DNA from: Lentzea sp. NEAU-D7
GTDB lineage: Bacteria; Actinomycetota; Actinomycetes; Mycobacteriales; Pseudonocardiaceae
NCBI RefSeq assembly: GCF_026242055.1
Contig: NZ_JAPJDL010000003.1
Coordinates: forward strand, 506,796-570,795
Reading direction: 5' to 3'
Length of the DNA: 64,000 nt
The notes beneath the pieces are model-generated. The model saw only the letters and a list, made by a program, of their open reading frames with translations, was not told where the DNA came from and ran no database searches. Numbering within the stretch: position 1 is the stretch's first letter; every line of letters begins with the position of its first letter. Shown piece by piece: positions 1 through 64,000 of the stretch. Both the position numbers and the translations under genes were made by a program.

Positions 1-419
1 GCGGTGCGAGGTGGTGCTGACCGTCGGCTGGCCGCTTTCACGTCGGGGTCGACGGACGAGCTGGTTCGGAACTGTCCGGTGTGCAGCGCCTCGGAGCGCT
101 CCAGGGAGACTACGACGTCACCATAGGTATCCCATCCGGACTCGGCCAGGTGCTCTCGCAGGCCCTCTGCGAGAAGCTGTGTGATGCGTAGTTCATCCTG
201 CTCGTCGCCCGCAAGACGTTCGTGGTCCTGAGGCCCGAGCAGCACCTTGTAGTGGTTGGGGGCTAGCAGTCTGCCACCCGCGAGCTCGCGGATGTTGCTG
301 TCACCCTCCCGATGCAGTGCCTGTGCCACCTCTTGGGGCACGACGCTGCCGCCGAACACGCGCGCGAAGGTGTTGCCGACGAGACCTTCGAGCTTGCGCT
401 CGAAGCGTTGCAGGCCCAT
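1..419 (-). CDS. fhaA: FhaA N-terminal domain (FHA signalling protein), cut by window start
   Basis: The visible 139 residues begin MGLQRFERKLEGLVGNTFAR and continue with FGGSVVPQEVAQALHREGD, the DUF3662 domain that opens actinobacterial FhaA. The C-terminal FHA (phosphothreonine-binding) domain lies outside the window. FhaA is a substrate and partner of the PknA/PknB kinases and acts in peptidoglycan synthesis at the inner face of the membrane (family knowledge). A GAAGGAG ribosome site lies six bases before the ATG. The gene is followed on the opposite side by tRNA-Leu, the same order as in mycobacteria, which supports the name. Confidence 0.85.
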   Translation of the reverse strand, partial: MGLQRFERKLEGLVGNTFARVFGGSVVPQEVAQALHREGDSNIRELAGGRLLAPNHYKVLLGPQDHERLAGDEQDELRITQLLAEGLREHLAESGWDTYGDVVVSLERSEALHTGQFRTSSSVDPDVKAASRRSAPPRT

Positions 420-546
420 GTCGACTCCTTCCGTTCGGTCCGCTCGGCCCGGGCTCCTGCACCGATCGTATCCGGGTGCGACCAGGCCTACAGGGGGCGA
501 TTAGGAACCTGGTTTGGACGCGTGCTAGTGTTTCCAACGTCTCCAG

Positions 547-629
547 GGGCAAGTGGCGGAATGGCAGACGCGCACGGTTCAGGTCCGTGTGTCCGAAAGG
601 ACGTGGGGGTTCAACTCCCCCCTTGCCCA
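547..629 (+). tRNA. leuT: tRNA-Leu (anticodon CAG)
   Basis: Acceptor arms GGGCAAG (547-553) and CTTGCCC (622-628) pair fully. The anticodon stem CACGG/CCGTG encloses loop TTCAGGT, giving CAG. A long variable arm (GTCC-GAAA-GGAC) and the T arm GGGGGTTCAACTCCCCC are typical of a class II leucine tRNA. CCA is not encoded. A perfect terminator hairpin follows 15 bases later. Confidence 0.95.
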
Positions 630-643
630 TCGAAAGACAGATG

Positions 644-680
644 GAACCCCCCTCGCGGAATCGCGAGGGGGGTTCTTTCG
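644..680 (+). terminator. Intrinsic terminator after tRNA-Leu
   Basis: A perfect 14-bp stem (644-657 with 662-675), GAAT tetraloop, then TTTCGTT. The stem has six consecutive C-G pairs. It ends the tRNA-Leu transcript. Confidence 0.9.
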
Positions 681-744
681 TTGATCGGCTGTATCGGATT
701 CCTTGATCCAACAGGTGATGTCTGTCACTCGTTCGGGGGGCGCC

Positions 745-1530
745 ATGTGGGCGATAGCGGCTGCCGACTTCGGCGCGGAACTCGAACTCGTCGAGCTTCC
801 CGCGCCCACGCCAGAGCCAGGTCAGCTCCTGGTGCGGCTGCTCGCGGCGAGTGTCAACCCGTTCGACCGCAAAGTGGTGGACGGGATGCTTCGCGATTCC
901 GCTCCCCACCGCTTCCCGCTCGTTCCCGGAACTGATGGTGCGGGTGTGGTGGAAGGTTCCGGAGAGAGGATTTTCGGCACCTTCTTCCGCCGTCCAGTCG
1001 GCGGCGGAACATACGCCGAGTACGTCACAGTTCCGTCCACGAACGCGTTGGCGCCGTTGCCCGAAGACGTGGATCCCGCCGTCGCCGCCGCATTGCCGAC
1101 CGCGGGTATGACGGCTTTGCAGTTGGTCGAGTCGCTCGGCACCGCGGAATCCGTGCTGATCGTCGGTGCTTCGGGCGGTGTCGGGTCGTTCGCCGTCCAG
1201 ATCGCGCGTGCGGCCGGCAAGCGGGTCGTCCCGATCGGGCGCGGCGACTCCCCGGTCGAGGCCGACGCGCTCATCGACCTCGTGAGCACCGACCGTTCGT
1301 CGTTCGAGGCGAACGCGCGCTACGCGCCGCTGGCCTTCAACACCAACTACGTCTCCGCTGATCCCGCGCAGAACTTCGGCTTGAAGGGGTCACGGGAACT
1401 GCTGGAGCGACTGGTGTCCATGGTGCGGTCGGGTGATCTGGAAGTGCCGATCGCGCGGCGTGTGCCGTTGCGCGAGGCGACCGGTGTTTTCGCAGGTCAC
1501 GGCCCCGGCAAGACCGTGATCATCATGTAG
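745..1530 (+). CDS. Compact zinc-independent MDR oxidoreductase (quinone-reductase type)
   Basis: 261 aa. The N-terminal GroES-like part (LVRLLAASVNPFDRKVVDG, then PLVPGTDGAGVVE) and the nucleotide-binding loop VLIVGASGGVGSFAVQIA are typical of NADPH quinone reductase-like MDR proteins. The usual length is about 300-330 aa. The segment after KRVVPIGRGDSPVE jumps almost directly to ADALIDLV, so roughly 35 residues of the Rossmann domain (the beta-alpha unit that normally carries a GA-DEVVDY-like stretch) are missing. The start ATG at 745 matches the family start; an in-frame ATG at 718 is possible. No metal-binding cysteines are seen. The substrate is unknown. Confidence 0.8.
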   Translation: MWAIAAADFGAELELVELPAPTPEPGQLLVRLLAASVNPFDRKVVDGMLRDSAPHRFPLVPGTDGAGVVEGSGERIFGTFFRRPVGGGTYAEYVTVPSTNALAPLPEDVDPAVAAALPTAGMTALQLVESLGTAESVLIVGASGGVGSFAVQIARAAGKRVVPIGRGDSPVEADALIDLVSTDRSSFEANARYAPLAFNTNYVSADPAQNFGLKGSRELLERLVSMVRSGDLEVPIARRVPLREATGVFAGHGPGKTVIIM

Positions 1531-1700
1531 GTGGTCGTTCTGGCGCGGTGAACGGTCGGCGGGCGGTGACCGGTGCCGCTGACCGGCTTTTTGCCGCCAC
1601 GCCTGGCGCACACACCCTGAGCAGCTCTTTTGGTGCGTCCATCCGGATTAACGTCACCCAGACGGCAGCACAGCAGGACCGAATTCCCCTCGCCACTCCT

Positions 1701-1721
1701 CGACCGGTCACCGACCGGTCG
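1701..1721. promoter_or_regulatory. Tandem CGACCGGTC repeats, candidate operator
   Basis: CGACCGGTC occurs at 1701-1709 and again at 1712-1720, an 11-bp period close to one helical turn. Each copy is itself nearly palindromic around ACCGGT. It lies 125 bp before the gene at 1846, inside the 315-bp gap 1531-1845. Apart from this and the hairpin at 1805, I see nothing else in that gap. Confidence 0.35.
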
Positions 1722-1804
1722 GCGCCGTCGATCGCAGGGGGTCCTGTGACCTGGGGGCGGGCCGCGCGCTTCCTGCTAATTCTTATCCAGAGCACGAGTC
1801 GAAA

Positions 1805-1825
1805 CGCGGCGGATCTCCCGCCGCG
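1805..1825 (+). promoter_or_regulatory. Leader hairpin just before a ribosome site
   Basis: A perfect 8-bp stem CGCGGCGG/CCGCCGCG with loop ATCTC. It ends seven bases before the GAGGAGG ribosome site (1832-1838) of the next gene, so it would sit in the 5' leader. It could tune translation or simply protect the leader. Confidence 0.4.
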
Positions 1826-1845
1826 GGTGACGAGGAGGCACTGGC

Positions 1846-2463
1846 GTGAGCAGCACCCCAGCAAGGATCGCGGCACTCGACAGCTCGAACGGTCTGTCGA
1901 CCACCCCGGTCCCGGTTCCGGAACTGCCCGCGTCCGTCGAGGAGTTGGCAGCCGCTGCGGCGATCCGCCTCGGCTGGCACGGCGTGGTTCTCCCCGAAAT
2001 GGTCCTGATGGGCCGCAAGGTCGTCGTCGTGGCCGAGCTCCTGGCCGACGCCCACGCCGAGCGCGTGTGCGTGGGTGCGGGCCCCGAGGCCGACAAGACC
2101 ACCGTCTCCACGTGGGTGTGGCCGGAGATGGAAGGCCGCGTTCCCCCCGCCGCGGTGCGGATCGTCGGCGTCCTGGCGGTCGCCCGCCACTGGAGGACGG
2201 CTCTCGCTTCCTCGGTTCCCTTCGCCCGCTACGGCAACGCCGCTGTCGTCCTGCCCGAGTCGGTCGCCTTCTCGCACGACTACCTCGCGAACTGCCTGCC
2301 GCGCGTGCGCCGCTACGGCGTCTCGGTGCTGCTGGCCGACGACGAGAAGGACCTCTCGGTCGACGTGTCCGGCCGCCAGGAGAACGTGCCCTCCGAGGAC
2401 ACCGCCATCACGCGCTGGGTCAACGAGCTGGTCTACGAGCAGGTGCTGGCCACCGCTTCCTGA
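1846..2463 (+). CDS. Conserved hypothetical protein, 205 aa
   Basis: The GTG start is fixed by GAGGAGG seven bases upstream. The protein is soluble: no signal peptide or membrane segment is visible. It has alanine- and valine-rich strands (GRKVVVVAELLADAHAERV, AVVLPESVAFSHDYLANCLP) suggesting an alpha/beta fold. I do not recognise a catalytic motif. The next gene starts 14 bases downstream, so the two may be cotranscribed. The function is unknown. Confidence 0.75.
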   Translation: MSSTPARIAALDSSNGLSTTPVPVPELPASVEELAAAAAIRLGWHGVVLPEMVLMGRKVVVVAELLADAHAERVCVGAGPEADKTTVSTWVWPEMEGRVPPAAVRIVGVLAVARHWRTALASSVPFARYGNAAVVLPESVAFSHDYLANCLPRVRRYGVSVLLADDEKDLSVDVSGRQENVPSEDTAITRWVNELVYEQVLATAS

Positions 2464-2477
2464 TCTACGGTCGGGCC

Positions 2478-3134
2478 ATGCGAGTAGTCATAGCCGGCGG
2501 ACACGGGCAGATCGCGCTGCTTCTCGAGCAGCTGCTGGCCACCCGAGGAGACGCCGCCACAGCGCTGGTCCGCAACCCCGATCACTTCACCGATGTGCAG
2601 GAAGCCGGAGCCGTTCCGGTGTTGTGCGACCTGGAGTCCGCTGATCTGGACTCGGTCGCCGCGTATTTGAACGGTGCTGATGCGGCCGTGTTCGCCGCTG
2701 GTGCCGGCGCCGGATCTGGTGCCGCCCGCAAGGACACCGTGGACTACGGGGCCGCTGCGCTCTTCGCCTCTGCCTGCGTCGAGGCCGGGGTGCGGCGGTT
2801 CCTGCAGGTCTCCACCGTCGGCATCGAGTCCGCGGACTCGCCGTCGGTGGATCCGGAGTTCGCCGTGTACCTGAAGGCCAAGAAGCTGGCCGAGGACGAC
2901 CTGAAGCCGCGTGATCTCGACTGGACGATCCTGCGGCCGGGGCCTCTGGTGAACGACGCGCCGACCGGGCTGGTCACGCTGGCCGAGCCCCGGTTGCCGC
3001 GGGCGTCCGTCACCCGCGCGGACGTCGCCGCCGTGCTGGCCGAACTGCTCAACGCGCCCAACACGATCGGCAAGACGCTGGAAGTGGTGAACGGCGAGAC
3101 GCCGGTCGCCGACGCCGTTCGCGTGATTCTTTAG
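2478..3134 (+). CDS. NAD(P)-binding SDR-like protein (atypical SDR, NAD(P)H-binding family)
   Basis: 218 aa. It begins MRVVIAGGHGQIALLLEQLL, an N-terminal GGxGxI dinucleotide-binding loop, followed by DLESADLDSVAAYLNGADAAVFAAG and RFLQVSTVGIES. The motif YLKAKKLAEDDLKPRDLDWT is typical of the YwnB/BVR-B-like atypical SDR group, where Y-x3-K stands in that place. The length fits the family. The likely role is reduction or sensing of a small molecule using NAD(P)H; the substrate is unknown. Its stop codon TAG is also the first three bases of the palindromic element at 3132-3296. Confidence 0.8.
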   Translation: MRVVIAGGHGQIALLLEQLLATRGDAATALVRNPDHFTDVQEAGAVPVLCDLESADLDSVAAYLNGADAAVFAAGAGAGSGAARKDTVDYGAAALFASACVEAGVRRFLQVSTVGIESADSPSVDPEFAVYLKAKKLAEDDLKPRDLDWTILRPGPLVNDAPTGLVTLAEPRLPRASVTRADVAAVLAELLNAPNTIGKTLEVVNGETPVADAVRVIL

Positions 3135-3296
3135 TGGTGTGGCTCGGAAGGTTGCCGGGGGAATTCGCGGTCAGACGGGTGCATCGTGGTGCCGCCCCCA
3201 CGTCCTCATACTGGATGTATGGGGGCGTGGGGGCGGTGCCGCGAGGCGCCCTGCTGAGCGTGGATTACCTCGCCAACGTTCCGAGTCGCGCCACTA
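3132..3296. repeat. 165-bp palindromic intergenic element, copy A
   Basis: Two 80-base arms flank a 5-base loop TGGAT; 61 of 80 positions pair exactly and many mismatches are G.T. The central stem CCGCCCCCACG/CGTGGGGGCGG is perfect, followed by CATAC/GTATG at the loop. The element begins with the TAG stop of the gene to the left and ends with the CTA (TAG on the other strand) stop of the gene to the right. It fills the whole gap between two convergent genes. A second copy of identical length and design lies at 62961-63125. Confidence 0.85.
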
Positions 3297-4574
3297 ACCG
3301 AGGACGCGGTCCAGGTAGGGGTTGGTGAACGTCCTGCCTGGATCGACCTCGTCGCGCACCCGCAGGAAGTCGTCGAAGTGCGGGTACAGCGGGCGGAGCT
3401 CCGTCGCGGTCAGGTCGTGCATCTTGCCCCAGTGCGGGCGGCCGCCGACCGACGCGGCGATGCTCGCGTAAGCGTCGAAGAAGGCCTTGTACTGCATGCC
3501 GAGTGCTTGGTGCATCGAGATGTACGCGGTGTCGCGGCCGTTCGCCGTGGACAGCCAGATGTCGTCGGCCTGGGCGACGCGCACCTCGCACGGGACGATG
3601 AGGTGGTCGCGCTCTCCCAGCCTGGCGGCCACGGCCCGGAGCTCGCCGATCACGTCCATCAGGGTCTCGCGGGGGATCGAGAACTCGGTCTCCACGAACC
3701 GCACGCGCCTGGGCGTCACGAAGACGTTGTGCGAGTAGTCCGAATAGGACCGCTCGGAGATCAGCGAGCCGCAGAGTTCGTTGAGGCGCCTGGTGTAGCG
3801 GGGGAAGGTCCTGGCGACCTTGGTGACGGCGCCGAACGCGGCGTTCTCCATGACCTCGTACTCCCAGGCCTGGCGGAGCTTGGAGAGCGGGCGCGCCGGC
3901 TCGGTGATCCTGTTGTTGCGCTTGAGGATCACGCGGTCGGAGTGGGTGAACCAGTGGAACTCGACGTGGTCCTCGACGGCGCAGAGGTCGTCGAACTGCT
4001 CCAGCACGGCGTCGAGCCGGCCGGGGGACTCCTGGGCCTGCAGCACGAAGGACGGCACGCAGCGCAGGGTCAGGGTGCTGATGACGCCGAGGGCGCCCAG
4101 GCCCACGCGTGCCGCGTTGAAGAGGTCCGGGCGTTCGGTCCGCGAGCAGGTGACCACGGAGCCGTCGGCGAGGACCAGTTCCAGCGCCTCGATGGCGGTG
4201 GCCAGGACGCCGAGCTTCGCACCGGTGCCGTGGGTCGAGGTCGAGACCGCGCCGGCGACGGTCTGGGCGTCGATGTCGCCCAGGTTCGGCATCGCGAGGC
4301 CCAGGCGGTGGAGGTCCGCGTTGAAGACGCGCAGGGGAGTGCCGGAACGGACGGTGACCAGACCGGTTTCCGCGTCCGCGCGTACGATCCCGGTCCATCG
4401 GTCTAGGTCGAGAGCGGTTTCCGGGGCTACGGCGATGTCGTTGAACGAGTGGCCGCTGCCTCGAGCCCGGACTCGGCCACCGGAGAGGACGGCCGCGGCG
4501 ATCTCGTCCGTGCTGGACGGGTGGACGACGCGCGCAGGCGTGCACGAAGCCGTTTTAGCCCAGTTCGTCCACAC
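3294..4574 (-). CDS. FAD-linked aldonolactone oxidase (D-arabinono-1,4-lactone oxidase family)
   Basis: 426 aa. The N-terminal FAD-binding domain carries RVRARGSGHSFNDIA, in which the histidine is the usual covalent FAD site, and VAGAVSTSTHGTGAKLG. The C-terminal ALO domain carries the signature GGRPHWGKMHDLTATELRP. It closely resembles mycobacterial L-gulono-1,4-lactone dehydrogenase, which also begins with a WxNW stretch. The start GTG at 4574 has GGAGG five bases upstream; a GTG at 4586 lacks a site. It is divergent from the PLP enzyme at 4661, a pairing I remember from other actinomycetes. The electron acceptor is not deducible. Confidence 0.88.
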   Translation of the reverse strand: MWTNWAKTASCTPARVVHPSSTDEIAAAVLSGGRVRARGSGHSFNDIAVAPETALDLDRWTGIVRADAETGLVTVRSGTPLRVFNADLHRLGLAMPNLGDIDAQTVAGAVSTSTHGTGAKLGVLATAIEALELVLADGSVVTCSRTERPDLFNAARVGLGALGVISTLTLRCVPSFVLQAQESPGRLDAVLEQFDDLCAVEDHVEFHWFTHSDRVILKRNNRITEPARPLSKLRQAWEYEVMENAAFGAVTKVARTFPRYTRRLNELCGSLISERSYSDYSHNVFVTPRRVRFVETEFSIPRETLMDVIGELRAVAARLGERDHLIVPCEVRVAQADDIWLSTANGRDTAYISMHQALGMQYKAFFDAYASIAASVGGRPHWGKMHDLTATELRPLYPHFDDFLRVRDEVDPGRTFTNPYLDRVLG

Positions 4575-4614
4575 GCGAACCTCCACGAGAGAGTGTGACC
4601 TGCGAGTAACGTAA

Positions 4615-4629
4615 GTGAAAGCTCTTCAC
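4615..4629. promoter_or_regulatory. GTGAA-N5-TTCAC inverted repeat in divergent promoter
   Basis: A perfect 5-bp inverted repeat with 5-bp spacer lies between the divergent lactone oxidase and aldolase genes, 32 bp before the aldolase start. It is a candidate operator for either gene. The TetR regulator encoded at 5839-6453 is the nearest regulator, but the link is a guess. Confidence 0.4.
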
Positions 4630-4660
4630 GTTTCAAGGGTTCAGGACGTACCGTCAGTAC

Positions 4661-5842
4661 ATGCGCAGAACTCGACTCGATGCCGCGACGAAGGACCTGG
4701 ATCCTCCGTTCGCGATCGTCGACCTGGACGCCTTCGACCACAACGCGGCGGACCTCGCCCGTCGCGCTGCCGGTCATCCGATCCGGGTCGCGAGCAAGTC
4801 GATCCGGGTGCGCGAACTGGTGAGCCGGGCGCTCGAACGGCCCGGTTACGCCGGCGTCATGTGCTACTCGCTGGCCGAGGCGTTGTGGCTGTCGGAGCAG
4901 AACGTCAGCGAGGACCTGCTCGTCGCCTACCCGACCGCCGACCGCGCCTCGTTGCAGAAGCTCGCGGCCAACGAGACCGCACGCCAGCGCGTCACCATCA
5001 TGGTCGACTCCACCGAGCACCTCGACTTCGTGGACGCGGCGATCGGACCGCACGCCGACATCCGGGTCTGCCTGGAGCTCGACGTCTCGTGGCGGCCGCT
5101 GCCCGGTGTGCACATCGGACCGCGCCGTTCGTCGATCCACACGCCGCAGCAGGCCAAGGCGCTCGCCGCGAAGATCGTGCAGCGGCAGGGCTTCACGCTG
5201 GTCGGCGTCATGGCCTACGAGGGTCAGATCGCCGGCCTGGGGGACAACCCGCCCGGTCAGCCGCTTCGCGCGATCGGGATCCGGCTCATCCAGAGCAGGT
5301 CCGGGCCTGAGCTGATCCAGCGCCGCACGGCCGTGGTCGCCGCGGTCCGGCAGGTCGCCGACCTGGAGTTCGTCAACGGTGGCGGCACGGGGAGCCTGGA
5401 GCTCACCGGGTCCGACCCGTCGGTCACCGAGCTCGCGGCGGGGTCCGGGCTCTTCGGGCCGACGCTGTTCGACGGCTACCAGGCGTTCAAGCCGGAGCCG
5501 GCGGCGCTGTTCGCGTTGTCCGTGGTGCGCAAGCCGACCAAGCGGGTGGCCACGCTGTTCGCCGGCGGCTACATCGCCTCCGGCACGCCCACGCCCGACC
5601 GCCAGCCGTCGCCGTACCTGCCGGACGGGCTGAAGACGCTCGGGCTCGAAGGCGCGGGCGAGGTGCAGACGCCGGTCACCGGCAAGGCGGCGGAGCAGCT
5701 GCGGATCGGCGACCGCGTCTGGATGCGGCACGCCAAGGCGGGTGAGCTGTTCGAGCGGTTCGACGAGGTGCACCTGGTGCACGGTGACCTCATCGAGCGC
5801 ACCGTGCCCACGTACCGCGGTGAGCGCAGGAACTTCGGTTAG
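4661..5842 (+). CDS. PLP-dependent amino acid aldolase/deaminase (D-threonine aldolase-like)
   Basis: 393 aa. It has an alanine-racemase-type N-terminal barrel: PFAIVDLDAFDHNAADL, then IRVASKSIRVRELV, whose lysine is the expected PLP Schiff-base residue. The C-terminal D-serine dehydratase-like domain has RIGDRVWMRHAKAGELFERF with the conserved His of the metal/PLP region. Annotated relatives are called amino acid deaminase/aldolase. The reaction is probably cleavage or deamination of a beta-hydroxy D-amino acid. Its stop overlaps the convergent TetR gene by 4 bp. Confidence 0.8.
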   Translation: MRRTRLDAATKDLDPPFAIVDLDAFDHNAADLARRAAGHPIRVASKSIRVRELVSRALERPGYAGVMCYSLAEALWLSEQNVSEDLLVAYPTADRASLQKLAANETARQRVTIMVDSTEHLDFVDAAIGPHADIRVCLELDVSWRPLPGVHIGPRRSSIHTPQQAKALAAKIVQRQGFTLVGVMAYEGQIAGLGDNPPGQPLRAIGIRLIQSRSGPELIQRRTAVVAAVRQVADLEFVNGGGTGSLELTGSDPSVTELAAGSGLFGPTLFDGYQAFKPEPAALFALSVVRKPTKRVATLFAGGYIASGTPTPDRQPSPYLPDGLKTLGLEGAGEVQTPVTGKAAEQLRIGDRVWMRHAKAGELFERFDEVHLVHGDLIERTVPTYRGERRNFG

Positions 5843-6453
5843 GCGGGCAGGCGCGACGACAGGTAGCCCCTGACCAGAGCCTTCGCCTCGATCAAGATCG
5901 CCTGATCGCCCGTCGGGTTGTTGCGGAACGCCATCTTCAGCACGGCGTCGGCGGCCTCGACGGCGATCGCGATCGGCAGGCCGACCTCGGCCATCGGGAT
6001 GGCGAACTTGCCGGAGATCAGCTCCGAGATCTTGTCGGAGATGACGGCGTTGTTGTCGCGGCGGTCGTCGAGCAGGCGCATGTCCACGACGTCACCGAAG
6101 TGCAGCTTCCCGAACGCGGGGATCTCGCGGTGCATCATCACGTAGACGTCGAACACCGTGTCCACGGCGTCCCACCAGTGCTCGAGCGTCGCCTGCTCGA
6201 GCCGTTCGGTGATGCCCTGGGAGAACTTGTCGACGTTGCGCAGCGTCAGCGCCTGCACGACGGCTCTCTTGTCGGGGAAGAACTGGTAGAGCGAGCCGAC
6301 CGCGACGCCCGCTCTCTCCGCGATCAACGTCGTGGTGACGCCGTCGTAGCCCACCTCGTCGATCAGGGTGGCGCAGGCTTCGAGCATCCGCTCGACTCTC
6401 TTGGCGCTGCGCTGCTGGACGGGCTGGCGGCGAAGCGGGGTGGTGCTCGTCAC
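5839..6453 (-). CDS. TetR-family transcriptional regulator
   Basis: 204 aa. The N-terminal helix-turn-helix lies at about residues 18-64: RMLEACATLIDEVGYDGVTT, then IAERAGVAVGSLYQFFPDKR, the canonical TetR pattern. The C-terminal ligand domain is of the AefR-like type with no identifiable ligand. GTG start with GGGAG six bases upstream. It is divergent from the beta-glucosidase operon (113-bp gap), so the bgl-MFS-SDR operon is the likeliest target. I could not find a clear palindrome in that gap. Confidence 0.9.
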   Translation of the reverse strand: MTSTTPLRRQPVQQRSAKRVERMLEACATLIDEVGYDGVTTTLIAERAGVAVGSLYQFFPDKRAVVQALTLRNVDKFSQGITERLEQATLEHWWDAVDTVFDVYVMMHREIPAFGKLHFGDVVDMRLLDDRRDNNAVISDKISELISGKFAIPMAEVGLPIAIAVEAADAVLKMAFRNNPTGDQAILIEAKALVRGYLSSRLPA

Positions 6454-6566
6454 GGCGACTCCCAGTAGTTCGGGTACTTCACATCTTGCCTGTTGTACGG
6501 CTCTTTCACTTCCCTGAACCTGTCAACACGCCTACGATCCGAACAAGTTTCACATTTGGAGGATCG

Positions 6567-7814
6567 ATGAGCGACTTCCTTTGGGGAGTGTCGACGTCCG
6601 CGTTCCAGATCGAGGGCGCGTTCGGCGCTGGCGGCCGCGGCCCCTCCGTGTGGGACGAGTTCTCCCCTGTACACGAGAACCAGAACGCTTCCGTTGCGTG
6701 CGACCACTACCACCGGTGGCGCGAGGACGTTGCGCTCATGACGCAGCTCGGCGTGAACGCGTATCGGTTCTCGATCGCGTGGCCGCGCATCCAGCCGTCC
6801 GGCAAAGGACCTGTCAACGCCGAGGGCCTCGACTTCTACGACCGTCTGGTCGACGCGCTCGTCGACGTCGGTATCGCCCCCGTGGTGACGTTGTACCACT
6901 GGGACACACCGCTGGCGCTGGAAGCCGAGGGCGGCTGGCTGAACCGGGACATCGCCGACCGGTTCGCCGAGTACACCGCGCTGGTCGCGGACCGGCTCGC
7001 CGACCGCGTGCAGATGTGGATCCCGATCAACGAGCCCGCGATGGTGATGTTGCAGGGCTACGCGATCGGTGAGCACGCTCCCGGCAAGACGTTGCTCTTC
7101 GACGCGATGCCGACCGCCCACCACCTGAACCTCGCTCACGGCCGTGCGGTCGAAGTGCTCCGTTCGTACGACGCGCAAGCGGTTGGCACGGCGAACAACC
7201 ACACTCCCGCGTGGCCCGTTGGACCGAACGACGTAGCAGCCGCCGAGGCCTACAGCGAAATCCACAACTGGATCTACGCGGACCCCGTGCTGTCGGGCCG
7301 ATATCCCGACGCAGTCGCCGAGCTTCTGCCTATCGCCGATGGTGACCTGGCCACGATCCACCAGCCGCTCGACTTCTACGGCGTGAACTACTACAACCCG
7401 ACGCGGCTCAAGGCGCCGTCGGACGGCAACCCGCTGCCGTTCGAACTGGTGGAGATCGACGAGTACGAGCGCACGGCGTTCGGCTGGCCGATCGTGCCGG
7501 CCGGGCTCACCGAGATGATCGGCGCGCTGCGCGAGCGGCATCCGAACCTGCCGCCGGTGTACGTCACCGAGAGCGGCTGCAGCTTCCCCGAAGGGATCAA
7601 CGACGCCGAGCGGATCTCCTACCTCGACGGACACCTCAAGGCCGCGCAGGCAGCGGACGTCGCCGGGTACTTCGTGTGGTCGCTGCTCGACAACTTCGAG
7701 TGGGAGGCCGGGTACTCGCAGCGGTTCGGCCTGGTCCAGGTCGACTACGAGACGCAGACCCGCACGCCGCGCGACTCGTTCCACTGGTACAGAAAGGTGA
7801 TCAGCGGTGAGTGA
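6567..7814 (+). CDS. Glycoside hydrolase family 1 beta-glucosidase
   Basis: 415 aa, slightly short for GH1 (about 440-480). It starts MSDFLWGVSTSAFQIEGAF, the GH1 N-terminal signature. The acid/base glutamate is in MWIPINEPAMV and the nucleophile glutamate in VYVTESGCSFPEG (ESG instead of the usual ENG). The sugar-binding end has YFVWSLLDNFEWEAGY. It is cytoplasmic (no signal peptide), so it would hydrolyse imported beta-glucosides. ATG 6567 has GGAGG five bases upstream; an upstream in-frame extension lacks a site and is not GH1-like. It overlaps the transporter gene by 8 bp. Confidence 0.93.
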   Translation: MSDFLWGVSTSAFQIEGAFGAGGRGPSVWDEFSPVHENQNASVACDHYHRWREDVALMTQLGVNAYRFSIAWPRIQPSGKGPVNAEGLDFYDRLVDALVDVGIAPVVTLYHWDTPLALEAEGGWLNRDIADRFAEYTALVADRLADRVQMWIPINEPAMVMLQGYAIGEHAPGKTLLFDAMPTAHHLNLAHGRAVEVLRSYDAQAVGTANNHTPAWPVGPNDVAAAEAYSEIHNWIYADPVLSGRYPDAVAELLPIADGDLATIHQPLDFYGVNYYNPTRLKAPSDGNPLPFELVEIDEYERTAFGWPIVPAGLTEMIGALRERHPNLPPVYVTESGCSFPEGINDAERISYLDGHLKAAQAADVAGYFVWSLLDNFEWEAGYSQRFGLVQVDYETQTRTPRDSFHWYRKVISGE

Positions 7815-9015
7815 AGCCCTCGCCGAGCCGGTGGTGCGGGTTCGCCGCGGCTGGATGGCCTGGCTGTTCTGCGCGAACCTCGGGTTGTGGCTGGCGGTCT
7901 ACGCGCCGATCCAGGTCCTGCTGCCGCAACAGGCCGAGATGCTGGACAAGGCCGACAAGGAGCTGGTCTTCGGCATCGTCACCGGGTTCGGCGGCCTGGT
8001 GTCGTTGCTCGTCGTGCCGTTGATCGGCTTCCTGTCCGACCGCACGACCTCGCGGTTCGGCCGTCGCCACCCGTGGACGCTGGCCGGCGCCGTCATCGGT
8101 GCGTTCGGCCTCGCCGTGCTGGCCAACGCGCCGTCGGTCGTCGTGATGACCATCGGCTGGTGCCTCGTGCAGGCCGGTATCGGCGGCATGCTCGCCGCGC
8201 TGACCTCGGCCGTGCCGGACCGGGTGCCCGTCGAGCAACGCGCCCAGGTCGGCGGGCTGATCGGGATCAGCCAGATGCTCGGCACGGTGCTGGGCGCGGT
8301 CGTGGTGACCCTGCTGGTCAGCGGGCTGACCGCGGGTTACCTGGCGTGCGCGGTCATCGTGCTGGTCGGCGCGGTCTTCTTCGTGCTGCGCACGCCGGAC
8401 ACGCAGCTCGTCGTGAAGCCGGTCAGGCCGACGTTCTGGATCTCGCCCAGGCAGAACCCCGACTTCGCTTGGGCGTGGGGTGGTCACCTGATGATCAACC
8501 TCGGCAACGCGTTCGGGACGCTCTACCTCCTCTACTTCCTCGGCGACGTGGTCCGCCACGAGTCACCCGAGGACGGGCTGCTGGTGCTCATGGCGCTCTA
8601 CGGGGTGGCGCTCGCCGCAGGAGCGGTGCTGTTCGGCGCACGGAGTGATCGTTCCGGGCGTCGCAAGCCGTACGTGTACGGCGCCGCGGCCGTGATGGCG
8701 CTGGCGGCGTTGATCCTGGTGATCTGGCCGACCTGGACCGCCGTCCTGATCGCCTCCCCGCTGCTCGGCGTCGGCTTCGGCACGTACTGGGCCGTCGCGA
8801 TCGCGCTGCTCACGCAGGTGCTGCCGGCCGCGTCCGACCGGGCCAAGGACCTGGGTGTGCTCAACGTGGCCAACGCGTTGCCGCAGGTCATCGCCCCCTT
8901 GCTGACGGCGTTGATCCTGGCCAACCTTGGTGGTTACCGCGGTCTGTTCGCGGTCTCCGCGCTGGCGACGACGCTGGCGGCGGTGTTGATGAGTCGAGTG
9001 CGATCGGTGGTCTGA
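7807..9015 (+). CDS. MFS transporter, sugar (GPH/SLC45-like) type
   Basis: 402 aa with about twelve hydrophobic segments. The loop LIGFLSDRTTSRFGRRHPWT is the D-R-x-G-R-R motif between helices 2 and 3, repeated in the second half as GARSDRSGRRKPYVYG. Coupled to a cytoplasmic beta-glucosidase by an 8-bp overlap, it most likely imports a glucoside or disaccharide. The GTG start lies inside the end of the glycosidase gene. Its TGA overlaps the ATG of the following SDR. Confidence 0.88.
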   Translation: MSEALAEPVVRVRRGWMAWLFCANLGLWLAVYAPIQVLLPQQAEMLDKADKELVFGIVTGFGGLVSLLVVPLIGFLSDRTTSRFGRRHPWTLAGAVIGAFGLAVLANAPSVVVMTIGWCLVQAGIGGMLAALTSAVPDRVPVEQRAQVGGLIGISQMLGTVLGAVVVTLLVSGLTAGYLACAVIVLVGAVFFVLRTPDTQLVVKPVRPTFWISPRQNPDFAWAWGGHLMINLGNAFGTLYLLYFLGDVVRHESPEDGLLVLMALYGVALAAGAVLFGARSDRSGRRKPYVYGAAAVMALAALILVIWPTWTAVLIASPLLGVGFGTYWAVAIALLTQVLPAASDRAKDLGVLNVANALPQVIAPLLTALILANLGGYRGLFAVSALATTLAAVLMSRVRSVV

Positions 9016-9794
9016 TGCAGGTCGAGGGCAAGAAGGTTCTGGTCACGGGGGCGTCCCAGGGGATCGGCGCCGAGGCGGCGTTCCGGTTCGCGGCCCACGG
9101 CGCACACGTCCACCTTGTGGCCCGGAGCGCCGAACTGCTCGATCTGCAGGTCAAACGGATCAAGGAGTTCGGCGGCTCGGCGACCGCTCATCAGGCGGAC
9201 CTCGCGGACGCCGAGCAGATCCGCGCACTCGCACAGGACGTGCCGGCCCCCGACGTGCTGGTCAACAACGCGGGTGTCGGGCGCTGGTTGTTCCTCGACG
9301 ACACGTCGTCCGACGAGCTGGTCACGATGACCGCTGTGCCTTACATGGCGGCGTTGTTGCTGACCAGGGAGTACCTCGGCGCCATGCGGTCGCGCGGTTC
9401 CGGCTGGATCGTCAACGTGAACTCGCCGGTGTCGCGGTTGCCGATTCCCGGCTGCGTGGGCTACCAGTCGGCGCGGTGGGCCTTGCGCGGGCTGACCGCG
9501 TCGTTGCGCCTCGACCTGAGGGGAACCGGTGTCGGTGTCAGCGAAGTGGTGCCCGGCAAGGTCTCCAGCGAGTACTTCAACAACAACCCCGGCGCCGAGG
9601 AGCGGATCCCGGCGATCGCCCGGATGATCCCGACCGTCACGCCGCAGCAGTGCGCGAAGGCGATCGTGGACGCCGTGGAGAAGGAACGCGCCGAGCACCT
9701 GTTCCCGTGGCAGCTCAAGGCGTTCGAGATCTCCGGCCGGCTGTTCCCAGGACTGACGTCGTACCTGACCTGGAAGACCGGAACCCACCGCTAG
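9015..9794 (+). CDS. Short-chain dehydrogenase with YxxxR in place of YxxxK
   Basis: 259 aa classical SDR: VLVTGASQGIGAEAAFRF for the cofactor, VLVNNAGVGRW, and catalytic Ser in NVNSPVSRLP. The catalytic tyrosine is in GYQSARWALRGL, so the normally invariant lysine four residues after Tyr is arginine. The C-terminal region (HLFPWQLKAFEISGRLFPG) resembles actinobacterial SDRs with a membrane-associated tail. It is the third gene of the bgl operon (TGATG overlap with the MFS gene). Whether it is catalytically active is unclear. Confidence 0.85.
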   Translation: MQVEGKKVLVTGASQGIGAEAAFRFAAHGAHVHLVARSAELLDLQVKRIKEFGGSATAHQADLADAEQIRALAQDVPAPDVLVNNAGVGRWLFLDDTSSDELVTMTAVPYMAALLLTREYLGAMRSRGSGWIVNVNSPVSRLPIPGCVGYQSARWALRGLTASLRLDLRGTGVGVSEVVPGKVSSEYFNNNPGAEERIPAIARMIPTVTPQQCAKAIVDAVEKERAEHLFPWQLKAFEISGRLFPGLTSYLTWKTGTHR

Positions 9795-9804
9795 GAGCGT
9801 GAAA

Positions 9805-10038
9805 ACGGCCCTCACCTGCGCGGGAGGTGCAGGCAAGGGCCGTGGTTGGTGACCGCGGACCGGTGACGGTCGGGGAGGGAAGGTGCACGTCACCGGCCCG
9901 CGGGAATCTGTGGAGTTGGAAAAGCTGACCGGGGCCCGCGATGTCGCGGTCGGGGGTTCGCACATCGCGGGCCACCGGTCAGTAGGCGGTTTGCAGACCT
10001 GGTCGTGTCGGGGGGACGCCAGGTCAGTCGCAAACGCC
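9805..10038. other. Array of four consecutive strong hairpins between convergent genes
   Basis: H1 9805-9843: ACGGCCCT/AGGGCCGT around CACCT/AGGTG. H2 9854-9903: CGCGGaCCGGTGACG with CGTCACCGGcCCGCG. H3 9925-9982: CTGACCGG and CCCGCGATGT pairing with ACATCGCGGG and CCGGTCAG, 18 pairs. H4 9985-10038: GGCGgTTTGC/GCAAACGCC around ACCTGG/CCAGGT. Together they fill the gap between the SDR stop (9794) and the convergent gene at 10041. On the minus strand H1 is followed by TTTTC, so it could terminate leftward transcription. No protein-coding signal was seen. Confidence 0.7.
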
Positions 10039-10040
10039 CG

Positions 10041-10400
10041 TTAGTGGGCTCGAGCCACCGCGCGGCGGGACCGGGTGACAGGAGGAGTCACCGGGGCCTC
10101 GCGCAGGTGGCGAGCCGGGCGCGGGGCGAGTCCGCCCGCGACCAGGTGTTCGTACGCGGCGCGCCACACCGAGCAAGGTGACTTCTGCTGGCGCCAACGG
10201 CCGGAACATTCGGGGCAGTTGCCCTTCTCGTCCGGTTCGTGCGCTGCCAGCAGAGCACGCCATCCCTCGGTCAGCCGAGGGAGCTCGGATCGAGCCACCG
10301 ACAGGAGGGACGGGGCGTCAGCGCGGCTCGCCAGCTCTGTGAGCAGGTCGAGGCGTTCCCACACAGCGTTGCGAAGAACCTGTCCGAGGATCGCGTCCAT
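10041..10400 (-). CDS. Small zinc-ribbon-like hypothetical protein, 119 aa
   Basis: It starts MDAILGQVLRNAVWERLDLL and contains GNCPECSGRWRQQKSPCSVW, a C-x2-C followed 12 residues later by a third Cys, suggesting a small metal site. The C-terminus is proline- and arginine-rich (PRPARHLREAPVTPPVTRSR). It lies 13 bases after the stop of the next gene upstream and is probably cotranscribed with it. It is typical of small genes found beside XRE-TPR regulators in Pseudonocardiales. The function is unknown, and in-frame extension upstream of the ATG is possible. Confidence 0.7.
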   Translation of the reverse strand: MDAILGQVLRNAVWERLDLLTELASRADAPSLLSVARSELPRLTEGWRALLAAHEPDEKGNCPECSGRWRQQKSPCSVWRAAYEHLVAGGLAPRPARHLREAPVTPPVTRSRRAVARAH

Positions 10401-10413
10401 CGAAACGTCACCG

Positions 10414-10737
10414 TCACCTTTCCGCCTGGTCGGCGGCTTCGCGTAGCGCAGCCCTGAGCTGTACGAGCTGGTCGTGGGACAAGACTGCCGTCTCACCGGG
10501 AGGGCCTACCAGGACCACTTGGCCCTGAACGACCTTCACGGTGAGCTGGCGGTCCCGGTCGACCACGTCGCCGCAGCTGATCTGCCACGTCCGACGTTGC
10601 CCGGTCATGCCGCGCCATGTGGAGTCGGTGTCACCCGTCTCCACAATGGAGGTGGAGCCTGAGGAGGAGCTGTCCACTATCAGGTCGTTCCTCTCCGTGC
10701 TCACTCGCTTACCGGAGTCCAGATTGCGATGATTCAT
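10414..10737 (-). CDS. Hypothetical protein, divergent from XRE-TPR regulator
   Basis: 107 aa from ATG 10737, or 96 aa from a GTG at 10704. The N-terminus is serine-rich (DLIVDSSSSGSTSIVETGD). The C-terminal half is compact: TWQISCGDVVDRDRQLTVKV, then ETAVLSHDQLVQLRAALREA, perhaps a beta domain plus a helix. No family is recognised. It is the first gene of a two-gene unit with 10041-10400, sharing a 158-bp divergent promoter region with the regulator at 10896, so the regulator plausibly controls it. Confidence 0.65.
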   Translation of the reverse strand: MNHRNLDSGKRVSTERNDLIVDSSSSGSTSIVETGDTDSTWRGMTGQRRTWQISCGDVVDRDRQLTVKVVQGQVVLVGPPGETAVLSHDQLVQLRAALREAADQAER

Positions 10738-10895
10738 GCCGGAACGGGACGTCACAGCGCCCACCGGTGGAAGTCTTACGGTGAGCGGTAAGCGGTGTTC
10801 GGTAGAGCCGATCAGCTCCGCCGAAGAGGACTTCTCGGGCTCGGGGACCTGCCCCTAGTCTGCCGATGACGCCCAACGGACTGTGAGGGTGCGCG

Positions 10896-12278
10896 ATGAA
10901 CACCATGAGTTCCCAGGGCTCTCCGATCCCCACCGAGGTGTGGGACCACCAGGAGATGCGGGACGCACTTGCCCGACGAGAGATCAGCTCGGTCTACCGG
11001 CTGCTCCGAAGGCACGGCGTGTCCCAGCGCCAGATCGCGGCGCTCACCGGGCAATCGCAGTCCGAGGTCTCGGAGATCCTCAAGGGACGCCAGGTGATGG
11101 CGTACGACGTCCTGACGAGGATCGCCGTCGGCTTGGGTGTCCCACGTGGATACATGGGTCTCGCCTATGACGAGACAACGGCAGTACGGGTGGCCGCGAC
11201 CGCGGACTCACCCCATCCTGAGGAGGACGAGTCGGTGAAGCGTCGGAAGTTCCTCGCGCACGCCGCCGCCGTGACAGTGGGCGCGGCCGTGTTCGGAGCG
11301 GACTCCGGGTCGTGGGTTTCACACCCCACACAGACTCCGGCTCCGGGACGCATCGGCATGACCGATGTGCGCCAGGTCGAAGCGGCGACGCGGGCTCTGC
11401 GTGCCCTGGACTACCAGTACGGCGGCGGTTCCTGCCGCGACGCGGTGGTCGCCCAGCTGTCCTGGGGACAGCAGATGCTCGGTGCCAGCTCCACGGACAT
11501 CGTTCGCCAGCGGCTCTTCGTCGCACTGGCGGACCTGCACAACCTCGCCGGCTGGACGTCGTTCGACACCGGCCTGATGGACTCCGCCCGCAACCACTTC
11601 GGCCAGGCGCTCGATCTCGCCAAGCAGGGCGAGAACGAGGCGCTGATGGCGAACATCCTGTACCGCATGGGCCGCGTCTACTTGCACCAGAACGCCCCCG
11701 ACGACGCGCTGAAGGTGTTCCAGCTGGGCCAGCTGGCCGCGCAGAACTCCGGTTCCGAGCTGGCCGTCGGCATCCTGTGCGCCAACGAGGCCTGGGCCTA
11801 CGCGAAGATGGGTTCCGACGAGCAGGCGCTCAAGCTGCTCGGCCGCGCCCGTGACGAGTTCTCCCGTTCGAACATCGCCGAAGCGCCCGCGTGGGCCCGG
11901 TTCTTCAACGAGATCGACCTCTCGTCCATGATCGGCACGGTGCACACGGAGCTCGCGCAGACGGTGGACCCCAAGTACACGAGGACCGCGATCCCCGCGC
12001 TGTCCAAGGCGATCAACAACTTCGGCGACGAGTACGCGCGCAGCCGTTCGTTCAACCTGACCTCGATGGCGATCAACCACCTGCTCGAGGGCGACATCGA
12101 CCACGGCGCCAAGATCGGCCGCCAGGCCGTCGACCTGTCGGAGAGCCTCAAGTCGGTCCGCACCAAGCAGCGCATGGAGCCGCTCCGCCAGGAAGCCGAC
12201 AAGCGCCGCAACAACCCCGAGGCACGCGAGCTCGCGGACCGCGTCGCCCGGTTCACCGGAGCCGAGTCGGCCGCCTAG
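10896..12278 (+). CDS. XRE-family HTH regulator with TPR-like C-terminal domain
   Basis: 460 aa. The helix-turn-helix is at about residues 41-66 (GVSQRQIAALTGQSQSEVSE). The C-terminal two thirds is helical repeat (ALADLHNLAGWTSFDTGLMD, ILYRMGRVYLHQNAPDDALK), as in regulators that bind peptides or partner proteins. Between them, at residues 115-131, is KRRKFLAHAAAVTVGAA, a Tat-signal-like stretch placed internally, so it is unlikely to be a true export signal. It is divergent from two small genes that it probably regulates. The start ATG 10896 has a weak GAGGG site; ATG 10905 is an alternative. Confidence 0.88.
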   Translation: MNTMSSQGSPIPTEVWDHQEMRDALARREISSVYRLLRRHGVSQRQIAALTGQSQSEVSEILKGRQVMAYDVLTRIAVGLGVPRGYMGLAYDETTAVRVAATADSPHPEEDESVKRRKFLAHAAAVTVGAAVFGADSGSWVSHPTQTPAPGRIGMTDVRQVEAATRALRALDYQYGGGSCRDAVVAQLSWGQQMLGASSTDIVRQRLFVALADLHNLAGWTSFDTGLMDSARNHFGQALDLAKQGENEALMANILYRMGRVYLHQNAPDDALKVFQLGQLAAQNSGSELAVGILCANEAWAYAKMGSDEQALKLLGRARDEFSRSNIAEAPAWARFFNEIDLSSMIGTVHTELAQTVDPKYTRTAIPALSKAINNFGDEYARSRSFNLTSMAINHLLEGDIDHGAKIGRQAVDLSESLKSVRTKQRMEPLRQEADKRRNNPEARELADRVARFTGAESAA

Positions 12279-12422
12279 AACCCATCTCGTTTGGGTCCTA
12301 TAGCACCACTTTTGAATGGTGTGGGACACGAACCGGTAACGCCAGGACCTTCGCACACGAATGCAGCATCGACGGGCGAGAAATCCACGCCTAAGGTGCG
12401 GCAGGTCGGGGCGAAGGACGAG

Positions 12423-12713
12423 GTGCGGCGCGTGAGCCTTACTCGGAGGTGGCGTTCCAAGAGAGCGCTGCGGTCCGCGCAGTTGCTCGACGAGGTGGTG
12501 GACACCCAGCTGCCGCTGCTGGCGGGCTTCGACGAGGAGCGCCGGCGACGATCCGCCGATTACCTCGCCGAACTCGTGGCGCTGGCCCAGGACTACCGCT
12601 ACTACGCCAACGGCTGGATCGACAGCCGCGAGCTGGACCGCCGCGGTCAGCGGACGATGAACCGGCTGGCGCGCATGCGGGAAGAATCTTCGGCCCGACT
12701 GATCACCGACTAG
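12423..12713 (+). CDS. Small basic hypothetical protein, 96 aa
   Basis: It starts at GTG 12423 (GAAGGA just upstream) or GTG 12432. It is arginine-rich and wholly helical in appearance: SLTRRWRSKRALRSAQLLDE, then DEERRRRSADYLAELVALAQ and RRGQRTMNRLARMREESSAR. No membrane segment or metal motif. It lies 144 bases after the XRE-TPR gene, so it may have its own promoter. The function is unknown. Confidence 0.6.
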   Translation: MRRVSLTRRWRSKRALRSAQLLDEVVDTQLPLLAGFDEERRRRSADYLAELVALAQDYRYYANGWIDSRELDRRGQRTMNRLARMREESSARLITD

Positions 12714-12804
12714 TCCGTTCGTGCGCAGTTCGTCGCGCCGATCGGACCACTCGTCGAGTCCGGTCGAAGTCGTGGATGTTTCACGTTGAACATTCGGCCC
12801 GTTC

Positions 12805-13524
12805 TCACCAGGGCACGGTCCCGGCGTGGTCGAAGAGTCCGCCGGTCGGACCGTCGTCGGGCAGCGTGGCCAGCCTGACCGCGATCCTCGCGCCGTTCTC
12901 CGGCGTCTCGTGTCCCTGGAAACCGTTGAACTCGGTGGCGACGTAGCCGGGACAGGCCCCGTTGACCTTGATGCCGGTGAGTTCCTTGGCGTACTGCACC
13001 GTGACGGCGTTCAGGAACGTCTTCGACGGCGTGTAGATCCCGTCGACGTCACCCAGCTCCACGCCCGGTGTGGTCTGCAGGGTCAGTGACGAGAGATGGC
13101 TCGACTGGTTGACGACGCGCGGCCGCTCCGACCGTCCCAGCAGCGGCAGCATCGCGTTGGTGACCCTGACGACGCCGATCACGTTGGTCTCCAGCACCTC
13201 CCTCAGGCTCTCCGCCGTCGCGGCCGAGGGCGCCGTGGGCCACGGCCCCGCGATCCCCGCGTTGTTCACCAGCACGTCGAGGCGGCCGAACCGCTCGTCG
13301 AGCAGTGACACGGCGGAAGCCACGCTCCCGTCGTCGGTCACGTCCAACGGTACGGCGAACGCGTCGACGCCGTTCGCCCGCAGTTTCGCCACCGCTTCCT
13401 CACCGCGTTCGCGGTCACGCGACCCGACTCCGACGGTGATCCCCAGCGCGCCGAGGCCTGCCGCGATCTCGTACCCGATGCCCTTGTTCGCGCCGGTGAC
13501 CAGCGCGATCGTCTGTTCGCTCAT
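12805..13524 (-). CDS. Short-chain dehydrogenase/reductase
   Basis: 239 aa. The cofactor loop ALVTGANKGIGYEIAAGL, then RLDVLVNNAGIAGPW, catalytic Ser in VVNQSSHLSSL and YTPSKTFLNA (Y-x3-K) are complete. The TGANKGIG form is typical of carbonyl-reductase-like SDRs. It is divergent from the LysR gene at 13612 with a clear LysR box between, so it is the likely target of that regulator. The substrate is unknown. Confidence 0.9.
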   Translation of the reverse strand: MSEQTIALVTGANKGIGYEIAAGLGALGITVGVGSRDRERGEEAVAKLRANGVDAFAVPLDVTDDGSVASAVSLLDERFGRLDVLVNNAGIAGPWPTAPSAATAESLREVLETNVIGVVRVTNAMLPLLGRSERPRVVNQSSHLSSLTLQTTPGVELGDVDGIYTPSKTFLNAVTVQYAKELTGIKVNGACPGYVATEFNGFQGHETPENGARIAVRLATLPDDGPTGGLFDHAGTVPW

Positions 13525-13581
13525 GCATTTGATCGTGGTCCTCAACGCCGTCGGGACCAACATCACTTCGGTGCCGCAGCG

Positions 13582-13603
13582 ATACCCGGCCGGTATGGAT
13601 ACC
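13582..13603. promoter_or_regulatory. LysR box (ATACC-N5-GGTAT)
   Basis: The inverted repeat ATACC-CGGCC-GGTAT (13582-13596) satisfies the T-N11-A rule of LysR sites. A third half-site, GATACC, follows at 13598-13603. It sits 58 bp before the SDR start and just before the LysR start, fitting both autoregulation and SDR control. Confidence 0.65.
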
Positions 13604-13611
13604 GTGGCGGA

Positions 13612-14445
13612 GTGGAGACGCGAGAGCTGCGGTACTTCGTCGCGGTGGCCGAGGAGCTGAACTTCGGCCGTGCCGCCGACCGCCTCGGCATCGCCCAGCC
13701 GCCGCTGTCGCGGGCGATCGCACAGCTCGAACACCGGCTCGGCGTCGCGCTGCTGACCCGCACCAGTCGCAAGGTCTCGCTCACGGGTGCCGGCGAGGTG
13801 CTGCTCGCAGAGGGCAGGGCGATCCTCGGTGCGGTGGCGGCGGCCGAACGGCGAACCCGTGCCGCTGCCGAGGACCAGCCGTCGCTCGTCGTGGCCGCCA
13901 AGGCCGGCAGTTCCGGTGAGGTGCTGGCGAAGCTGCTCGACGCGTACGCCAACGAGCCCGGCGCCGTGCCCGTCGACCTGCTGCTGTGCGAGTCGAACCC
14001 CCACCTGCCGTTGCTCGACGGACGGGCGGACGTGGCGCTGCTGCACGAGCCGTACGACCCGACGGCAGGCCTCGACGTGGAGGTCCTGGGAGCCGAGGGC
14101 CAGGTCGCGGTCGTGCCGTCCGCACACCCGCTGGCCGGCAGGTCCCAGCTGCGCATGGCCGACGTCAGCGCCCTGCCGGACCTCGCGCGCTGGCCCCGCC
14201 GGGACGGCACCTACCCGGACGGCTCCGGGGTCGAGGTGCGCAACCTGACCCAGCTGTTCCAGCTGATCGAGCTCGGCCGGGCCGTCGTCGTCCTGCCGGA
14301 AGTCGTTCGCAACGGGCTGGCCGAGGGGCTGGTCGCGATTCCGGTCGTCGACGCGCCCCAGGTCACGACGGTGATCGCGTGGCCTCCGCACAGCCGGTCG
14401 CGCGCGGTCGCCGACCTGGTCAGGGTCGCGACGGGCTTCAGCTGA
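13612..14445 (+). CDS. LysR-family transcriptional regulator
   Basis: 277 aa. The N-terminal HTH METRELRYFVAVAEELNFGR, then AADRLGIAQPPLSRAIAQLE, is canonical LTTR. The C-terminal inducer-binding domain has the expected LVVAAKAGSSGEVLAKLLDA and VEVRNLTQLFQLIELGRAVV. GTG start. The gene is divergent from the SDR at 12805-13524 and ends 8 bp inside the convergent copD gene. Confidence 0.92.
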   Translation: METRELRYFVAVAEELNFGRAADRLGIAQPPLSRAIAQLEHRLGVALLTRTSRKVSLTGAGEVLLAEGRAILGAVAAAERRTRAAAEDQPSLVVAAKAGSSGEVLAKLLDAYANEPGAVPVDLLLCESNPHLPLLDGRADVALLHEPYDPTAGLDVEVLGAEGQVAVVPSAHPLAGRSQLRMADVSALPDLARWPRRDGTYPDGSGVEVRNLTQLFQLIELGRAVVVLPEVVRNGLAEGLVAIPVVDAPQVTTVIAWPPHSRSRAVADLVRVATGFS

Positions 14446-15457
14446 CCGGAGCGCGGCTCAGGACGACGGCGAGCCCGAAGGCGATGCCCATGATCGTCAC
14501 TTCCAGCACCGCCCACTGCACGATCGCGGTGACCTTGTGCTGGGAGATCTTCGGCAGCAGCCGCCACCGGACGTGGGCGCCGAGCGCCGCGATCAGCCCG
14601 GCGCAGACGACCTTGCCCAGGAACAGCAACCCGTAGCCGGTGGTGAACAGCGACTGCGGGAACGGCACGACCGGGTTGAGGACCAGCTCCAGCAGCCCGT
14701 TGAACAGGCCCGTGACCGCGACGACGACCAGGCTGACGGTCGCGAGCTTCGAGAACTTCGGCAGCGCGATCGCCAGCAGTCCCTTGCGGTAGGCGACCAG
14801 CGCCATCAACGCGCCGAGCCCGCCCGTCCACGCCGCGGCGCCCAGCACGTGCAGCTCCATGGAGACCATCGAGTAGTCGTGGTACTTCCAGTTGGAGGCG
14901 TGGCCGGTCACCGGGATCGGCAGCAGCCCGAACATCGAGACGAGGATCCGCAGCTCAGCGGGCACGGACTCGCCGCTGCGCACGGCCATCACGCCGACGA
15001 CCAGGTAGACGAACGCGCAGGCCGCGCTGAACAGCAGGCCCTTGCCGGCGCCGACGTTCGCGATGTAGTCGATCGCGTTGCCGATGCTCACGTCGCTGCC
15101 CGGCCGCAGCTCGGCGGCCTGCAGGACGATCGCGACCAGAGCGGTGACCACCCAGACGGCGGCGGCGACGACCGCGGCCGGCCGGGCGATGCGCATGACG
15201 GGTTCGGTGTGCGTGGGCCGGTCGAAGCCGAGCAGCTTCGGCAGGATCGACAGCCCGACGACGATCGTCGCCGAGACGTCGAGCAGCACCCGTGTGACCG
15301 GAAGGCCGTACCGGACCGCCGCCCCGGCGTCGACGACCCCGGCGACCACGACGGGTGGTGCCAGCACGAGGCCGAGCGCGATGCCTCCGAGTGCGCCGGA
15401 CACGAGTCCGGCGAGCACGCGGTAGTGGGTGGGGGCGGCGGTCCGGACGTCGCTCAT
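14438..15457 (-). CDS. copD: CopD-family copper transport/resistance membrane protein
   Basis: 339 aa with about nine membrane segments. GHASNWKYHDYSMVSMELHV and HVLGAAAWTGGLGALMALVA carry the conserved histidines and W-T/V-G-G pattern of the CopD domain. CopD moves copper across the membrane together with periplasmic-type CopC. It is the last gene of the ycnI-copC-copD operon and its start overlaps the copC stop by 4 bp. The C-terminal cytochrome-c-oxidase-assembly domain seen in longer actinobacterial CopD fusions is absent. Confidence 0.88.
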   Translation of the reverse strand: MSDVRTAAPTHYRVLAGLVSGALGGIALGLVLAPPVVVAGVVDAGAAVRYGLPVTRVLLDVSATIVVGLSILPKLLGFDRPTHTEPVMRIARPAAVVAAAVWVVTALVAIVLQAAELRPGSDVSIGNAIDYIANVGAGKGLLFSAACAFVYLVVGVMAVRSGESVPAELRILVSMFGLLPIPVTGHASNWKYHDYSMVSMELHVLGAAAWTGGLGALMALVAYRKGLLAIALPKFSKLATVSLVVVAVTGLFNGLLELVLNPVVPFPQSLFTTGYGLLFLGKVVCAGLIAALGAHVRWRLLPKISQHKVTAIVQWAVLEVTIMGIAFGLAVVLSRAPVS

Positions 15458-15981
15458 GCCTTCGCGCCTCCGCCGCGCAGGGCGAAGAACACGCCACCGC
15501 CGAGCAGGACCACGGCGCCGGCGATCCAGACCCAGATGGGCAGACCGTCGCTCGAACCCGAGTCACCGGACGCGGCGTTGCTCGGTGCCGCGCTGGGCGT
15601 GCCCGTGCCGTCCTTGGTGAGCGTGAACGACAGCTCACCGGACACGGGGTGCCCGTCCGCGGACAGGATGCGGTAGCCGATCTTGTACTCCCCGGCCTTG
15701 CCCAGGGCGTTGACCTTCGCGGACACCGTGGTGTCCTTGATCGTGGGGTCGCCCGCGACCTCGTAGTGGCCGCCGTTCGAGTCGACCACCGAGATCGTGT
15801 TGATGCCCTGGCCGCCCTGCACGTCCTGGTCGAACGTCAGCGTGACCGTCGAGGGACCGACCTCCAGCGAGGTCTTGTCCTTCGGGTCGCTGCCGATCAG
15901 CGCGTTGTGGGCCGCCGCGGGGGCGGCCGTGACGAGCACGGCCGCACCAGCGAACAGGAACGCGATCAGAGCGCGCTTCAT
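15454..15981 (-). CDS. copC: CopC-family copper-binding protein, membrane-anchored
   Basis: 175 aa. The Sec signal peptide ends PAAAHNALIGSDPKD, leaving the copper-ligand His at or next to the mature N-terminus. The CopC beta-sandwich ends YRILSADGHPVSGELSFTLT with the second conserved His. A Ser/Gly linker and a C-terminal helix (PIWVWIAGAVVLLGGGVFFA) with RGGGAKA anchor it in the membrane. It is translationally coupled to copD and the ycnI-like gene by ATGA overlaps. Confidence 0.92.
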   Translation of the reverse strand: MKRALIAFLFAGAAVLVTAAPAAAHNALIGSDPKDKTSLEVGPSTVTLTFDQDVQGGQGINTISVVDSNGGHYEVAGDPTIKDTTVSAKVNALGKAGEYKIGYRILSADGHPVSGELSFTLTKDGTGTPSAAPSNAASGDSGSSDGLPIWVWIAGAVVLLGGGVFFALRGGGAKA

Positions 15982-16721
15982 GCCTTGCGCCTCGAACGCA
16001 GGATCGCGCCGACACCGAAGCCCAGGCCGAGCGCGCCGACGGCCAGACCGGCGCCACCGAGGTAGCGGGCGGTCTGGTCGGAATTCGTGGACGCGGACGC
16101 CTCGTGCGTGTCCGTGCCGTTGGCGGCCGGGGTCGTGCCGTGGCCACCGTGGCCGTCGTGGCCGTCGTCGCCGGCCTTCTTCGGGGCGAGCTTCAGCGCG
16201 GGGGCCGGGTGCTCCGGCTCCTTGCCGTCGGCGCCGGGAGCCTGGCTCCAGTCCACGACCTCGCCGTTCTCGTAGGTCTGCTTGGTCGGCAGGAGCAGGG
16301 TGTCCTTCTCCGGGAGGGTGCCGAGGGCGACGTAGAACTCCTGGTACTCGTTGATCCCGATCTTCGTGCCGGGCTCCGCGGTCCAGGTGATCGAGGTGAA
16401 CGCCTCGGTGACCTCCTTGCCGGAGACCGTCACGGGCTTGTCGAGCTTGCCCTTGACGACCTCGGCCTTCCAGCCGGTCAGCGGCCTGGTGCGCACCGAC
16501 GTGAGCGGCGTGTCCTTCGGCAGCGTCACCTCGATCTTGGTGGTGCCGGCGTTGTCGCGCTCGTTCGGGACGCGGAACGCGAACGTCGCGCGGCCGCCCT
16601 GGGTGAACTCCGCGGGCTGGGCGCTGACGTGCGCCGATGCGATGGCCGGGGTGCCGAGGACGGCGATTCCGGCAACGGCGAGGACGGCGAGCGTGCGCAC
16701 GCCAAATCGATTTGTCGACAT
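15978..16721 (-). CDS. YcnI-like (DUF1775) copper-associated membrane protein
   Basis: 247 aa. The signal peptide ends IASAHVSAQPAEFTQGG, giving the mature N-terminal His used for copper by the YcnI family. The DUF1775 fold follows (RATFAFRVPNERDNAGTTKI, WTAEPGTKIGINEYQEFYVA). A His/Gly-rich stretch GDDGHDGHGGHG and a C-terminal membrane helix with RSRRKA complete it. ATG 16721 has AGGAG nine bases upstream. It is the first gene of the coupled copper operon. Confidence 0.9.
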   Translation of the reverse strand: MSTNRFGVRTLAVLAVAGIAVLGTPAIASAHVSAQPAEFTQGGRATFAFRVPNERDNAGTTKIEVTLPKDTPLTSVRTRPLTGWKAEVVKGKLDKPVTVSGKEVTEAFTSITWTAEPGTKIGINEYQEFYVALGTLPEKDTLLLPTKQTYENGEVVDWSQAPGADGKEPEHPAPALKLAPKKAGDDGHDGHGGHGTTPAANGTDTHEASASTNSDQTARYLGGAGLAVGALGLGFGVGAILRSRRKA

Positions 16722-16770
16722 GAAGTTGTGGCTCCTGATGCCAAAGGGATCTGCAGAGGGATGCGGATGA

Positions 16771-17325
16771 TCAGGAGTCACGGGGCGGGCCGCGCCGCCC
16801 GTTCGCACGCGACAGCTCCAGGTGGTGCGCGTTCTGGACGTACGGCGTGCTGGTGAACGTCCGCACCGGTGTCGTGACCGGCAGCGGCGTGAGCCTGCGG
16901 GGGATCAGGCGGGTGACGGCGGCGATCAGCCTGAACAGGGCGTTCTCGGCGTGGAACAGCAGGATGCCGGTCAGCGACGCGGCGACGAGGTGCGCCACGA
17001 ACATCTGACCGGTGAGCGTGTTGTTGTGCTCGTGGTTGACCCAGGTCAGCAGCAGGTGCTGCGCGAGCTGGGCCGTGCCGAGGCCGGCGATGACCGAGAG
17101 CTTCCCGGTGCGCTTGTCCGCCAGTGACGCCGCCGCGAACGCGATCAGCACCACCAGTGGCAGCGCGTGGATGAACTCGGAGAGCTCGCCGCCGCCCAGC
17201 CCGTGGGCGGTGATCGTGAGCCCGGCGGACGTCAACGCGAGCGCGGCACCACGAATGGTGCGCAACTCACTCGTCCGTGTGCTCACGAGGCTTGAGGGTA
17301 ATCGGAGGAGTTTGGCCAGGTCCAT
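16771..17325 (-). CDS. Four-helix membrane protein upstream of the copper operon
   Basis: 184 aa with about four membrane segments and histidines in or near them (HALPLVVLIAFAAASLAD, LLLTWVNHEHNNTLTGQMFV, LLFHAENALFRLIA). The C-terminus is basic. The gap to the ycnI-like gene is only 49 bp, so it probably belongs to the same transcript and to metal handling. The ATG start would leave 20 bp to the divergent BCCT gene; GTG 17284 (VSTRTSELRT) is a plausible later start. The family name is not known to me. Confidence 0.7.
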   Translation of the reverse strand: MDLAKLLRLPSSLVSTRTSELRTIRGAALALTSAGLTITAHGLGGGELSEFIHALPLVVLIAFAAASLADKRTGKLSVIAGLGTAQLAQHLLLTWVNHEHNNTLTGQMFVAHLVAASLTGILLFHAENALFRLIAAVTRLIPRRLTPLPVTTPVRTFTSTPYVQNAHHLELSRANGRRGPPRDS

Positions 17326-17345
17326 GACCGGGTACCAAGGGCCGC

Positions 17346-18995
17346 ATGACCGTTCAATGCGACAGGCCGGGCCGTACCGACCGGGTTGTGTTCGGCGTTG
17401 CCGCAGGTCTCACGCTTGCGTTCGTGACCTGGGGAATCGTAGGAACAGACTCGCTGGCAGCCGCCTCGAAGGCCGCGCTCGGCTGGATCATCCAGAATCT
17501 GGGATGGGCTTTCGTGATCTCGGCCTCCGGGTTCGTGGTCTTCGCCCTGTGGCTCGCGTTCAGCCGGTACGGGAAGATCCCGCTCGGCCAGGACGACGAG
17601 AAACCCGAGTTCAAGACCGTCTCCTGGGTCGCGATGATGTTCAGCGCCGGCATGGGCATCGGCCTCATGTTCTACGGCGTCAACGAGCCGCTGACCCACT
17701 TCGTGAAGCCGCCGCCCGGCACCGAGGGCGATCCCCTCGAGACCGCGATGGCCACCACGCTGTTCCACTGGACGCTGCACCCGTGGGCGATCTACGCCAT
17801 CGTCGGCATCGCCATCGCGTACAGCAGCTTCCGCCGCGGCAGGTCCTCGCTGATCAGCTCGGCGTTCACGCCGCTGCTGGGCCGCCGTGCCTCGTCGGGC
17901 TGGGGCCGTGCCATCGACGTGATGGCCATCTTCGCGACCCTGTTCGGCTCGGCCGCCTCCCTGGGGCTCGGTGCCCTGCAGATCGGGAGCGGCCTGGAGG
18001 CAGCCGGCTGGGCCGGTAGCGTCGGCAAGGGCGTGCTGGTCGCGATCATCGCGATCCTGACCGTGGCCTTCGTCGCGTCGGCCGTCTCGGGTGTCGCGAA
18101 GGGCATCCAGTGGCTGTCGAACATCAACATGGTGCTGGCCGTCGTGCTGGCGCTGTTCCTGTTCGTCGTCGGCCCGACGGTCTTCATCCTGAACCTGGTG
18201 CCGACCGCGCTGGGCGACTACTTCCGCGAGCTCGCCAACATGGCAGGCCGGACCGCCGCCTCCGGTGGCGACGCGACCGAGACGTGGATGTCCGGGTGGA
18301 CGATCTTCTACTGGGCGTGGTGGATCTCGTGGACGCCGTTCGTCGGCATGTTCATCGCGCGGATCTCGCGCGGCCGCACGATCAAGCAGTTCGTGGCCGG
18401 CGTGATCATGGTGCCGTCCGCGGTGTCGCTGGTGTGGTTCGCGATCCTGGGTGGCACGGCGATCTACGAGCAGCGCAACGGCGTGGACCTCGCCGGTCAG
18501 TCGACGCCCGAGTCGCAGCTCTTCTCGCTGCTCGACCAGTTCCCGCTGGCGGCGGTCGCCGGGGTGATCGTCATGGTCCTGGTGGCGATCTTCTTCGTGT
18601 CGGGGGCCGACGCCGCGTCGATCGTGATGGGAACGCTCTCGCAGGAGGGCACCATTCGGCCCAAGAAGCCGGTGGTGATCTTCTGGGGCGTGCTGACCGG
18701 TGCCGTCGCCGCGGTCATGCTGCTGGTCGGCGGGTCCAACGCGCTGACAGGGCTGCAGAACCTGACGATCATCGCCGCGCTGCCGTTCATGGTCGTCATG
18801 GTCGGGCTGTGCGTCTCGCTCGCCAAGGACCTGCGCTCCGACCCGATGATCAGGCGTGAGGAGCGCGTCGCCGAGGTGATGGAGGAGGTCACCGCGCACC
18901 TCGACCCCGGTCAGGTGGTCGAGGAGGCGGCGGTCAAGGCCGTGGCCGAGGTGACCGGCAAGACGCCGGAGGTCAGCGCACGTTCAGGCGCCTGA
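17346..18995 (+). CDS. BCCT-family betaine/carnitine/choline transporter
   Basis: 549 aa with 12 membrane segments. Signatures: SAGMGIGLMFYGVNEPLTHF, the segment FYWAWWISWTPFVGMFIARI and SRGRTIKQFVAGVIMVPS. The GMGIGLM form (Gly-Met-Gly-Ile-Gly) is typical of Na+-coupled BCCT carriers. The C-terminal tail is acidic and helical (RREERVAEVMEEVTAHLDPG), which in relatives senses osmotic stress. It would import a trimethylammonium osmolyte. It overlaps the convergent DUF6474-like gene by 23 bp. Confidence 0.93.
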   Translation: MTVQCDRPGRTDRVVFGVAAGLTLAFVTWGIVGTDSLAAASKAALGWIIQNLGWAFVISASGFVVFALWLAFSRYGKIPLGQDDEKPEFKTVSWVAMMFSAGMGIGLMFYGVNEPLTHFVKPPPGTEGDPLETAMATTLFHWTLHPWAIYAIVGIAIAYSSFRRGRSSLISSAFTPLLGRRASSGWGRAIDVMAIFATLFGSAASLGLGALQIGSGLEAAGWAGSVGKGVLVAIIAILTVAFVASAVSGVAKGIQWLSNINMVLAVVLALFLFVVGPTVFILNLVPTALGDYFRELANMAGRTAASGGDATETWMSGWTIFYWAWWISWTPFVGMFIARISRGRTIKQFVAGVIMVPSAVSLVWFAILGGTAIYEQRNGVDLAGQSTPESQLFSLLDQFPLAAVAGVIVMVLVAIFFVSGADAASIVMGTLSQEGTIRPKKPVVIFWGVLTGAVAAVMLLVGGSNALTGLQNLTIIAALPFMVVMVGLCVSLAKDLRSDPMIRREERVAEVMEEVTAHLDPGQVVEEAAVKAVAEVTGKTPEVSARSGA

Positions 18996-19407
18996 GCAAC
19001 TCCTGCTCCAGCACCTCCAGATCAGTCCCGACGGCCCGGTGCGCTGCTTTGCGCCGGGCCGTCGGCATGCGTTCGGATGCGCGCACGGCGGCGAGCAACT
19101 GCGTCAGCCGGGTCTCGGTCTTCGAAACCCAATCGGAATCTGTCGCACGCAATGTCTCGAGCGACTCCGAAAAGCCGACAATTCGCGCGTGCAGCCGGGC
19201 GCCGTATCCGGAGTACCTGCCGATGTCCGCGACGTCGATGCCGAGCCTGCGGGCCCGGTACCGGTCGTACTGCTCGCTCAAAACCCCAGCTCCGCGGGCG
19301 ATCACCGGAGCCAGCACCGGAATGAGCGCGGGCGCCACCACCTTCGCGACACCGACCAGGTTCTTGGCTCGGCCGGGCGTGAAGCCGGCCTTCGCTTTGC
19401 GCGCCAT
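18973..19407 (-). CDS. DUF6474-like conserved actinobacterial protein
   Basis: 144 aa. It begins MARKAKAGFTPGRAKNLVGV, then AKVVAPALIPVLAPVIARGA and QYDRYRARRLGIDVADIGRY, the pattern of a conserved family of unknown function in mycobacteria and relatives. A hydrophobic N-terminal helix and a basic helical C-terminus suggest membrane association. Family assignment is from memory of the pattern. Confidence 0.7.
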   Translation of the reverse strand: MARKAKAGFTPGRAKNLVGVAKVVAPALIPVLAPVIARGAGVLSEQYDRYRARRLGIDVADIGRYSGYGARLHARIVGFSESLETLRATDSDWVSKTETRLTQLLAAVRASERMPTARRKAAHRAVGTDLEVLEQELLRRLNVR

Positions 19408-19490
19408 TCGGGTACACCTCCTCCGTCACGTGAAACTTACTGCCCAGGTTGCCGACACATCTCCCCGACGCGCGACATACCCTGCATCCT

Positions 19491-21134
19491 GTGACTTCCC
19501 AGGTGCAGCTAGACGCCGGCGTGGTCACTCGTTGTCGGCGGCGGGTGCACCTCGAAAACGATCCGGAAATGCGCGACGCCCCCAAGGCGGCGCCGGATCC
19601 GGCTTCGGAACAACGGAAAGCGGACGCGACGAACCACCGTCGCGCGGTGGCGGACGCGCTCGGCCGGATCGTCGGCTCGAACCTCTTCGAGGTGCCGAGC
19701 GGACCCGACGTGCGCAGCGCGGACCGGGAACGCGTGACCCTCGCCGCGATGGAGATGGGCGCGCCGTACATCTGGGGCGCCGCGCTGCCCCGTGACCCGC
19801 GCGGTGGCCGTCGAGGCGGAATCGACCTGCTGGTCAAGGACTCCACCGGTTACGTGCCGGTGCTGGTGGTCCGGCACAAGATCACCGATCCCGGTCAGGG
19901 CGCTCGCACGAGCCCGCTGACGATGCCGTTGCCCGACGGCAGCCGGGCGGACCCGCACCGCAAGGTCCGTCCTCAGCCCCGGGACCAGCTGCGGCTGGCC
20001 CACGCGCAACGGCAGCTGCAGGCCGCCGGCTACGCCCGCAACGGGCGCGCCACCGGTGGTGTGATCGGCATGGACGCCGACGTCGTGCTGTGGCACGACC
20101 TCGAGGCGCCGACGTGGCCCGGCGGCCGCAACGCGCTGGCCGAGTACGACGCCCGGTTCAGCGACCGGCTGGCCGTGGCGCTGGCGGCCGCGAACGAGAA
20201 GGACCCGCTGGCCCGCCCGTCGCGGATCGTCGACTGCAAGACGTGCCCGTGGTGGCCGACGTGCGACCGCGACCTGAAGCAGGGCAGGGACGTCAGCCTC
20301 GTCGTGCGCGGCGAGGACGCGGTGGCGTTGCGCAAGATCGGCCTGTCCACTGTGGACAAGCTGGCCGAGCTCGACCCGCTGGCGGAAGGCCCGGTCCAGC
20401 TCGTCGGCATGCCGTTCGGCGACGCAGTGGTGCTGGCGCGGGCGTGGCTGCGCGACCTGACGCTCGTGCGCCGGGTGCCCGAGATGAACGTGCCGCGCGC
20501 GGACGTCGAGGTCGACGTCGACATGGAGAGCTTCGGCGACCTCGGCGCGTACATGTGGGGCTGCCTGCTGTCCGGAAAGGACATCGACGAGGAGCACGGC
20601 TACCGCGCCTTCGTGACGTGGGACGCGCTGCCGTGCGACGACGAGGCGCGTTCGTTCGCCGAGTTCTGGACCTGGCTGACCGGTGTCCGGTTGCGCGCCA
20701 AGGCGCGCGGTCTGTCGTTCCGCGCCTACTGCTACAACGAGCTCGCGGAGAACCGCTGGCTGCTGTCCTCGGCGGAGCGGTTCGCGGGCAAGCCGGGGAT
20801 CCCGACGGTCGCGCAGATCAAGGAGTTCATCGGGTCCGACTCGTGGGTCGACCTGTTCGGGATCGTCCGCGAGCAGTTCCTGTGCGCGCACGGCAAGGGC
20901 CTGAAGGTCATCGCGCCGGCCGCGGGGTTCTCGTGGCGTGATCCCGAGGCCGGTGGCGAGAACTCCATGCGCTGGTACCGGGCCGCGGTGGGGATGAACG
21001 GCGACGAGCTCGACGTCGATCAGCGGCAGCGGTTGCTGTGGTACAACGAGGACGACGTCCGGGCCACCCACCGCCTGCGCGAGTGGATGACCTCGGACGC
21101 GATGACCCGCTTGCCCTTTGCCGGAGACCTCTAG
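19491..21134 (+). CDS. TM0106-family RecB-like nuclease with RNase H-like domain
   Basis: 547 aa. The N-terminal part resembles RecB/Cas4 nucleases and ends in the cysteine cluster DCKTCPWWPTCDRDL, a likely iron-sulphur site. The C-terminal half begins VDVDMESFGDLGAYMWG, the first acidic motif of a DEDD RNase H-like exonuclease, and continues with FAEFWTWL and YNEDDVRATHRLREWM for the last motif. A DNA-repair role is inferred in the family. The GTG start at 19491 gives the family N-terminus SQVQLDAGVVTRCRRRVHLE. It stands alone, overlapping only the end of the convergent SDR. Confidence 0.85.
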   Translation: MTSQVQLDAGVVTRCRRRVHLENDPEMRDAPKAAPDPASEQRKADATNHRRAVADALGRIVGSNLFEVPSGPDVRSADRERVTLAAMEMGAPYIWGAALPRDPRGGRRGGIDLLVKDSTGYVPVLVVRHKITDPGQGARTSPLTMPLPDGSRADPHRKVRPQPRDQLRLAHAQRQLQAAGYARNGRATGGVIGMDADVVLWHDLEAPTWPGGRNALAEYDARFSDRLAVALAAANEKDPLARPSRIVDCKTCPWWPTCDRDLKQGRDVSLVVRGEDAVALRKIGLSTVDKLAELDPLAEGPVQLVGMPFGDAVVLARAWLRDLTLVRRVPEMNVPRADVEVDVDMESFGDLGAYMWGCLLSGKDIDEEHGYRAFVTWDALPCDDEARSFAEFWTWLTGVRLRAKARGLSFRAYCYNELAENRWLLSSAERFAGKPGIPTVAQIKEFIGSDSWVDLFGIVREQFLCAHGKGLKVIAPAAGFSWRDPEAGGENSMRWYRAAVGMNGDELDVDQRQRLLWYNEDDVRATHRLREWMTSDAMTRLPFAGDL

Positions 21135-21889
21135 CGCGGAGCCATGCGCAGAGCGCCGTCCATGCGGATGACCTCCGCGTTCAGGTAGTCGTGCTCGATG
21201 ATCGAGAGCGCGAGCTGCGCGTACTCCGACGGCTGGGCCAGGCGCTTCGGGAACGGGATGCCGGCGGCGAGGCCCGCGCGGAACTCGTCGGAGACCGTGG
21301 CGAGCATCGGGGTGTCGACGATGCCGGGCGCGATGGTCAGCACGCGGATGCCGACGTTGCTCAGGTCGCGGGCGGCCGGGAGGGTCATGCCGACGACGCC
21401 GCCCTTGGACGAGGCGTAGGCGACCTGGCCGATCTGGCCGTCGAAAGCGGCGATCGACGCGGTGTTGATGATGACGCCGCGCGCGCCGTGCTCGAGCTCC
21501 TCGGTCTTGCCCATGGCCGCGGCGGCCAGGCGCAGGACGTTGAACGTGCCGATCAGGTTGACCTCGATGATCTTGCGGTAGAGGTCGAGGTCGTGCGGGC
21601 CGGTCTTGCCGACGGTGCGGGACGACGGGCCGATGCCCGCGCAGTTCACCGTGATGCGCAGCGGGGCGCCGGAGCCCGCCGCCGTGTCGACGGCGGCCTG
21701 GACCTCTTCGCCCGAGGTCACGTCGGCGGCCAGGTAGGTGACGTTCTCGATCGCCTCGGCGTTCGCGATGGCGCTGGGCAGGTCGAGAGCGAACACCTGC
21801 GCTCCACGCGCCGCCAGGGCACGTGCCGTGGCGCCGCCGAGGCCGGACGCGCCACCGGTGACGATGGCCGCGGTACCCGAGATCTCCAT
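21131..21889 (-). CDS. 3-hydroxyacyl-CoA dehydrogenase-type SDR (HSD10-like)
   Basis: 252 aa. Cofactor loop [18 protein letters not shown], then [37 protein letters not shown] and [19 protein letters not shown] give the full Ser-Tyr-Lys set. The [20 protein letters not shown] stretch is typical of type II 3-hydroxyacyl-CoA dehydrogenases that oxidise beta-hydroxyacyl-CoA. GAGGAGG lies six bases before the ATG. A TAACG/CGTTA palindrome at 21926-21942 probably binds a TetR-type fatty-acid regulator encoded elsewhere. Confidence 0.9.
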
Positions 21890-21925
21890 GCCTTCATCCT
21901 CCTCGAAGCGAACTGCTCGCGAGGA

Positions 21926-21942
21926 GGTTAACGCTCGTTACC
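21926..21942. promoter_or_regulatory. TAACG-N2-CGTTA operator candidate
   Basis: GGTTAACG-CT-CGTTACC forms an imperfect inverted repeat 37 bp upstream of the hydroxyacyl-CoA dehydrogenase start. Spacing and sequence resemble TetR-family operators of fatty-acid degradation genes. No matching regulator gene lies nearby. Confidence 0.5.
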
Positions 21943-21948
21943 TGGAAC

Positions 21949-22041
21949 TCAACGGTCGGTCCAGTGGAGCAGGGCCACCAACGGCACCGCTGCCACGAGC
22001 GCGAGGCCGATGAAGATCGTCGCGATTCCCAGAATTCCCAT
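21949..22041 (-). CDS. Possible 30-residue single-helix membrane protein
   Basis: ATG at 22041, protein MGILGIATIFIGLALVAAVP followed by LVALLHWTDR. It is one hydrophobic helix with a charged C-terminus, the usual form of small actinobacterial membrane peptides. No Shine-Dalgarno site is seen, so it would need leaderless translation or a longer in-frame start. Proposed only on composition. Confidence 0.4.
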   Translation of the reverse strand: MGILGIATIFIGLALVAAVPLVALLHWTDR

Positions 22042-22224
22042 GTGTAGAACTGTGCCGTTCGACGGTGTTCGAAACATCGTCCGCGTCGGTAGACCTCTGG
22101 TAGGAGATCTGTCACGGTCCGCTACGACCAAAGTCGCACGGAGATCAGGGTCTGCTCCGTTCGGGCCTGGGGTGTAGGTCACTTGGAGTCACGCAATATA
22201 GTTAGCCTCGCGTACCTTTATGGG

Positions 22225-24006
22225 GTGTTCACCACGCGCCCAGAACTCGTCGGCACCTTCGGCATGGTCGCTTCGACCCACTGGCTGGCCTCCGCGTCGG
22301 CCATGGCGGTGCTGGAGGACGGCGGCAACGCCTTCGACGCCGCCGTGACCGCGGGATTCGTCCTGCAGGTCGTGGAACCGCACCTCAACGGCCCCGGTGG
22401 CGAGGTGCCGATCATCTTCTCCGCCGCCGGTGCGGCCCCGCAGGTGCTCTGCGGGCAGGGCGTGGCGCCGGCCGGGGCGTCGATCGAGCACTACACCGAC
22501 CTGGGGCTGTCGCTGATCCCCGGCAGCGGACTGCTGGCCGCGACGGTGCCGGGTGCGTGGGACGGATGGCTCACCCTCCTGCGCGACCACGGCACCAAGA
22601 CCCTGCGTGAGGTGCTCGACCGCGCGATCGGCTACGCCCGCGACGGCTTCCCGCTCGTCGAACGCGCCGCCCACACGATCGGGATGGTCTCGGACCTCTT
22701 CCGCGACCACTGGCCGACCTCCGCCGCGCAGTGGATGCCCGACGGCGTCCTGCCGGCTCCCGGCGGCCGGTTCCGCAACCCCAAGCTCGCCGACACCTGG
22801 GAGTGGCTGCTCGCCGCCGCCGAGGCCGCCGGTGCCGACCGCGAGGCGCAGATCGAGGCCGCGCGCCGGGCGTGGTCGCAGGGGTTCGTCGCCGCGCAGA
22901 TCGACGAGTTCTGCCGTTCGGAGTTCCGCGACGACTCCGGACGTGACCACGCGGGCGTGCTCACCGGTGCCGACATGGCGTCCTGGGAGGCCTCCTACGA
23001 GGACGCGCTCGTCGCCGACTTCGGCGAGTGGTCGCTGGTGAAGGCCGGCGCGTGGACGCAGGGACCCGTGCTGGCGCAGCAGCTCCGGTTGCTGGAGGGC
23101 CACGACCTGTCCTATGTGGACGGCAAGCCGACCGCGGAGACCGTGCACCTCGCGGTCGAGGCCGCGAAGCTGGCGTTCGCCGACCGCGAGGCCTGGTACG
23201 GCGACGTCCCGGACGTGCCGCTGGAGACGCTGCTGTCGCGCGAGTACGCCACCGAACGGCGTGCGCTGATCTCTTCCACGGCGTCGTTCGAGCTCCGGCC
23301 CGGCTCTCCCGACGGCCGGGAACCGTTGCTGCCCAACCACATCATCAGCGGGCCGTCGACCCAGCTCTCCGACCCGACGGGCGCGATCGGCGAACCGACC
23401 GTGGAACGCTCCGGCGTGACGCGCGGTGACACCGTGCACGTGGACGTCGTGGATCGCTGGGGCAACATGGTCTCCGCGACGCCGTCCGGCGGCTGGCTGC
23501 AGTCGTCGCCGACGATCCCGTCGCTCGGCTTCTGCCTGGGCAGCCGCGCCCAGATGTTCTGGCTGGACCAGGGGCTGCCGAACTCGCTGGCACCCGGCAA
23601 GCGTCCCCGGATCACCCTGTCGCCGTCGATGGCGCTGCGCGACGGCCGTCCCGCGCTCGCGTTCGGCACTCCCGGCGGCGACCAGCAGGACCAGTGGCAG
23701 CTCGGCTTCTGGCTGGCGCACCGGGCGGGCCTGAACCTGCAGGAGGCGATCGACTCGCCGATGTGGCACTCGAACGCGTTCCCGAGCTCGTTCTACCCGC
23801 GGGCCTGGACGCCGGGTGAGCTCGTCATCGAGTCCCGCGCCGGCGCGGACGTCCTGGATGCGTTGCGATCGCGTGGCCACCAGGTCGTGGACGCCGGCGA
23901 GTGGACCTTGGGCCGCATGTCCGCCGTGGCGAGGGACGCCTTCGACGGACTTCTGCGCGCCGGCGCGAATCCACGCGGCGCGCAGGGCTACGCGGCAGGC
24001 CGGTAG
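22225..24006 (+). CDS. Gamma-glutamyltransferase family protein
   Basis: 593 aa. N-terminal GMVASTHWLASASAMAVLED, then GGNAFDAAVTAGFVLQVVEP and HLNGPGGEVPIIF, define the GGT large subunit. The self-cleavage and catalytic Thr is in RGDTVHVDVVDRWGNMVSAT. The oxyanion and C-terminal signature is in RPRITLSPSMALRDGRPALA. No signal peptide is visible, so it may be cytoplasmic, as in many actinobacterial ywrD-like forms. GTG 22225 is chosen: a TATAGT -10 box lies at 22198. An extended start at TTG 22183 is less likely. Confidence 0.88.
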   Translation: MFTTRPELVGTFGMVASTHWLASASAMAVLEDGGNAFDAAVTAGFVLQVVEPHLNGPGGEVPIIFSAAGAAPQVLCGQGVAPAGASIEHYTDLGLSLIPGSGLLAATVPGAWDGWLTLLRDHGTKTLREVLDRAIGYARDGFPLVERAAHTIGMVSDLFRDHWPTSAAQWMPDGVLPAPGGRFRNPKLADTWEWLLAAAEAAGADREAQIEAARRAWSQGFVAAQIDEFCRSEFRDDSGRDHAGVLTGADMASWEASYEDALVADFGEWSLVKAGAWTQGPVLAQQLRLLEGHDLSYVDGKPTAETVHLAVEAAKLAFADREAWYGDVPDVPLETLLSREYATERRALISSTASFELRPGSPDGREPLLPNHIISGPSTQLSDPTGAIGEPTVERSGVTRGDTVHVDVVDRWGNMVSATPSGGWLQSSPTIPSLGFCLGSRAQMFWLDQGLPNSLAPGKRPRITLSPSMALRDGRPALAFGTPGGDQQDQWQLGFWLAHRAGLNLQEAIDSPMWHSNAFPSSFYPRAWTPGELVIESRAGADVLDALRSRGHQVVDAGEWTLGRMSAVARDAFDGLLRAGANPRGAQGYAAGR

Positions 24007-24023
24007 TCCGGGAAAAGAGGAAC

Positions 24024-24057
24024 GGCGCCCGATTCGAGGGGGAGGGAATCGGGCGCC
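24024..24057. terminator. Perfect 12-bp hairpin between convergent genes
   Basis: GGCGCCCGATTC (24024-24035) pairs perfectly with GAATCGGGCGCC (24046-24057) around a 10-base loop. It lies 17 bp after the gamma-glutamyltransferase stop and 25 bp after the convergent secreted-protein stop, so it can serve both directions. There is no long T-run, as is usual in high-GC actinobacteria. Confidence 0.75.
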
Positions 24058-24082
24058 GCCCCGGCCAGGAAGGTCTGTCGGA

Positions 24083-24427
24083 TCAGATGTCGACGGACGC
24101 GGCGCCGGTCGGCACGCCGGTCGGCTCGCTCAGGCCGAGCAGCGTGGAGGCCGGCAGACCGGAGGCACCGGCGTCGACGTTCTCGACCAGCGCGGCGGCG
24201 TCGAGGTCCTGCGCGTTGAGGGCCTGGATCTTGCCCGCCGCGTCGGCGGTGTCCACGGACGCGAGGTCGCCGACGGTGGCGATGTCGCCCAGCTGACCAC
24301 CGAGGTCGGGCGTGGTGTGAACGGCGGCGGACCCGGTGTCCGCGTTGGCGATACCACCCAGGCCGAGCATGACGGTTGCGCTGCCGAGGGCAACAGCGGC
24401 CCCCGCGACGGTCTTCCTGAGGTTCAT
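24083..24427 (-). CDS. Small secreted protein, 114 aa
   Basis: A Sec signal peptide (MNLRKTVAGAAVALGSATVM, ending GIANADTGSAA) precedes an about 85-residue acidic, alanine-rich mature part (LGGQLGDIATVGDLASVDTA). There are no cysteines, repeats or anchors, so it is probably released. No family recognised. No clear ribosome site; the palindrome CGAAC-N7-GTTCG lies at 24432-24448 just upstream. The 278-bp gap on its 5' side (24428-24705) shows no gene. Confidence 0.7.
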   Translation of the reverse strand: MNLRKTVAGAAVALGSATVMLGLGGIANADTGSAAVHTTPDLGGQLGDIATVGDLASVDTADAAGKIQALNAQDLDAAALVENVDAGASGLPASTLLGLSEPTGVPTGAASVDI

Positions 24428-24705
24428 AGGCGCGAACGTGTCGTGTTCGGACCCTCTACATCAAGCTGCGTAACTCAGGCGAGGGAAGTTCTTCATCCTT
24501 TGGAGGGACGGCGCACGATTCTGAGGGGCCCTGGCTTCGAAAGACCGGCGACAACGCCAGGTGCTACCGAACGTCACGATTCTGGTCGTATTGGACACAG
24601 CGTGCCCGCCTGCAAAACGTGAGTTCCGAGAGTCACCGCGCCTCGTCCGGGCAGCGTGGAACAGCGCCGTGAAGCGCGGCGACCTGGAAAGAACTGACGG
24701 GCCGG

Positions 24706-25080
24706 CTAGGCGATGGCCCCCGGCGGCAGCTTCAGCTTGAACGGCAGCGTCGTCACGACGGCCAAGTCCGAGGCCGTCGCCTTCATCAGCGAGGGAGCGT
24801 TGCGCGCGCCGGGTTCAGGCAGGTCAAGCAGCCTGTCCACGGCCTCGACCAGCGGGCCCTCGTAGATCCACACGGCCTGTGCCGGGCGAGCCGAGTCGCG
24901 GACCGCGGGAAGACGTCCCGCGCGCGCTTCCGTCTCCGACCAGAACAGGATCGAGTCGATGAAGCCTCTGCGCTGCTTGAACGCCATGATCCGGTCGAGC
25001 TGCCCGGCGTCGTCCCTCAGGTGGAGGAACTGGAAGCCGTTCTCGCGCAGCTCGATGACCTTGTTCAGTGCGTGGTCCAT
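24706..25080 (-). CDS. Conserved hypothetical protein, 124 aa
   Basis: It begins MDHALNKVIELRENGFQFLH, then LRDDAGQLDRIMAFKQRRGF and IDSILFWSETEARAGRLPAV. Mixed helix/strand composition, soluble, no motif I recognise. A perfect 14-bp palindrome 33 bp upstream of its start suggests repression by a TetR-type regulator. The downstream gap up to the secreted protein has no gene. Confidence 0.7.
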   Translation of the reverse strand: MDHALNKVIELRENGFQFLHLRDDAGQLDRIMAFKQRRGFIDSILFWSETEARAGRLPAVRDSARPAQAVWIYEGPLVEAVDRLLDLPEPGARNAPSLMKATASDLAVVTTLPFKLKLPPGAIA

Positions 25081-25112
25081 GGCGCACCTACCCCTGTGAG
25101 GTCCCCTTCGGG

Positions 25113-25126
25113 TGACTGATCAGTCA
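25113..25126. promoter_or_regulatory. Perfect palindrome TGACTGATCAGTCA
   Basis: A 14-bp perfect palindrome 33-46 bp upstream of the hypothetical gene at 24706-25080. Length and symmetry fit a TetR-family operator. No regulator gene is adjacent. Confidence 0.6.
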
Positions 25127-25191
25127 TACGACCCGAAAGGATCGTACGGTAAGGCAACGTTCTGCCGTAAGACGTACTCCGAACGAGTATC

Positions 25192-25323
25192 TCAATTGGC
25201 AGACGCTTGTGGCGCAGGGTAATCGTTGGCCTTCTTGGTAGAGGAAACGGCCTGGAGGACCGCTACGGTTCGCACCAAGAACGCCAAACCGCCTAATGTG
25301 ACTAAAGTCACGGTGATCAACAT
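25192..25323 (-). CDS. Small membrane protein, 43 aa
   Basis: ATG at 25323 with GGAGG seven bases upstream (CGGAGGCGACACATG), a strong translation signal. The protein is MLITVTLVTLGGLAFLVRTV followed by AVLQAVSSTKKANDYPAPQA and SAN. It has one hydrophobic helix, then a polar tail. It fills most of the 355-bp gap 25081-25435. No homologue is recognised; the ribosome site makes it more credible than most short reading frames. Confidence 0.6.
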   Translation of the reverse strand: MLITVTLVTLGGLAFLVRTVAVLQAVSSTKKANDYPAPQASAN

Positions 25324-25435
25324 GTGTCGCCTCCGAGTGGCTCCTACACCCGTACTAGACGTGTAGCACGCGTCGTGGGTTGCACCTTTGCCGACTCGCC
25401 GTTCTGCGCGAGGTCAGGCCAGTAGAGTCAGGGCG

Positions 25436-26659
25436 GTGCGTGAAGAAACCGCCGTCGGGGGAGCACTCGGCCTGCTGTGCAGCACCGAGCTGGACGGGCT
25501 CGGTGACCAGTTGCCCGTGCGCGTCCTCGAACGGGAGCTGCGTGACCGGCTGGGTGACTGGCGCATCACCGCGCTCGCGCGGCGAGAGCATTCCCATCGC
25601 GCCGACGGCGGGCTGGGGGCGACACCGATCAGCTCGGTCGGCCCCGACGACTTCCACCTGATCGTCGTGTCGCCGTCCGAGCCCCTCGACATCGCCGAAC
25701 TGCCCGGCCGTGCGGTCGGGGTCGCGGTCAGGTCGGGCGGCAGGACCGGCATCGAGGTGCTCTCGACCCGGGACGAGGGGCCCGACGTCGTGCCGAACCT
25801 CGGGGTGCTCGCCGACCGGCTGGTCGAGCCCGAGGTCCTCACCGCCCGCGTGCAGCACCTCCAGCAGCTCGGCAGGCTGCCCGAGCACCGGTACCTGGTC
25901 CTGCACGTCACCGCGACCACGCCGCTCGCCCGGCTGCGGCCCGCCGTCGCCAAGGCCGCCGAGCTGCTCGCCATCGACCACGTCGTGGTGCTGCCGACCG
26001 GCGTCGAGCCGGAGGAGTCCAGCTGGCCGGCGATGCCGCACGACGCCGTCGTCGAGGACAGGCTGGCCGTGATCGCGAACGCGGCCGCGGTGGTGGCCTG
26101 CGACGAACACGTGGCAGCGGCCGCGCAAGCGTTTGGCCGGACGTGGGTGCTGTTCGACCCGAAGGGCACCGACCGGCAGGCCGTCGAGCAGTTCGGCAGT
26201 CCCGACCAGGTCGTCACCGCGCCGAGCAGGCTGGTCACGGCCATGCGGCGGGCGCTCAAGGTCGAGCGGTCCGCCAAGGCGGTCCGGCTGCTGGACGAGC
26301 ACCTCAACGCCGTGGCCAGGCTGGCGGAGGAGGCGTTCGCCAAGACCGGGGCCGTCGAGCCGCGCATCGCGTTGCTCGCCGCGGAGAACCGGGCGCTGCG
26401 CAAGGCGCACCGGCAGCTGCACGCCCGGCTGATCGCCGAACGGGAGGCGCTCGTCGAGCACATGCTCAGCCGCAGCGGCGACATCGGGCCCGACCTGGCC
26501 ACGGAGCGCCGGCTGCACGCCGACCTGGCCGAACGGCACCGCGACGTGCTCGCCGCTCTGGCCGCGGAACGCGCCGAGCTGGCGGCGATGCGCTCCACCA
26601 AGCTCTACCGCTGGTCGCGGCTGCCGCGCGTCGTCTACGGAAAGCTGCGCGGCCGGTGA
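25436..26659 (+). CDS. Polysaccharide-locus protein with pyruvyl-transferase-like start and C-terminal coiled coil
   Basis: 407 aa. The N-terminal half (GLLCSTELDGLGDQLPVRVL, then DDFHLIVVSPSEPLDIAELP) is alpha/beta and vaguely like polysaccharide pyruvyl transferases. The middle has nucleotide-sugar-like strands (LAIDHVVVLPTGVEPEESSW). The C-terminus is coiled coil (ENRALRKAHRQLHARLIAER) and ends LYRWSRLPRVVYGKLRGR, like tails of membrane-bound glycosyltransferases. Its stop overlaps the GT2 start by 4 bp. TAGAGT at 25423 suggests a leaderless GTG at 25436. The activity is uncertain. Confidence 0.65.
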   Translation: MREETAVGGALGLLCSTELDGLGDQLPVRVLERELRDRLGDWRITALARREHSHRADGGLGATPISSVGPDDFHLIVVSPSEPLDIAELPGRAVGVAVRSGGRTGIEVLSTRDEGPDVVPNLGVLADRLVEPEVLTARVQHLQQLGRLPEHRYLVLHVTATTPLARLRPAVAKAAELLAIDHVVVLPTGVEPEESSWPAMPHDAVVEDRLAVIANAAAVVACDEHVAAAAQAFGRTWVLFDPKGTDRQAVEQFGSPDQVVTAPSRLVTAMRRALKVERSAKAVRLLDEHLNAVARLAEEAFAKTGAVEPRIALLAAENRALRKAHRQLHARLIAEREALVEHMLSRSGDIGPDLATERRLHADLAERHRDVLAALAAERAELAAMRSTKLYRWSRLPRVVYGKLRGR

Positions 26660-27927
26660 ACCCGCGCGTCACGTTCGTCCTGGTCACCTACGGCGGCGGA
26701 CCGATGGCCGCGCGCTGCCTGGAGGTGCTCGCCGAGCACACCACCGAGCCCTACGAGGTCGTGGTCGTCGACAGCGCGTCGCCCGACGGCACCGGGCAGT
26801 GGCTCCAGGAGAACCTCGAATCGGCCACCGTGGTCCGGCTCAGCCAGAACCTCGGGTTCGGTGCCGGGTGCAACGTCGGCGTCGAGCACGCGGGCACCGA
26901 GTTCGTCTGCTTCCTCAACGCCGACGTCGAGGTGACCGAGGGCTGGCTCCCGCCTCTGCTCGAGTTCCTCGACGGCAAGCCCGAGGCGGCCGCGGTCGCA
27001 CCGCTGATGGTCTTCCCCGACGGACGCGTGCAGGAGGCGGGCAGTCTCCTCGGCGGCGACGCGTACAGCAGGGGCTGGGGCGACGGGCAGTACGACGTCG
27101 ACTCGTTCTACCCCCGCGTCGTCGACTACGCCTCCGCCGCGTGCCTCGTCATGCGGCGCAAGGCGTTCTACGAGGTCGGCGGCTTCTCGCCGGAGTACCA
27201 CATCGCCTACTACGAGGACACCGACCTGCAGTTCACGCTGCGCCGGCACGGCTGGCAGGTGTGGGTCCAGCCCGCGTCACGGGTGCTGCACGTCCGGCAC
27301 GGCACGAGCTCGACGGCCACGGCCGAACGCCTCTCCGACATCAACCGCGAGGTGTTCCGCCGCCGTCACGCCGACGACCTGGCGACCCGTCCGCCCTCGC
27401 TGGGTATCCACGAGCACACCCACCGGCTCTGGTGGCTGCGCGACCGCCCCACGACCTCGCGGATCCTGGTGGTCGCCGGCGAGGAGGAGCTCGACGCGGC
27501 TCTGCTCACCGAGCTCAGGGACCGCGACCACGAGGCCGCGGTCACGCTGTTCGTGCCGGAGGAACCCGAGCACGACTGGCGGCCCGCGGGGATCGAGGTC
27601 GTGTCCGGCGCCGAACCCGAGCCGTGGAGCCGGGAGCGCGTCGGCCTCTACGACGTCGTCATCGCGCTCGGCCCCGGCACGGCCGCGGCGGAGATCACCG
27701 AGTGGCAGCCGCAGGCCGTCCGGGTGCTGCGCCTGGACGTCCTGCCGCACGTCGCCTGGGAGAAGAAGTACGCACGCGACCGCAGGCGCGAGGACGCGAT
27801 CCGGGCCGGTGTCGAACGTGCGCGGCTCGCGAGCGCCGAGAAGTGGGCGCAGACCGTCGTGCGAGCGGACGACGTGCTGGACGACGTGCTCGTCGACTGC
27901 GGTCTGGCGCCCGCGAGATCCCGTTAG
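26656..27927 (+). CDS. GT2-family glycosyltransferase
   Basis: 423 aa. The N-terminal GT-A domain has RVTFVLVTYGGGPMAARCLE, VVVVDSASPDGTGQWL, SQNLGFGAGCNVGVEHAG and the metal-binding FLNADVEVTEGWLPPLLEFL. The acceptor motif YEDTDLQFTLRRHGWQV is typical of rhamnosyl/galactosyl transferases. The C-terminal about 150 residues form an extra domain of unknown role. GTG start overlaps the preceding stop (GTGA). Convergent with the large fusion protein, overlapping by 4 bp. Confidence 0.88.
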   Translation: MNPRVTFVLVTYGGGPMAARCLEVLAEHTTEPYEVVVVDSASPDGTGQWLQENLESATVVRLSQNLGFGAGCNVGVEHAGTEFVCFLNADVEVTEGWLPPLLEFLDGKPEAAAVAPLMVFPDGRVQEAGSLLGGDAYSRGWGDGQYDVDSFYPRVVDYASAACLVMRRKAFYEVGGFSPEYHIAYYEDTDLQFTLRRHGWQVWVQPASRVLHVRHGTSSTATAERLSDINREVFRRRHADDLATRPPSLGIHEHTHRLWWLRDRPTTSRILVVAGEEELDAALLTELRDRDHEAAVTLFVPEEPEHDWRPAGIEVVSGAEPEPWSRERVGLYDVVIALGPGTAAAEITEWQPQAVRVLRLDVLPHVAWEKKYARDRRREDAIRAGVERARLASAEKWAQTVVRADDVLDDVLVDCGLAPARSR

Positions 27928-30900
27928 CGCTGGGCGCGCCGCAACAACGCGGCCGCGAGCAGCCTCCGTTCGGCACCTGCCGTGTCCGGGCGGTCGCCTT
28001 CGAGCGCCAGGCGCACCAACGGCCACAGCCTGCGTTCGGCCGTGGTCAGCCGCGAGAGGTGCTGAACCGCCTCCGGCGACATGAGGTCGTGGTTGCGCAT
28101 CAGCAGCACCGTCGCGAACTGCGCGATCCGGCGGGTCTCGTGCTCGACGATGTGGTCGAGCTCGGGCTGCTTGTGCGCCAACGAGTCCTGGTCGAGACCG
28201 AGCGCGTACCTGGCCAGTCCCTTGAGGCCCGGCAGGCCGTCGGCGAGGCGGGGCACCTGCCAGCCGGTGACGTTCGCACCGTGCTGGCGGTAGGAGTGCA
28301 GCGCCCGGTCGACGAACGCGATCCCGCCGATCGACAGAGCGCAGGCGGCGAGCCACTGGTCGTGGTACGACGCCGGGGTGCTCGGCGGCAACGGCAGCAT
28401 GCGCTCGGCCAGCACGTCCGCGCGCACCATGCTCGCGGCGCCCGTCACCGTGTTGAGCAGCAACAACTGCTCCAGGTCGGTGTTCTGGCGCGACCTGCCG
28501 GTCCACACGCTCTCGGCGATCACCCTGTCGTTGTCGTCGACCAGCCGCATGTCGGCGTACGCCAGCTGCACCGACGGGTCGGCGAACTCGGCCAGCAACG
28601 TCTCGATCTTGTCGGCGTCCCACAGGTCGTCCTGGTCGGACAGGGCGACGAACTCCGCGTCCGCGGGCACGATCTGCAGCGCCCGCTCGAAGTTGCCATA
28701 GAAGCCCGCGTTCCGGTCGTGCTCGACCACGACGAACCTGGGGTCGTCGCCCACCACGTCGTGCAGCGTGGCCCGGCCGGTCTCGTCCGAGTTGTCGTCG
28801 CTGATGACGCACACCCAGTTCTGGTGGGTCTGCGCGCGGATCGTGTCGAGCTGGGCGGCGAAGTGGTGCCGCGGCGGGTTGTAGGTGGCGAGGCAGATCG
28901 CGACCTTCGGCCCGGTGGCGGGCCAGACCGCCTCGGCCCGCTCGACCGCCGGCCGTGGACGGACGCGCAACGGCGGCAGGTCGCTGCGGAAGACGGTGCC
29001 GTCCGCCAGCGTCACCAGGAGTTCGAGCGCGATGGAACCCGGTGACGTGCGTGCGCGCACCGGCACGCGCAGCCGGATCCCGTTGCCGGGATGGCCGGTC
29101 GTGCCGGGACAGGTCCTGCCGTCGGCGCGGATGGCGACGGTGTGCACCGGCAGGTCGTCGTGCACGGCCGTGCCTTCGAGCTCGACGACCTGGCCGCGGC
29201 CCACCACGACCTCGTCCGACGGCACCGAGACCTCGTAGCGCATCCGTTCGGCGCGCTGGTGCTTGCTCACCTCGCGGATCCGGCCACCGACCAGCGGTGC
29301 GATCGGGCCCAGCCGGCGCAGCACCGCGTCGGTCTCCTCACCACCCCTGCCGAGCAGGAGGTCGCGCGTGCCGCGCACCGCGCGGGCGGCGGGCCAGACG
29401 TAGTCGCGTCCGATGTGGACGATGGACGACGAGTCCAGCTTGTCCAGGCGTGCCCGCAGTTCCGCGTTCTCCCGGGCGAGCCGTTCCGCCAGCGCCGTCT
29501 GCTCGGTGAGGCGGGCGTCGGTGTCGGCCAGCTCCATCAACGAGTTGCCGACCAGGTCGTCCAGCCGGCCGATCTCCTCGCGCAGCGCGGCGGCGGCCGT
29601 GTTCGACTGCTCGTGCAGCTTCTCCAGTTCCTCGGAGCGTTCGTGCAGCCGCTCGGTCAGTTCGACCGCTCGCGCGTTCAGCTCCACTGCCTGTGCGTGC
29701 AGGTGCGGCACCGAGGCCGCGGCGTCCTGCAGTTCGGTGAGCGCGGGCCCTTCCCAGAGCCTCGGCCTGCCGGGCACGTCGAGCTCGCTGCGCAATGCGG
29801 CGAGCACCTCGTCCGCCGGTGTGCCGCTGACCAGTTCCTGCAACGTCGCCTCGGCTGGAAGCAGGTCGTCCCACCGCGGGGCGGGCAGCGCGGCGAGCGC
29901 GGTCAGCTCCTCGGTGAGCCTGCGGATCGACCACTCCGCGGGCCACGGGTGCGCGGCGCCGCTGCGGTGGACCTCGCGGGCGAACTCCAGCAGCGCCCGC
30001 ACGAGCGCCAGTTCGGAGTCCACTCCGGACTCGGCCTGCCACTCGAGGTCGATCCGGTGGTACGTCCCGTGGTCCGCGACGATGAAGTTGCCGGGGTGCA
30101 CGTCGAGGCAGTCCGGCGGCAGCACCGCGACACCTTCGCGGCCGGGCAGGAACGGGTGGCGCACGTCGACGTCGGTGGCGGGCCGCGCGTCGGCCGTGCA
30201 GTACTGGCGCCACTTCTTCAGGAGGTCGCTCAGTTCGCTGAGGTCGTTGTCCGCCAAGGCGTCGAGCAGCAGGCTGTCCAGGGCGACACCCGGTAACACC
30301 GGATCGCGCTCGACGAGCACCTGGCGCAGCCACCCCGCCGCGCTCTCGCGGCCGTCGGCCATCACCAGGTCGAGATCGCCGGTGAGCGTCCGCGAACGGC
30401 GCCACTGCGGCAACCTGCCGTTGTTGACCATCCAGGCGAGGCCCGGCCGCAGGGTCCGCTCGACGGACTCCCGCGTGCGCGCCGCGATCACGAGGAACGA
30501 CGGCGAGACCGCCATGCCGAACCCGTCCGAGACGGCGAGGCGGTGCGGCAGCCTGCCGGCGACAGCACCGACGGTGCCGCCGAACGCGCCCTGCAGCGGG
30601 TCGCGCACGAGCTTGTCGATCAGTTCGGGCGCGTCGGGACGGTCGTGCAGCGACGCGTCCACGACGATCCGCGGGATCTTGTAGTCCGGGTAGGGCGCCA
30701 GCCAGCGCTGGGCGGTGAAGCCGGCGGCGGAGAGCAGTTCGCCGAGCCGCTGCCTGTTCCACGTCCGCGCGCCGGAGCCCGGGTAACCGGCGGGGCCGAC
30801 CCACGACTTGCCGCGGTGGTCCTCAGCCCGGCCGAGCAGGTACCCGAGCCCGAGCTGGTTCTCGATCGCCAGCACCAGCGCGCCGTCGGCGTCCAGCGCC

Positions 30901-31346
30901 TCGGCGACGTCACCGAGCAACTGCTCGGGATCGCAGTACTCCAGCACCCCGCAGACCATCGCGAGGTCGAACGTCCCGTGCTTGCTCAGCTCGACGGCGG
31001 GGCTGTCGACGATCCGCACGCCCGGCAGGTCGCGGCACCGTTCCCGTGCCGCGGCCGCGCGCAACGGCACGCCCTCGACACCGACGACCTCCGCGCCCGC
31101 CTCGCCCATGGCGCGGCTCAGGACGCCGCTTCCGCAGCCGACGTCGAGCACCCGCTGCCCCGGCCGGATGTCCAGGGGGGCGAGCAGCCCGAGCCGCTGC
31201 GGTGAGAAGTGGTAGCTGAGCTCCCACGAACCACCGAGGTTCGTGGCGAGCTCAGCCGAACCGGCGCTGACGTCCGCCGCCGCGCGGAGCCGTTCGAGAA
31301 CGGCGTCCTCGGCGCCGTCCGCGTAGTCGACGACGTCGTTGCTCAT
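27924..31346 (-). CDS. Methyltransferase - kinase-like - coiled-coil - GT2 fusion (WbdD-like)
   Basis: 1140 aa. Residues about 40-200: SAM methyltransferase, loop RVLDVGCGSGVLSRAM at 65-80. Residues about 380-440: kinase-like loop CLDVHPGNFIV (Asp415, Asn420) and IDLEW (Asp433), matching the D-x4-N and D-F-G-like positions of APH/WbdD-type kinases. Residues about 545-640: coiled coil (HERSEELEKLHEQSNTAAAA). Residues about 700-800: beta-sandwich. Residues 812-1030: GT2 with SDDNSDETGRA and SDQDDLWDADK. WbdD uses methyltransferase, kinase and coiled coil to cap and measure O-antigen chains, so I infer a chain-terminating or length-setting enzyme. It is one base after the next gene on the same strand. 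Confidence 0.8.
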   Translation of the reverse strand: MSNDVVDYADGAEDAVLERLRAAADVSAGSAELATNLGGSWELSYHFSPQRLGLLAPLDIRPGQRVLDVGCGSGVLSRAMGEAGAEVVGVEGVPLRAAAARERCRDLPGVRIVDSPAVELSKHGTFDLAMVCGVLEYCDPEQLLGDVAEALDADGALVLAIENQLGLGYLLGRAEDHRGKSWVGPAGYPGSGARTWNRQRLGELLSAAGFTAQRWLAPYPDYKIPRIVVDASLHDRPDAPELIDKLVRDPLQGAFGGTVGAVAGRLPHRLAVSDGFGMAVSPSFLVIAARTRESVERTLRPGLAWMVNNGRLPQWRRSRTLTGDLDLVMADGRESAAGWLRQVLVERDPVLPGVALDSLLLDALADNDLSELSDLLKKWRQYCTADARPATDVDVRHPFLPGREGVAVLPPDCLDVHPGNFIVADHGTYHRIDLEWQAESGVDSELALVRALLEFAREVHRSGAAHPWPAEWSIRRLTEELTALAALPAPRWDDLLPAEATLQELVSGTPADEVLAALRSELDVPGRPRLWEGPALTELQDAAASVPHLHAQAVELNARAVELTERLHERSEELEKLHEQSNTAAAALREEIGRLDDLVGNSLMELADTDARLTEQTALAERLARENAELRARLDKLDSSSIVHIGRDYVWPAARAVRGTRDLLLGRGGEETDAVLRRLGPIAPLVGGRIREVSKHQRAERMRYEVSVPSDEVVVGRGQVVELEGTAVHDDLPVHTVAIRADGRTCPGTTGHPGNGIRLRVPVRARTSPGSIALELLVTLADGTVFRSDLPPLRVRPRPAVERAEAVWPATGPKVAICLATYNPPRHHFAAQLDTIRAQTHQNWVCVISDDNSDETGRATLHDVVGDDPRFVVVEHDRNAGFYGNFERALQIVPADAEFVALSDQDDLWDADKIETLLAEFADPSVQLAYADMRLVDDNDRVIAESVWTGRSRQNTDLEQLLLLNTVTGAASMVRADVLAERMLPLPPSTPASYHDQWLAACALSIGGIAFVDRALHSYRQHGANVTGWQVPRLADGLPGLKGLARYALGLDQDSLAHKQPELDHIVEHETRRIAQFATVLLMRNHDLMSPEAVQHLSRLTTAERRLWPLVRLALEGDRPDTAGAERRLLAAALLRRAQR

Positions 31347-31347
31347 G

Positions 31348-32460
31348 TCAGGAGGTCGGGAACTTCTTCGACACCGCGACGCTGTACTCCTGGAACTTCC
31401 TGATCAGATCGGTGTCGGAGTCGCCGATGGGCTCCTGGACCGTCATCGCGCGCACGACCTGCTTGCCGGTGGCGTACACGACCAGGTACGAGCCGCTCTG
31501 CTTCGGCTTGATCAGCTGGAGCACGTTGGACTTCGGGGGCAGCGCGCCGCGCGCACCCTCGACCATCCCGGACCTGCCCGCCGCCTCGACGAGATCGGTC
31601 GCGAGCTTGGTCGCCTTCTCCGGGGAGTCGGTCTCGAAGACCTCGGCGTGGTAGGTGAAAGCGTCTTCCTTGCCACCCTTGAACGCGATCTTCTGCACGC
31701 CCGCCGTGGTCAGCGCCTCGGCGTCGTCCGCGGTCAGGAAGCCGGCCGTGACCAGCTTCTCCGCCGTCACCTCACCGTTGTTCGGGTCGGCCGTGCCGGG
31801 CGCCGCCGGCAGCAGTTCGAGCGGGGTCTTGGGCTTGGTGGTCGTGGAGGTCGTCGCCGTCGAGGCGGCGGTCGTGCCACCGCCACCGCCGGAGCCGCTG
31901 CGCAGGCCGAACCACCAGACGGCACCACCGATCAGCGCGATGACCAGCACCACGCCGATGATCGCGAACACCTTCTTGCCCTTGCCGGACGAGGTCTCGT
32001 CGAACACCTCGGGCCCCGAGCGCGACCAGCTGTCGTTCGACTGGGTCAGCCACGGCGGCGCCTGGTCGCTGCTCACCTGCCACGGCGGCGGGGGAGGACC
32101 GGGCTGCTGGAAACCGTGAGCGGGAGAGGGAGGGCCGTAGTTCGGCTGGCCCATGCCCGCGTTCGGCACGGCCTGCGTGCGGTCGGCATCGGGCGGCCGC
32201 GGCGTCACGACCTGCGTGGCGTCGGGGTTCGGCGGCTTCGGCGGCTCGCCGACCGGAGCGATGTACTGGGTCGCCTGGGAACCGGTCGCGGGCCCCGCCG
32301 ACGGCGGCTGGGCCTGCCAGCGCTGCTGTCCGGGAGCCTGCTGGCCGCCCGCGTTGCTGGAGGACAGCACCTGGTCGCGGCGAACCCGGTAGTCGTCAGC
32401 CGAGATCCGGCCGCTCGCAAGCTCGTCGTCCAGCTTGCGCAGTTCGTCCTGCCAGTTCAC
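31348..32460 (-). CDS. Membrane protein with SHOCT-like N-terminus and exported C-terminal domain
   Basis: 370 aa. The N-terminus NWQDELRKLDDELASGRISA, then DDYRVRRDQVLS, resembles SHOCT oligomerisation motifs. A Pro/Gln-rich cytoplasmic region (GFQQPGPPPPPWQVS) of about 130 residues precedes one membrane helix (KVFAIIGVVLVIALIGGAVW), a Gly/Thr linker and an about 150-residue outer domain. GTG 32460 has AAAGGGG eight bases upstream; ATG 32481 has no site. It directly precedes the WbdD-like gene (one-base gap), suggesting it works at the membrane with that enzyme. The role is unknown. Confidence 0.72.
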   Translation of the reverse strand: MNWQDELRKLDDELASGRISADDYRVRRDQVLSSSNAGGQQAPGQQRWQAQPPSAGPATGSQATQYIAPVGEPPKPPNPDATQVVTPRPPDADRTQAVPNAGMGQPNYGPPSPAHGFQQPGPPPPPWQVSSDQAPPWLTQSNDSWSRSGPEVFDETSSGKGKKVFAIIGVVLVIALIGGAVWWFGLRSGSGGGGGTTAASTATTSTTTKPKTPLELLPAAPGTADPNNGEVTAEKLVTAGFLTADDAEALTTAGVQKIAFKGGKEDAFTYHAEVFETDSPEKATKLATDLVEAAGRSGMVEGARGALPPKSNVLQLIKPKQSGSYLVVYATGKQVVRAMTVQEPIGDSDTDLIRKFQEYSVAVSKKFPTS

Positions 32461-32550
32461 GCTGACAGCCCCTTTCTCCATGTGCGAACCCGGCCATTGT
32501 GCATGTCCTGCCTGAGGGCTGACCGGCCAACCGCCAAGTCGTGATCCGGC

Positions 32551-34917
32551 CTATCGGACCGTTGGTCCGGATGACCTATAGCGCTCGACCTGACTGACCA
32601 CCCGCAGTATCGCCTTGCGTAGAACCGGCGAGACACCTCGCCCAGCCGCCGGTTCCGGTTCGGGAACGACGGGCGGAGCCGGGTGGGAACGCTCCCGCCA
32701 GGCCTGCAACGCGTCCCCGACCTGGTCCTCGATCCATTTCGCTGCCGCTTCGGTGCTGCGCGTGCGACGCAGATGGTCCCGCGCGGCCAGCCCTCGTTCG
32801 GCGGCTCGTGCCGGATCGTCCGCGACCTCGCGCATGGCCTGCGCGGCCGCGTCGAGATCCGGTTCGGCCCAGTGCGCGTCAGGCGGATACGGCGCGGCGT
32901 CTGGTCCGACCTCAACGATCTCGTACGGCACCGGCCAGCAGTTCACCGGGTCCAGGAACTCGGCCGTGCCGGAGTAGTCGGTGCTGATCACCGGGATGCC
33001 CATGGACATCGCCTCGGCGACCGTGAAGCCGAAGCCCTCCGAGCGGTGCAGCGACACGTAGCAGTCGCTGTTCTCGTAGAGCTCGTGCAGTTCCTGCGCG
33101 GACAGGTACTTCTCGATCAGCGTGATCCGGTCGTCCAGCGCGACGGCGGCCCGCAGCTGCTCGGCGGCCGGGACGTGCTGCTTGCCGTTGATCACCTTCA
33201 GCACCAGCTCGACGTCGTCGCGACCGGGGAAGGCACGCCGGAACGCCTCGATGGTGCCGAGCGGGTTCTTGCGCTTGAAGACGCTGTTGAAGTCCATCGC
33301 GAAGAGGAACCTGGTACGCCCGCCCGGTTTTCTGGTGACCGCTGCCCGTTCCTTGACCGGGATGGGGAACACCTTCACGGGCTTGGTGGTGTGCGCGGCG
33401 ATCGCCTCGCGGCAGAACTCGCTGATCGTCCAGATCTCGTCGAGGCTGTCGTAGACGTGCATCGACTCGGGGAACTCGTCGAGCTCCCACGACCACACGC
33501 CGATCTTGTGCCGGCCCTCGGCGACCTCGGGGTGCGCCCGCAGCACCGCCTGGGTGAGGTCGGCGTTCACGCAGAGGACGCTGACCGGGAACCGCGGCCT
33601 GCTGACGTCCTCCGGGGCGTCGATGCCGAGCTCGTTGACCACGAACTCGTCCTCGATCACGGACGCCGTGGGCACGTTCGCCGCGGCGAGCGCGTCGTGC
33701 AGCGACCGGCCCAGCTCACCGACGCCGAGCACCGCGGTGAGGTGGCCGAGTAGGTTGACGCCGAGCTCGTCGTTCGCGGGCGTGATCGGCGCGGGCGGTG
33801 CCGGGATCGCCCAGGTGGGCAGGTCGCCCGCCGGCACCCCGAACGCCCGCAGCCAGTCGAGGTAGCCGGGGTTGGCCGCGTCGTTGTAGTAGCCGCGCAG
33901 GTCAGCACGGTCGCGCCAGATCGCGGCGGCCCACCGGTTCAGCGTGCCGAGCTCGGGTTCGGTCAGCCAGTCGCGGAACGGCTTGCCGCTGAACGCGTGC
34001 GGCGCCTGCTCGTCGTCCTCGACCCAGGCCTTCCGGTAGATCGCGCGGAGCAGCGGCGTGATCTTGGTGCCGTCGCTCAGTTCGCTCAGCCACGACGGCG
34101 CCACGTCCTCCGGCGCGATGAACCCGGCCTCGGTCAGCGCCGCGGCGTAGCGGGCGACCACCGGTGCCAGGTCGGGGCGCGCGGAGAGCAGCGTGCGCGG
34201 ACGCCCGGCGAGGTGCGAGCTCAGCAGCCACGGCCTGGTCGCGTCGAACCCGAGCAGGTCGATCACCTGAGTACCGGCGCCGACCTGCCGTTCGAAGGCG
34301 TTCCAGACGCCGGCCGTCGTGCGCGCGACGTGGTGCTCCCGCTGGCTCACGGCCTGGTCGAACCACGCCTGGTCGGCCCACACGGCACGGCCGAGGTCGA
34401 TGGCGTGGAAGGTGCGGACGGCCTCCGCCCAGCTGTCCAGGAACTCCGCCGCACCCTGCGAGACCACGACGAAACCGGGGTCGAACACCCCGGTGCCGAC
34501 CAGCCGGCCCTCGTCCGACCGCACGTCGTCGAAAGGCCGCTGGAAGTGCGGCGAGACCACGAGCGCGTGCCGGCCGGTGAGCAGGTCGTCCATCGGCGCC
34601 AGCACGAAGCTCGACGACGTGAGGTGCACGGCGACATCGGCGTCGAGGAGGAGCTCGCGCAGCAACAACGGCTTCAGCGCCTCGGCGAGCTGCTCCGGCG
34701 GGTAGGCGGTGGCCAGGCTGAAGTAGTCGTCCTCGGGCACCCCCATCGCACCCGGACCCAGCAGCGTGACGCCGTCCTCCGAGCGGGCGCCGGGTTCGGC
34801 GTCGAGCACGGCGATGACGAACCGGCTGCCGGGGTGGTGCTCCAGGTACGACCGGGCGAGCACCGTCGCCAGCGGCAGCCCGCTCTCCCTGGTGATCGTG
34901 CATGCGACCGCGTTCAT
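32551..34917 (-). CDS. Two-domain glycosyltransferase (GT8-like N-terminus plus GT4 C-terminus)
   Basis: 788 aa. The N-terminal about 350 residues (VACTITRESGLPLATVLARS, RELLLDADVAVHLTSSSFVL) have a GT-A fold like GT8-type transferases. The C-terminal about 330 residues are GT4: FLFAMDFNSVFKRKNPLGTI, then SLHRSEGFGFTVAEAMSMGI and PVISTDYSGTAEFL, with the E-x7-E pair. Two enzymes in one chain suggest successive sugar additions. ATG start overlaps the upstream acyltransferase stop (ATGA). Last gene of a five-gene coupled operon. Confidence 0.85.
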   Translation of the reverse strand: MNAVACTITRESGLPLATVLARSYLEHHPGSRFVIAVLDAEPGARSEDGVTLLGPGAMGVPEDDYFSLATAYPPEQLAEALKPLLLRELLLDADVAVHLTSSSFVLAPMDDLLTGRHALVVSPHFQRPFDDVRSDEGRLVGTGVFDPGFVVVSQGAAEFLDSWAEAVRTFHAIDLGRAVWADQAWFDQAVSQREHHVARTTAGVWNAFERQVGAGTQVIDLLGFDATRPWLLSSHLAGRPRTLLSARPDLAPVVARYAAALTEAGFIAPEDVAPSWLSELSDGTKITPLLRAIYRKAWVEDDEQAPHAFSGKPFRDWLTEPELGTLNRWAAAIWRDRADLRGYYNDAANPGYLDWLRAFGVPAGDLPTWAIPAPPAPITPANDELGVNLLGHLTAVLGVGELGRSLHDALAAANVPTASVIEDEFVVNELGIDAPEDVSRPRFPVSVLCVNADLTQAVLRAHPEVAEGRHKIGVWSWELDEFPESMHVYDSLDEIWTISEFCREAIAAHTTKPVKVFPIPVKERAAVTRKPGGRTRFLFAMDFNSVFKRKNPLGTIEAFRRAFPGRDDVELVLKVINGKQHVPAAEQLRAAVALDDRITLIEKYLSAQELHELYENSDCYVSLHRSEGFGFTVAEAMSMGIPVISTDYSGTAEFLDPVNCWPVPYEIVEVGPDAAPYPPDAHWAEPDLDAAAQAMREVADDPARAAERGLAARDHLRRTRSTEAAAKWIEDQVGDALQAWRERSHPAPPVVPEPEPAAGRGVSPVLRKAILRVVSQVERYRSSGPTVR

Positions 34918-36008
34918 GTCCCCCGGTTCCCCTGACCAATGGTCGACCTGGTGCTGCGTGCCTTCGTCCGCTTCCGGTACCACTGCTCCACCGGAGTCTC
35001 CACGAAGCGGTACATCAGCTCTGTCGCGATGAGCACCACGACGATCGCGATGCACATGGCCAGCCAGTATCCGGTGAACGGGGTGATCAGGCGACGCAAC
35101 GGAATGCCGACCGGGATGTGCAGCAGGTAGATGCCGTACGTGCGCTTGGAGGCCACCGCGACCCACCGCGCCCGCACCAGTTTTCCGTCGGCTCGGCTGG
35201 CCAGCAACACCACGATCAACAGGATGGCGAGAGTACGCGGGTAAGCCTCACCGTTGCCCGGCCAGGTCTCGCTGGTCAGGTCCGCCCTGATGAAGAGCAG
35301 GAACTGCATCGCGCCGAGGGAGACACCGGCGAGCATCGGCAGCCTCCCCGACCGCACGAGTGCGATCAGCTGTCCGATGAACAGCACGGGGAGGAACGTC
35401 GCCACCTGGCGGAGGAAGCTGAACGGCGGCCCGCCCTCCGGCGGTACGACGGAGATCAGCACCGACACGAGCGTGACCGCGACGGCCTGAGGCACCCACG
35501 GCCAGCGCCTGAGCAGCGGCATGGTCGCGATGACGTAGAAGTAGAAGACGAACTGGAGCGCCAGCGTCCAGTCGATGCCGAGCACCTCGGACGTCCCGGG
35601 TACCAGGTAGTTGACCAGGAACGCGTTCAGGAACAGGTCGTTGAAGTCCGCGGGCAGGGTGGCGGGCAGCAGCCCCAGGCTGACCGCGGACCAGGCGATG
35701 AACACCGCGACCCACAACGCGGGGAGCAGCCGCACCGTCCGCCGCGCCAGGAACTCGGGACCGCTCTCCCGGAACGACGCTCCGGTGATCACCATGCCGC
35801 TGATCAGGAGGAACACCGCCACGCCCGCGAACCCGAGGGTGGGGTTCAGGTGCAGCGTGTCGACCAGGAGCGAGTTGACCTCGTTCGCGGTGGCGTACTG
35901 CTGGCGGTCGAGGTGGATCCAGTCCGCGTAGTGGTGGTAGACGACGGCGACCGACGCGACGACGCGGACGAAGTCGAGTCCGGGCATGTACCCCGGCTTG
36001 TTGCTCAT
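34914..36008 (-). CDS. Acyltransferase-3 family membrane protein
   Basis: 364 aa with about ten membrane helices. Signatures: GLDFVRVVASVAVVYHHYAD with catalytic-type His, VFLLISGMVITGASFRESGP and FLARRTVRLLPALWVAV. The C-terminal YGIYLLHIPVGIPLRRLITP and basic tail are typical of enzymes that O-acetylate or O-acylate exopolysaccharides. Overlaps both neighbours by 4 bp. It probably decorates the polymer made by this locus. Confidence 0.88.
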   Translation of the reverse strand: MSNKPGYMPGLDFVRVVASVAVVYHHYADWIHLDRQQYATANEVNSLLVDTLHLNPTLGFAGVAVFLLISGMVITGASFRESGPEFLARRTVRLLPALWVAVFIAWSAVSLGLLPATLPADFNDLFLNAFLVNYLVPGTSEVLGIDWTLALQFVFYFYVIATMPLLRRWPWVPQAVAVTLVSVLISVVPPEGGPPFSFLRQVATFLPVLFIGQLIALVRSGRLPMLAGVSLGAMQFLLFIRADLTSETWPGNGEAYPRTLAILLIVVLLASRADGKLVRARWVAVASKRTYGIYLLHIPVGIPLRRLITPFTGYWLAMCIAIVVVLIATELMYRFVETPVEQWYRKRTKARSTRSTIGQGNRGT

Positions 36009-37045
36009 GCCGGTACTCGCAGCACGAGCCGATGGCAGGCCGATGCGGCCGCGCCCGTCGCGACCACCGCGACGGCCAGTGCCACGCCTACGGGCAAGAA
36101 CCCGAGCACGTCCATCACCGCGTATCCCACGACGCCCTGGAGCAGGGCGAGCCAGACGGCGTGGTCGCTGAGCCAGCGCACCGCGGAGAAGCTCGTGAGT
36201 CGTGCGGCCAGGTCACCGCTGAACACGACACCCAGTGCGACCAGCAGCATCGTGAACACCGCCGGGACCGGGTACCACCACCTGGCGAACTCGGGCTTGA
36301 GCGTCTGCAGCATCACCATGACGAACACGCTCAGGAACCCGAACGCGACCACGAACCCCGACTTGAGCCCTGCCCGCTGAGCGAGTGCGATCAACTGCCC
36401 CACGGCCACCAACGGGAAGAAGACGATCACCCCGGCCAGCCGGCTGTCCGGCGCGACGGCGACCACGGCCGCCGACAGCACGATCTGCCCGAGCGGCACG
36501 ACCAGCATCGCCAGACCGCGGTACTCGTTGATCACCGCCGCGGCCGCGGCGCCTGCCAGCAGGAGCAGCACGAGCCATGCCAGCGGCAAGAGCAGCTGGA
36601 CTCCGTTCACCACCTGACTGACGAGCGTGATGTTTCCGGCGGCCGCGAGGACGCCGGTCATCGGGGCCAGGGGAGCGGTCCAGACCTGTGCGCCAAGCGC
36701 TGCGACGATCGTGGCGAGGACCGCGCTGACCCCGGCAGGGAGGTAGCCGCGCACCAGTTGCCACCGCAGCGGAGCGCGGTCGAGCTGTGCGAGGTAGCCG
36801 CCGGTCGTGAGCAGCAGCATGACCGCGAACACGCCGAAGTCCTCACCGATGCCCAGCGGCCGGTTCAGCACGTGCCGCACCGCGTCGAGGTAGCCGAGGC
36901 GGACGCCGTGCTGGGTCGTCCACAGCCCGATGAGGAAGCCGTGCAGGACCAGGACGGCGGCGACAGCGCGGATCAGCACGACGCCGGGCCTCGGTACGTG
37001 CGTCGCCTCGGCGTTCGGCGCCGCGGAGGTACCGGTCGAGATCAT
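36005..37045 (-). CDS. Second acyltransferase-3-like multipass membrane protein
   Basis: 346 aa, ten or more hydrophobic segments (VVLIRAVAAVLVLHGFLIGL, FGVFAVMLLLTTGGYLAQLD, LPLAWLVLLLLAGAAAAAVI). The order of helices and the GEDFGVFAVMLLLTTGGYLA segment parallel the acyltransferase-3 fold of its neighbour, but the usual His/Arg catalytic set is less obvious, so it may be inactive or act on another substrate. ATG 37045 overlaps the upstream stop by 4 bp. Confidence 0.7.
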   Translation of the reverse strand: MISTGTSAAPNAEATHVPRPGVVLIRAVAAVLVLHGFLIGLWTTQHGVRLGYLDAVRHVLNRPLGIGEDFGVFAVMLLLTTGGYLAQLDRAPLRWQLVRGYLPAGVSAVLATIVAALGAQVWTAPLAPMTGVLAAAGNITLVSQVVNGVQLLLPLAWLVLLLLAGAAAAAVINEYRGLAMLVVPLGQIVLSAAVVAVAPDSRLAGVIVFFPLVAVGQLIALAQRAGLKSGFVVAFGFLSVFVMVMLQTLKPEFARWWYPVPAVFTMLLVALGVVFSGDLAARLTSFSAVRWLSDHAVWLALLQGVVGYAVMDVLGFLPVGVALAVAVVATGAAASACHRLVLRVPA

Positions 37046-37665
37046 TCCGGCTCGGCTTCCGCCGGGGAGCGTGCGAGCTGCCGCTCGAGCAGGTCCACGA
37101 CCTGGTCCGTGGCGCTGGGGCCGTAGCCGTCCACTCGCAGCACGTCGCGGCCGCGGACGTAGTGCGCGTGGTAGACCGCGCTGTCGTCCTCGTGGACGAA
37201 ACGGCGCAGCAGGACGTCGTCCCCGCCGGGGACGAGCTGGTGGTTGCCGCGCTTGTAGAGCCCGTCGAACTCGTCCAGCGCGGCGAACGGGTCCGCGCCG
37301 TCCCGCAGCGTGAACCTCCAGACGCCCAGCACCGTGCCGTCCGTCCGCCTGGTCACGCGTGCGTCGATCTTGGCGACGCCGGTCGCCCGGGCGATCTCGA
37401 GCTCGTCCTCGGACAGCAGCGTGTCGCGTTCGAAGATCTCCGTGCGGCCGGTCTTCTTGAACGCTATGTCGCCGGGAGGGTCCACCAGAGGGTCGGTGCT
37501 TTCGACGTACGGCAATCGGGGCGTCGGGTCCGGAGTCGTCACGACATCGCTCGCGTAGGCGTTGCCGGAGCCGTCTCCCCAGACCGCCCACGCCCCCGCG
37601 CCGACGGCGACGAGCAGCGCGAGCACGGCCACGACGGGCGCGGCTCGGCGGGCGCGAGCGGACAT
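37042..37665 (-). CDS. Membrane-anchored exported protein, first gene of polysaccharide operon
   Basis: 207 aa. A basic N-terminus and one hydrophobic helix ([20 protein letters not shown]) precede an exported domain of about 170 residues ([40 protein letters not shown]). No lipobox. Unknown family. It heads the coupled run 37665 to 32551, so it likely acts in assembly or modification of the polymer outside the membrane. Confidence 0.72.
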
Positions 37666-37776
37666 GGCGGAACCCCCAGCGAACGACGGTGCGGAAATTC
37701 TCGCTGATCGTCAGTTGCTTTGGTGCCCGATTGGGATGCTTTCATGTGCCAAGTCACATCGAAGCCCGATGATCCA

Positions 37777-37782
37777 TACAAT
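37777..37782 (+). promoter_or_regulatory. TACAAT -10 box, probable leaderless msrA promoter
   Basis: TACAAT ends seven bases before the A of the msrA ATG (37790), so transcription would start at or beside the start codon. A weak GTCACA lies 18 bp upstream as a -35 element. Confidence 0.5.
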
Positions 37783-37789
37783 GCAGGTC

Positions 37790-38467
37790 ATGGCCCTGTT
37801 CGGTCGAGACAAAGCCCGCCGGGTGACGGACGCCGACGCGTTGCCGGGCCGTCCGGACCCGATCACCGTGGCCGACTCTCACGCGGTGTTCCCGGACCGT
37901 CGCATTGCGCCACCGTTCCCCTCCGGCCACCGCACCGCGGTCTTCGGGCTGGGCTGCTTCTGGGGCGCCGAACGGCTCTTCTGGCGAACACCCGGCGTCT
38001 GGTCCACGGCCGTCGGCTACGCGGGCGGTGTCACCCCGAACCCGACCTACGAAGAGGTCTGCTCGGGCCGCACCGACCACGCCGAGGTCGTCCTCGTCGT
38101 CTTCGACCCCGGCGCGCTGCCGTTCCAGGACCTGCTGCGGGTGTTCTGGGAGGGCCACGACCCGACCCAGGGCATGCGGCAGGGCGCGGACGTCGGCACG
38201 CAGTACCGGTCGGTGGTCCTGTACGCCGACGAAGGGCAGCGGGTCACCGCCGAGGCTTCCGCGGCCGTGTACCAGCGGGCGCTGAGCGAGGCGGGGCGCG
38301 GGGCGATCACCACGGAGCTGGCGCCGCTGAAGGAGTTCTACTACGCGGAGGACTACCACCAGCAGTACCTGTCCGACGCCAAGAACCCCTACGGCTACTG
38401 CGGACTGGGCGGCACCGGTGTGTCGTGCCCGGTGGGGTTGAACCTCGGCTCCGAGCCGACCGGCTGA
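37790..38467 (+). CDS. msrA: Peptide methionine sulfoxide reductase MsrA
   Basis: 225 aa. The catalytic motif [20 protein letters not shown] contains the reactive Cys, followed by [20 protein letters not shown] and [12 protein letters not shown]. The C-terminal [18 protein letters not shown] holds the resolving cysteines recycled by thioredoxin. It reduces methionine-S-sulfoxide in damaged proteins. The ATG at 37790 is favoured because a -10 box ends seven bases upstream; ATG 37781 is in frame. Confidence 0.95.
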
Positions 38468-38863
38468 TCAGCAGAAGATCAGGCCGCACTGCCTGGTCGT
38501 GGTGGTGGTGGTCGGCGGCCGAGGGCGCGTGGTCGTCGTCGTGACGGGCGGCGGCGCCTTTGTCGTAGTCGTGGTCGTCGTGGTGGTTGTCGTCGTAGTG
38601 GTCGTGGTGGTGCTGCTGGTCGTCGACTTGGAACTCGACGACGCTGCGGACGATGAGCTGGACGCCACTGTCTGTGACGGAGATTCGGATTCCGTGGGAA
38701 GCAGCGAAGGCGTGTTGATGAGCGAGACGCGGGCCGGGAAATCGCTGTCCGGTGCGGTCGGATCGCTCGCCACGAGCGATCCGACATACGTCCCCAGCAC
38801 GCAAAACGCAGCGACGACCACGCCGATCAACGCTCCGGTTGCGAGCCTGGCAGGCCCACTCAT
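38468..38863 (-). CDS. Small membrane-anchored protein with threonine-rich exported tail
   Basis: 131 aa. After MSGPARL a single helix (TGALIGVVVAAFCVLGTYVG) leads to a Ser/Thr/Pro-rich exterior (PSQTVASSSSSAASSSSKST), a run of 17 threonines, then KAPPPVTTTTTRPRPP and a Cys-containing end CGLIFC. Such tails are often O-mannosylated in actinobacteria. ATG 38863; GTG 38875 is an alternative. It abuts the msrA stop with no gap. No family is known. Confidence 0.6.
   Translation of the reverse strand: MSGPARLATGALIGVVVAAFCVLGTYVGSLVASDPTAPDSDFPARVSLINTPSLLPTESESPSQTVASSSSSAASSSSKSTTSSTTTTTTTTTTTTTTTTTKAPPPVTTTTTRPRPPTTTTTTRQCGLIFC
38561..38611 (-). repeat. Run of 17 threonine codons
   Basis: Seventeen consecutive Thr codons using ACG, ACC, ACT and ACA in mixed order. 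The codon mixture argues for selection on the protein rather than simple slippage, although the triplet bias still makes it unstable. Confidence 0.75.
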
Positions 38864-38934
38864 CGCCGCGAACACCCGGACTGACTATCTCGTTCACTCG
38901 ATTGGGTCAAGCAAACTGGCTTTTTTCTACTCGT

Positions 38935-39291
38935 TCACACCTTTGTCACGGTGACGCCCACTACGCCCTGTGACAGCGGAGCGATCGCCTTGAAGGCCTT
39001 GGGGGTCAGGTCGACGCAGCGACCGGTGATGAACGGGCCCCGGTCGTTGATCCGCACGGTCACCGTCTTGCCGTTGGAGCGGTTCTTCACCTTGACCTTG
39101 GTGCCGAACGGCAAGGTCTTGTGCGCGGCGGTCAGCTTGTTCGGATCGAAGCGCTCGCCGCTGGCGGTGGTCCCGCCGCCCGAGTAGTAGGAAGCCTTGC
39201 AGGTCTCGGCGGAAGCCACGGGGGAGAAGAGCACAGCGGTGGCGGCGAGAGAGGCCAGCGTGAGGCCGGCCGCCGCGAGAGTCTTTGCCAT
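38935..39291 (-). CDS. RlpA-like double-psi beta-barrel secreted protein
   Basis: 118 aa. The signal peptide ends [13 protein letters not shown]. The RlpA/DPBB core includes [40 protein letters not shown] and [20 protein letters not shown], with the Asp of NDRGP and the DLT motif. Two cysteines may form a disulphide. RlpA-like proteins bind or cleave peptidoglycan. It lacks a SPOR domain, so it is the minimal form, like secreted resuscitation-related barrels. Confidence 0.9.
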
Positions 39292-39336
39292 GGTGCAAGC
39301 AACTCACGCACCGGCAAAGAGCCGCCTAATGCGTGC

Positions 39337-39729
39337 TTAACCGGGGAACTGCTCCGCCGCGGACACCAGCAGGTGCCAGTCGCCGTCCGGCAGGGTGCGC
39401 AGTCGATCAAGCAAAGCGGACATCCTGGCCAGCAACGCTGGGTGATCGGCCCAGAACGAGGGATCTACTCTCAGTAGAGCGGCGAGCAGGTCGCCGGGGT
39501 ACAGGGCGACCGACCGCAGCGGGTCGCACTCCACGTGTTCCAGCGCCAGCAGCGCGGTCACGTCCAGCCCCACCTGGTGCGTCACGAGCAGGTGCAACGA
39601 CGTCGGCGTCAGCTGCCCGACCGGCAGATCGCGCAACGCACACAGGTCCCGGTAGAGCTGGGTCGACGACGAGTCGGGCCTTCCCCAGTCGTCCTCGCTG
39701 AGGTGCGCCAGCGTTCTGTCCCGGTCCAC
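39337..39729 (-). CDS. CdiI-like contact-dependent growth inhibition immunity protein (orphan)
   Basis: 130 aa. VDRDRTLAHLSEDDWGRPDS, then LYRDLCALRDLPVGQLTPTS and LHLLVTHQVGLDVTALLALE, match the CdiI_2-type immunity family, as does CDPLRSVALYPGDLLAALLR. These proteins normally neutralise a toxin of a neighbouring polymorphic toxin gene, but none is visible here. The GTG 39729 start gives the family N-terminus. The upstream GACTAT box suggests leaderless expression. Confidence 0.7.
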   Translation of the reverse strand: MDRDRTLAHLSEDDWGRPDSSSTQLYRDLCALRDLPVGQLTPTSLHLLVTHQVGLDVTALLALEHVECDPLRSVALYPGDLLAALLRVDPSFWADHPALLARMSALLDRLRTLPDGDWHLLVSAAEQFPG

Positions 39730-39757
39730 GCACCCATAGTCCTCGCAAAGGGAGGCG

Positions 39758-40387
39758 CTAGCGGGCCGATGGAGGCAACGGTTCGGCATTGGGCGACTGC
39801 CAGCCCACGCGGACGAGCACCTCGCCCTCGTGCAGCAGCGGCTCCGACGCCAGGCCCCACACGGTCGACGCCAGCAGCACGGCGCTCACCGCCTCGCCCG
39901 TGCTCAGCCAGTCGTGCCCGAGCATCCGCAGCAGCACTCCTCTGTGCCGTGCCACCAGCTCCAGCTCGCAGTTCTCCGCGCGGGCGGCGTGCAGGAGCCA
40001 CGTCAGCGCCGAGTCCGGCACCTCGTCGTCCAGGTAGGGGCGCGGATCGGCCCTGCGCAACGAGATCGCCGCCGCGGAGGCCACCTCGCACGAGAACGGG
40101 TCCAGTTCCCAGCGCGGGTGCACCGACGCGACCTGGCCGTCCGGCTGAGGGGTCCGCAGCACGTGGCAGTCCCAGCCCATCGCCGACAACGCGACCCGTG
40201 TGTGGTGCAGCACCGCACCGCACGCGAGCATCGCCGTCTGGTCCGTGCGTGTGGTCACGAGTTCAAGGCACTCGTTGCCGTTCCGCCACCGCCACGGCGG
40301 AACGATGCCGAACGACGGTGCTCTGGCGGCTAGTTTCAGCACTTCCTCGACGGTTCCCGCGTCAGGTGTGCGAACGCTGGTCCTCAT
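39758..40387 (-). CDS. Short Acg-like nitroreductase-family protein
   Basis: 209 aa, while Acg-type FMN proteins are about 320. VEEVLKLAARAPSFGIVPPW and RWRNGNECLELVTTRTDQTA resemble the N-terminal FMN-contact region; CGAVLHHTRVALSAMGWDCH follows the Acg pattern. The C-terminus (ASTVWGLASEPLLHEGEVLV, RVGWQSPNAEPLPP) matches the end, so an internal part is missing. Such shortened forms are seen as FMN-sequestering proteins. The role is unknown. Confidence 0.65.
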   Translation of the reverse strand: MRTSVRTPDAGTVEEVLKLAARAPSFGIVPPWRWRNGNECLELVTTRTDQTAMLACGAVLHHTRVALSAMGWDCHVLRTPQPDGQVASVHPRWELDPFSCEVASAAAISLRRADPRPYLDDEVPDSALTWLLHAARAENCELELVARHRGVLLRMLGHDWLSTGEAVSAVLLASTVWGLASEPLLHEGEVLVRVGWQSPNAEPLPPSAR

Positions 40388-40426
40388 CCGGACAGCGTCC
40401 CGGCGCCCGGTTGCACGGAGCCTGCG

Positions 40427-43216
40427 TCACGACTGCGCGGCCGCGACCACCGCAGGCACGGTCATCGCCGCACCGCGCGAGAAGTGGTCCTCGTAGGCCT
40501 CAGGTCCCAAGGCCTGACGGCACAACGCCACGCAGTGGTCGTGCGACGCCGCGAAGTTCGCCGACCCGAAGAGCGGCAACCCGACCGACTGCCACACCCG
40601 GTCCGCGCCGCCCAGCAGCAACGCGGCGTGCGAGGCGGACCCGGTGACGACCGAGATCAACGCCAGCAGCTCCACCGAGACGGCGATGCCCAGCAGGTCG
40701 TTGAACTTCTCCTTGATGCGCAACGAGGACACGGCCAGCTCGCGGGCCTCGACGACGTCGCCCCGTCCCATCGCCACGAAGGCCAGGACGTACAACGCGA
40801 ACGCGCGCGCCCACAGCTCGCCGTTCTCCTCGCACACAAGCCGTGCCTTGGTGCAGATCTCCGCCGCACGGTCGAGTTCGCCGCCGAACGCCACGGTGAT
40901 CGCCAGCGCCACCCGCGCCATGACCACGTTGCTGTCCATGTGCCCGAGCTCGGCATGTCTGCGGTCGGCTTCGGCCAGCAGCCTCGCGCCCAGCGGCAGG
41001 TCGTCGTCGAACACCGCCGCCGCGCCCTGCACGTAGGTCGCGTAGACGTCGGCGTCCTCGTCTCCCAGCGCCGCGGCCTCGGCGCGGCAGGCCTCCAGCA
41101 ACGCCGGCACCGCGGAGGTGTTGCCCTGCAACGTCGCCAGGTACCCGGTGACCCACAACGCCTTGCAGCGCGCCCGTGACGGCTCGGTCTCCAGGGACAG
41201 CGCCCAGTTCAGCCAGTGCCGGCCCTCGGCGAACCGCCCGCAGCCGACCCAGTAGAACCACAGCGTCGCCGCGAGTCGCAGGCCCGCGTCGGCCTCGCCG
41301 GGTGTCGTCAACGAGTGTTCCAGCGCCGCCCGCAGGTTGCCGCGCTCGGCCGCCATCGCCGCGACGGTCGCTACCTGCCGTGGCGTGAACCAGGCCTGTT
41401 CTCCTTGCAACGCAATGCCTGCGTACCAGTCACGATGGCGTGTCTTCAGCCGTGGCTCCTCATCGCCCGCACGCAACCGCGTCTGCCCGAACTGGCGCAT
41501 GGTCTCCAGCAACCGATAGCGCGCCACGCCCGCGCGTTCTTCGCGCTGCAGCACGGACTTCTCGACCAGCCCGTCGACCGCGTCGAACATGAAGTCCGCG
41601 GTCAGCGAGTCGTCCGAGCACACCGCCTCCGCCGCGGCCAGGTCGAAACTACCGGCGAACACCGACGCCCGCGCCCACAGCAGCTGCTCGCGCGGTGAGC
41701 AGAGGTCGAAGCTCCACTCCATCGTCGCGAGCAGGGTCTGGTGCTGCGGCAACGCGGTCCGCCCGCCGTCGGTCAGGACCCGGAACCTGTCGTCCAGCCG
41801 TTCCAGCAGCTGCGCCGGAGTCAGCGCGCGCACCCGCATCGCCGCCATCTCGATCGCCAGCGGGATGCCGTCCAGCCGCCGGCACAGGTCGCTGACGGCC
41901 TGCTCGTTCGCCGCCGTGATGACGAACGAGCCGGGAATCGCCGCATCAGCGCGTTGGGCGAACAACGTCGCCGCCGGATACGGCACGGACAACGGCGCCA
42001 CGGACATGACCTGCTCTCCGTAGACGCGCAGCGCGCGCCGGGACGTGGCGATGACACGGAGGTTCGGCGCCACCCGCAGCAGCGTGTCCACCAGCACCGC
42101 GCAGTGGTCCACGACGTGCTCGCAGTTGTCCAGCACCAGCAACGCGTCCTTGCCCGCCAGGAACTCCGTGAGCACGGTCAGCTGCCCGCGTCCGGTCTGG
42201 TCCACCACGCCCAGCGCCTCGGCGACGGTGTGCGGCACGAGAGCCCTGTCGCGCAACGCCGCGAGCTCCACCAGCCACACGCCGTCCGGCGGCTTCTCGC
42301 CGCGCGCCACGTGCATCGCGAGCCGCGTCTTGCCCACCCCGCCGACGCCGGTCAGCGTGACCAGCCGGTGCCTCCTGATCAGGTCCGCGACGTGCGCGGT
42401 CTCCGGGCGGTCCACGAAGCTCGACCGGTCGGCGGGCAGGTTGCCGCGCACCACGACCGGCGTGCGTTCCGGCAGGTCGAGGCGCGGGTCGGCGGTCAGC
42501 ACCGCCTGTTCGAGGTCGCGCAGCCGGGGGCCGGGCTCGATGCCGAGCTCGTCGACCAGGACGCTGCGCGCCCGCTGGAACGCGGCCAGCGACTCGGCCT
42601 GCCGCCCGGACCGGTAGAGCGCGATCATCAGCTGCTCCCACAGCCGCTCGCGGAACGGATGCCGCTCCACGAGCGCGTTGACCAGCGGCGCCACCGCGGC
42701 GTGCTCGCCGAGCGCGAGCGATGCCTCCATCAGCTCCTCGGTCGCGTCCATGCGCAGGTCGATGAGCCGCGCGGACTCGTGCCGCGTCCACTCGCCGGGA
42801 CGGCAGTCCGCGAGCGGATCGCCCGTCCACAACGCGAGGGCTTCGCGCAGCAACTTCGCGGACGCCAACGGCTCGTCGCTGTGCCGCGCCGCCGCGACGA
42901 GCGCCTCGAACCGTGCGGCGTCGACGGTGTCCGCGGGCGCGTTCAGCACGTAACCCGGCTCGCGGGTGGTGATCAGCTCACCCAGCCCGGCGTCGCGGAT
43001 CTGACCGCGCAGGCGCGCGAGCAGGCTGTGCAGGGTCTTCGTGGCGGACGCCGGCACCTCGTCCGACCAGAGCGCGTCGACGAGCGCACTCCTCGGCACC
43101 GTTTCACCTGGGTTCAGCGCCAGCCGTGCCACGAGTGTTCTCTGTCCCGCGCTGCTGAGCTGAACTGCTCCGTTCGGGCCGGTGAGTTCGAGCGGCCCGA
43201 GCAGCCGGATGATCAC
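40427..43216 (-). CDS. AfsR-like SARP-family transcriptional activator (SARP - NB-ARC - TPR)
   Basis: 929 aa. The N-terminus is a winged-helix OmpR/SARP domain (VIIRLLGPLELTGPNGAVQL, PRSALVDALWSDEVPASATK), then a bacterial transcriptional activation domain ending LGIEPGPRLRDLEQAVL. The STAND ATPase has Walker A LTGVGGVGKTRLAMH, Walker B ALLVLDNCEHV and the TSRRALRVYGEQ sensor. The remainder is helical repeat. SARPs activate secondary-metabolite genes; here it is divergent from a P450 with a 57-bp gap. GTG 43216 has AGGA eight bases upstream. Confidence 0.92.
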   Translation of the reverse strand: MIIRLLGPLELTGPNGAVQLSSAGQRTLVARLALNPGETVPRSALVDALWSDEVPASATKTLHSLLARLRGQIRDAGLGELITTREPGYVLNAPADTVDAARFEALVAAARHSDEPLASAKLLREALALWTGDPLADCRPGEWTRHESARLIDLRMDATEELMEASLALGEHAAVAPLVNALVERHPFRERLWEQLMIALYRSGRQAESLAAFQRARSVLVDELGIEPGPRLRDLEQAVLTADPRLDLPERTPVVVRGNLPADRSSFVDRPETAHVADLIRRHRLVTLTGVGGVGKTRLAMHVARGEKPPDGVWLVELAALRDRALVPHTVAEALGVVDQTGRGQLTVLTEFLAGKDALLVLDNCEHVVDHCAVLVDTLLRVAPNLRVIATSRRALRVYGEQVMSVAPLSVPYPAATLFAQRADAAIPGSFVITAANEQAVSDLCRRLDGIPLAIEMAAMRVRALTPAQLLERLDDRFRVLTDGGRTALPQHQTLLATMEWSFDLCSPREQLLWARASVFAGSFDLAAAEAVCSDDSLTADFMFDAVDGLVEKSVLQREERAGVARYRLLETMRQFGQTRLRAGDEEPRLKTRHRDWYAGIALQGEQAWFTPRQVATVAAMAAERGNLRAALEHSLTTPGEADAGLRLAATLWFYWVGCGRFAEGRHWLNWALSLETEPSRARCKALWVTGYLATLQGNTSAVPALLEACRAEAAALGDEDADVYATYVQGAAAVFDDDLPLGARLLAEADRRHAELGHMDSNVVMARVALAITVAFGGELDRAAEICTKARLVCEENGELWARAFALYVLAFVAMGRGDVVEARELAVSSLRIKEKFNDLLGIAVSVELLALISVVTGSASHAALLLGGADRVWQSVGLPLFGSANFAASHDHCVALCRQALGPEAYEDHFSRGAAMTVPAVVAAAQS

Positions 43217-43273
43217 GTTTTTGGTCCTGTCGTCAGCCCCCGACAAAGGCTGGAACCGCGCAAAGATAGCGCA

Positions 43274-44320
43274 ATGGAATTCGACCCGAGAATCAACGCC
43301 CGGCGCGTCACCGCATACGCCGACCTGCGTGCCGTGCTGGCTGATCCGGTGACGTTCTCCTCCCGGAACATGGCAGGTCCGCAGGTCGCGGCCGTGGCGG
43401 CACTGATGCCGCCGGAGCAGCGGCGATTACTCGAATTGATGTCCTCGCTGAATGCGGCGGACGGCACGAGGCACGCCAGAATTCGCGCGGCGGCGAATCA
43501 GAAATTCACTCCAACGGCCGTGCGCCGAATGGCTGACCCGATCAGGGAACGCGCGAGGACCCTGCTCGACGGCCTCCCGGCGGAAGCCGAGTTCGTCAGC
43601 GAGTTCGCCGCGCCGTTCGCGCTCGGGGTCGTCGGTGACGTGCTCGGCGTGCCCGAAGCGGACTTCCCGCTGTTCCGGGAGTTCGTGGCACCGGTGCTGG
43701 AGCTGACCAGCGGTGAGGAGGTCAACGAGCGCGCGCTCGGGTCGTACTTCGCCGGGATGAACGAGTTCTGCGCCTACTTCGCGCGCTCGGACGCGTTCCG
43801 GGGCGGGCAGCTGTCCGAGCAGGAGCGGCTGTCGCTGTGCCTCGCGATCGTCGTGGCCGGCACCGACTCGACGACGAACATGCTGGCCAGCACGTTCCTG
43901 CGGTTGGACGCGAAGGAGCTTCGGCTGGGCGGCGTCGTGGAGGAGGTGGTGCGGCTCGACACGCCGTTCATCGGGTTCTTCCGGACGGCGACGTGCCCGG
44001 TGACCACGCGCGGGGTGCGGATCGAGGAGGGCGAGCACCTGTTCCTCGACTACGCGGCCGGCAACCGCGACCCGAAGGTGTTCAGCGAGGACTTCGACCC
44101 CGGCAGGCCGTCCGTGCCGGGACACCTCGGCTTCGGGCACGGGCCGCACTACTGCCTGGGCGCCCAGCTGGCGCGGCTGGAGGGCCGGATCGTCGCCGAA
44201 GAGCTGCTCGACCGCTCGTCCGAGGTGGCCGAGCAGCCCGGCGACGTGCGCTACCGCAGGCACCTGATCAGTCACGGGCCCGCGGAGCTGCGGTTCAGAC
44301 CAGGGAAGCGTCGAGGGTGA
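43274..44320 (+). CDS. Compact cytochrome P450
   Basis: 348 aa against about 400 for bacterial CYPs. The I-helix AIVVAGTDSTTNMLAST carries A-G-x-D-T-like residues. The K-helix E-x-x-R is in GGVVEEVVRLDTPF and the haem Cys loop in HLGFGHGPHYCLGAQLARLE. The N-terminal A-B helices are short (start MEFDPRINARRVTAYADL) and the segment between I- and K-helices is trimmed. It is divergent from the SARP regulator, which may control it. No ferredoxin or redox partner is nearby. It overlaps the convergent osmC gene by 26 bp. Confidence 0.88.
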   Translation: MEFDPRINARRVTAYADLRAVLADPVTFSSRNMAGPQVAAVAALMPPEQRRLLELMSSLNAADGTRHARIRAAANQKFTPTAVRRMADPIRERARTLLDGLPAEAEFVSEFAAPFALGVVGDVLGVPEADFPLFREFVAPVLELTSGEEVNERALGSYFAGMNEFCAYFARSDAFRGGQLSEQERLSLCLAIVVAGTDSTTNMLASTFLRLDAKELRLGGVVEEVVRLDTPFIGFFRTATCPVTTRGVRIEEGEHLFLDYAAGNRDPKVFSEDFDPGRPSVPGHLGFGHGPHYCLGAQLARLEGRIVAEELLDRSSEVAEQPGDVRYRRHLISHGPAELRFRPGKRRG

Positions 44321-44723
44321 TGTTCTCGACGGCGGCGAGCGCCTTGGAGACCGGGCAGTTCGCCTTGGCGCCCTCGGCGGCCGCGACGAAGTCCTCCTGG
44401 GACAGGCCGGGCACGTTCGCGCGGACGGTCAGGTGGATGCCGGTGATGCCGACGCCAGCCTGGAACGAGACCTCGGCCTTGGTGTCGATCGAGGTGGGCG
44501 GCGTGCCCGCGCCGGTCAGGCCGTGCGAGAGCGCCATCGAGTAGCAGGACGAGTGCGCGGCGGCGATGAGCTCCTCGGGGCTGGTCTTGCCGCCCGCCTC
44601 CTCGGCGCGCGCCTTCCAGTCGATGTCGAAGCTGCCGCTGTTGGAGGTGGCGAGGCTGACGTTTCCCTTGCCCTCGACGAGGGAGCCTTCCCAGTGAGCG
44701 TTTGCCGTCTGCTTGATGGCCAT
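44295..44723 (-). CDS. OsmC-family organic hydroperoxide resistance protein
   Basis: 142 aa. The catalytic cysteines are in AAHSSCYSMALSHGLTGAG and GAKANCPVSKALAAV, the OsmC/Ohr pair. The N-terminal TANAHWEGSLVEGKGNVSLA and SFDIDWKARAEEAGGKTSPE are typical of the OsmC subgroup, which reduces organic hydroperoxides as a dimer. ATG 44723. It converges on the P450 with overlapping 3' ends. Confidence 0.93.
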   Translation of the reverse strand: MAIKQTANAHWEGSLVEGKGNVSLATSNSGSFDIDWKARAEEAGGKTSPEELIAAAHSSCYSMALSHGLTGAGTPPTSIDTKAEVSFQAGVGITGIHLTVRANVPGLSQEDFVAAAEGAKANCPVSKALAAVENITLDASLV

Positions 44724-44838
44724 GATCTCCAGGTCCTTGTCGAACAGGCTCGATCAGGTTGATGCGAGCGGTCTGAGACCACCTTTTCACGGGTGGCCCC
44801 CGAGATCACCTCGAGGACCGCGTGAACATCCCCAAAAA

Positions 44839-44878
44839 CGAAAGAAGCCCGGCGTCCTGGGACACCGGGCTTCTTTCG
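44839..44878 (-). terminator. Intrinsic terminator of tRNA-Gly
   Basis: CGAAAGAAGCCCGG (44839-44852) pairs perfectly over 14 bases with CCGGGCTTCTTTCG (44865-44878). Reading leftward it is followed by TTTTTGGGG. It lies two bases past the tRNA 3' end. Confidence 0.85.
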
Positions 44879-44880
44879 AG

Positions 44881-44953
44881 AGCGGATGACGAGACTCGAA
44901 CTCGCGACCCTCACCTTGGCAAGGTGATGCGCTACCAACTGCGCTACATCCGC
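44881..44953 (-). tRNA. tRNA-Gly (anticodon GCC)
   Basis: On the minus strand the acceptor GCGGATG pairs with CATCCGC. The D arm is GCGCAGTTGGTAGCGC, the anticodon arm CACCTTGCCAAGGTG (anticodon GCC) and the T arm GCGAGTTCGAGTCTCGT. 73 bases, no encoded CCA. Confidence 0.95.
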
Positions 44954-44986
44954 ACTGCCTTACGGGAGAGAACTATACAGCAGGGG

Positions 44987-45385
44987 TTAGACGGCATCTT
45001 GCGAGGGGGGTGCCAAACCGGCCAGCAGTTGATCTACCTCGTCCAACTGCTCCTTCGGCCAGCGCCACTCCCACAGCGCCCGCACCTTGGGCAGCACGTC
45101 GACCGGCAGCCACGCGGCCACCTCCTCGCGGAGGTCCCAGTCGTCGAAGACGTGCTCGTAGAAGCTGACCAGTGCCGCGTTCTCGAGGAACTGCTCTTGC
45201 TGGTGGAAGCACCAGTGCGCGAAGCCGTACGCGCGGCGCAGCACCTCGTCGTCCTGCTCGCGGTGCGCTTCCTGGACCAGCTGGTACAGCTCGGAGAAGA
45301 AGACGTGGCAGGACCACTCCTCGGTTTCGGCGACAGCACGGAGTTCCGGCACGAGGGCCGAAGCACGTTCTCGCCAGTCCACCAC
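44987..45385 (-). CDS. Conserved hypothetical protein, 132 aa
   Basis: VVDWRERASALVPELRAVAE, then EEWSCHVFFSELYQLVQEAH and RRAYGFAHWCFHQQEQFLEN, alpha-helical, with a conserved-looking AYGFAHWCF core. The C-terminus reads VLPKVRALWEWRWPKEQLDE. The family is a DUF of unknown function as far as I recall. GTG 45385 or 45382; a GACTAT box about ten bases upstream suggests leaderless translation. It ends 33 bases before the tRNA-Gly 5' end. Confidence 0.7.
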   Translation of the reverse strand: MVDWRERASALVPELRAVAETEEWSCHVFFSELYQLVQEAHREQDDEVLRRAYGFAHWCFHQQEQFLENAALVSFYEHVFDDWDLREEVAAWLPVDVLPKVRALWEWRWPKEQLDEVDQLLAGLAPPSQDAV

Positions 45386-45559
45386 GTGCGTGACGATAGT
45401 CGCTCGATCTTGTCGCGCCGACCGTCCGACGCCCACCTGTAACCGTCCTGTCACCGATTGCGTTGCGCTGATCAGCCCACGCCGAACGGATGGTCTTGTA
45501 TATCGACCTGTTCTCATCGAGCGGCAGGTCTGGCCCCTTGTGGCATGTTGAAGCGTGTG

Positions 45560-46873
45560 ATGGTCGACGAGAACGAGGTCGACCGGGACCTGCTCGCCAG
45601 AGTGCGCGAGGGAGACGACTCGGCCTACGGCGAACTGTTCTCCCGGCATGCGGACGCGATCCGCCGTTTTTCTCTCAGGCACGTCCGGGAGGCGGCCGAG
45701 GCCGACGACCTCACCGCTGAATCGTTCTTCCGCATGCTCCAGGCGATCCGCCGCGGCAGCGGGCCGACCGACCACGTCCGCACCTACCTGCTCACCGTCG
45801 CGCGCCGCGTCGCGTGGGAGTGGAGCGGGCGGCGCCGCGACGTGCCGGTGGAGGACGAGGAGCTGGGCCGTCGCGTCGAGCCGGTGAGCGACAACGCGAA
45901 CAGCAGGGCCGAGCACAACCTCATCACCAGGGCCTTCTCCAGCCTGCCCGAACGCTGGCGGGTCGTGCTGTGGCGCGTCGAGGTCGAGGGCGAGCGCCCC
46001 GCCTCCGTGGCACCGCACTTCGGACTCTCGCCGAACGCCATGTCGGCGTTGGCCCGCCGTGCGCGCGAGGGGTTGCGTGCGGCGTACTTGCAGGCACACC
46101 TCGCGGCAGACGACGGGCGTTCGTCGTGCGCTGCGATCCGCTCGAAGCTCGGCACCTACACCGCGGGCGGGGTCCAGGGCGTCGAGGAACGCCGGATCCG
46201 CGCCCACCTCGACACCTGTTCCGCCTGCACGCAGCTCCACACCGAGCTGAACGAGGTCTGCGCGACGTTGCGCGCCAGCGCGGCGTACCTGATCGTGCCG
46301 TCGGCGCTGGGGCTCGCGTTCGCCGGGAAGGTGTTCCTGACCAAGGCGAAACTGGCGGTCGCGGCGGCGAGCGTGGCGACCGTCGGCCTGTTCGGGACGG
46401 TGGCCGCCGTGTTCAACGGTGCCGCGGGCGTCGCCGTGCTGCAGCCGGACCAGAACCCGGTGATCGCCATGGAGACGTCCGGGTCGTCGAGCTCCGAGCA
46501 CAGCCAGGAGCTCGTGGTGGCCCAGCCGCCCGCTCCCGAGCAGCAGCGGGTCGAGCCGCGCCGGGAGAACGTGGTCAACCCCGGCAAGCAGCGCCAGGAG
46601 ACGACCGTGCGCAGGACCGCCTCGTCGGTGCCGGCGCTGGCCGGCGAGCAGCACCAGGACCCGCCGGTGGAGCGGGCCGAGACGATCGTCGAGTCGTCGG
46701 ACCAGGCCGGCCTGGTCAGCACGGTGTCGACGACGACGTCGCGCGAGGTGAAGTCGCTCGACGTGCAGTCGAAGTCGTCCGAACCGCCGACGACGTCCTC
46801 CCCGCCGTGCTCGTCGCCGCGGACCACGGTCACGACGGCCACGCTCTACCCGACAGAGCCGCGCCTGAACTGA
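45560..46873 (+). CDS. ECF sigma factor fused to zinc-finger and membrane-helix tail
   Basis: 437 aa. Residues about 8-80 are sigma region 2 (DDSAYGELFSRHADAIRRFS, AEADDLTAESFFRMLQAIRR). Residues about 115-180 are region 4 (ITRAFSSLPERWRVVLWRVE, HFGLSPNAMSALARRAREGL). At about 213-227 lies an anti-sigma-type zinc site, RAHLDTCSACTQLH (H-x3-C-x2-C), then a membrane helix (about 264-286) and a long Ser/Glu/Thr-rich tail. ECF factors with this own zinc finger and membrane tail are known in actinobacteria; release by proteolysis is the usual idea. ATG 45560; ATG 45545 is in frame. Confidence 0.82.
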   Translation: MVDENEVDRDLLARVREGDDSAYGELFSRHADAIRRFSLRHVREAAEADDLTAESFFRMLQAIRRGSGPTDHVRTYLLTVARRVAWEWSGRRRDVPVEDEELGRRVEPVSDNANSRAEHNLITRAFSSLPERWRVVLWRVEVEGERPASVAPHFGLSPNAMSALARRAREGLRAAYLQAHLAADDGRSSCAAIRSKLGTYTAGGVQGVEERRIRAHLDTCSACTQLHTELNEVCATLRASAAYLIVPSALGLAFAGKVFLTKAKLAVAAASVATVGLFGTVAAVFNGAAGVAVLQPDQNPVIAMETSGSSSSEHSQELVVAQPPAPEQQRVEPRRENVVNPGKQRQETTVRRTASSVPALAGEQHQDPPVERAETIVESSDQAGLVSTVSTTTSREVKSLDVQSKSSEPPTTSSPPCSSPRTTVTTATLYPTEPRLN

Positions 46874-46967
46874 CGGTGACGATCAAGGTCTGGCGAGTTC
46901 ACCCACAAGGCTCTGCCCGCGCCAGGTACGGTTTCACCAAGACCGACCGAGCGTGGGAGACGGGTAC

Positions 46968-47405
46968 ATGACGCGGCTGGTGCGCGGTGCGGACGGGCGG
47001 ATGTGGACGGTCCACAGCCGCATCGAGTGGCGCAACCCGGTGGAGTCCGACGATTTCGAACACGACGTCAGCGGCGGTGTTCTGCCCGGCATCATGATGG
47101 CGGGCATGCTCGCCGTGATGGTGGTCGTGCTGATCGCCTGGACGCCGGAGCAGGTCGTCGTGCCGGCGTGGCTGATCCTCGCCCTGATCTTCCTGTTCGC
47201 CTTCTTCCCGGTCCGCTGGGCGCTGCGCCGCCCGCACACGCTGGTCGCGGAGAGCAAGGCCACTGCCGACGAACTGCCACCCGAGCGGTGGATCGGGTCC
47301 GTTCGCGGCCCGATGGCGGTGCGTCAGGAGGCCTCCCGGGTCGCCAGGACGATCGAGATGCACTCGCTGCCGGACGTCGAAGGTCCGTTGCAACCCGTCG
47401 ACTGA
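46968..47405 (+). CDS. Two-helix membrane protein, 145 aa
   Basis: A soluble start (MTRLVRGADGRMWTVHSRIE) precedes two helices (GVLPGIMMAGMLAVMVVVLI and AWLILALIFLFAFFPVRWAL) and a polar tail (GPMAVRQEASRVARTIEMHS). ATG 46968 has GGGAG eight bases upstream. The gap to the Fpg-family gene is 15 bp, so cotranscription is likely. Unknown family. Confidence 0.7.
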   Translation: MTRLVRGADGRMWTVHSRIEWRNPVESDDFEHDVSGGVLPGIMMAGMLAVMVVVLIAWTPEQVVVPAWLILALIFLFAFFPVRWALRRPHTLVAESKATADELPPERWIGSVRGPMAVRQEASRVARTIEMHSLPDVEGPLQPVD

Positions 47406-47420
47406 TGCGACACTGGACCG

Positions 47421-48287
47421 GTGCCCGAGCTACCCGAGGTAGAAGCACTGGTTCACCACCTGCGTGAGAACGCGGTGGGCCGTGTGGTGCACCGCGTCGA
47501 CGTCGCATCGCTGCAGGTGCTCAAGACGTTCGACCCGCCGTGGACGGCGCTGCACGGCCAGGAGGTCGTGGCCGCGCACCGGCACGGCAAGCACCTCGAC
47601 CTGGAGGTCGCGGACGGTCTGCACCTGGTCGTGCACCTCGCCCGTGCCGGCTGGCTGCGCTGGGCCGACACGATGTCCGCGCCTCCTCCCAAGCAGGGCC
47701 GCGGGCCGCTGGCGTTGCGCGTCCACCTCGGTCCGCCCGGCCAGGGTCCGGGGTTCGACCTGACGGAAGCGGGCACGAAGAAGGGCCTCGCGGCGTGGAT
47801 CGTGCGCGACCCGAAGAGCATCGCGAGCGTCGCCAGGCTGGGCCCCGACGCGCTGGGGATCGCCCGCACCCAGCTGGAAGACCTGTTCGACAAGCGGACC
47901 GAGCGGCTCAAGACGTCGCTCACGGACCAGAGCCTGATCGCGGGCATCGGCAACGCCTACTCCGACGAGATCATGCACATGGCGCGGCTCTCGCCGTACG
48001 CGACGACGGGCAAGCTCAACTCGGAGCAGCTCGACCACCTGCACGAGGCGATGCTCACGACCCTGACCGATGCGGTCGCACGGTCCGTCGGGCAGGACGC
48101 CGCGCGCCTGAAGGGTGAGAAGCGGTCGGGGTTGCGGGTGCACGCGCGCACGGGGCTGCCGTGTCCGGTCTGCGGTGACACGGTGCGTGAGGTGTCGTTC
48201 GCGGACAAGGCGTTCCAGTACTGCCCGACGTGCCAGACCGGCGGCAAGCCGCTGGCCGACCGCCGGTTGTCCCGCCTGCTCAAGTGA
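47421..48287 (+). CDS. Fpg/Nei-family DNA glycosylase
   Basis: 288 aa. The N-terminus PELPEVEALVHHLRENAVGR has the catalytic proline and glutamate. A helix-two-turn-helix (TDQSLIAGIGNAYSDEIMHM) and C-terminal zinc finger (CPVCGDTVREVSF to YCPTCQTGGKPLADRRL) bind DNA. It excises oxidised bases and nicks the strand. GTG start because Pro2 must follow the initiator. It converges on the lutC-like gene with a 6-bp gap. Confidence 0.93.
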   Translation: MPELPEVEALVHHLRENAVGRVVHRVDVASLQVLKTFDPPWTALHGQEVVAAHRHGKHLDLEVADGLHLVVHLARAGWLRWADTMSAPPPKQGRGPLALRVHLGPPGQGPGFDLTEAGTKKGLAAWIVRDPKSIASVARLGPDALGIARTQLEDLFDKRTERLKTSLTDQSLIAGIGNAYSDEIMHMARLSPYATTGKLNSEQLDHLHEAMLTTLTDAVARSVGQDAARLKGEKRSGLRVHARTGLPCPVCGDTVREVSFADKAFQYCPTCQTGGKPLADRRLSRLLK

Positions 48288-48293
48288 CCGCCG

Positions 48294-48878
48294 CTAGCTG
48301 ACGATCAAGACCTCCAGGGTGCGGGGGCCGTGGACGCCCTCCACCCGGCTCAGCTCGATGTCGCTGGTGGCCGACGGGCCGCTGATGAACGTCAGCGGCC
48401 GCGTCGATTCCAACCGCTGCAACGCCTCTGGCACCGACGCCGCGATCTGTTCCTCGCGGACCACGCACAGGTGGTAGTCGGGCAGCAGGGTGAGCGCGCG
48501 GCGTCCCTGGCCCTCGCTGCCGTCCAGCACGATCGTGCCGGTGTCCGCGATCGCGACCGCGCACCCGGTGAGCACGCCGTCGGCCTGGTCGAGTTCGTCG
48601 ATCGTGAGCGGTTCGCGCAGCCAGGTGACGCCGTCGATCAACCACTCTTCAGGAACGCCCTGGGGCGCAACGATCCTCTTGCCCTCCAGGGAGGCTAGAG
48701 CTCCAGGCACGTCGCTGACGACGCGCACGATCGCGCGGTAGTCGGCGACCCGTTCGGCGAACAGCTCGACGCCGCCGGGCCCCGTCCGGTTGTAGCCCCG
48801 GACGACAGGCCGGGCGGGCGGCACCTTCGCGTCGCGGATGCGCTGAAGGATCTCTTCTCGTGCGGCGGTATTGATCAC
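48294..48878 (-). CDS. lutC: LutC-like lactate utilisation protein (LUD domain)
   Basis: 194 aa. LUD domain: VLTGCAVAIADTGTIVLDGS, then EGQGRRALTLLPDYHLCVVR and LTFISGPSATSDIELSRVEG. The latter is the LutC C-terminal motif that positions a cofactor. LutABC oxidises L-lactate to pyruvate. GTG 48878 overlaps the lutB stop by 4 bp. Last gene of the lutABC unit. Confidence 0.9.
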   Translation of the reverse strand: MINTAAREEILQRIRDAKVPPARPVVRGYNRTGPGGVELFAERVADYRAIVRVVSDVPGALASLEGKRIVAPQGVPEEWLIDGVTWLREPLTIDELDQADGVLTGCAVAIADTGTIVLDGSEGQGRRALTLLPDYHLCVVREEQIAASVPEALQRLESTRPLTFISGPSATSDIELSRVEGVHGPRTLEVLIVS

Positions 48879-50299
48879 TCTTGGCAACGGTTCTTCCTCC
48901 ACCAGGCGCGGAACGACTCGGCGGGCGGTGCGGGCACGTCGCGGGAGGACGTCCACCTCGACCCCGGCCACGGCAGTGACGTGATCTTGCCGTCCCTGGC
49001 CAGGAATCGTGCCAGGGCACCGGCTTTCTGCGCCTTCTCGTAGCGCGAGGCCTCCCTGAACATCCACGCGGCGGCCGCCATCGCCACCGACTCCGGCGTG
49101 CGTCCCTTGGCCTCCACGACCTCGGCACGCAGGTGCGTGAGGACGGACGGGATGTCGATCCGCACCGGGCACACCTCGAAGCAGGCGCCGCAGAGCGAAG
49201 AGGCGAAGGGAAGTGAGGCCGCCTGCGGGTCGTGCAGGTCGCCGACCAGTTGCGGCGTCAGGATCGCGCCGATCGGTCCGGGGTAGACCGAGCCGTACGA
49301 CTTTCCGCCGGTGCGTTCGTAGACGGGGCAGACGTTGAGGCACGCCGAGCAGCGGATGCACCGCAGTGCCTGGCGCCCGACGGAATCCGTCAACGTCGCG
49401 GTGCGGCCGTTGTCGATCAGCACGAGGTGGAACCGCTGCGGGCCGTCGCCGGGGGTCACGCCGGTCCACACGCTCGTGTACGGGTTCATCCGCTCCGCGG
49501 TGGACGAGCGGGGCAGCAGCTGCAGGAAGACTTCGAGGTCCTGCCACGTCGGCACGAGCTTCTCGATCCCCATCACGGTGATCAGGGTCTCCGGCAGCGT
49601 CAGGCACATCCGGCCGTTGCCCTCGGACTCCAGCACCACGATCGAGCCGGTGTCGGCGACGGCGAAGTTCGCTCCCGAGATGGCCACCTTGGTGGTCAGG
49701 AACTTCTCGCGCAGGTACACCCGCGCCGCCTCGGCGAGGTCCGCCGGTTCGTCGGAGACCTCGACCCCCATGCGGCGCTGGAAGATCTCGCGGATCTCCG
49801 AGCGGTTGCGGTGGATCGCGGGCACCAGGATGTGCGACGGCCGGTCCTCGCCGAGCTGCACGATCAGCTCGGCGAGGTCGGTCTCGATCGCGTGCACGCC
49901 ACCGGCCTCGAGGGCCTCGTTGAGCCCGATCTCGGCCGTGGCCATGGACTTGACCTTGACGACCTCGTCCGCCTGTTCGGCGCGGCAGAGGTCGAGCACG
50001 ATCCGGTTCGCCTCTTCGGCGTCCCGCGCCCAGTGCACGACGCCGCCGCGGGCCGTGACCGACTCCTCCAGCTCGACGAGGAGGGTGTCGAGACGCGCCA
50101 GGACGTCGTCCTTGATCTGCTCGCCGGCGACCCTGAGCATCTCCCAGTCGGTCATCTCGGCGACCGCCGCCTCCCTGCGCCCCCGGATGGTGCCGGTGGC
50201 CCTGCGCAGGTTCTGCCGCAGCTGGGTGTCCTGCAAAGCCTCCCTCGCGGCCTTGGGGAACGCCGGGCTGCCCAGCCACGTCACCGGGTTGCGAGCCAC
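48875..50299 (-). CDS. lutB: LutB-like iron-sulphur lactate utilisation protein
   Basis: 474 aa. The LUD domain (AISGANFAVADTGSIVVLES) is followed by two 4Fe-4S motifs, CIRCSACLNVCPVYERTGG and CGACFEVCPVRIDIPSVLTH, and a C-terminal LutB extension. It is the electron-transfer subunit of the lactate oxidase complex. The start overlaps lutA by 19 bp. It keeps the family length of about 470 aa. Confidence 0.93.
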   Translation of the reverse strand: MARNPVTWLGSPAFPKAAREALQDTQLRQNLRRATGTIRGRREAAVAEMTDWEMLRVAGEQIKDDVLARLDTLLVELEESVTARGGVVHWARDAEEANRIVLDLCRAEQADEVVKVKSMATAEIGLNEALEAGGVHAIETDLAELIVQLGEDRPSHILVPAIHRNRSEIREIFQRRMGVEVSDEPADLAEAARVYLREKFLTTKVAISGANFAVADTGSIVVLESEGNGRMCLTLPETLITVMGIEKLVPTWQDLEVFLQLLPRSSTAERMNPYTSVWTGVTPGDGPQRFHLVLIDNGRTATLTDSVGRQALRCIRCSACLNVCPVYERTGGKSYGSVYPGPIGAILTPQLVGDLHDPQAASLPFASSLCGACFEVCPVRIDIPSVLTHLRAEVVEAKGRTPESVAMAAAAWMFREASRYEKAQKAGALARFLARDGKITSLPWPGSRWTSSRDVPAPPAESFRAWWRKNRCQE

Positions 50300-51000
50300 G
50301 GGTCCTCCTCCGTCGAAGCCAGGATCTCCGCCAGGTGCACCGGCCGCACGCCCGCGCGCAGCCGCGAGAGCCCACCTCCGATGTGCATGAGGCAGGAGTT
50401 GTCACCGGCGGACAGCACCTCGGCACCGGTGTCGAGCACGCACCGCATCTTGTCCGCGAGCATCGCCGTGGACGTCTCGGCGTTCTTCACCGCGAACGTG
50501 CCGCCGAAGCCGCAGCACTGCGTCGAGTCCGGAAGTTCCACCAGATCGAGTGCCTTCACGGCCCTGAGCAGCGCCAACGGCTTGTCACCGACCCCCAGCA
50601 TGCGCAGCGAGTGGCACGTGGGGTGGTAGGTGACCCGGTGGGGGAACCAGGCGCCGACGTCGGTCACGCCGAGCACGTCGACCAGGAACTCCGCGAGCTC
50701 GAACGTCCGCGGCGGGGACTCACCCAGGGTGGGGTGGACCTCCCGGACCATGCCGGCGCACGACCCGGATGGCGCAACCACGTAGTCGTAGCTTCCGAAT
50801 ACGTCGGTGTACTTGCGGGCCAGCGGCTTCGCATGGTCCCGATAGCCGGTGTTGAAGTGCATCTGGCCGCAGCACGTCTGCTCGAGCGGGAACTCGACCG
50901 AACAGTCGAGGCGCTCCAGCAGACGCACCACGGCACGGGCCGTCTCCGGGAAGAACGTGTCCGTCAGGCAGGTTGCGAACAGTGCCACTTTCACGCGCAC
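50281..51000 (-). CDS. lutA: LutA-like (Fe-S)-binding lactate utilisation protein
   Basis: 239 aa. Two CCG domains: PLEQTCCGQMHFNTGYRDHA and DSTQCCGFGGTFAVKNAETS, with the expected YHPTCHSLRMLGV. These bind iron-sulphur clusters in LutA/GlpC-type proteins. GTG 51000 or GTG 50994 (VKVALFATCL, the more family-like start), with GGAGAGGG upstream of both. It heads lutABC and is divergent from the LytS-type kinase. Confidence 0.92.
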   Translation of the reverse strand: MRVKVALFATCLTDTFFPETARAVVRLLERLDCSVEFPLEQTCCGQMHFNTGYRDHAKPLARKYTDVFGSYDYVVAPSGSCAGMVREVHPTLGESPPRTFELAEFLVDVLGVTDVGAWFPHRVTYHPTCHSLRMLGVGDKPLALLRAVKALDLVELPDSTQCCGFGGTFAVKNAETSTAMLADKMRCVLDTGAEVLSAGDNSCLMHIGGGLSRLRAGVRPVHLAEILASTEEDPWLATR

Positions 51001-51099
51001 ACCCTCTCCCCAAATTCATCGGATGTCTACCCTGGCCGGTGGACCGTACGGGGGTACGCCGGGCGCGCCTCTTGCTATAGGGGTGCCCCACAGCACAGC

Positions 51100-52362
51100 A
51101 TGTGCACCGTGGGCGACCTGTTGACCGAGCGCGCCGTGCTCGGTGTCATCGCGACCCTGGCCGTTCTGGGCCTCTTCGTGATGCTGTGCCGCGCTCGACG
51201 AGTCAGCACCTCCGTCGAGGATGCTGTGATGGACATGCTCGACCGCATGTCCAAGGCGTCGAGCGACCTCCGCGCGGGCCTGACCCAGGAGGCCGCCGAC
51301 AAGGCCACGCCCCACCTGCGCGAGATGCTGCGGTGCGTCGCGGTCGCCATCACCGACGAAGAGGGCACCGTCCTGTCGTGGGACGGCGGCGCGAACGACC
51401 ACTACGAGTACCTCCGCGACACGGTGGCCCGTGCCATCAACAACTGCCACAAGGAGCACGTCGACCACCGCAAGCTCGGCTGCGAGCTGCAGGGTCCGTG
51501 CTCACTGCACAGCGTCGTCGTGGTGCCCCTGGTCGTCGAAGGGGACGTCGCGGGCACGTTGATCGTGGTCTCCGGCGTCGCCTCGAAGCGCCAGATCCGC
51601 ATGGCCGAGGAGACCGCCCGCTTCGTCTCGACCCAGCTCGAGCTGGAAGTCGTCCAGAAGCAGCGGCAGGCACTGGCCCAGGCCGAGGTGAAGGCCCTGC
51701 GAGCCCAGATCTCGCCGCACTTCGTCTACAACGCGCTGAACACGATCTCCTCGCTCATCCGCACCGACCCGTCGCACGCCCGAGAGCTGCTGCAGGAGTT
51801 CGCGGAGTTCACGCGCTACTCGTTCCGCACCGACGGCCTGTTCACGACGCTGGCCGACGAGCTGACGAACATCCACCGCTACCTGACCATCGAACAGGCC
51901 CGATACGGCTCACGCCTGAACGTGCGCCTGAGGATCGCCCCCGAGGTCCTGCAGGTCGTCCTGCCGTTCCTCGTGCTGCAGCCCCTGGTCGAGAACGCGG
52001 TGCGCCACGGCCTCGCCAAGAAGCCCGGCGGCGGCATGCTCACCATCACCGCCGAGGACAACGGCAGCGAGGCCCTGATCAGCGTCGAGGACGACGGCGT
52101 CGGCATGGACCCGGACCGCCTCGACGACATCAAGGACGCCCACCAGACCGGCGCGCACGTCGGCATCGGCAACATCAACGACCGCATGCGCACGGTGTTC
52201 GGCGCCGAGTACGCGCTGGTCGTGGAGACGGCGCCGAACGCGGGCACCAAGGTCATCCTGAAGGTGCCGAAGTTCGCCCGCAACGTGCTGCCGAACCTGA
52301 ACATCGGGTCGCAGATGACCGACGAGCCGATGACGGCGGAGCAACCGGTGGTCCGCGCCTGA
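51100..52362 (+). CDS. LytS-type sensor histidine kinase with Cys/His-rich GAF domain
   Basis: 420 aa. One N-terminal membrane helix (LLTERAVLGVIATLAVLGLF) replaces the usual multi-helix 5TM-LYT sensor. Residues about 60-190 form a GAF-like domain with the cluster Cys116, His117, His120, His123, Cys128, Cys134. The His kinase core has RAQISPHFVYNALNTISSLI (His207), QPLVENAVRHGL, DDGVGMD and GIGNIND. The partner is probably the LytTR regulator at 53785. A TATAGG box lies at 51076, with no ribosome site before the ATG. Confidence 0.88.
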   Translation: MCTVGDLLTERAVLGVIATLAVLGLFVMLCRARRVSTSVEDAVMDMLDRMSKASSDLRAGLTQEAADKATPHLREMLRCVAVAITDEEGTVLSWDGGANDHYEYLRDTVARAINNCHKEHVDHRKLGCELQGPCSLHSVVVVPLVVEGDVAGTLIVVSGVASKRQIRMAEETARFVSTQLELEVVQKQRQALAQAEVKALRAQISPHFVYNALNTISSLIRTDPSHARELLQEFAEFTRYSFRTDGLFTTLADELTNIHRYLTIEQARYGSRLNVRLRIAPEVLQVVLPFLVLQPLVENAVRHGLAKKPGGGMLTITAEDNGSEALISVEDDGVGMDPDRLDDIKDAHQTGAHVGIGNINDRMRTVFGAEYALVVETAPNAGTKVILKVPKFARNVLPNLNIGSQMTDEPMTAEQPVVRA

Positions 52363-52452
52363 CCTGCGCTGATGTGCAGGCGAGAAGTTGCAAGGTCAAT
52401 CATGCTCAACCCCGGCGGGCAACGTGCCGATTGTGGTGTTGACCAATGAACA

Positions 52453-52481
52453 GCCGGCCGTTTGAGCAACCAGGGGCCGGC
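52453..52481 (+). terminator. Hairpin after the histidine kinase gene
   Basis: GCCGGCC (52453-52459) pairs with GGCCGGC (52475-52481) around a 15-base loop. The long loop and lack of T-run make it a weak terminator call. Confidence 0.35.
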
Positions 52482-52501
52482 CGGGAGCAAAGGCCACACC
52501 A

Positions 52502-52582
52502 GTGCAGGAACAGCAAGCACCCGAGCGAGTCCGCGTCTGCATCAAGTGCACCGCCAAGGGGTTCAACAGCTGCAAGTGCTGA
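52502..52582 (+). CDS. Possible 26-residue cysteine-rich peptide
   Basis: GTG start with AAAGG eight bases upstream. The product is VQEQQAPERVRVCIKCTAKG followed by FNSCKC. The pattern C-x2-C-x7-C-x-C resembles a minimal zinc or iron knuckle. It sits in the about 500-bp stretch between the kinase and the protease that otherwise holds only the small gene at 52595. Short, so tentative. Confidence 0.45.
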   Translation: MQEQQAPERVRVCIKCTAKGFNSCKC

Positions 52583-52594
52583 CGAGCACCCGGC

Positions 52595-52762
52595 TCAGCG
52601 AGCGGCGACCGCCAAAGTCGTGATCAGCACGACGGCGCACACGCTCCAGCTCACCCACATCCAGTAGATGTGCATCGGCGTCGGCCCGGCGGCGTTCTGC
52701 CTGCCCCGGTCGTCCCACCACTCGACATACCGTTCGAGCCAGCGGATCGGGTTGAACGTCAC
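52595..52762 (-). CDS. Small single-helix membrane protein, 55 aa
   Basis: VTFNPIRWLERYVEWWDDRG, then RQNAAGPTPMHIYWMWVSWS and VCAVVLITTLAVAAR. A tryptophan-rich cytoplasmic part precedes one hydrophobic helix. GTG 52762 lies eight to nine bases after a TAGGTT -10 box, fitting leaderless transcription. Coding composition is good. Unknown family. Confidence 0.55.
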   Translation of the reverse strand: MTFNPIRWLERYVEWWDDRGRQNAAGPTPMHIYWMWVSWSVCAVVLITTLAVAAR

Positions 52763-52860
52763 AGCCCGAACCTAGCATCTTGTGTTCCAGGTCACGCGGG
52801 AGCAACCGACAGCGCAGTTGGGCTCCCGCGTGTCCGCGAAACGCACGTACTGTCGAGTAC

Positions 52861-53721
52861 ATGAGCGTCACGGACAAGATCGCGGCCAGGCTCCCGAGGG
52901 TCATGGACCGGGGTGAGCGGCCGCCGGTGGTCGCGGCGGTGCGGTTGCACGGGGTCATCACCCCGCAGTCCTCGCCTGTCGCGCGCAACACGATCAACCT
53001 CCAGAACGTCGAGTCGGCCATCAACCGCGCGTTCGACAACGAGCGCCTGATCGCCGTGGCCCTGCTCATCAACTCCCCGGGTGGCGCGCCCACCCAGAGC
53101 GCACTGATCGCCGAGCGCATCCGTGAGCTCGCCACGAAGAAGCACGTGCCGGTGCTCGCGTTCTGCGAGGACGTGGCGGCGTCCGGCGGTTACTGGCTGG
53201 CCTGTGCTGGTGACGAGATCTACGCGCACGGCACCTCTCTCGTGGGTTCCATCGGTGTCGTGAGCGCCGGGTTCGGGCTCAACGGCCTGCTGGACAAGGC
53301 CGGCGTCGAGCGCCGCGTCTACACGGCGGGTGAGAACAAGGTGCGGCTCGACCCGTTCCAGGCCGAGAAGCCCGAGGACGTCGAGTGGCTGAAGGGCCTG
53401 CACGCGGATCTGCACGAGCAGTTCAAGGCGTGGGTCACCGAACGGCGCGGCGCCAAGCTCAAGACCGAGGAAGACCTCTTCAGCGGTGAGATCTGGACCG
53501 GCACGAAGGCGCAGCAGCTCGGCCTGATCGACGGCATCGGCACCATCCGGAGCGTCATCGCCAAGCGCTTCCCGGACGCCGAGCTCACGATCGCGGAGCC
53601 GCGCAAGCCCCTGCTGGCCAAGCTCGGGCTGACCGGGGCGTCCACCCGATCGGGCGATCTCGTGGCGCAGGTGCTCGCGAGCGTCGAGGAACGTGCGCGC
53701 TGGTCCCGATTCGGGCTGTGA
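52861..53721 (+). CDS. S49-family (SppA-like) serine peptidase
   Basis: 286 aa. RLHGVITPQSS, then ALLINSPGGAPTQSALIAER, and the nucleophile region DVAASGGYWLACAGDEIYAH with GSIGVVSAGFGLNGLLDKAG define the S49 fold. Lys in YTAGENKVRLDPF is the expected base. No clear membrane anchor, so it is the short bacterial form like SohB/archaeal signal peptide peptidases. The ATG follows TACTGT by nine bases, likely leaderless. Its link to the flanking two-component genes is unclear. Confidence 0.88.
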   Translation: MSVTDKIAARLPRVMDRGERPPVVAAVRLHGVITPQSSPVARNTINLQNVESAINRAFDNERLIAVALLINSPGGAPTQSALIAERIRELATKKHVPVLAFCEDVAASGGYWLACAGDEIYAHGTSLVGSIGVVSAGFGLNGLLDKAGVERRVYTAGENKVRLDPFQAEKPEDVEWLKGLHADLHEQFKAWVTERRGAKLKTEEDLFSGEIWTGTKAQQLGLIDGIGTIRSVIAKRFPDAELTIAEPRKPLLAKLGLTGASTRSGDLVAQVLASVEERARWSRFGL

Positions 53722-53784
53722 GCATCAGTTCGGTTTCACAGGGCGTGTCGGGACCTACCCCGGCGTAGACATGACCGCACATTG

Positions 53785-54651
53785 ATGGGCAAGATGCCCG
53801 ACACAGTGAGTACCCAAGACAACGCCGGTCTCCTCGTCCTCGCAGTCGATGACGAGGCTCCTGGCCTGAGCGAGATCAAGTTCCTGCTCGAGAGCAGCCC
53901 TCACATCAGGCGCGTCCTCACGGCGTTCGACGCCGCCGAGGCCCTGCGCATCCTGAGGGGTGACTACGAGCAGGAGGTCATGGCGCGGACCAAGGCCGGC
54001 CTGCCGCCGGTCGACGCGGTGTTCGCGGACATCAACATGCCCGGACTGTCCGGAATGGACCTCGCGCGGGTGCTCAGTGCGTTCCGGTATCCGCCGGCGC
54101 TCGTCTTCGTGACGGGCGTCGAGGAACGCGACGCGCTCGTCACGGCGTTCGACGTCGGCGCGCTCGACTTCATCAACAAGCCGATCAACGAGGAGCGGGT
54201 CCTCAAGGCGATCTCGCGGGTCGCGGACCGGGTGGGCCGCACGGCGGCGCCGGCGAACCCGTCGGGCCCGGCCGCGCAGAACCCCGCCGAACCGACCGAC
54301 GACGAGGTCATCCCCGTCGAGCTCGGCGGCACCATCAAGCTCGTGCCGCGCGCGTCCGTGCGGTACGTCGAGGCGCAGGGCGACTACGCCCGCCTGCACA
54401 CGCAGGACGGCAGCCACCTCGTCCGCATCCCGCTAGCGCAGCTCGAAGAACGCTGGGCGAACGCGGGGTTCGTGCGCATCCACCGCTCGTACCTGGTGGC
54501 GTTGCCGCTGGTGAGCGAGCTGCGGATGACGGCGAACGGCTACGCGGTCGTCATCGGCACCGGTGACGGTGCCAAGGAGCTCCCGGTGAGCCGCCGGCAC
54601 ACCAAGGAGCTCAAGGAACGGATCGTGCGACCGCCGAAGAGCGGCTGGTGA
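53785..54651 (+). CDS. LytTR-family response regulator
   Basis: 288 aa. Receiver domain: LLVLAVDDEAPGLSEIKFLL, phospho-acceptor Asp in AVFADINMPGLSGMDLARVL, FVTGVEERDALVTAFDVGAL and Lys in DFINKPINEERVLKAI. A Pro/Ala linker leads to the LytTR DNA-binding domain (YVEAQGDYARLHTQDGSHLV, FVRIHRSYLVALPLVSEL). LytTR proteins bind two direct repeats spaced about 21 bp, and such a pair lies at 56949-56978. The receiver has a longer alpha2-beta3 section than usual. It overlaps the next gene by 4 bp. Confidence 0.92.
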   Translation: MGKMPDTVSTQDNAGLLVLAVDDEAPGLSEIKFLLESSPHIRRVLTAFDAAEALRILRGDYEQEVMARTKAGLPPVDAVFADINMPGLSGMDLARVLSAFRYPPALVFVTGVEERDALVTAFDVGALDFINKPINEERVLKAISRVADRVGRTAAPANPSGPAAQNPAEPTDDEVIPVELGGTIKLVPRASVRYVEAQGDYARLHTQDGSHLVRIPLAQLEERWANAGFVRIHRSYLVALPLVSELRMTANGYAVVIGTGDGAKELPVSRRHTKELKERIVRPPKSGW

Positions 54652-55076
54652 GCAGGCACGACGCGGGAAAGCCCGAGCCACCCGCCCGGGAGGCCTGGCT
54701 CGGCGAGCAGGGCAGCAGGCCTCGCCGCCGCAGGGTCGTGCTCGCGGACTCCACGAAGAAGAGCGGCAAGGCGTTACGAACGATCATCGAGCTGGAGGAG
54801 CAGACCAGCGTCGGTGAGAAGCTGGTCCGCGACCTCATCCGGCAGCAGCTCAAGTCCGCGTTCGGGCTCGCGTTCGCCGTCCTGATCGGGATGTGCCTGC
54901 TCCCGATCACCTTCTACCTCGTTCCCTCGATCGGGGAACTGAAGATCCTCGGCATTCCCATCCCGTGGCTCGTGCTCGGTCTCGCGCCCTTCCCGATCCT
55001 CTACGGCGTCGGGTGGGTCTTCCGCAGACAGGCCGAACGGCACGAGCGCGACTTCGTGAACATGGTCGACCGCTGA
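54648..55076 (+). CDS. DUF485-like small membrane partner of SSS symporter
   Basis: 142 aa. A basic N-terminal half (RPRRRRVVLADSTKKSGKAL) precedes two helices (FGLAFAVLIGMCLLPITFYL and PWLVLGLAPFPILYGVGWVF) and a polar end (RRQAERHERDFVNMVDR). It is analogous to the DUF485 proteins that always precede acetate/pyruvate symporters. It is coupled to the response regulator (4-bp overlap) and one base before the symporter start, so all three are one transcript. Confidence 0.78.
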   Translation: MSRHDAGKPEPPAREAWLGEQGSRPRRRRVVLADSTKKSGKALRTIIELEEQTSVGEKLVRDLIRQQLKSAFGLAFAVLIGMCLLPITFYLVPSIGELKILGIPIPWLVLGLAPFPILYGVGWVFRRQAERHERDFVNMVDR

Positions 55077-55077
55077 C

Positions 55078-56877
55078 GTGAACGCCACCATCTACAGCCT
55101 CAGCGCCATCGTCGCCGTTGCGGCCGTGACGTTCCTGCTCGGCTACGTCGGGTCGCGCAAGGCGAACACCACCCCGGACTTCCTGGTGGCGCGCCGCGCG
55201 ATCCCGGCCACCCGCAACGCCGCCGCGATCTCCGGCGAGTACCTGTCCGCGGCCTCGTTCCTCGGTGTCGCCGGGCTCGTGCTCAAGGACGGCGTCGACG
55301 CGCTCTGGTACCCGGTCGGCTTCACCGCCGGCTACCTGGCGCTGCTGCTGTTCGTCGCCGCACCGCTGCGCCGCTCCGGCGCGTACACGCTGCCCGACTT
55401 CGCCGAGGCCCGCCTGGGATCGGTGAACGTGCGGCACTTCAGCACGTTCTTCGTGGTGTGCATCGGCGTGCTGTACCTGGTGCCGCAGCTGCAGTCCGCC
55501 GGCCTGACGCTGACCACGATCACCGGCCTGCCCGCGTGGTTCGGCGGCCTGGTCGTCACGGTCATCGTGGTGGTCAACGTGCTGGGCGGCGGCATGCGCG
55601 CGATCACGCTCGTGCAGGCGTTCCAGTACTGGGGCAAGCTCTTCGCGATCGCCGCGCCCACGTTCGTGCTCTTCGTGGTGTTCCTGGCCTCGCCGGACCG
55701 CGGCACGCAGCCGATCAGCGACGACGGCGTGGTCCGGTTCCCGAAGGCCGAGTCGGTCACCATCGCCGAGCAGGTCGTGAAGGTCCGCGTCGACGAACCG
55801 CTGACGCTGGAGGTGCGCGGCCAGATCGACGGCAGGAACGCGGACGGGGCGGTATTCTGGGGCCGCGGCGTCTACGAGCTGAGCCCCGGCACGACGATGG
55901 AGTTCAAGGCGGGCAGCCCGGTGCCGGTGGTCGAGGGCTCGCCGACCAGCAACTTCGACTGGACGCGGCCGCAGACCGGCGGCCTCTCCGAGCTGATCAG
56001 GACCTACTCGCTGATCTTCGCGACGTTCCTCGGCACGATGGGCCTGCCGCACGTGCTGGTCCGCTTCTACACGAACCCGGACGGCAAGGCGGCCCGCCGG
56101 ACGGCGCTGCACGTGCTCTACCTGCTGGGCCTGTTCTACATCTTCCCGACGGTGCTGGGCGTGCTGTCGCGGCTCTACCTGCCGCAGCTGCTGGTGAACG
56201 GCAAGACCGACGCGGCGGTGCTGATGCTGCCCGAGACGATGCTGCCGAACCTGGGCGGTCAGATCGTCGGTGCGATCGTCGCGGCGGGCGCGTTCGCGGC
56301 GTTCCTGTCGACCTCCTCGGGCCTCGTGGTGTCGGTCGCCGGGGTGGTCTCGACGGACATCATGCCGGGCAAGGTTCGTGACTTCCGGTGGGCAACCGTG
56401 TTCACCGGACTCGTGGCGATCGGTCTCGCCCTGCTGCTGCCGCGCTCCGACGCGTCACTGACCGTGGCCATGTCCTTCGCGCTGGCCGCGTCGACGTTCT
56501 GCCCGCTTCTGGTCCTCGGCATCTGGTGGCGGGGACTGACCTGGGTCGGCGCCGTCTGCGGCCTCGTGGTCGGTGGCGGCATGGTCATCACCGCTCAGGT
56601 CGTCAGCGTCGTGAGCTCCTACACCGGCCGCTGGGCGCCCGCGTTCATCACGCAGCCTGCGCTGATCACCGTGCCGGTCGCGTTCATCACCATGATCGTG
56701 GTCAGCAAGGCGACCCGCAGACGGGTGCCGGCGGACGTCAATCAGATCCTGCTCCGCCTCCACGCCCCGGACCCGCTGGGTTTCATCCAGGACCGCTCCA
56801 TCGCCCGCTTCGGGACCGCCGAGGAGAAGGCCCGTCTGGCGGACGACAAGCGCAGGGGAGCTGGCCGGACACGGTAA
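55078..56877 (+). CDS. Sodium:solute (SSS) symporter, ActP/MctP-like, with extra loop domain
   Basis: 599 aa. TTPDFLVARRAIPATRNAAA, then ISGEYLSAASFLGVAGLVLK is the SSS signature, as is LGTMGLPHVLVRFYTNPDGK. About 13 helices. Residues about 205-290 form a soluble insertion (VVRFPKAESVTIAEQVVKVR, EVRGQIDGRNADGAVFWGRG) not found in shorter ActP forms. It probably imports acetate, pyruvate or a similar monocarboxylate with Na+. GTG start one base after the DUF485-like stop. Confidence 0.88.
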   Translation: MNATIYSLSAIVAVAAVTFLLGYVGSRKANTTPDFLVARRAIPATRNAAAISGEYLSAASFLGVAGLVLKDGVDALWYPVGFTAGYLALLLFVAAPLRRSGAYTLPDFAEARLGSVNVRHFSTFFVVCIGVLYLVPQLQSAGLTLTTITGLPAWFGGLVVTVIVVVNVLGGGMRAITLVQAFQYWGKLFAIAAPTFVLFVVFLASPDRGTQPISDDGVVRFPKAESVTIAEQVVKVRVDEPLTLEVRGQIDGRNADGAVFWGRGVYELSPGTTMEFKAGSPVPVVEGSPTSNFDWTRPQTGGLSELIRTYSLIFATFLGTMGLPHVLVRFYTNPDGKAARRTALHVLYLLGLFYIFPTVLGVLSRLYLPQLLVNGKTDAAVLMLPETMLPNLGGQIVGAIVAAGAFAAFLSTSSGLVVSVAGVVSTDIMPGKVRDFRWATVFTGLVAIGLALLLPRSDASLTVAMSFALAASTFCPLLVLGIWWRGLTWVGAVCGLVVGGGMVITAQVVSVVSSYTGRWAPAFITQPALITVPVAFITMIVVSKATRRRVPADVNQILLRLHAPDPLGFIQDRSIARFGTAEEKARLADDKRRGAGRTR

Positions 56878-56948
56878 GTAGCCGCCGTTTCAAATGGGTG
56901 AAAATTGGTCACTCGAATCGGTGAACGGTGAACAAGGTCACGCAGAGT

Positions 56949-56978
56949 GCTGTTCGTCTACGCATACTGACCGTTCGT
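56949..56978 (+). promoter_or_regulatory. LytTR-type operator (two 9-bp direct repeats, 21-bp spacing)
   Basis: GCTGTTCGT (56949-56957) and ACCGTTCGT (56970-56978) share GTTCGT exactly. Starts are 21 bp apart, two helical turns, leaving 12 bp between repeats, the layout of LytTR sites. The second copy fits the published consensus (W-M-M-GTT-N-R-K) completely; the first differs at two of the first three positions. It lies 157 bp before the DUF485/symporter pair at 57135. Confidence 0.6.
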
Positions 56979-57134
56979 CGCATCACCCGACTGCTGGGCG
57001 CAACGGCACGAACGGGGTCTTACCTGAGTGACTCAAGTCTCCATACGGTCTCGACCAAGAACGGACCGCACCTGGAGGCATTACGTGCACGTCACGTTGC
57101 TGACACCTACGACGAGTACCGCGAGGAGGGGCCT

Positions 57135-57485
57135 GTGAGCACCGTCGATCACACCCCGTCTGAGTCGGCCCCAGACGCGCAGAAGTGGGCCGACGTCCAA
57201 GCGAGCGATGACTTCGCGGAGCTGAAGCATCGACTGCGAAAGTTCGTATTCCCCGTCACCGGCCTGTTCCTCGCGTGGTACCTGCTGTACGTACTGCTCG
57301 CGGACTACGCGCACGGCTTCATGTCCACCAAGGTGTTCGGCAACATCAACGTCGGGCTCATCTTCGGCCTGCTGCAGTTCGTGTCGACGTTCGTCATCAC
57401 GACGCTGTACGTGCGGCACGCGAACAAGAACCTCGACCCGCTGGCGGAGAAGCTCCGCAACGAGATCGAGGGAGACGGCAAGTGA
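57135..57485 (+). CDS. DUF485 membrane protein (YjcH-like)
   Basis: 116 aa. DFAELKHRLRKFVFPVTGLF, then LAWYLLYVLLADYAHGFMST and VGLIFGLLQFVSTFVITTLY with the HANKNLDPLA tail give the DUF485 pattern. Two helices. In other bacteria this gene is paired with actP/mctP and needed for monocarboxylate uptake. GAGGAGGGG lies five bases before GTG 57135. It overlaps the symporter by 4 bp. Confidence 0.9.
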   Translation: MSTVDHTPSESAPDAQKWADVQASDDFAELKHRLRKFVFPVTGLFLAWYLLYVLLADYAHGFMSTKVFGNINVGLIFGLLQFVSTFVITTLYVRHANKNLDPLAEKLRNEIEGDGK

Positions 57486-59074
57486 ACGAGTCCAGCCCAA
57501 TCCTCAACATCAGCATCTTCGGTGTCTTCGTCCTGATCACGCTGTTCGTGGTCATCCGGGCGAGCCGGAACAACAAGACCGCTGCCGACTACCTGGCCGC
57601 CGGTCGTGCGTTCACGGGTCCCCAGAACGGCATCGCGATCGCGGGTGACTACCTCTCGGCCGCGTCGTTCCTCGGCATCGCGGGCGCCATCGCGCTCAAC
57701 GGCTACGACGGCTTCCTGTACTCGATCGGCTTCCTGGTGGCGTGGCTCATCGCGCTGCTGCTGGTCGCCGAGCTGCTGCGCAACACCGGCAAGTACACGA
57801 TGGGCGACGTGCTGAGCTTCCGGATGCGCCAGCGTCCGGTCCGCGCCGCCGCCGCCACGTCGACGATGGCCGTCTCGTTCTTCTACCTGCTGGCCCAGAT
57901 GGCCGGTGCCGGTGGTCTCGTCGCCCTGCTGCTCGGCATCACGGGCGCGGGTGGCCAGGCGATCGTCATCGCCGTGGTCGGCGCCCTGATGATCGCCTAC
58001 GTCCTCATCGGCGGCATGAAGGGCACCACCTGGGTGCAGATCATCAAGGCGGTCCTGCTGATCGCCGGTGCCGGCATCATGACCGTCTGGGTGCTCGCCA
58101 AGTACGGCTTCAACCTCTCGTCCGTGCTCGGCGCCGCTGTCGACGCCGCGCCGAAGGCGGGCGAGAAGCTCCTCGGCCCCGGCCTGCAGTACGGCAAGAC
58201 CGGTGTCAGCAAGCTGGACTTCCTCTCGCTGGCGCTGGCCCTGGTGCTCGGCACCGCGGGTCTGCCGCACATCCTGATGCGCTTCTACACCGTGCCGACG
58301 GCGAAGGAAGCCCGTCGCTCGGTCGTGTGGGCCATCTGGCTGATCGGCATCTTCTACCTGTTCACCCTGGTCCTGGGCTACGGCGCCGGCGCGCTCGTCG
58401 GTCCGGACGCGATCAACGCGGCTCCCGGCAAGGCCAACTCGGCCGCGCCGCTGCTCGCGCTGGAACTGGGTGGCCCGATCCTGCTCGGCCTGATCGCGGC
58501 CGTCGCCTTCGCGACGATCCTCGCGGTCGTGGCGGGCTTGACGATCACGGCGTCGGCGTCGTTCGCGCACGACATCTACGCCAACATCATCAAGAAGGGC
58601 CAGGCGGAGGACAAGGACTCCGAGGTCAAGGTCGCCCGCCTCACCGCGATCGTGATCGGCCTGGTGTCCATCGGTGGCGGCATCATCGCCAACGGCCAGA
58701 ACATCGCGTTCCTCGTGGCGCTGGCGTTCGCGGTCGCGGCCTCGGCCAACCTGCCGACGATCCTCTACTCGCTGTTCTGGAAGAGGTTCAACACCTCGGG
58801 CGCGCTGTGGAGCATCTACGGCGGTCTGGTCGTCACGATCACCCTGATCGTCCTGTCGCCCGCCGTCTCCGGCTCGCCGACCTCGATGTTCAAGAACGCC
58901 GACTTCGCGCTCTTCCCGCTGTCGAACCCCGGCATCGTGTCGATCCCCGTCGCGTTCCTGCTCGGCTACGTCGGCACGATCCTGTCCAAGGAGAAGGCCG
59001 ACCCCGTCAAGCAGGCCGAGATGGAGGTCCGCTCCCTCACCGGTGCGGGCGCCGAGAAGGCCATCGCGCACTAG
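57482..59074 (+). CDS. Cation:monocarboxylate symporter (ActP/MctP-like, SSS family)
   Basis: 530 aa. KTAADYLAAGRAFTGPQNGI, then AIAGDYLSAASFLGIAGAIA, AGLPHILMRFYTVPTAKEAR and SFAHDIYANIIKKGQAEDKD are characteristic of ActP, the acetate/glycolate (and in MctP pyruvate/lactate) symporter. 13 helices. With the upstream DUF485 protein it follows a LytTR-type operator, so induction by the nearby two-component system is inferred. A terminator hairpin starts eight bases after the stop. Confidence 0.93.
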   Translation: MNESSPILNISIFGVFVLITLFVVIRASRNNKTAADYLAAGRAFTGPQNGIAIAGDYLSAASFLGIAGAIALNGYDGFLYSIGFLVAWLIALLLVAELLRNTGKYTMGDVLSFRMRQRPVRAAAATSTMAVSFFYLLAQMAGAGGLVALLLGITGAGGQAIVIAVVGALMIAYVLIGGMKGTTWVQIIKAVLLIAGAGIMTVWVLAKYGFNLSSVLGAAVDAAPKAGEKLLGPGLQYGKTGVSKLDFLSLALALVLGTAGLPHILMRFYTVPTAKEARRSVVWAIWLIGIFYLFTLVLGYGAGALVGPDAINAAPGKANSAAPLLALELGGPILLGLIAAVAFATILAVVAGLTITASASFAHDIYANIIKKGQAEDKDSEVKVARLTAIVIGLVSIGGGIIANGQNIAFLVALAFAVAASANLPTILYSLFWKRFNTSGALWSIYGGLVVTITLIVLSPAVSGSPTSMFKNADFALFPLSNPGIVSIPVAFLLGYVGTILSKEKADPVKQAEMEVRSLTGAGAEKAIAH

Positions 59075-59081
59075 TACGCGC

Positions 59082-59129
59082 AACACCGAGAACGGGCCGT
59101 CCCTGCGGGGGCGGCCCGTTCTTCGTGTT
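59082..59129 (+). terminator. Terminator after the symporter operon
   Basis: GAACGGGCCG (59090-59099) pairs with CGGCCCGTTC (59112-59121), extended by AACAC/GTGTT at the base. It ends the DUF485-symporter transcript. Confidence 0.8.
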
Positions 59130-59192
59130 GTGCAACCCTGCAGGTGCTGCCCGCGTATTGACTGCGAAGCGGCACGAGCTTGGGGGACCGGA

Positions 59193-59684
59193 GTGCGACG
59201 AGACGAGGAGTTCTCGGAGTTCTTCACGAGCAGATTCGACTGGGCACGGCGCACGGCGTACGCGTTGTGCGGCGACTGGTCGGAGGCGGAAGAACTGGCG
59301 CAGAACGCTTTCGTGAAGGCGTATGCGAAATGGCCGAGCATCAGGCGTGAGACGGCGGAGGGTTACGTCCGCACCATCGTGACGCGTCTGTTCCTCGACA
59401 GCAGGCGCCGTGGCCGAGGCCGCGAGCACCCCGTCGCCGACCTGCCCGAACACGGCGTCTCCGGCGGTTTCTCCGACCCCGACGCCCGGCTGAACGCGGC
59501 ACTGCAACAGGTGGCGCCGAAACAGCGGGCCGCGCTCGTGCTGCGTTTCGTGCACGACCTGTCCATCGAGGAGACGGCCGCCGAGCTGGGTTGTTCGGTG
59601 GGCAACGTCAAAAGTCAGACAGCCAGGGGTTTGGCGACGCTCCGCGAGGCGTACGGCGAACCGGTCAACTCGGAGAGTGCCTGA
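59193..59684 (+). CDS. SigE-type ECF RNA polymerase sigma factor
   Basis: 163 aa. Region 2: DEEFSEFFTSRFDWARRTAY, then ALCGDWSEAEELAQNAFVKA and YAKWPSIRRETAEGYVRTIV. Region 4: ALQQVAPKQRAALVLRFVHD, then LSIEETAAELGCSVGNVKSQ. It matches the SigE family common in Streptomyces and relatives. GTG 59193 has GGGGGACCGGA upstream. Its TGA overlaps the ATG of the next gene, a likely anti-sigma or partner. Confidence 0.93.
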   Translation: MRRDEEFSEFFTSRFDWARRTAYALCGDWSEAEELAQNAFVKAYAKWPSIRRETAEGYVRTIVTRLFLDSRRRGRGREHPVADLPEHGVSGGFSDPDARLNAALQQVAPKQRAALVLRFVHDLSIEETAAELGCSVGNVKSQTARGLATLREAYGEPVNSESA

Positions 59685-60574
59685 TGAACATCGAAGACGA
59701 GCTGCGCGGAGCTCTCGACGTCTCCGCACCGCCTCCCACGACGACGCTGGACGTGGTCATGAAGCGCGGCCGCCGCCGGGTGTTCGCCCAGCGCGCCGGC
59801 GCCGTGCTGGGCGTGTTCGCCGTGGTCGCCGGTATCGGGTTCAGCGCCGCCACGCTGAACCGGGCCGCACCGCCACCCGAGCAGGCGGACAGGCCGGACG
59901 CGGGTCCCGCGACCGTGGAGCACGCGGTGGACTGGCCGCGGGTCAACACGCCACCGCAGACGCCGTACGGGACGTGGTCGCCCGCGTCCACCGCGCCGCC
60001 ACCTCCCGGCTGGCTCTCGATCGGCCTCCCCCTCTGCGACATCAAGCCGACGAAGCGACAGGACAATGCGGACGTGGGCGCGGTGGCGTTCAACCCCGAG
60101 GCCGTCGACAGGTGGCTCGACGAGGCGCGCAAGGTGCTGCCGGAGGTCACCATCGGCGTCGCGAGGCCCGGCCCGATGAGGACCAGCTACGAGGCCGACG
60201 TGTCCGACTCCCGGGGGACCGGCAGCATCAGGATCACCGTCGGCAAGTTCACCGGCACCCCGCTGGCGCACGCGAACGACTCGCTGTGGGAGACCGGTGA
60301 CTGCGAGCCCGCCCGGCGGCTCCAGTCGGGCGGCTCGATCATGCAGCTGCACGGCATCAGGCCGTACGAGCCGTTCCAGACGTTGAAGCAGGTGCTGAGG
60401 GTCTACCGCGTGGACAGCTCGATGATCCAGGTCGAACTGCACAACTTCGGCAGCCCGGACTTCGCCGACGACCCGCAGAGTCCCGGCACGCCGCGGCGCA
60501 CCGGCGCGGGCCGTCCGACGCTGCCGTTGACCGAAGAGCAGTTCTCGAGGCTCGGTCCCGTCTTCGCGGAGTAG
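59684..60574 (+). CDS. Membrane-anchored partner of the SigE-type sigma factor
   Basis: 296 aa. A cytoplasmic N-terminus of about 38 residues (MNIEDELRGALDVSAPPPTT) precedes one helix (AGAVLGVFAVVAGIGFSAAT) and a large exported domain with two Cys (PLCDIKPTKRQ, TGDCEPARRL). The start overlaps the sigma stop (TGATG). Such sigma/short-cytoplasm membrane pairs usually mean an anti-sigma factor, but no zinc finger is present. The exported domain is unknown. Confidence 0.75.
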   Translation: MNIEDELRGALDVSAPPPTTTLDVVMKRGRRRVFAQRAGAVLGVFAVVAGIGFSAATLNRAAPPPEQADRPDAGPATVEHAVDWPRVNTPPQTPYGTWSPASTAPPPPGWLSIGLPLCDIKPTKRQDNADVGAVAFNPEAVDRWLDEARKVLPEVTIGVARPGPMRTSYEADVSDSRGTGSIRITVGKFTGTPLAHANDSLWETGDCEPARRLQSGGSIMQLHGIRPYEPFQTLKQVLRVYRVDSSMIQVELHNFGSPDFADDPQSPGTPRRTGAGRPTLPLTEEQFSRLGPVFAE

Positions 60575-60585
60575 GGGCCGGGGTG

Positions 60586-60628
60586 TGCCGTGCCGGAGGT
60601 TCACGTCCGTGCAACCTCCGGCATGGCA
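60586..60628 (+). terminator. 16-bp hairpin between sigma operon and rhodanese
   Basis: TGCCGTGCCGGAGGTT (60586-60601) pairs with AACCTCCGGCATGGCA (60613-60628) with one mismatch. The 11-base loop itself contains CACG/CGTG. It ends 11 bases before the rhodanese GTG, so it acts as terminator of the upstream unit or as a leader structure of the rhodanese gene. Confidence 0.65.
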
Positions 60629-60639
60629 ACATCTAGGAC

Positions 60640-60978
60640 GTGACTGTTCCAAGCGTGGAGATCGCCGACGTACCGGCGCAGCTGCCCGAGGGCGCCGTTC
60701 TGCTGGACGTGCGCGAGCAGGACGAGTGGGACGCCGGCCACGCACCCGGCGCGCTGCACGTCCCCATGAGCGAGATCGGTGCCCGGCTCGGAGAGGTGCC
60801 GAACGACGTGCAGCTCTACGTCGTGTGCCGCGCCGGCGGCCGTTCCGCCCGCGTGACCCAGTACCTCAACGAGAACGGCTGGGAGGCCGTCAACGTCGAG
60901 GGCGGCATGCAGCACTGGGAGGCAGCCGGTCGTCCGCTCGAGGGCGGCACCGACGGCATGGCACCCGAGGTCATCTGA
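60640..60978 (+). CDS. Single-domain rhodanese
   Basis: 112 aa. VLLDVREQDEWDAGHAPGAL, then HVPMSEIGARLGEVPNDVQL and the active-site Cys in YVVCRAGGRSARVTQYLNE. The active loop CRAGGRS fits thiosulfate:cyanide sulfurtransferases. It handles sulfane sulphur in the cytoplasm. GTG start; two bases separate its stop from the next gene. Confidence 0.92.
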   Translation: MTVPSVEIADVPAQLPEGAVLLDVREQDEWDAGHAPGALHVPMSEIGARLGEVPNDVQLYVVCRAGGRSARVTQYLNENGWEAVNVEGGMQHWEAAGRPLEGGTDGMAPEVI

Positions 60979-60980
60979 TC

Positions 60981-61886
60981 GTGCAGCCGCTGCAGCCGAT
61001 GCGCGTGGACTGGGTGGCGACTCCGCCACCCGGTGCGTACCCGCAGCCGTCGCACCGGTCGCAGCGGCCGTCCTACGGCGGCCCCCCGAACTACCCGGTC
61101 CCGCCGCGCTGGGGCTTCCCGCTGCTCGCGTGGCGCTGGCCCACGGCCGTGCCCGGCACGGTCGAGCAGGCCGACTCGGTCGACGGCGTGCGCCGGCTGG
61201 GCCGGACCGCGCAGAACGCGCTGTGGCTGCTCGCCGCCGTCGCCGTCTGGGCGGCGTGCTCGGAGATCTGGCGCTACGTGCTGGTCGCGCTGAGCCGGTT
61301 CGGAGCGTTGTCGGCCGGGGTCGTGAGCACCTCGGACGCCATGGTGGTGGCCTCCTCGGCGGTCACGATCACCGGCTGCTTCCTGGCGCTGATCCTCAGC
61401 ATGCTGTGGGTGCGGCGGGCGCGGAACGTGGCGGCGACGCTCGTCGGCTACGGGCCGTCGCGCCCGGACCGGGACGTGCTGATCGGGTTGATCGTGCCCG
61501 GCGTGAACCTCGTGGTGCCCGGCTCGGTGCTCGCCGAGCTCGAACACGCCGTGGCCCGCAGGCCGGCCGGCGAACGTCCCACCCCGTCGAAGCTCCTGCG
61601 CTGGTGGTGGGGCTTCTGGGCCGGTTCGGGGCTGATGGTCGTGGTCGTGGTGCTGTGGTCGTTCCGCTCCAGCACCCAGGCCCTCGCGGACGGCGTGCTG
61701 CTGCACGCGTTCGCCGACCTGCTGCTCGCCGGTGTCGCGGTGACGTCGGCACTGGTCGTCCGCCGGATCACCACCCTGCTGCTGCCGGTGGACGCCGCGT
61801 CCGTCCGGCTGATGCGCGTGGTGGAGGTCAAGGACGCCCCCCAGCCGCCGCTGCGCTCGGTCCGCGCGTCCGGCTCGCCCCGCTGA
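60981..61886 (+). CDS. DUF4328 membrane protein
   Basis: 301 aa. A Pro-rich N-terminus (PPGAYPQPSHRSQRPSYGGP) precedes several helices. Segments RARNVAATLVGYGPSRPDRD, LIVPGVNLVVPGSVLAELEH and LLRWWWGFWAGSGLMVVVVV form the DUF4328 core. Function unknown. GTG 60981 starts two bases after the rhodanese stop, so they share a transcript. Confidence 0.85.
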   Translation: MQPLQPMRVDWVATPPPGAYPQPSHRSQRPSYGGPPNYPVPPRWGFPLLAWRWPTAVPGTVEQADSVDGVRRLGRTAQNALWLLAAVAVWAACSEIWRYVLVALSRFGALSAGVVSTSDAMVVASSAVTITGCFLALILSMLWVRRARNVAATLVGYGPSRPDRDVLIGLIVPGVNLVVPGSVLAELEHAVARRPAGERPTPSKLLRWWWGFWAGSGLMVVVVVLWSFRSSTQALADGVLLHAFADLLLAGVAVTSALVVRRITTLLLPVDAASVRLMRVVEVKDAPQPPLRSVRASGSPR

Positions 61887-61952
61887 TCTGTTCAGGCGAC
61901 GTTCGCCCTGGCGGACCTGCCGGCGTTCCCCGCCGAGTGCCAGGTTGGAGGA

Positions 61953-62963
61953 ATGCGGACACTCATCGGGGCTCTGGTGATCGCACTGCTCGCACCAGGC
62001 ATCGCCCAGGCACACCACAGGGACTTCGACGTCCAGGCACACCGCGGCGGCATCGGGCTGACCGTCGAGAGCACGCTCAAGGCGTTCGGCAAGGCGCTCG
62101 AACTCGGTGTGACGACGCTGGAGCTCGACCTGCAGATCACCAGGGACGGCCGCGAGGTCATCACCCACGACCGCAGGACGAACCCGGCGAAGTGCCTCGA
62201 CACCGCGCCCGCGTTCCCCGGCGACCCCGAGTTCCCCTACGCCGGCAAGTACGTGAAGGACCTGACGTTCGCCCAGGTGCGGACGCTCGACTGCGGCAGC
62301 ACGAGGTGGTCGCAGTACCCGGACCAGGAACTCTCGCCGGGCGCCCGCATGCCCACCCTGGCCGAGCTCTTCGACCTCGCGCGCGAGCACCGCGCGTGGG
62401 GCGTCCGCTTCAACATCGAGACCAAGGTCGAGGCCGCGGCTCCGCACGAGACCGCGCCGCGTGAGCAGTTCGTGCAGCGCGCCGTCCGCGAGATCCGCCG
62501 CTCGGGCTTCATGCCGAACATCACCGTCCAGTCCTTCGACTGGGGAACCCTGATGCGGTTGCGCGAGGTCGAGCCCCGCATCCCGCTCGTGGCGCTGACG
62601 CAGCCGGAGATGCTGCGGCCCGGCTCGCCGTGGACGGGCGGCCTCGAGCTCGCCGACTTCGGCGGCAGCGTCGCGAAGGCGGTGAAGAGCTTCGGCGCCA
62701 AGGCCCTGTCGCCGGTGCACGGCAACCCGCAGAACGGCAAGGTCGGCGACCCCGGCTACGTCCCGTTCACCACCAGGGCACTCGTGGCGGACGCCCACCG
62801 CCACGGGCTGAAGGTGATCCCGTGGACGGTGAACGACCCGGCGACGATGCACAAGCTGATCGACGACGGGGTGGACGGCATCATCACCGACTACCCGGAC
62901 CGCTTGCGCACCGTCGCGAAGGAGCGCGGGTTCAAGCTCCCCAAGCGCTATCCGAAGCGCTAG
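61953..62963 (+). CDS. Secreted glycerophosphodiester phosphodiesterase (GDPD)
   Basis: 336 aa. The signal peptide MRTLIGALVIALLAPGIAQA is followed by FDVQAHRGGIGLTVESTLKA, with catalytic His-Arg, LELDLQITRDGREVITHDRR (E-x-D and H) and PWTVNDPATMHKLIDDGVDG with IITDYPDRL. It hydrolyses glycerophosphodiesters, or possibly teichoic-acid-like polymers, outside the cell. TTGGAGGA lies just before the ATG. Its stop TAG is the first three bases of palindromic element B. Confidence 0.93.
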   Translation: MRTLIGALVIALLAPGIAQAHHRDFDVQAHRGGIGLTVESTLKAFGKALELGVTTLELDLQITRDGREVITHDRRTNPAKCLDTAPAFPGDPEFPYAGKYVKDLTFAQVRTLDCGSTRWSQYPDQELSPGARMPTLAELFDLAREHRAWGVRFNIETKVEAAAPHETAPREQFVQRAVREIRRSGFMPNITVQSFDWGTLMRLREVEPRIPLVALTQPEMLRPGSPWTGGLELADFGGSVAKAVKSFGAKALSPVHGNPQNGKVGDPGYVPFTTRALVADAHRHGLKVIPWTVNDPATMHKLIDDGVDGIITDYPDRLRTVAKERGFKLPKRYPKR

Positions 62964-63125
62964 GTCGTGGCCCGGAAGTTCGTCCGGTGGCAGGCGCGGG
63001 CGAGAGACCCGGAGACGGCGCCGCCGCGATGCCCTCATACCGGGCGTATTCGGGCGTCGCGGCGGTGTCGTCTCCGGGGCCCTCGGCCGCCACTGCCGCC
63101 CGAGGGACTTCCGGGACACGGCCTA
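62961..63125. repeat. 165-bp palindromic intergenic element, copy B
   Basis: Two 80-base arms flank loop CGGGC; 64 of 80 positions pair. The outermost 20 bp (from CTAG, one base outside) are terminal inverted repeats: CTAGGTCGTGGCCCGGAAGT against CTAGGCCGTGTCCCGGAAGT, two mismatches. The centre CCGCCGCGATG/CGTCGCGGCGG corresponds to the centre of copy A with paired C-to-G and G-to-C changes. The TAG of the GDPD gene and the TAG (as CTA) of the convergent SpaA-domain gene are its two ends. Confidence 0.85.
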
Positions 63126-64000
63126 GCTGATGCCGATCGGACTGGCGGAGTGGTTGCCGGCCTGCAGGCCGCCGCGCTGACCGGTCGCGATGCCGCACAG
63201 CGCGGCTTCGCTCAAGCCGGCGGTGGTCGCCTGTGCCGAGGACAGCGTGGTGCCCGCGGCCTGGCCGTCGATCGTGACCGGGCTCGGGTGCAGCGTGCCG
63301 CCGGCCTCGCGGCAGACGAGCACGATCACCTTGAAGGTCCTCGGGTTCGTGAACGAGAGGTTCTTCGTCTCACCGCGGACGACGGTGAAGGTCAGCGGAA
63401 GTGAGCTGTCCTTCGCGTAGCCGGTGGGTGTGGTCGTCTCGTCGATCGTGTACGTGCCCGCGGCCAGGCCGGTGAACGGCGGCTGGCAGACGCCTGCGGC
63501 GTCCGTGGTGCAGGTGCCGACGACGGTGCCGCCGGTGTTCGCGCCCGTGTAGAGGGTGAAGACCGCGCCCGGCACCGCGGCGCCGGCGTCGTCGGTCTTC
63601 GCCACGTTCACGGTCGCCGGTCGCGCCGGGTCGGTGAACGTCAGCGCCTTGCTCTCGCCGGCCGCGACGCTGAACGAGAACGGCAGGGTCGGGTCCTTGT
63701 CGTAGCCGGCCGGAACCGTCGTCTCGTCGAGGGTGTAGGTGCCGACAGGCAGGTCGGCGAACTGCGGGGTGCACGAGCCGCTCGCCTGGACGGTGCAGGT
63801 GCCGACGACGGTGCCGCCCGTTCCGGTGCCGGAGTACAGCGTGAAGACGGCACCGGCCTGGCTGCCGCCGTCGCTGCCGAGCTTGGTGACGGCGACGGAA
63901 CCGCAGTTGCGGATGTTGACGTTGCCCGGCCCGACCAGGTCCTTCATCTGCGCGGTCGAGGACTGGCCTGAGCTGCGGCTGACCGCGTAGGCCTTGCCGA
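63123..64000 (-). CDS. Secreted protein with tandem SpaA/Cna_B-like domains, cut by window end
   Basis: The visible about 291 residues hold two repeats of about 90 residues, each with an A-V-F-T-L-Y strand (AGAVFTLYSGTGTGGTVVGT; PGAVFTLYTGANTGGTVVGT) and an E-box (YTLDETTVPAGYD; YTIDETTTPTGYA), the pattern of SpaA/prealbumin-like domains that can form Lys-Asn isopeptide bonds. Cysteine pairs (GTCTVQASGSCTP, GTCTTDAAGVCQP) are unusual additions. The C-terminus ends ASPIGIS with no LPxTG or membrane helix, so it is released or held by its unseen N-terminus. Likely adhesin or surface protein. Confidence 0.82.
   Translation of the reverse strand, partial: GKAYAVSRSSGQSSTAQMKDLVGPGNVNIRNCGSVAVTKLGSDGGSQAGAVFTLYSGTGTGGTVVGTCTVQASGSCTPQFADLPVGTYTLDETTVPAGYDKDPTLPFSFSVAAGESKALTFTDPARPATVNVAKTDDAGAAVPGAVFTLYTGANTGGTVVGTCTTDAAGVCQPPFTGLAAGTYTIDETTTPTGYAKDSSLPLTFTVVRGETKNLSFTNPRTFKVIVLVCREAGGTLHPSPVTIDGQAAGTTLSSAQATTAGLSEAALCGIATGQRGGLQAGNHSASPIGIS

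Follow-up and report, generated by a model that had tools for sequence, protein, structure and literature searches.

A 165-bp hairpin at the stop codons of two convergent Lentzea genes is most probably a non-autonomous IS630-type mobile element

What fills the gap between two convergent genes near one end of the window, and why does it take the form of a single palindrome? The window, that is, the whole stretch of 64,000 nucleotides analyzed here, lies on contig C23 of the Lentzea sp. NEAU-D7 genome (9.3 Mb in 43 contigs, G000). An earlier note on this DNA had described a palindrome with 80-base arms and a 5-base loop occupying the whole gap, and this layout was found with its coordinates exact. 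The element, copy A hereafter, comprises the entire 159-bp intergenic gap together with the two stop codons that border it; it opens with the TAG of the + strand gene (3132–3134) and closes with the CTA at 3294–3296, the stop of the − strand gene. Genes near the copies were called by codon-usage scoring of our own, for which the window served as training sequence, and not taken from annotation. The features at this locus are as follows.

2478..3134, + strand: NAD(P)H-binding / NmrA-like gene ending at copy A; start by our own codon-usage scoring
3132..3296, + strand (the strand with the best RNA fold): copy A, 165-bp hairpin, most probably a MITE, loop TGGAT
3132..3133, no strand: left TA of the target, within the TAG stop of the + strand gene, as judged from the empty sites L130, L132, L144, L147, and L149
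3132..3157, + strand: left 26 bases of copy A, similar to an IS630-type terminal inverted repeat; 20/26 match to the ends of the C24 element described below, the best of both A ends
3212..3216, + strand: apical loop TGGAT, of the YGGNN class
3271..3296, − strand: right 26 bases of copy A, inverted; same comparison with the ends of the C24 IS630-type element
3295..3296, no strand: right TA of the target, within the stop of the − strand gene, as judged from the same empty sites at junction A
3294..4586, − strand: convergent gene, FAD-binding, D-arabinono-1,4-lactone oxidase-like, ending at copy A

Among the 80 pairs formed by the arms of copy A, 61 were Watson-Crick, 12 were G·T, none was A·C, and 7 were other mismatches. 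The palindrome had been called near-perfect, which is right for RNA of the + strand (73/80 pairs) and too strong for the DNA (61/80 complementary). The predicted RNA fold was −141.6 kcal/mol (z = −16.0) on the + strand and −93.7 kcal/mol (z = −8.4) on the − strand, and none of 200 shuffles equaled either value. A search of the whole window against Rfam 15 returned only two tRNAs at or above the gathering score and assigned copy A to no family; the matches around copy A were all sub-threshold, and the best of them, to the model of an animal microRNA precursor, scored 54.6 bits where the cut-off is 168.

The second element of equal length that had been reported in the window was also recovered. 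This copy B has the same length and layout as copy A, and its arms form 64 Watson-Crick, 6 G·T, 1 A·C, and 9 other pairs.

61953..62963, + strand: glycerophosphodiester phosphodiesterase-like (GDPD) gene ending at copy B
62961..63125, + strand: copy B, hairpin of 165 bp with loop CGGGC, probably a MITE of a second family; site empty in L406, L407, L409, L410, and L412
63123..63947, − strand: SpaA-domain gene ending at copy B, its frame open to the window end

Further copies, which the earlier note had proposed to seek, were found in large numbers in the same genome and in relatives. For copy A, the genome holds two more 165-bp copies at 99% identity (G000:C12:127398-127562 and C17:89586-89750) together with diverged or partial copies, while B-like sequence occurs at 14 places including copy B itself (85–100% over at least 118 bases). 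Matches to A were present in all 24 genomes of the genus (E <= 1e-6) and matches to B in 13 of the 24 (E <= 1e-30). A 19-base end pattern, searched in one genome per GTDB species, retrieved 59 stretches, 58 of them from Lentzea and one from Nocardioides. In a family-level sample of 249 Pseudonocardiaceae genomes, at least 22 genomes from at least 5 of 46 genera matched at E <= 1e-8; because this search scored three candidates per genome, the counts outside Lentzea are lower bounds. These are dispersed short copies that carry no transposase gene. Two palindromes of about 50 bp in the same genome (L055, G000:C23:182367-182418; L049, G000:C1 near 146317) consist of little beyond both A ends and are either deletion derivatives or minimal elements.

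For the counts below, 132 unique A copies were retained, 127 of which had alignable length. This set excludes matches aligned over less than about 120 bases, copies truncated at the edge of a locus, further instances of one element with identical 25-bp flanks, and the junction and background loci L129–L152 (except L131) and L209–L212. The copies were drawn mostly from the top of the match lists, and the sample is therefore biased toward A-like sequences.

The history of copy A can be followed at the same junction in relatives. When the oxidase locus was compared among 24 genomes, an element match was found in the NEAU-D7 genome and in L131 (93% identical), and no element match was found at this junction in 22 of the 23 relatives. 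The junction letters were compared for 11 relatives (L130, L131, L132, L134, L136, L141, L144–L147, and L149). In five of them (L130, L132, L144, L147, and L149), the two genes overlap by 4 bp and share their stops in CTAG (four) or CTAA (one). The filled junction corresponds to this 4-bp overlap with the element placed in its TA and a TA on both sides; the element has G as its first and C as its last base, so that each gene regains a TAG stop. Target TAs on both sides of the element were thus seen both in the comparison of filled with empty junctions and in the end triplets of the copies. At copy B, where 24 loci were examined, five relatives (L406, L407, L409, L410, and L412) had the same right-hand gene and no element match, and in these the two genes meet at their stop codons. 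The proposal of a mobile palindrome is therefore borne out by the many copies, the empty sites, and the TA duplication. Copies A and B are members of two families of mobile elements rather than two copies of one conserved host terminator.

Three other relatives (L141, L145, and L146) had another spacer sequence at junction A, so not every palindrome-like spacer there is an A element, and in L134 and L136 the left gene was not found at the junction. In L145 and L146, a different short sequence, containing GAGAGTAC/GTACTCTC as inverted parts, takes the place of the A element. Since no element match was found at junction A in 22 of the 23 relatives, we do not take a host-conserved non-coding RNA or terminator as the main explanation.

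A candidate for the source of mobility was sought in the ends of the element. The NEAU-D7 genome contains a 1.09-kb element (C24:91444-92532) with CTAG at both ends and inverted ends, whose frame matches DDE_3 and HTH_32 (the latter slightly below its cut-off). This C24 element is thus of IS630 type and probably degenerate; its transposase frame matched 99 of 146 profile positions and extends beyond the end of the element. DDE_3 had only two matches in the genome, one with an internal stop codon, and an intact IS630-type partner was not found there. Up to 20 of 26 positions agreed between the ends of copy A and those of the C24 element. When 834 TAG sites from 144 kb were compared with the C24 ends, only the two ends of copy A scored above the background maximum of 17/26, and copy A thus has terminal inverted repeats in common with an IS630-family element. 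The match was 19/26 for a related element from a different genome of the genus (L264). The ends of copy B reached at most 14/26 in ungapped comparison, which is not convincing, and a one-gap comparison by eye gave a better-looking match. DDE_3 had no match (E <= 1e-5) in 5 of the 24 genus genomes, yet A-like matches were present in these. In six loci (L102, L103, L109, L112, L113, and L122), IS630-type elements of 1.07–1.21 kb lie flush in CTAG at the edges of A copies or fragments; IS630-type elements therefore use these CTAG sites, and the palindrome ends at these loci are landing sites for insertion sequences.

Because of the dispersed copies, the empty sites with TA duplication, and the IS630-like ends, copy A is, on sequence evidence, most probably a non-autonomous IS630-type MITE of Lentzea whose whole 165 bp form one hairpin and which moved into the TA of CTAG/YTAR. 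It resembles the IS630 insertion sequences in its TA duplication, its preference for TA in CTAG, and its ends, and differs from them in carrying no transposase gene. A 1991 paper cited in PMC2170065, going by its title, reportedly found that an IS630-associated transposon transposes preferentially to the TA in CTAG. The most likely course of events would be that an IS630-family transposase, acting in trans, binds the element at its ends, excises it, and inserts it at a TA within CTAG. In vitro work on ISY100, as described in a passage of PMC2170065, found TA-duplicating cut-and-paste by an IS630-family transposase. At the present locus, the insertion would have hit the 4-bp stop overlap, where the TA was duplicated and TAG re-formed with the G that begins each end. 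Neither gene would then have lost its stop or had it moved, with a hairpin spacer splitting the formerly overlapping genes. Such an insertion at the shared stops of overlapping convergent genes would leave both proteins intact and add a hairpin to both messages.

The target also bears on why such elements lie between convergent genes. Of the 264 ends of the 132 A copies, 210 read CTA and 18 TTA. CTAG is rare in this genome, with 46 sites observed in 144 kb (the window plus L209–L212) against 415 expected from base composition. Fourteen of these sites were stop codons (two common to convergent genes), 9 lay inside genes, and 23 lay elsewhere between genes. The TAG of the element coincided exactly with a flanking stop on at least one side in 96 of the 132 A copies and on both sides in 26. 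Coincidence with at least one stop exceeded that of background CTAG sites (p = 9.5e-7), as did the two-sided cases (p = 0.017); because the background included the sites at the ends of copy B, the test is slightly conservative. Insertions in genes or promoters may have been lost more often, and those at stop codons would survive better. In the same 144 kb, 5 of 22 convergent gene pairs overlapped by exactly 4 bp.

CTAG targeting and tolerance at stop codons thus largely explain why the elements lie between convergent genes, with no need for a role in termination. The alternative, which the earlier note had offered beside a mobile palindrome as a reason for the place of the hairpin, is a host-selected bidirectional terminator, in which the hairpin is kept because it ends transcription of both convergent genes. 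A strong hairpin on both strands exactly at the gene ends fits this explanation, as does the fact that 64 of the 132 A copies lie between convergent genes. A search for terminators of the stem-loop plus T run type, however, gave no site at window positions 2900–3500 (shuffle mean 0.4), and most relatives have no element match at the same junction. Before a single gene end, moreover, family A was oriented evenly (33 versus 37), although its strands fold very differently; the corresponding numbers for family B were 16 and 7. Finally, once a stop was given, the two-sided share was not enriched over background CTAG (p = 0.51). We regard the bidirectional terminator as possible but rather unlikely, and it was not upheld as the reason for the position of copy A. 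Termination may occur as a side effect of copy A. By analogy, side effects on host messages may include termination or RNase III cleavage, the latter having been proposed for NEMIS in a passage of PMC2229807.

Returning to copy A as an IS630-type MITE, the fold itself requires explanation. The stem covariation between A and B described earlier (two C-to-G swaps with compensating partners, and a G·T pair) is present in the sequences. Within family A, 28 copies (27 distinct, chosen from the 132) showed double changes in 17 of 74 pairs of a structure without the six consensus mismatches, and 96.7% of cells were paired; none of 500 shuffles reached either the double-change count or the paired share. 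Across families, 20 core sequences (8 from A, 6 from B, five from four other Pseudonocardiaceae genera, and one from Nocardioides) showed double changes in 27 of 37 pairs and 92.9% paired cells. Again, none of 500 shuffles reached either value, and slid registers gave 35–55% paired cells. The apical loop was of the YGGNN class in 149 of 169 copies, with a 5-nt loop imposed. Read on the strand carrying this loop, all eight representative lineages had more G·U than A·C (sum 65:9); these lineages are not fully independent, as several share the inner stem.

The strand bias differed between shared and private states. Flank comparison gave 111 insertion sites for family A. Single-base departures from Watson-Crick pairing seen in one copy only comprised 10 G·U and 18 A·C, whereas those shared by at least two sites comprised 26 G·U and 3 A·C (Fisher p = 2.8e-5 for shared versus private). 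Departures to other mismatches were not rarer when shared (23/53 versus 24/52 private), so the two classes differ in the contrast between wobble and A·C and not in pairing in general. Private states should not be read as recent ones, because they include 14 compensated double changes. Family B showed a weaker bias (30 of 37 copies used), with 150 G·U and 60 A·C cells and single-base states of 8:3 when shared and 12:7 when private; in single B copies, the ratio of G·U to A·C ranged from 13:3 to 1:1. Strand-specific cytosine deamination was considered as the source of G·T pairs. The shared states comprised 16 C>T, 10 A>G, no G>A, and 3 T>C, with the commonest state taken as reference so that the direction of change is not fixed; since C>T and A>G both contribute, the fold is favored over deamination.

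These counts bear again on the terminator explanation. The one-copy departures without wobble bias speak against it. In eight pairs of elements at the same site in different species, differences between Watson-Crick and G·U outnumbered those between Watson-Crick and A·C by 45 to 6, which could mean constraint after insertion. In four of these pairs, however, the element was less identical (82–87%) than the matched flanks (89–95%), and repeated insertion into the same CTAG is therefore as likely as post-insertion constraint. Two of the eight pairs share only one flank.

Covariation may also arise without selection. Correction of imperfect palindromes by template switching is a known process, and replication template switching of this kind could have produced the double changes, which are indeed frequent both within A and across families. 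It would, however, erase G·T pairs and other mismatches, both of which are still seen throughout the A copies. It also predicts no one-strand G·T excess, as opposed to the 26:3 among shared states and the 65:9 in eight lineages. We consider template switching an improbable account of the covariation. In a further alternative, an HUH (Y1) transposase of the type known from IS200/IS605 or REPINs would move the element as a folded single strand. This would suit a strand-biased hairpin with a conserved loop and the compensatory changes also described for REPINs (in a passage of PMC3116915), but is very improbable given the TA on both sides, the IS630-like ends, and the lack of Y1 transposase matches in the NEAU-D7 genome and in 14 of the 24 genus genomes, many of which have A-like copies (the other 10 had matches).

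The claim that the fold itself appears selected thus stands as far as covariation and strand bias across many copies are concerned, but not in its premise, as A and B are not copies of one host element. The pattern suggests selection on the hairpin of one strand (+, with the YGGNN loop), as RNA or single-stranded DNA, in the lineages that spread, and we read it as selection on the folded + strand that is little visible in single copies. As the strand bias would imply, the single-strand hairpin may play some part in propagation in one of these two forms. A stronger version, in which the folded hairpin of one strand with its conserved YGGNN tip is the obligatory working form, recognized for instance by a transposase, by a factor of the host, or in a step that depends on RNA, is tentative, and we hold it to be unlikely. 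If it applied, the element would be a folded-strand mobile element using IS630-like ends, and ERIC-type hairpin MITEs might share the principle. The strand bias makes the statement that MITEs fold into hairpins testable as to which strand, which molecule, and which step.

The closest known elements are RUP and ERIC, and the features tested for an IS630-type MITE were found in copy A. RUP of pneumococcus, which is associated with IS630-Spn1, is likewise short and non-coding, with IS630-like ends and a TA target, and is over-represented between convergent genes, as described in parts of PMC3049150 and PMC2229807. By layout and description, on which the comparison was based, it differs in its length (107 bp versus 165 bp) and from the strong strand bias and frequent stop-codon insertion seen here. 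ERIC (also IRU or RU-1) is described in a passage of PMC2229807 as a 127-bp hairpin MITE with TA at its termini; it belongs to another host group, and its helix is less continuous. In layout and folding, the aspects compared, two ERIC copies of E. coli K-12 (L427 and L428) also folded better on one strand (−53.6 versus −43.2 and −55.3 versus −41.7 kcal/mol), and most of their G·U pairs were on the better-folding strand (4 versus 1 and 3 versus 0). By analogy, strand bias may be general among hairpin MITEs, for which two ERIC copies are too few to say. Two further pneumococcal elements were set beside copy A by description, both from parts of PMC3049150: in 36 annotated genes, the 3′ stop codon is provided by BOX, and SPRITE, located close to the ends of genes, resembles a terminator and has a U-rich tract, whereas copy A gave no terminator match. 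REPINs are mobile hairpins with compensatory changes according to part of PMC3116915, but are associated with the RAYT transposase, whereas Y1_Tnp had no match in the NEAU-D7 genome.

Among the titles listed by searches of open-access literature, with most subscription journals outside their scope, none concerned these elements of Lentzea. A passage of PMC10969869 describes small MITEs as having received less study than any other mobile elements of bacteria and archaea. In the present family, empty sites are clear, an IS630 partner is plausible, and the targets are frequently stop codons. Two points look unusual: the insertion into a stop overlap with both stops restored, and a fold that is much stronger on one strand.

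Two minor observations concern family B. A hairpin in Nocardioides sp. SLBN-35, from another order of Actinomycetes (L390:4266-4432), has the same end pattern and a family B center (CATAC-CGGGC-GTATT). In addition, a repeat of about 46.7 kb in the NEAU-D7 genome (C23:569756-616476, from window position 62961) recurs at C39:315077-361797 (L429–L434), with 17,925 bases at 99.994% identity and 28,476 at 100% (321 bases between them fell outside the comparison). In both contigs, the repeat starts where copy B has its left end; the repeat then extends to the end of C23 and stops approximately 1.9 kb before the end of C39. Copy B is the inner edge of this long repeat, which could be a terminal inverted repeat of a linear chromosome with a crossover inside the mobile palindrome, or another large duplication.
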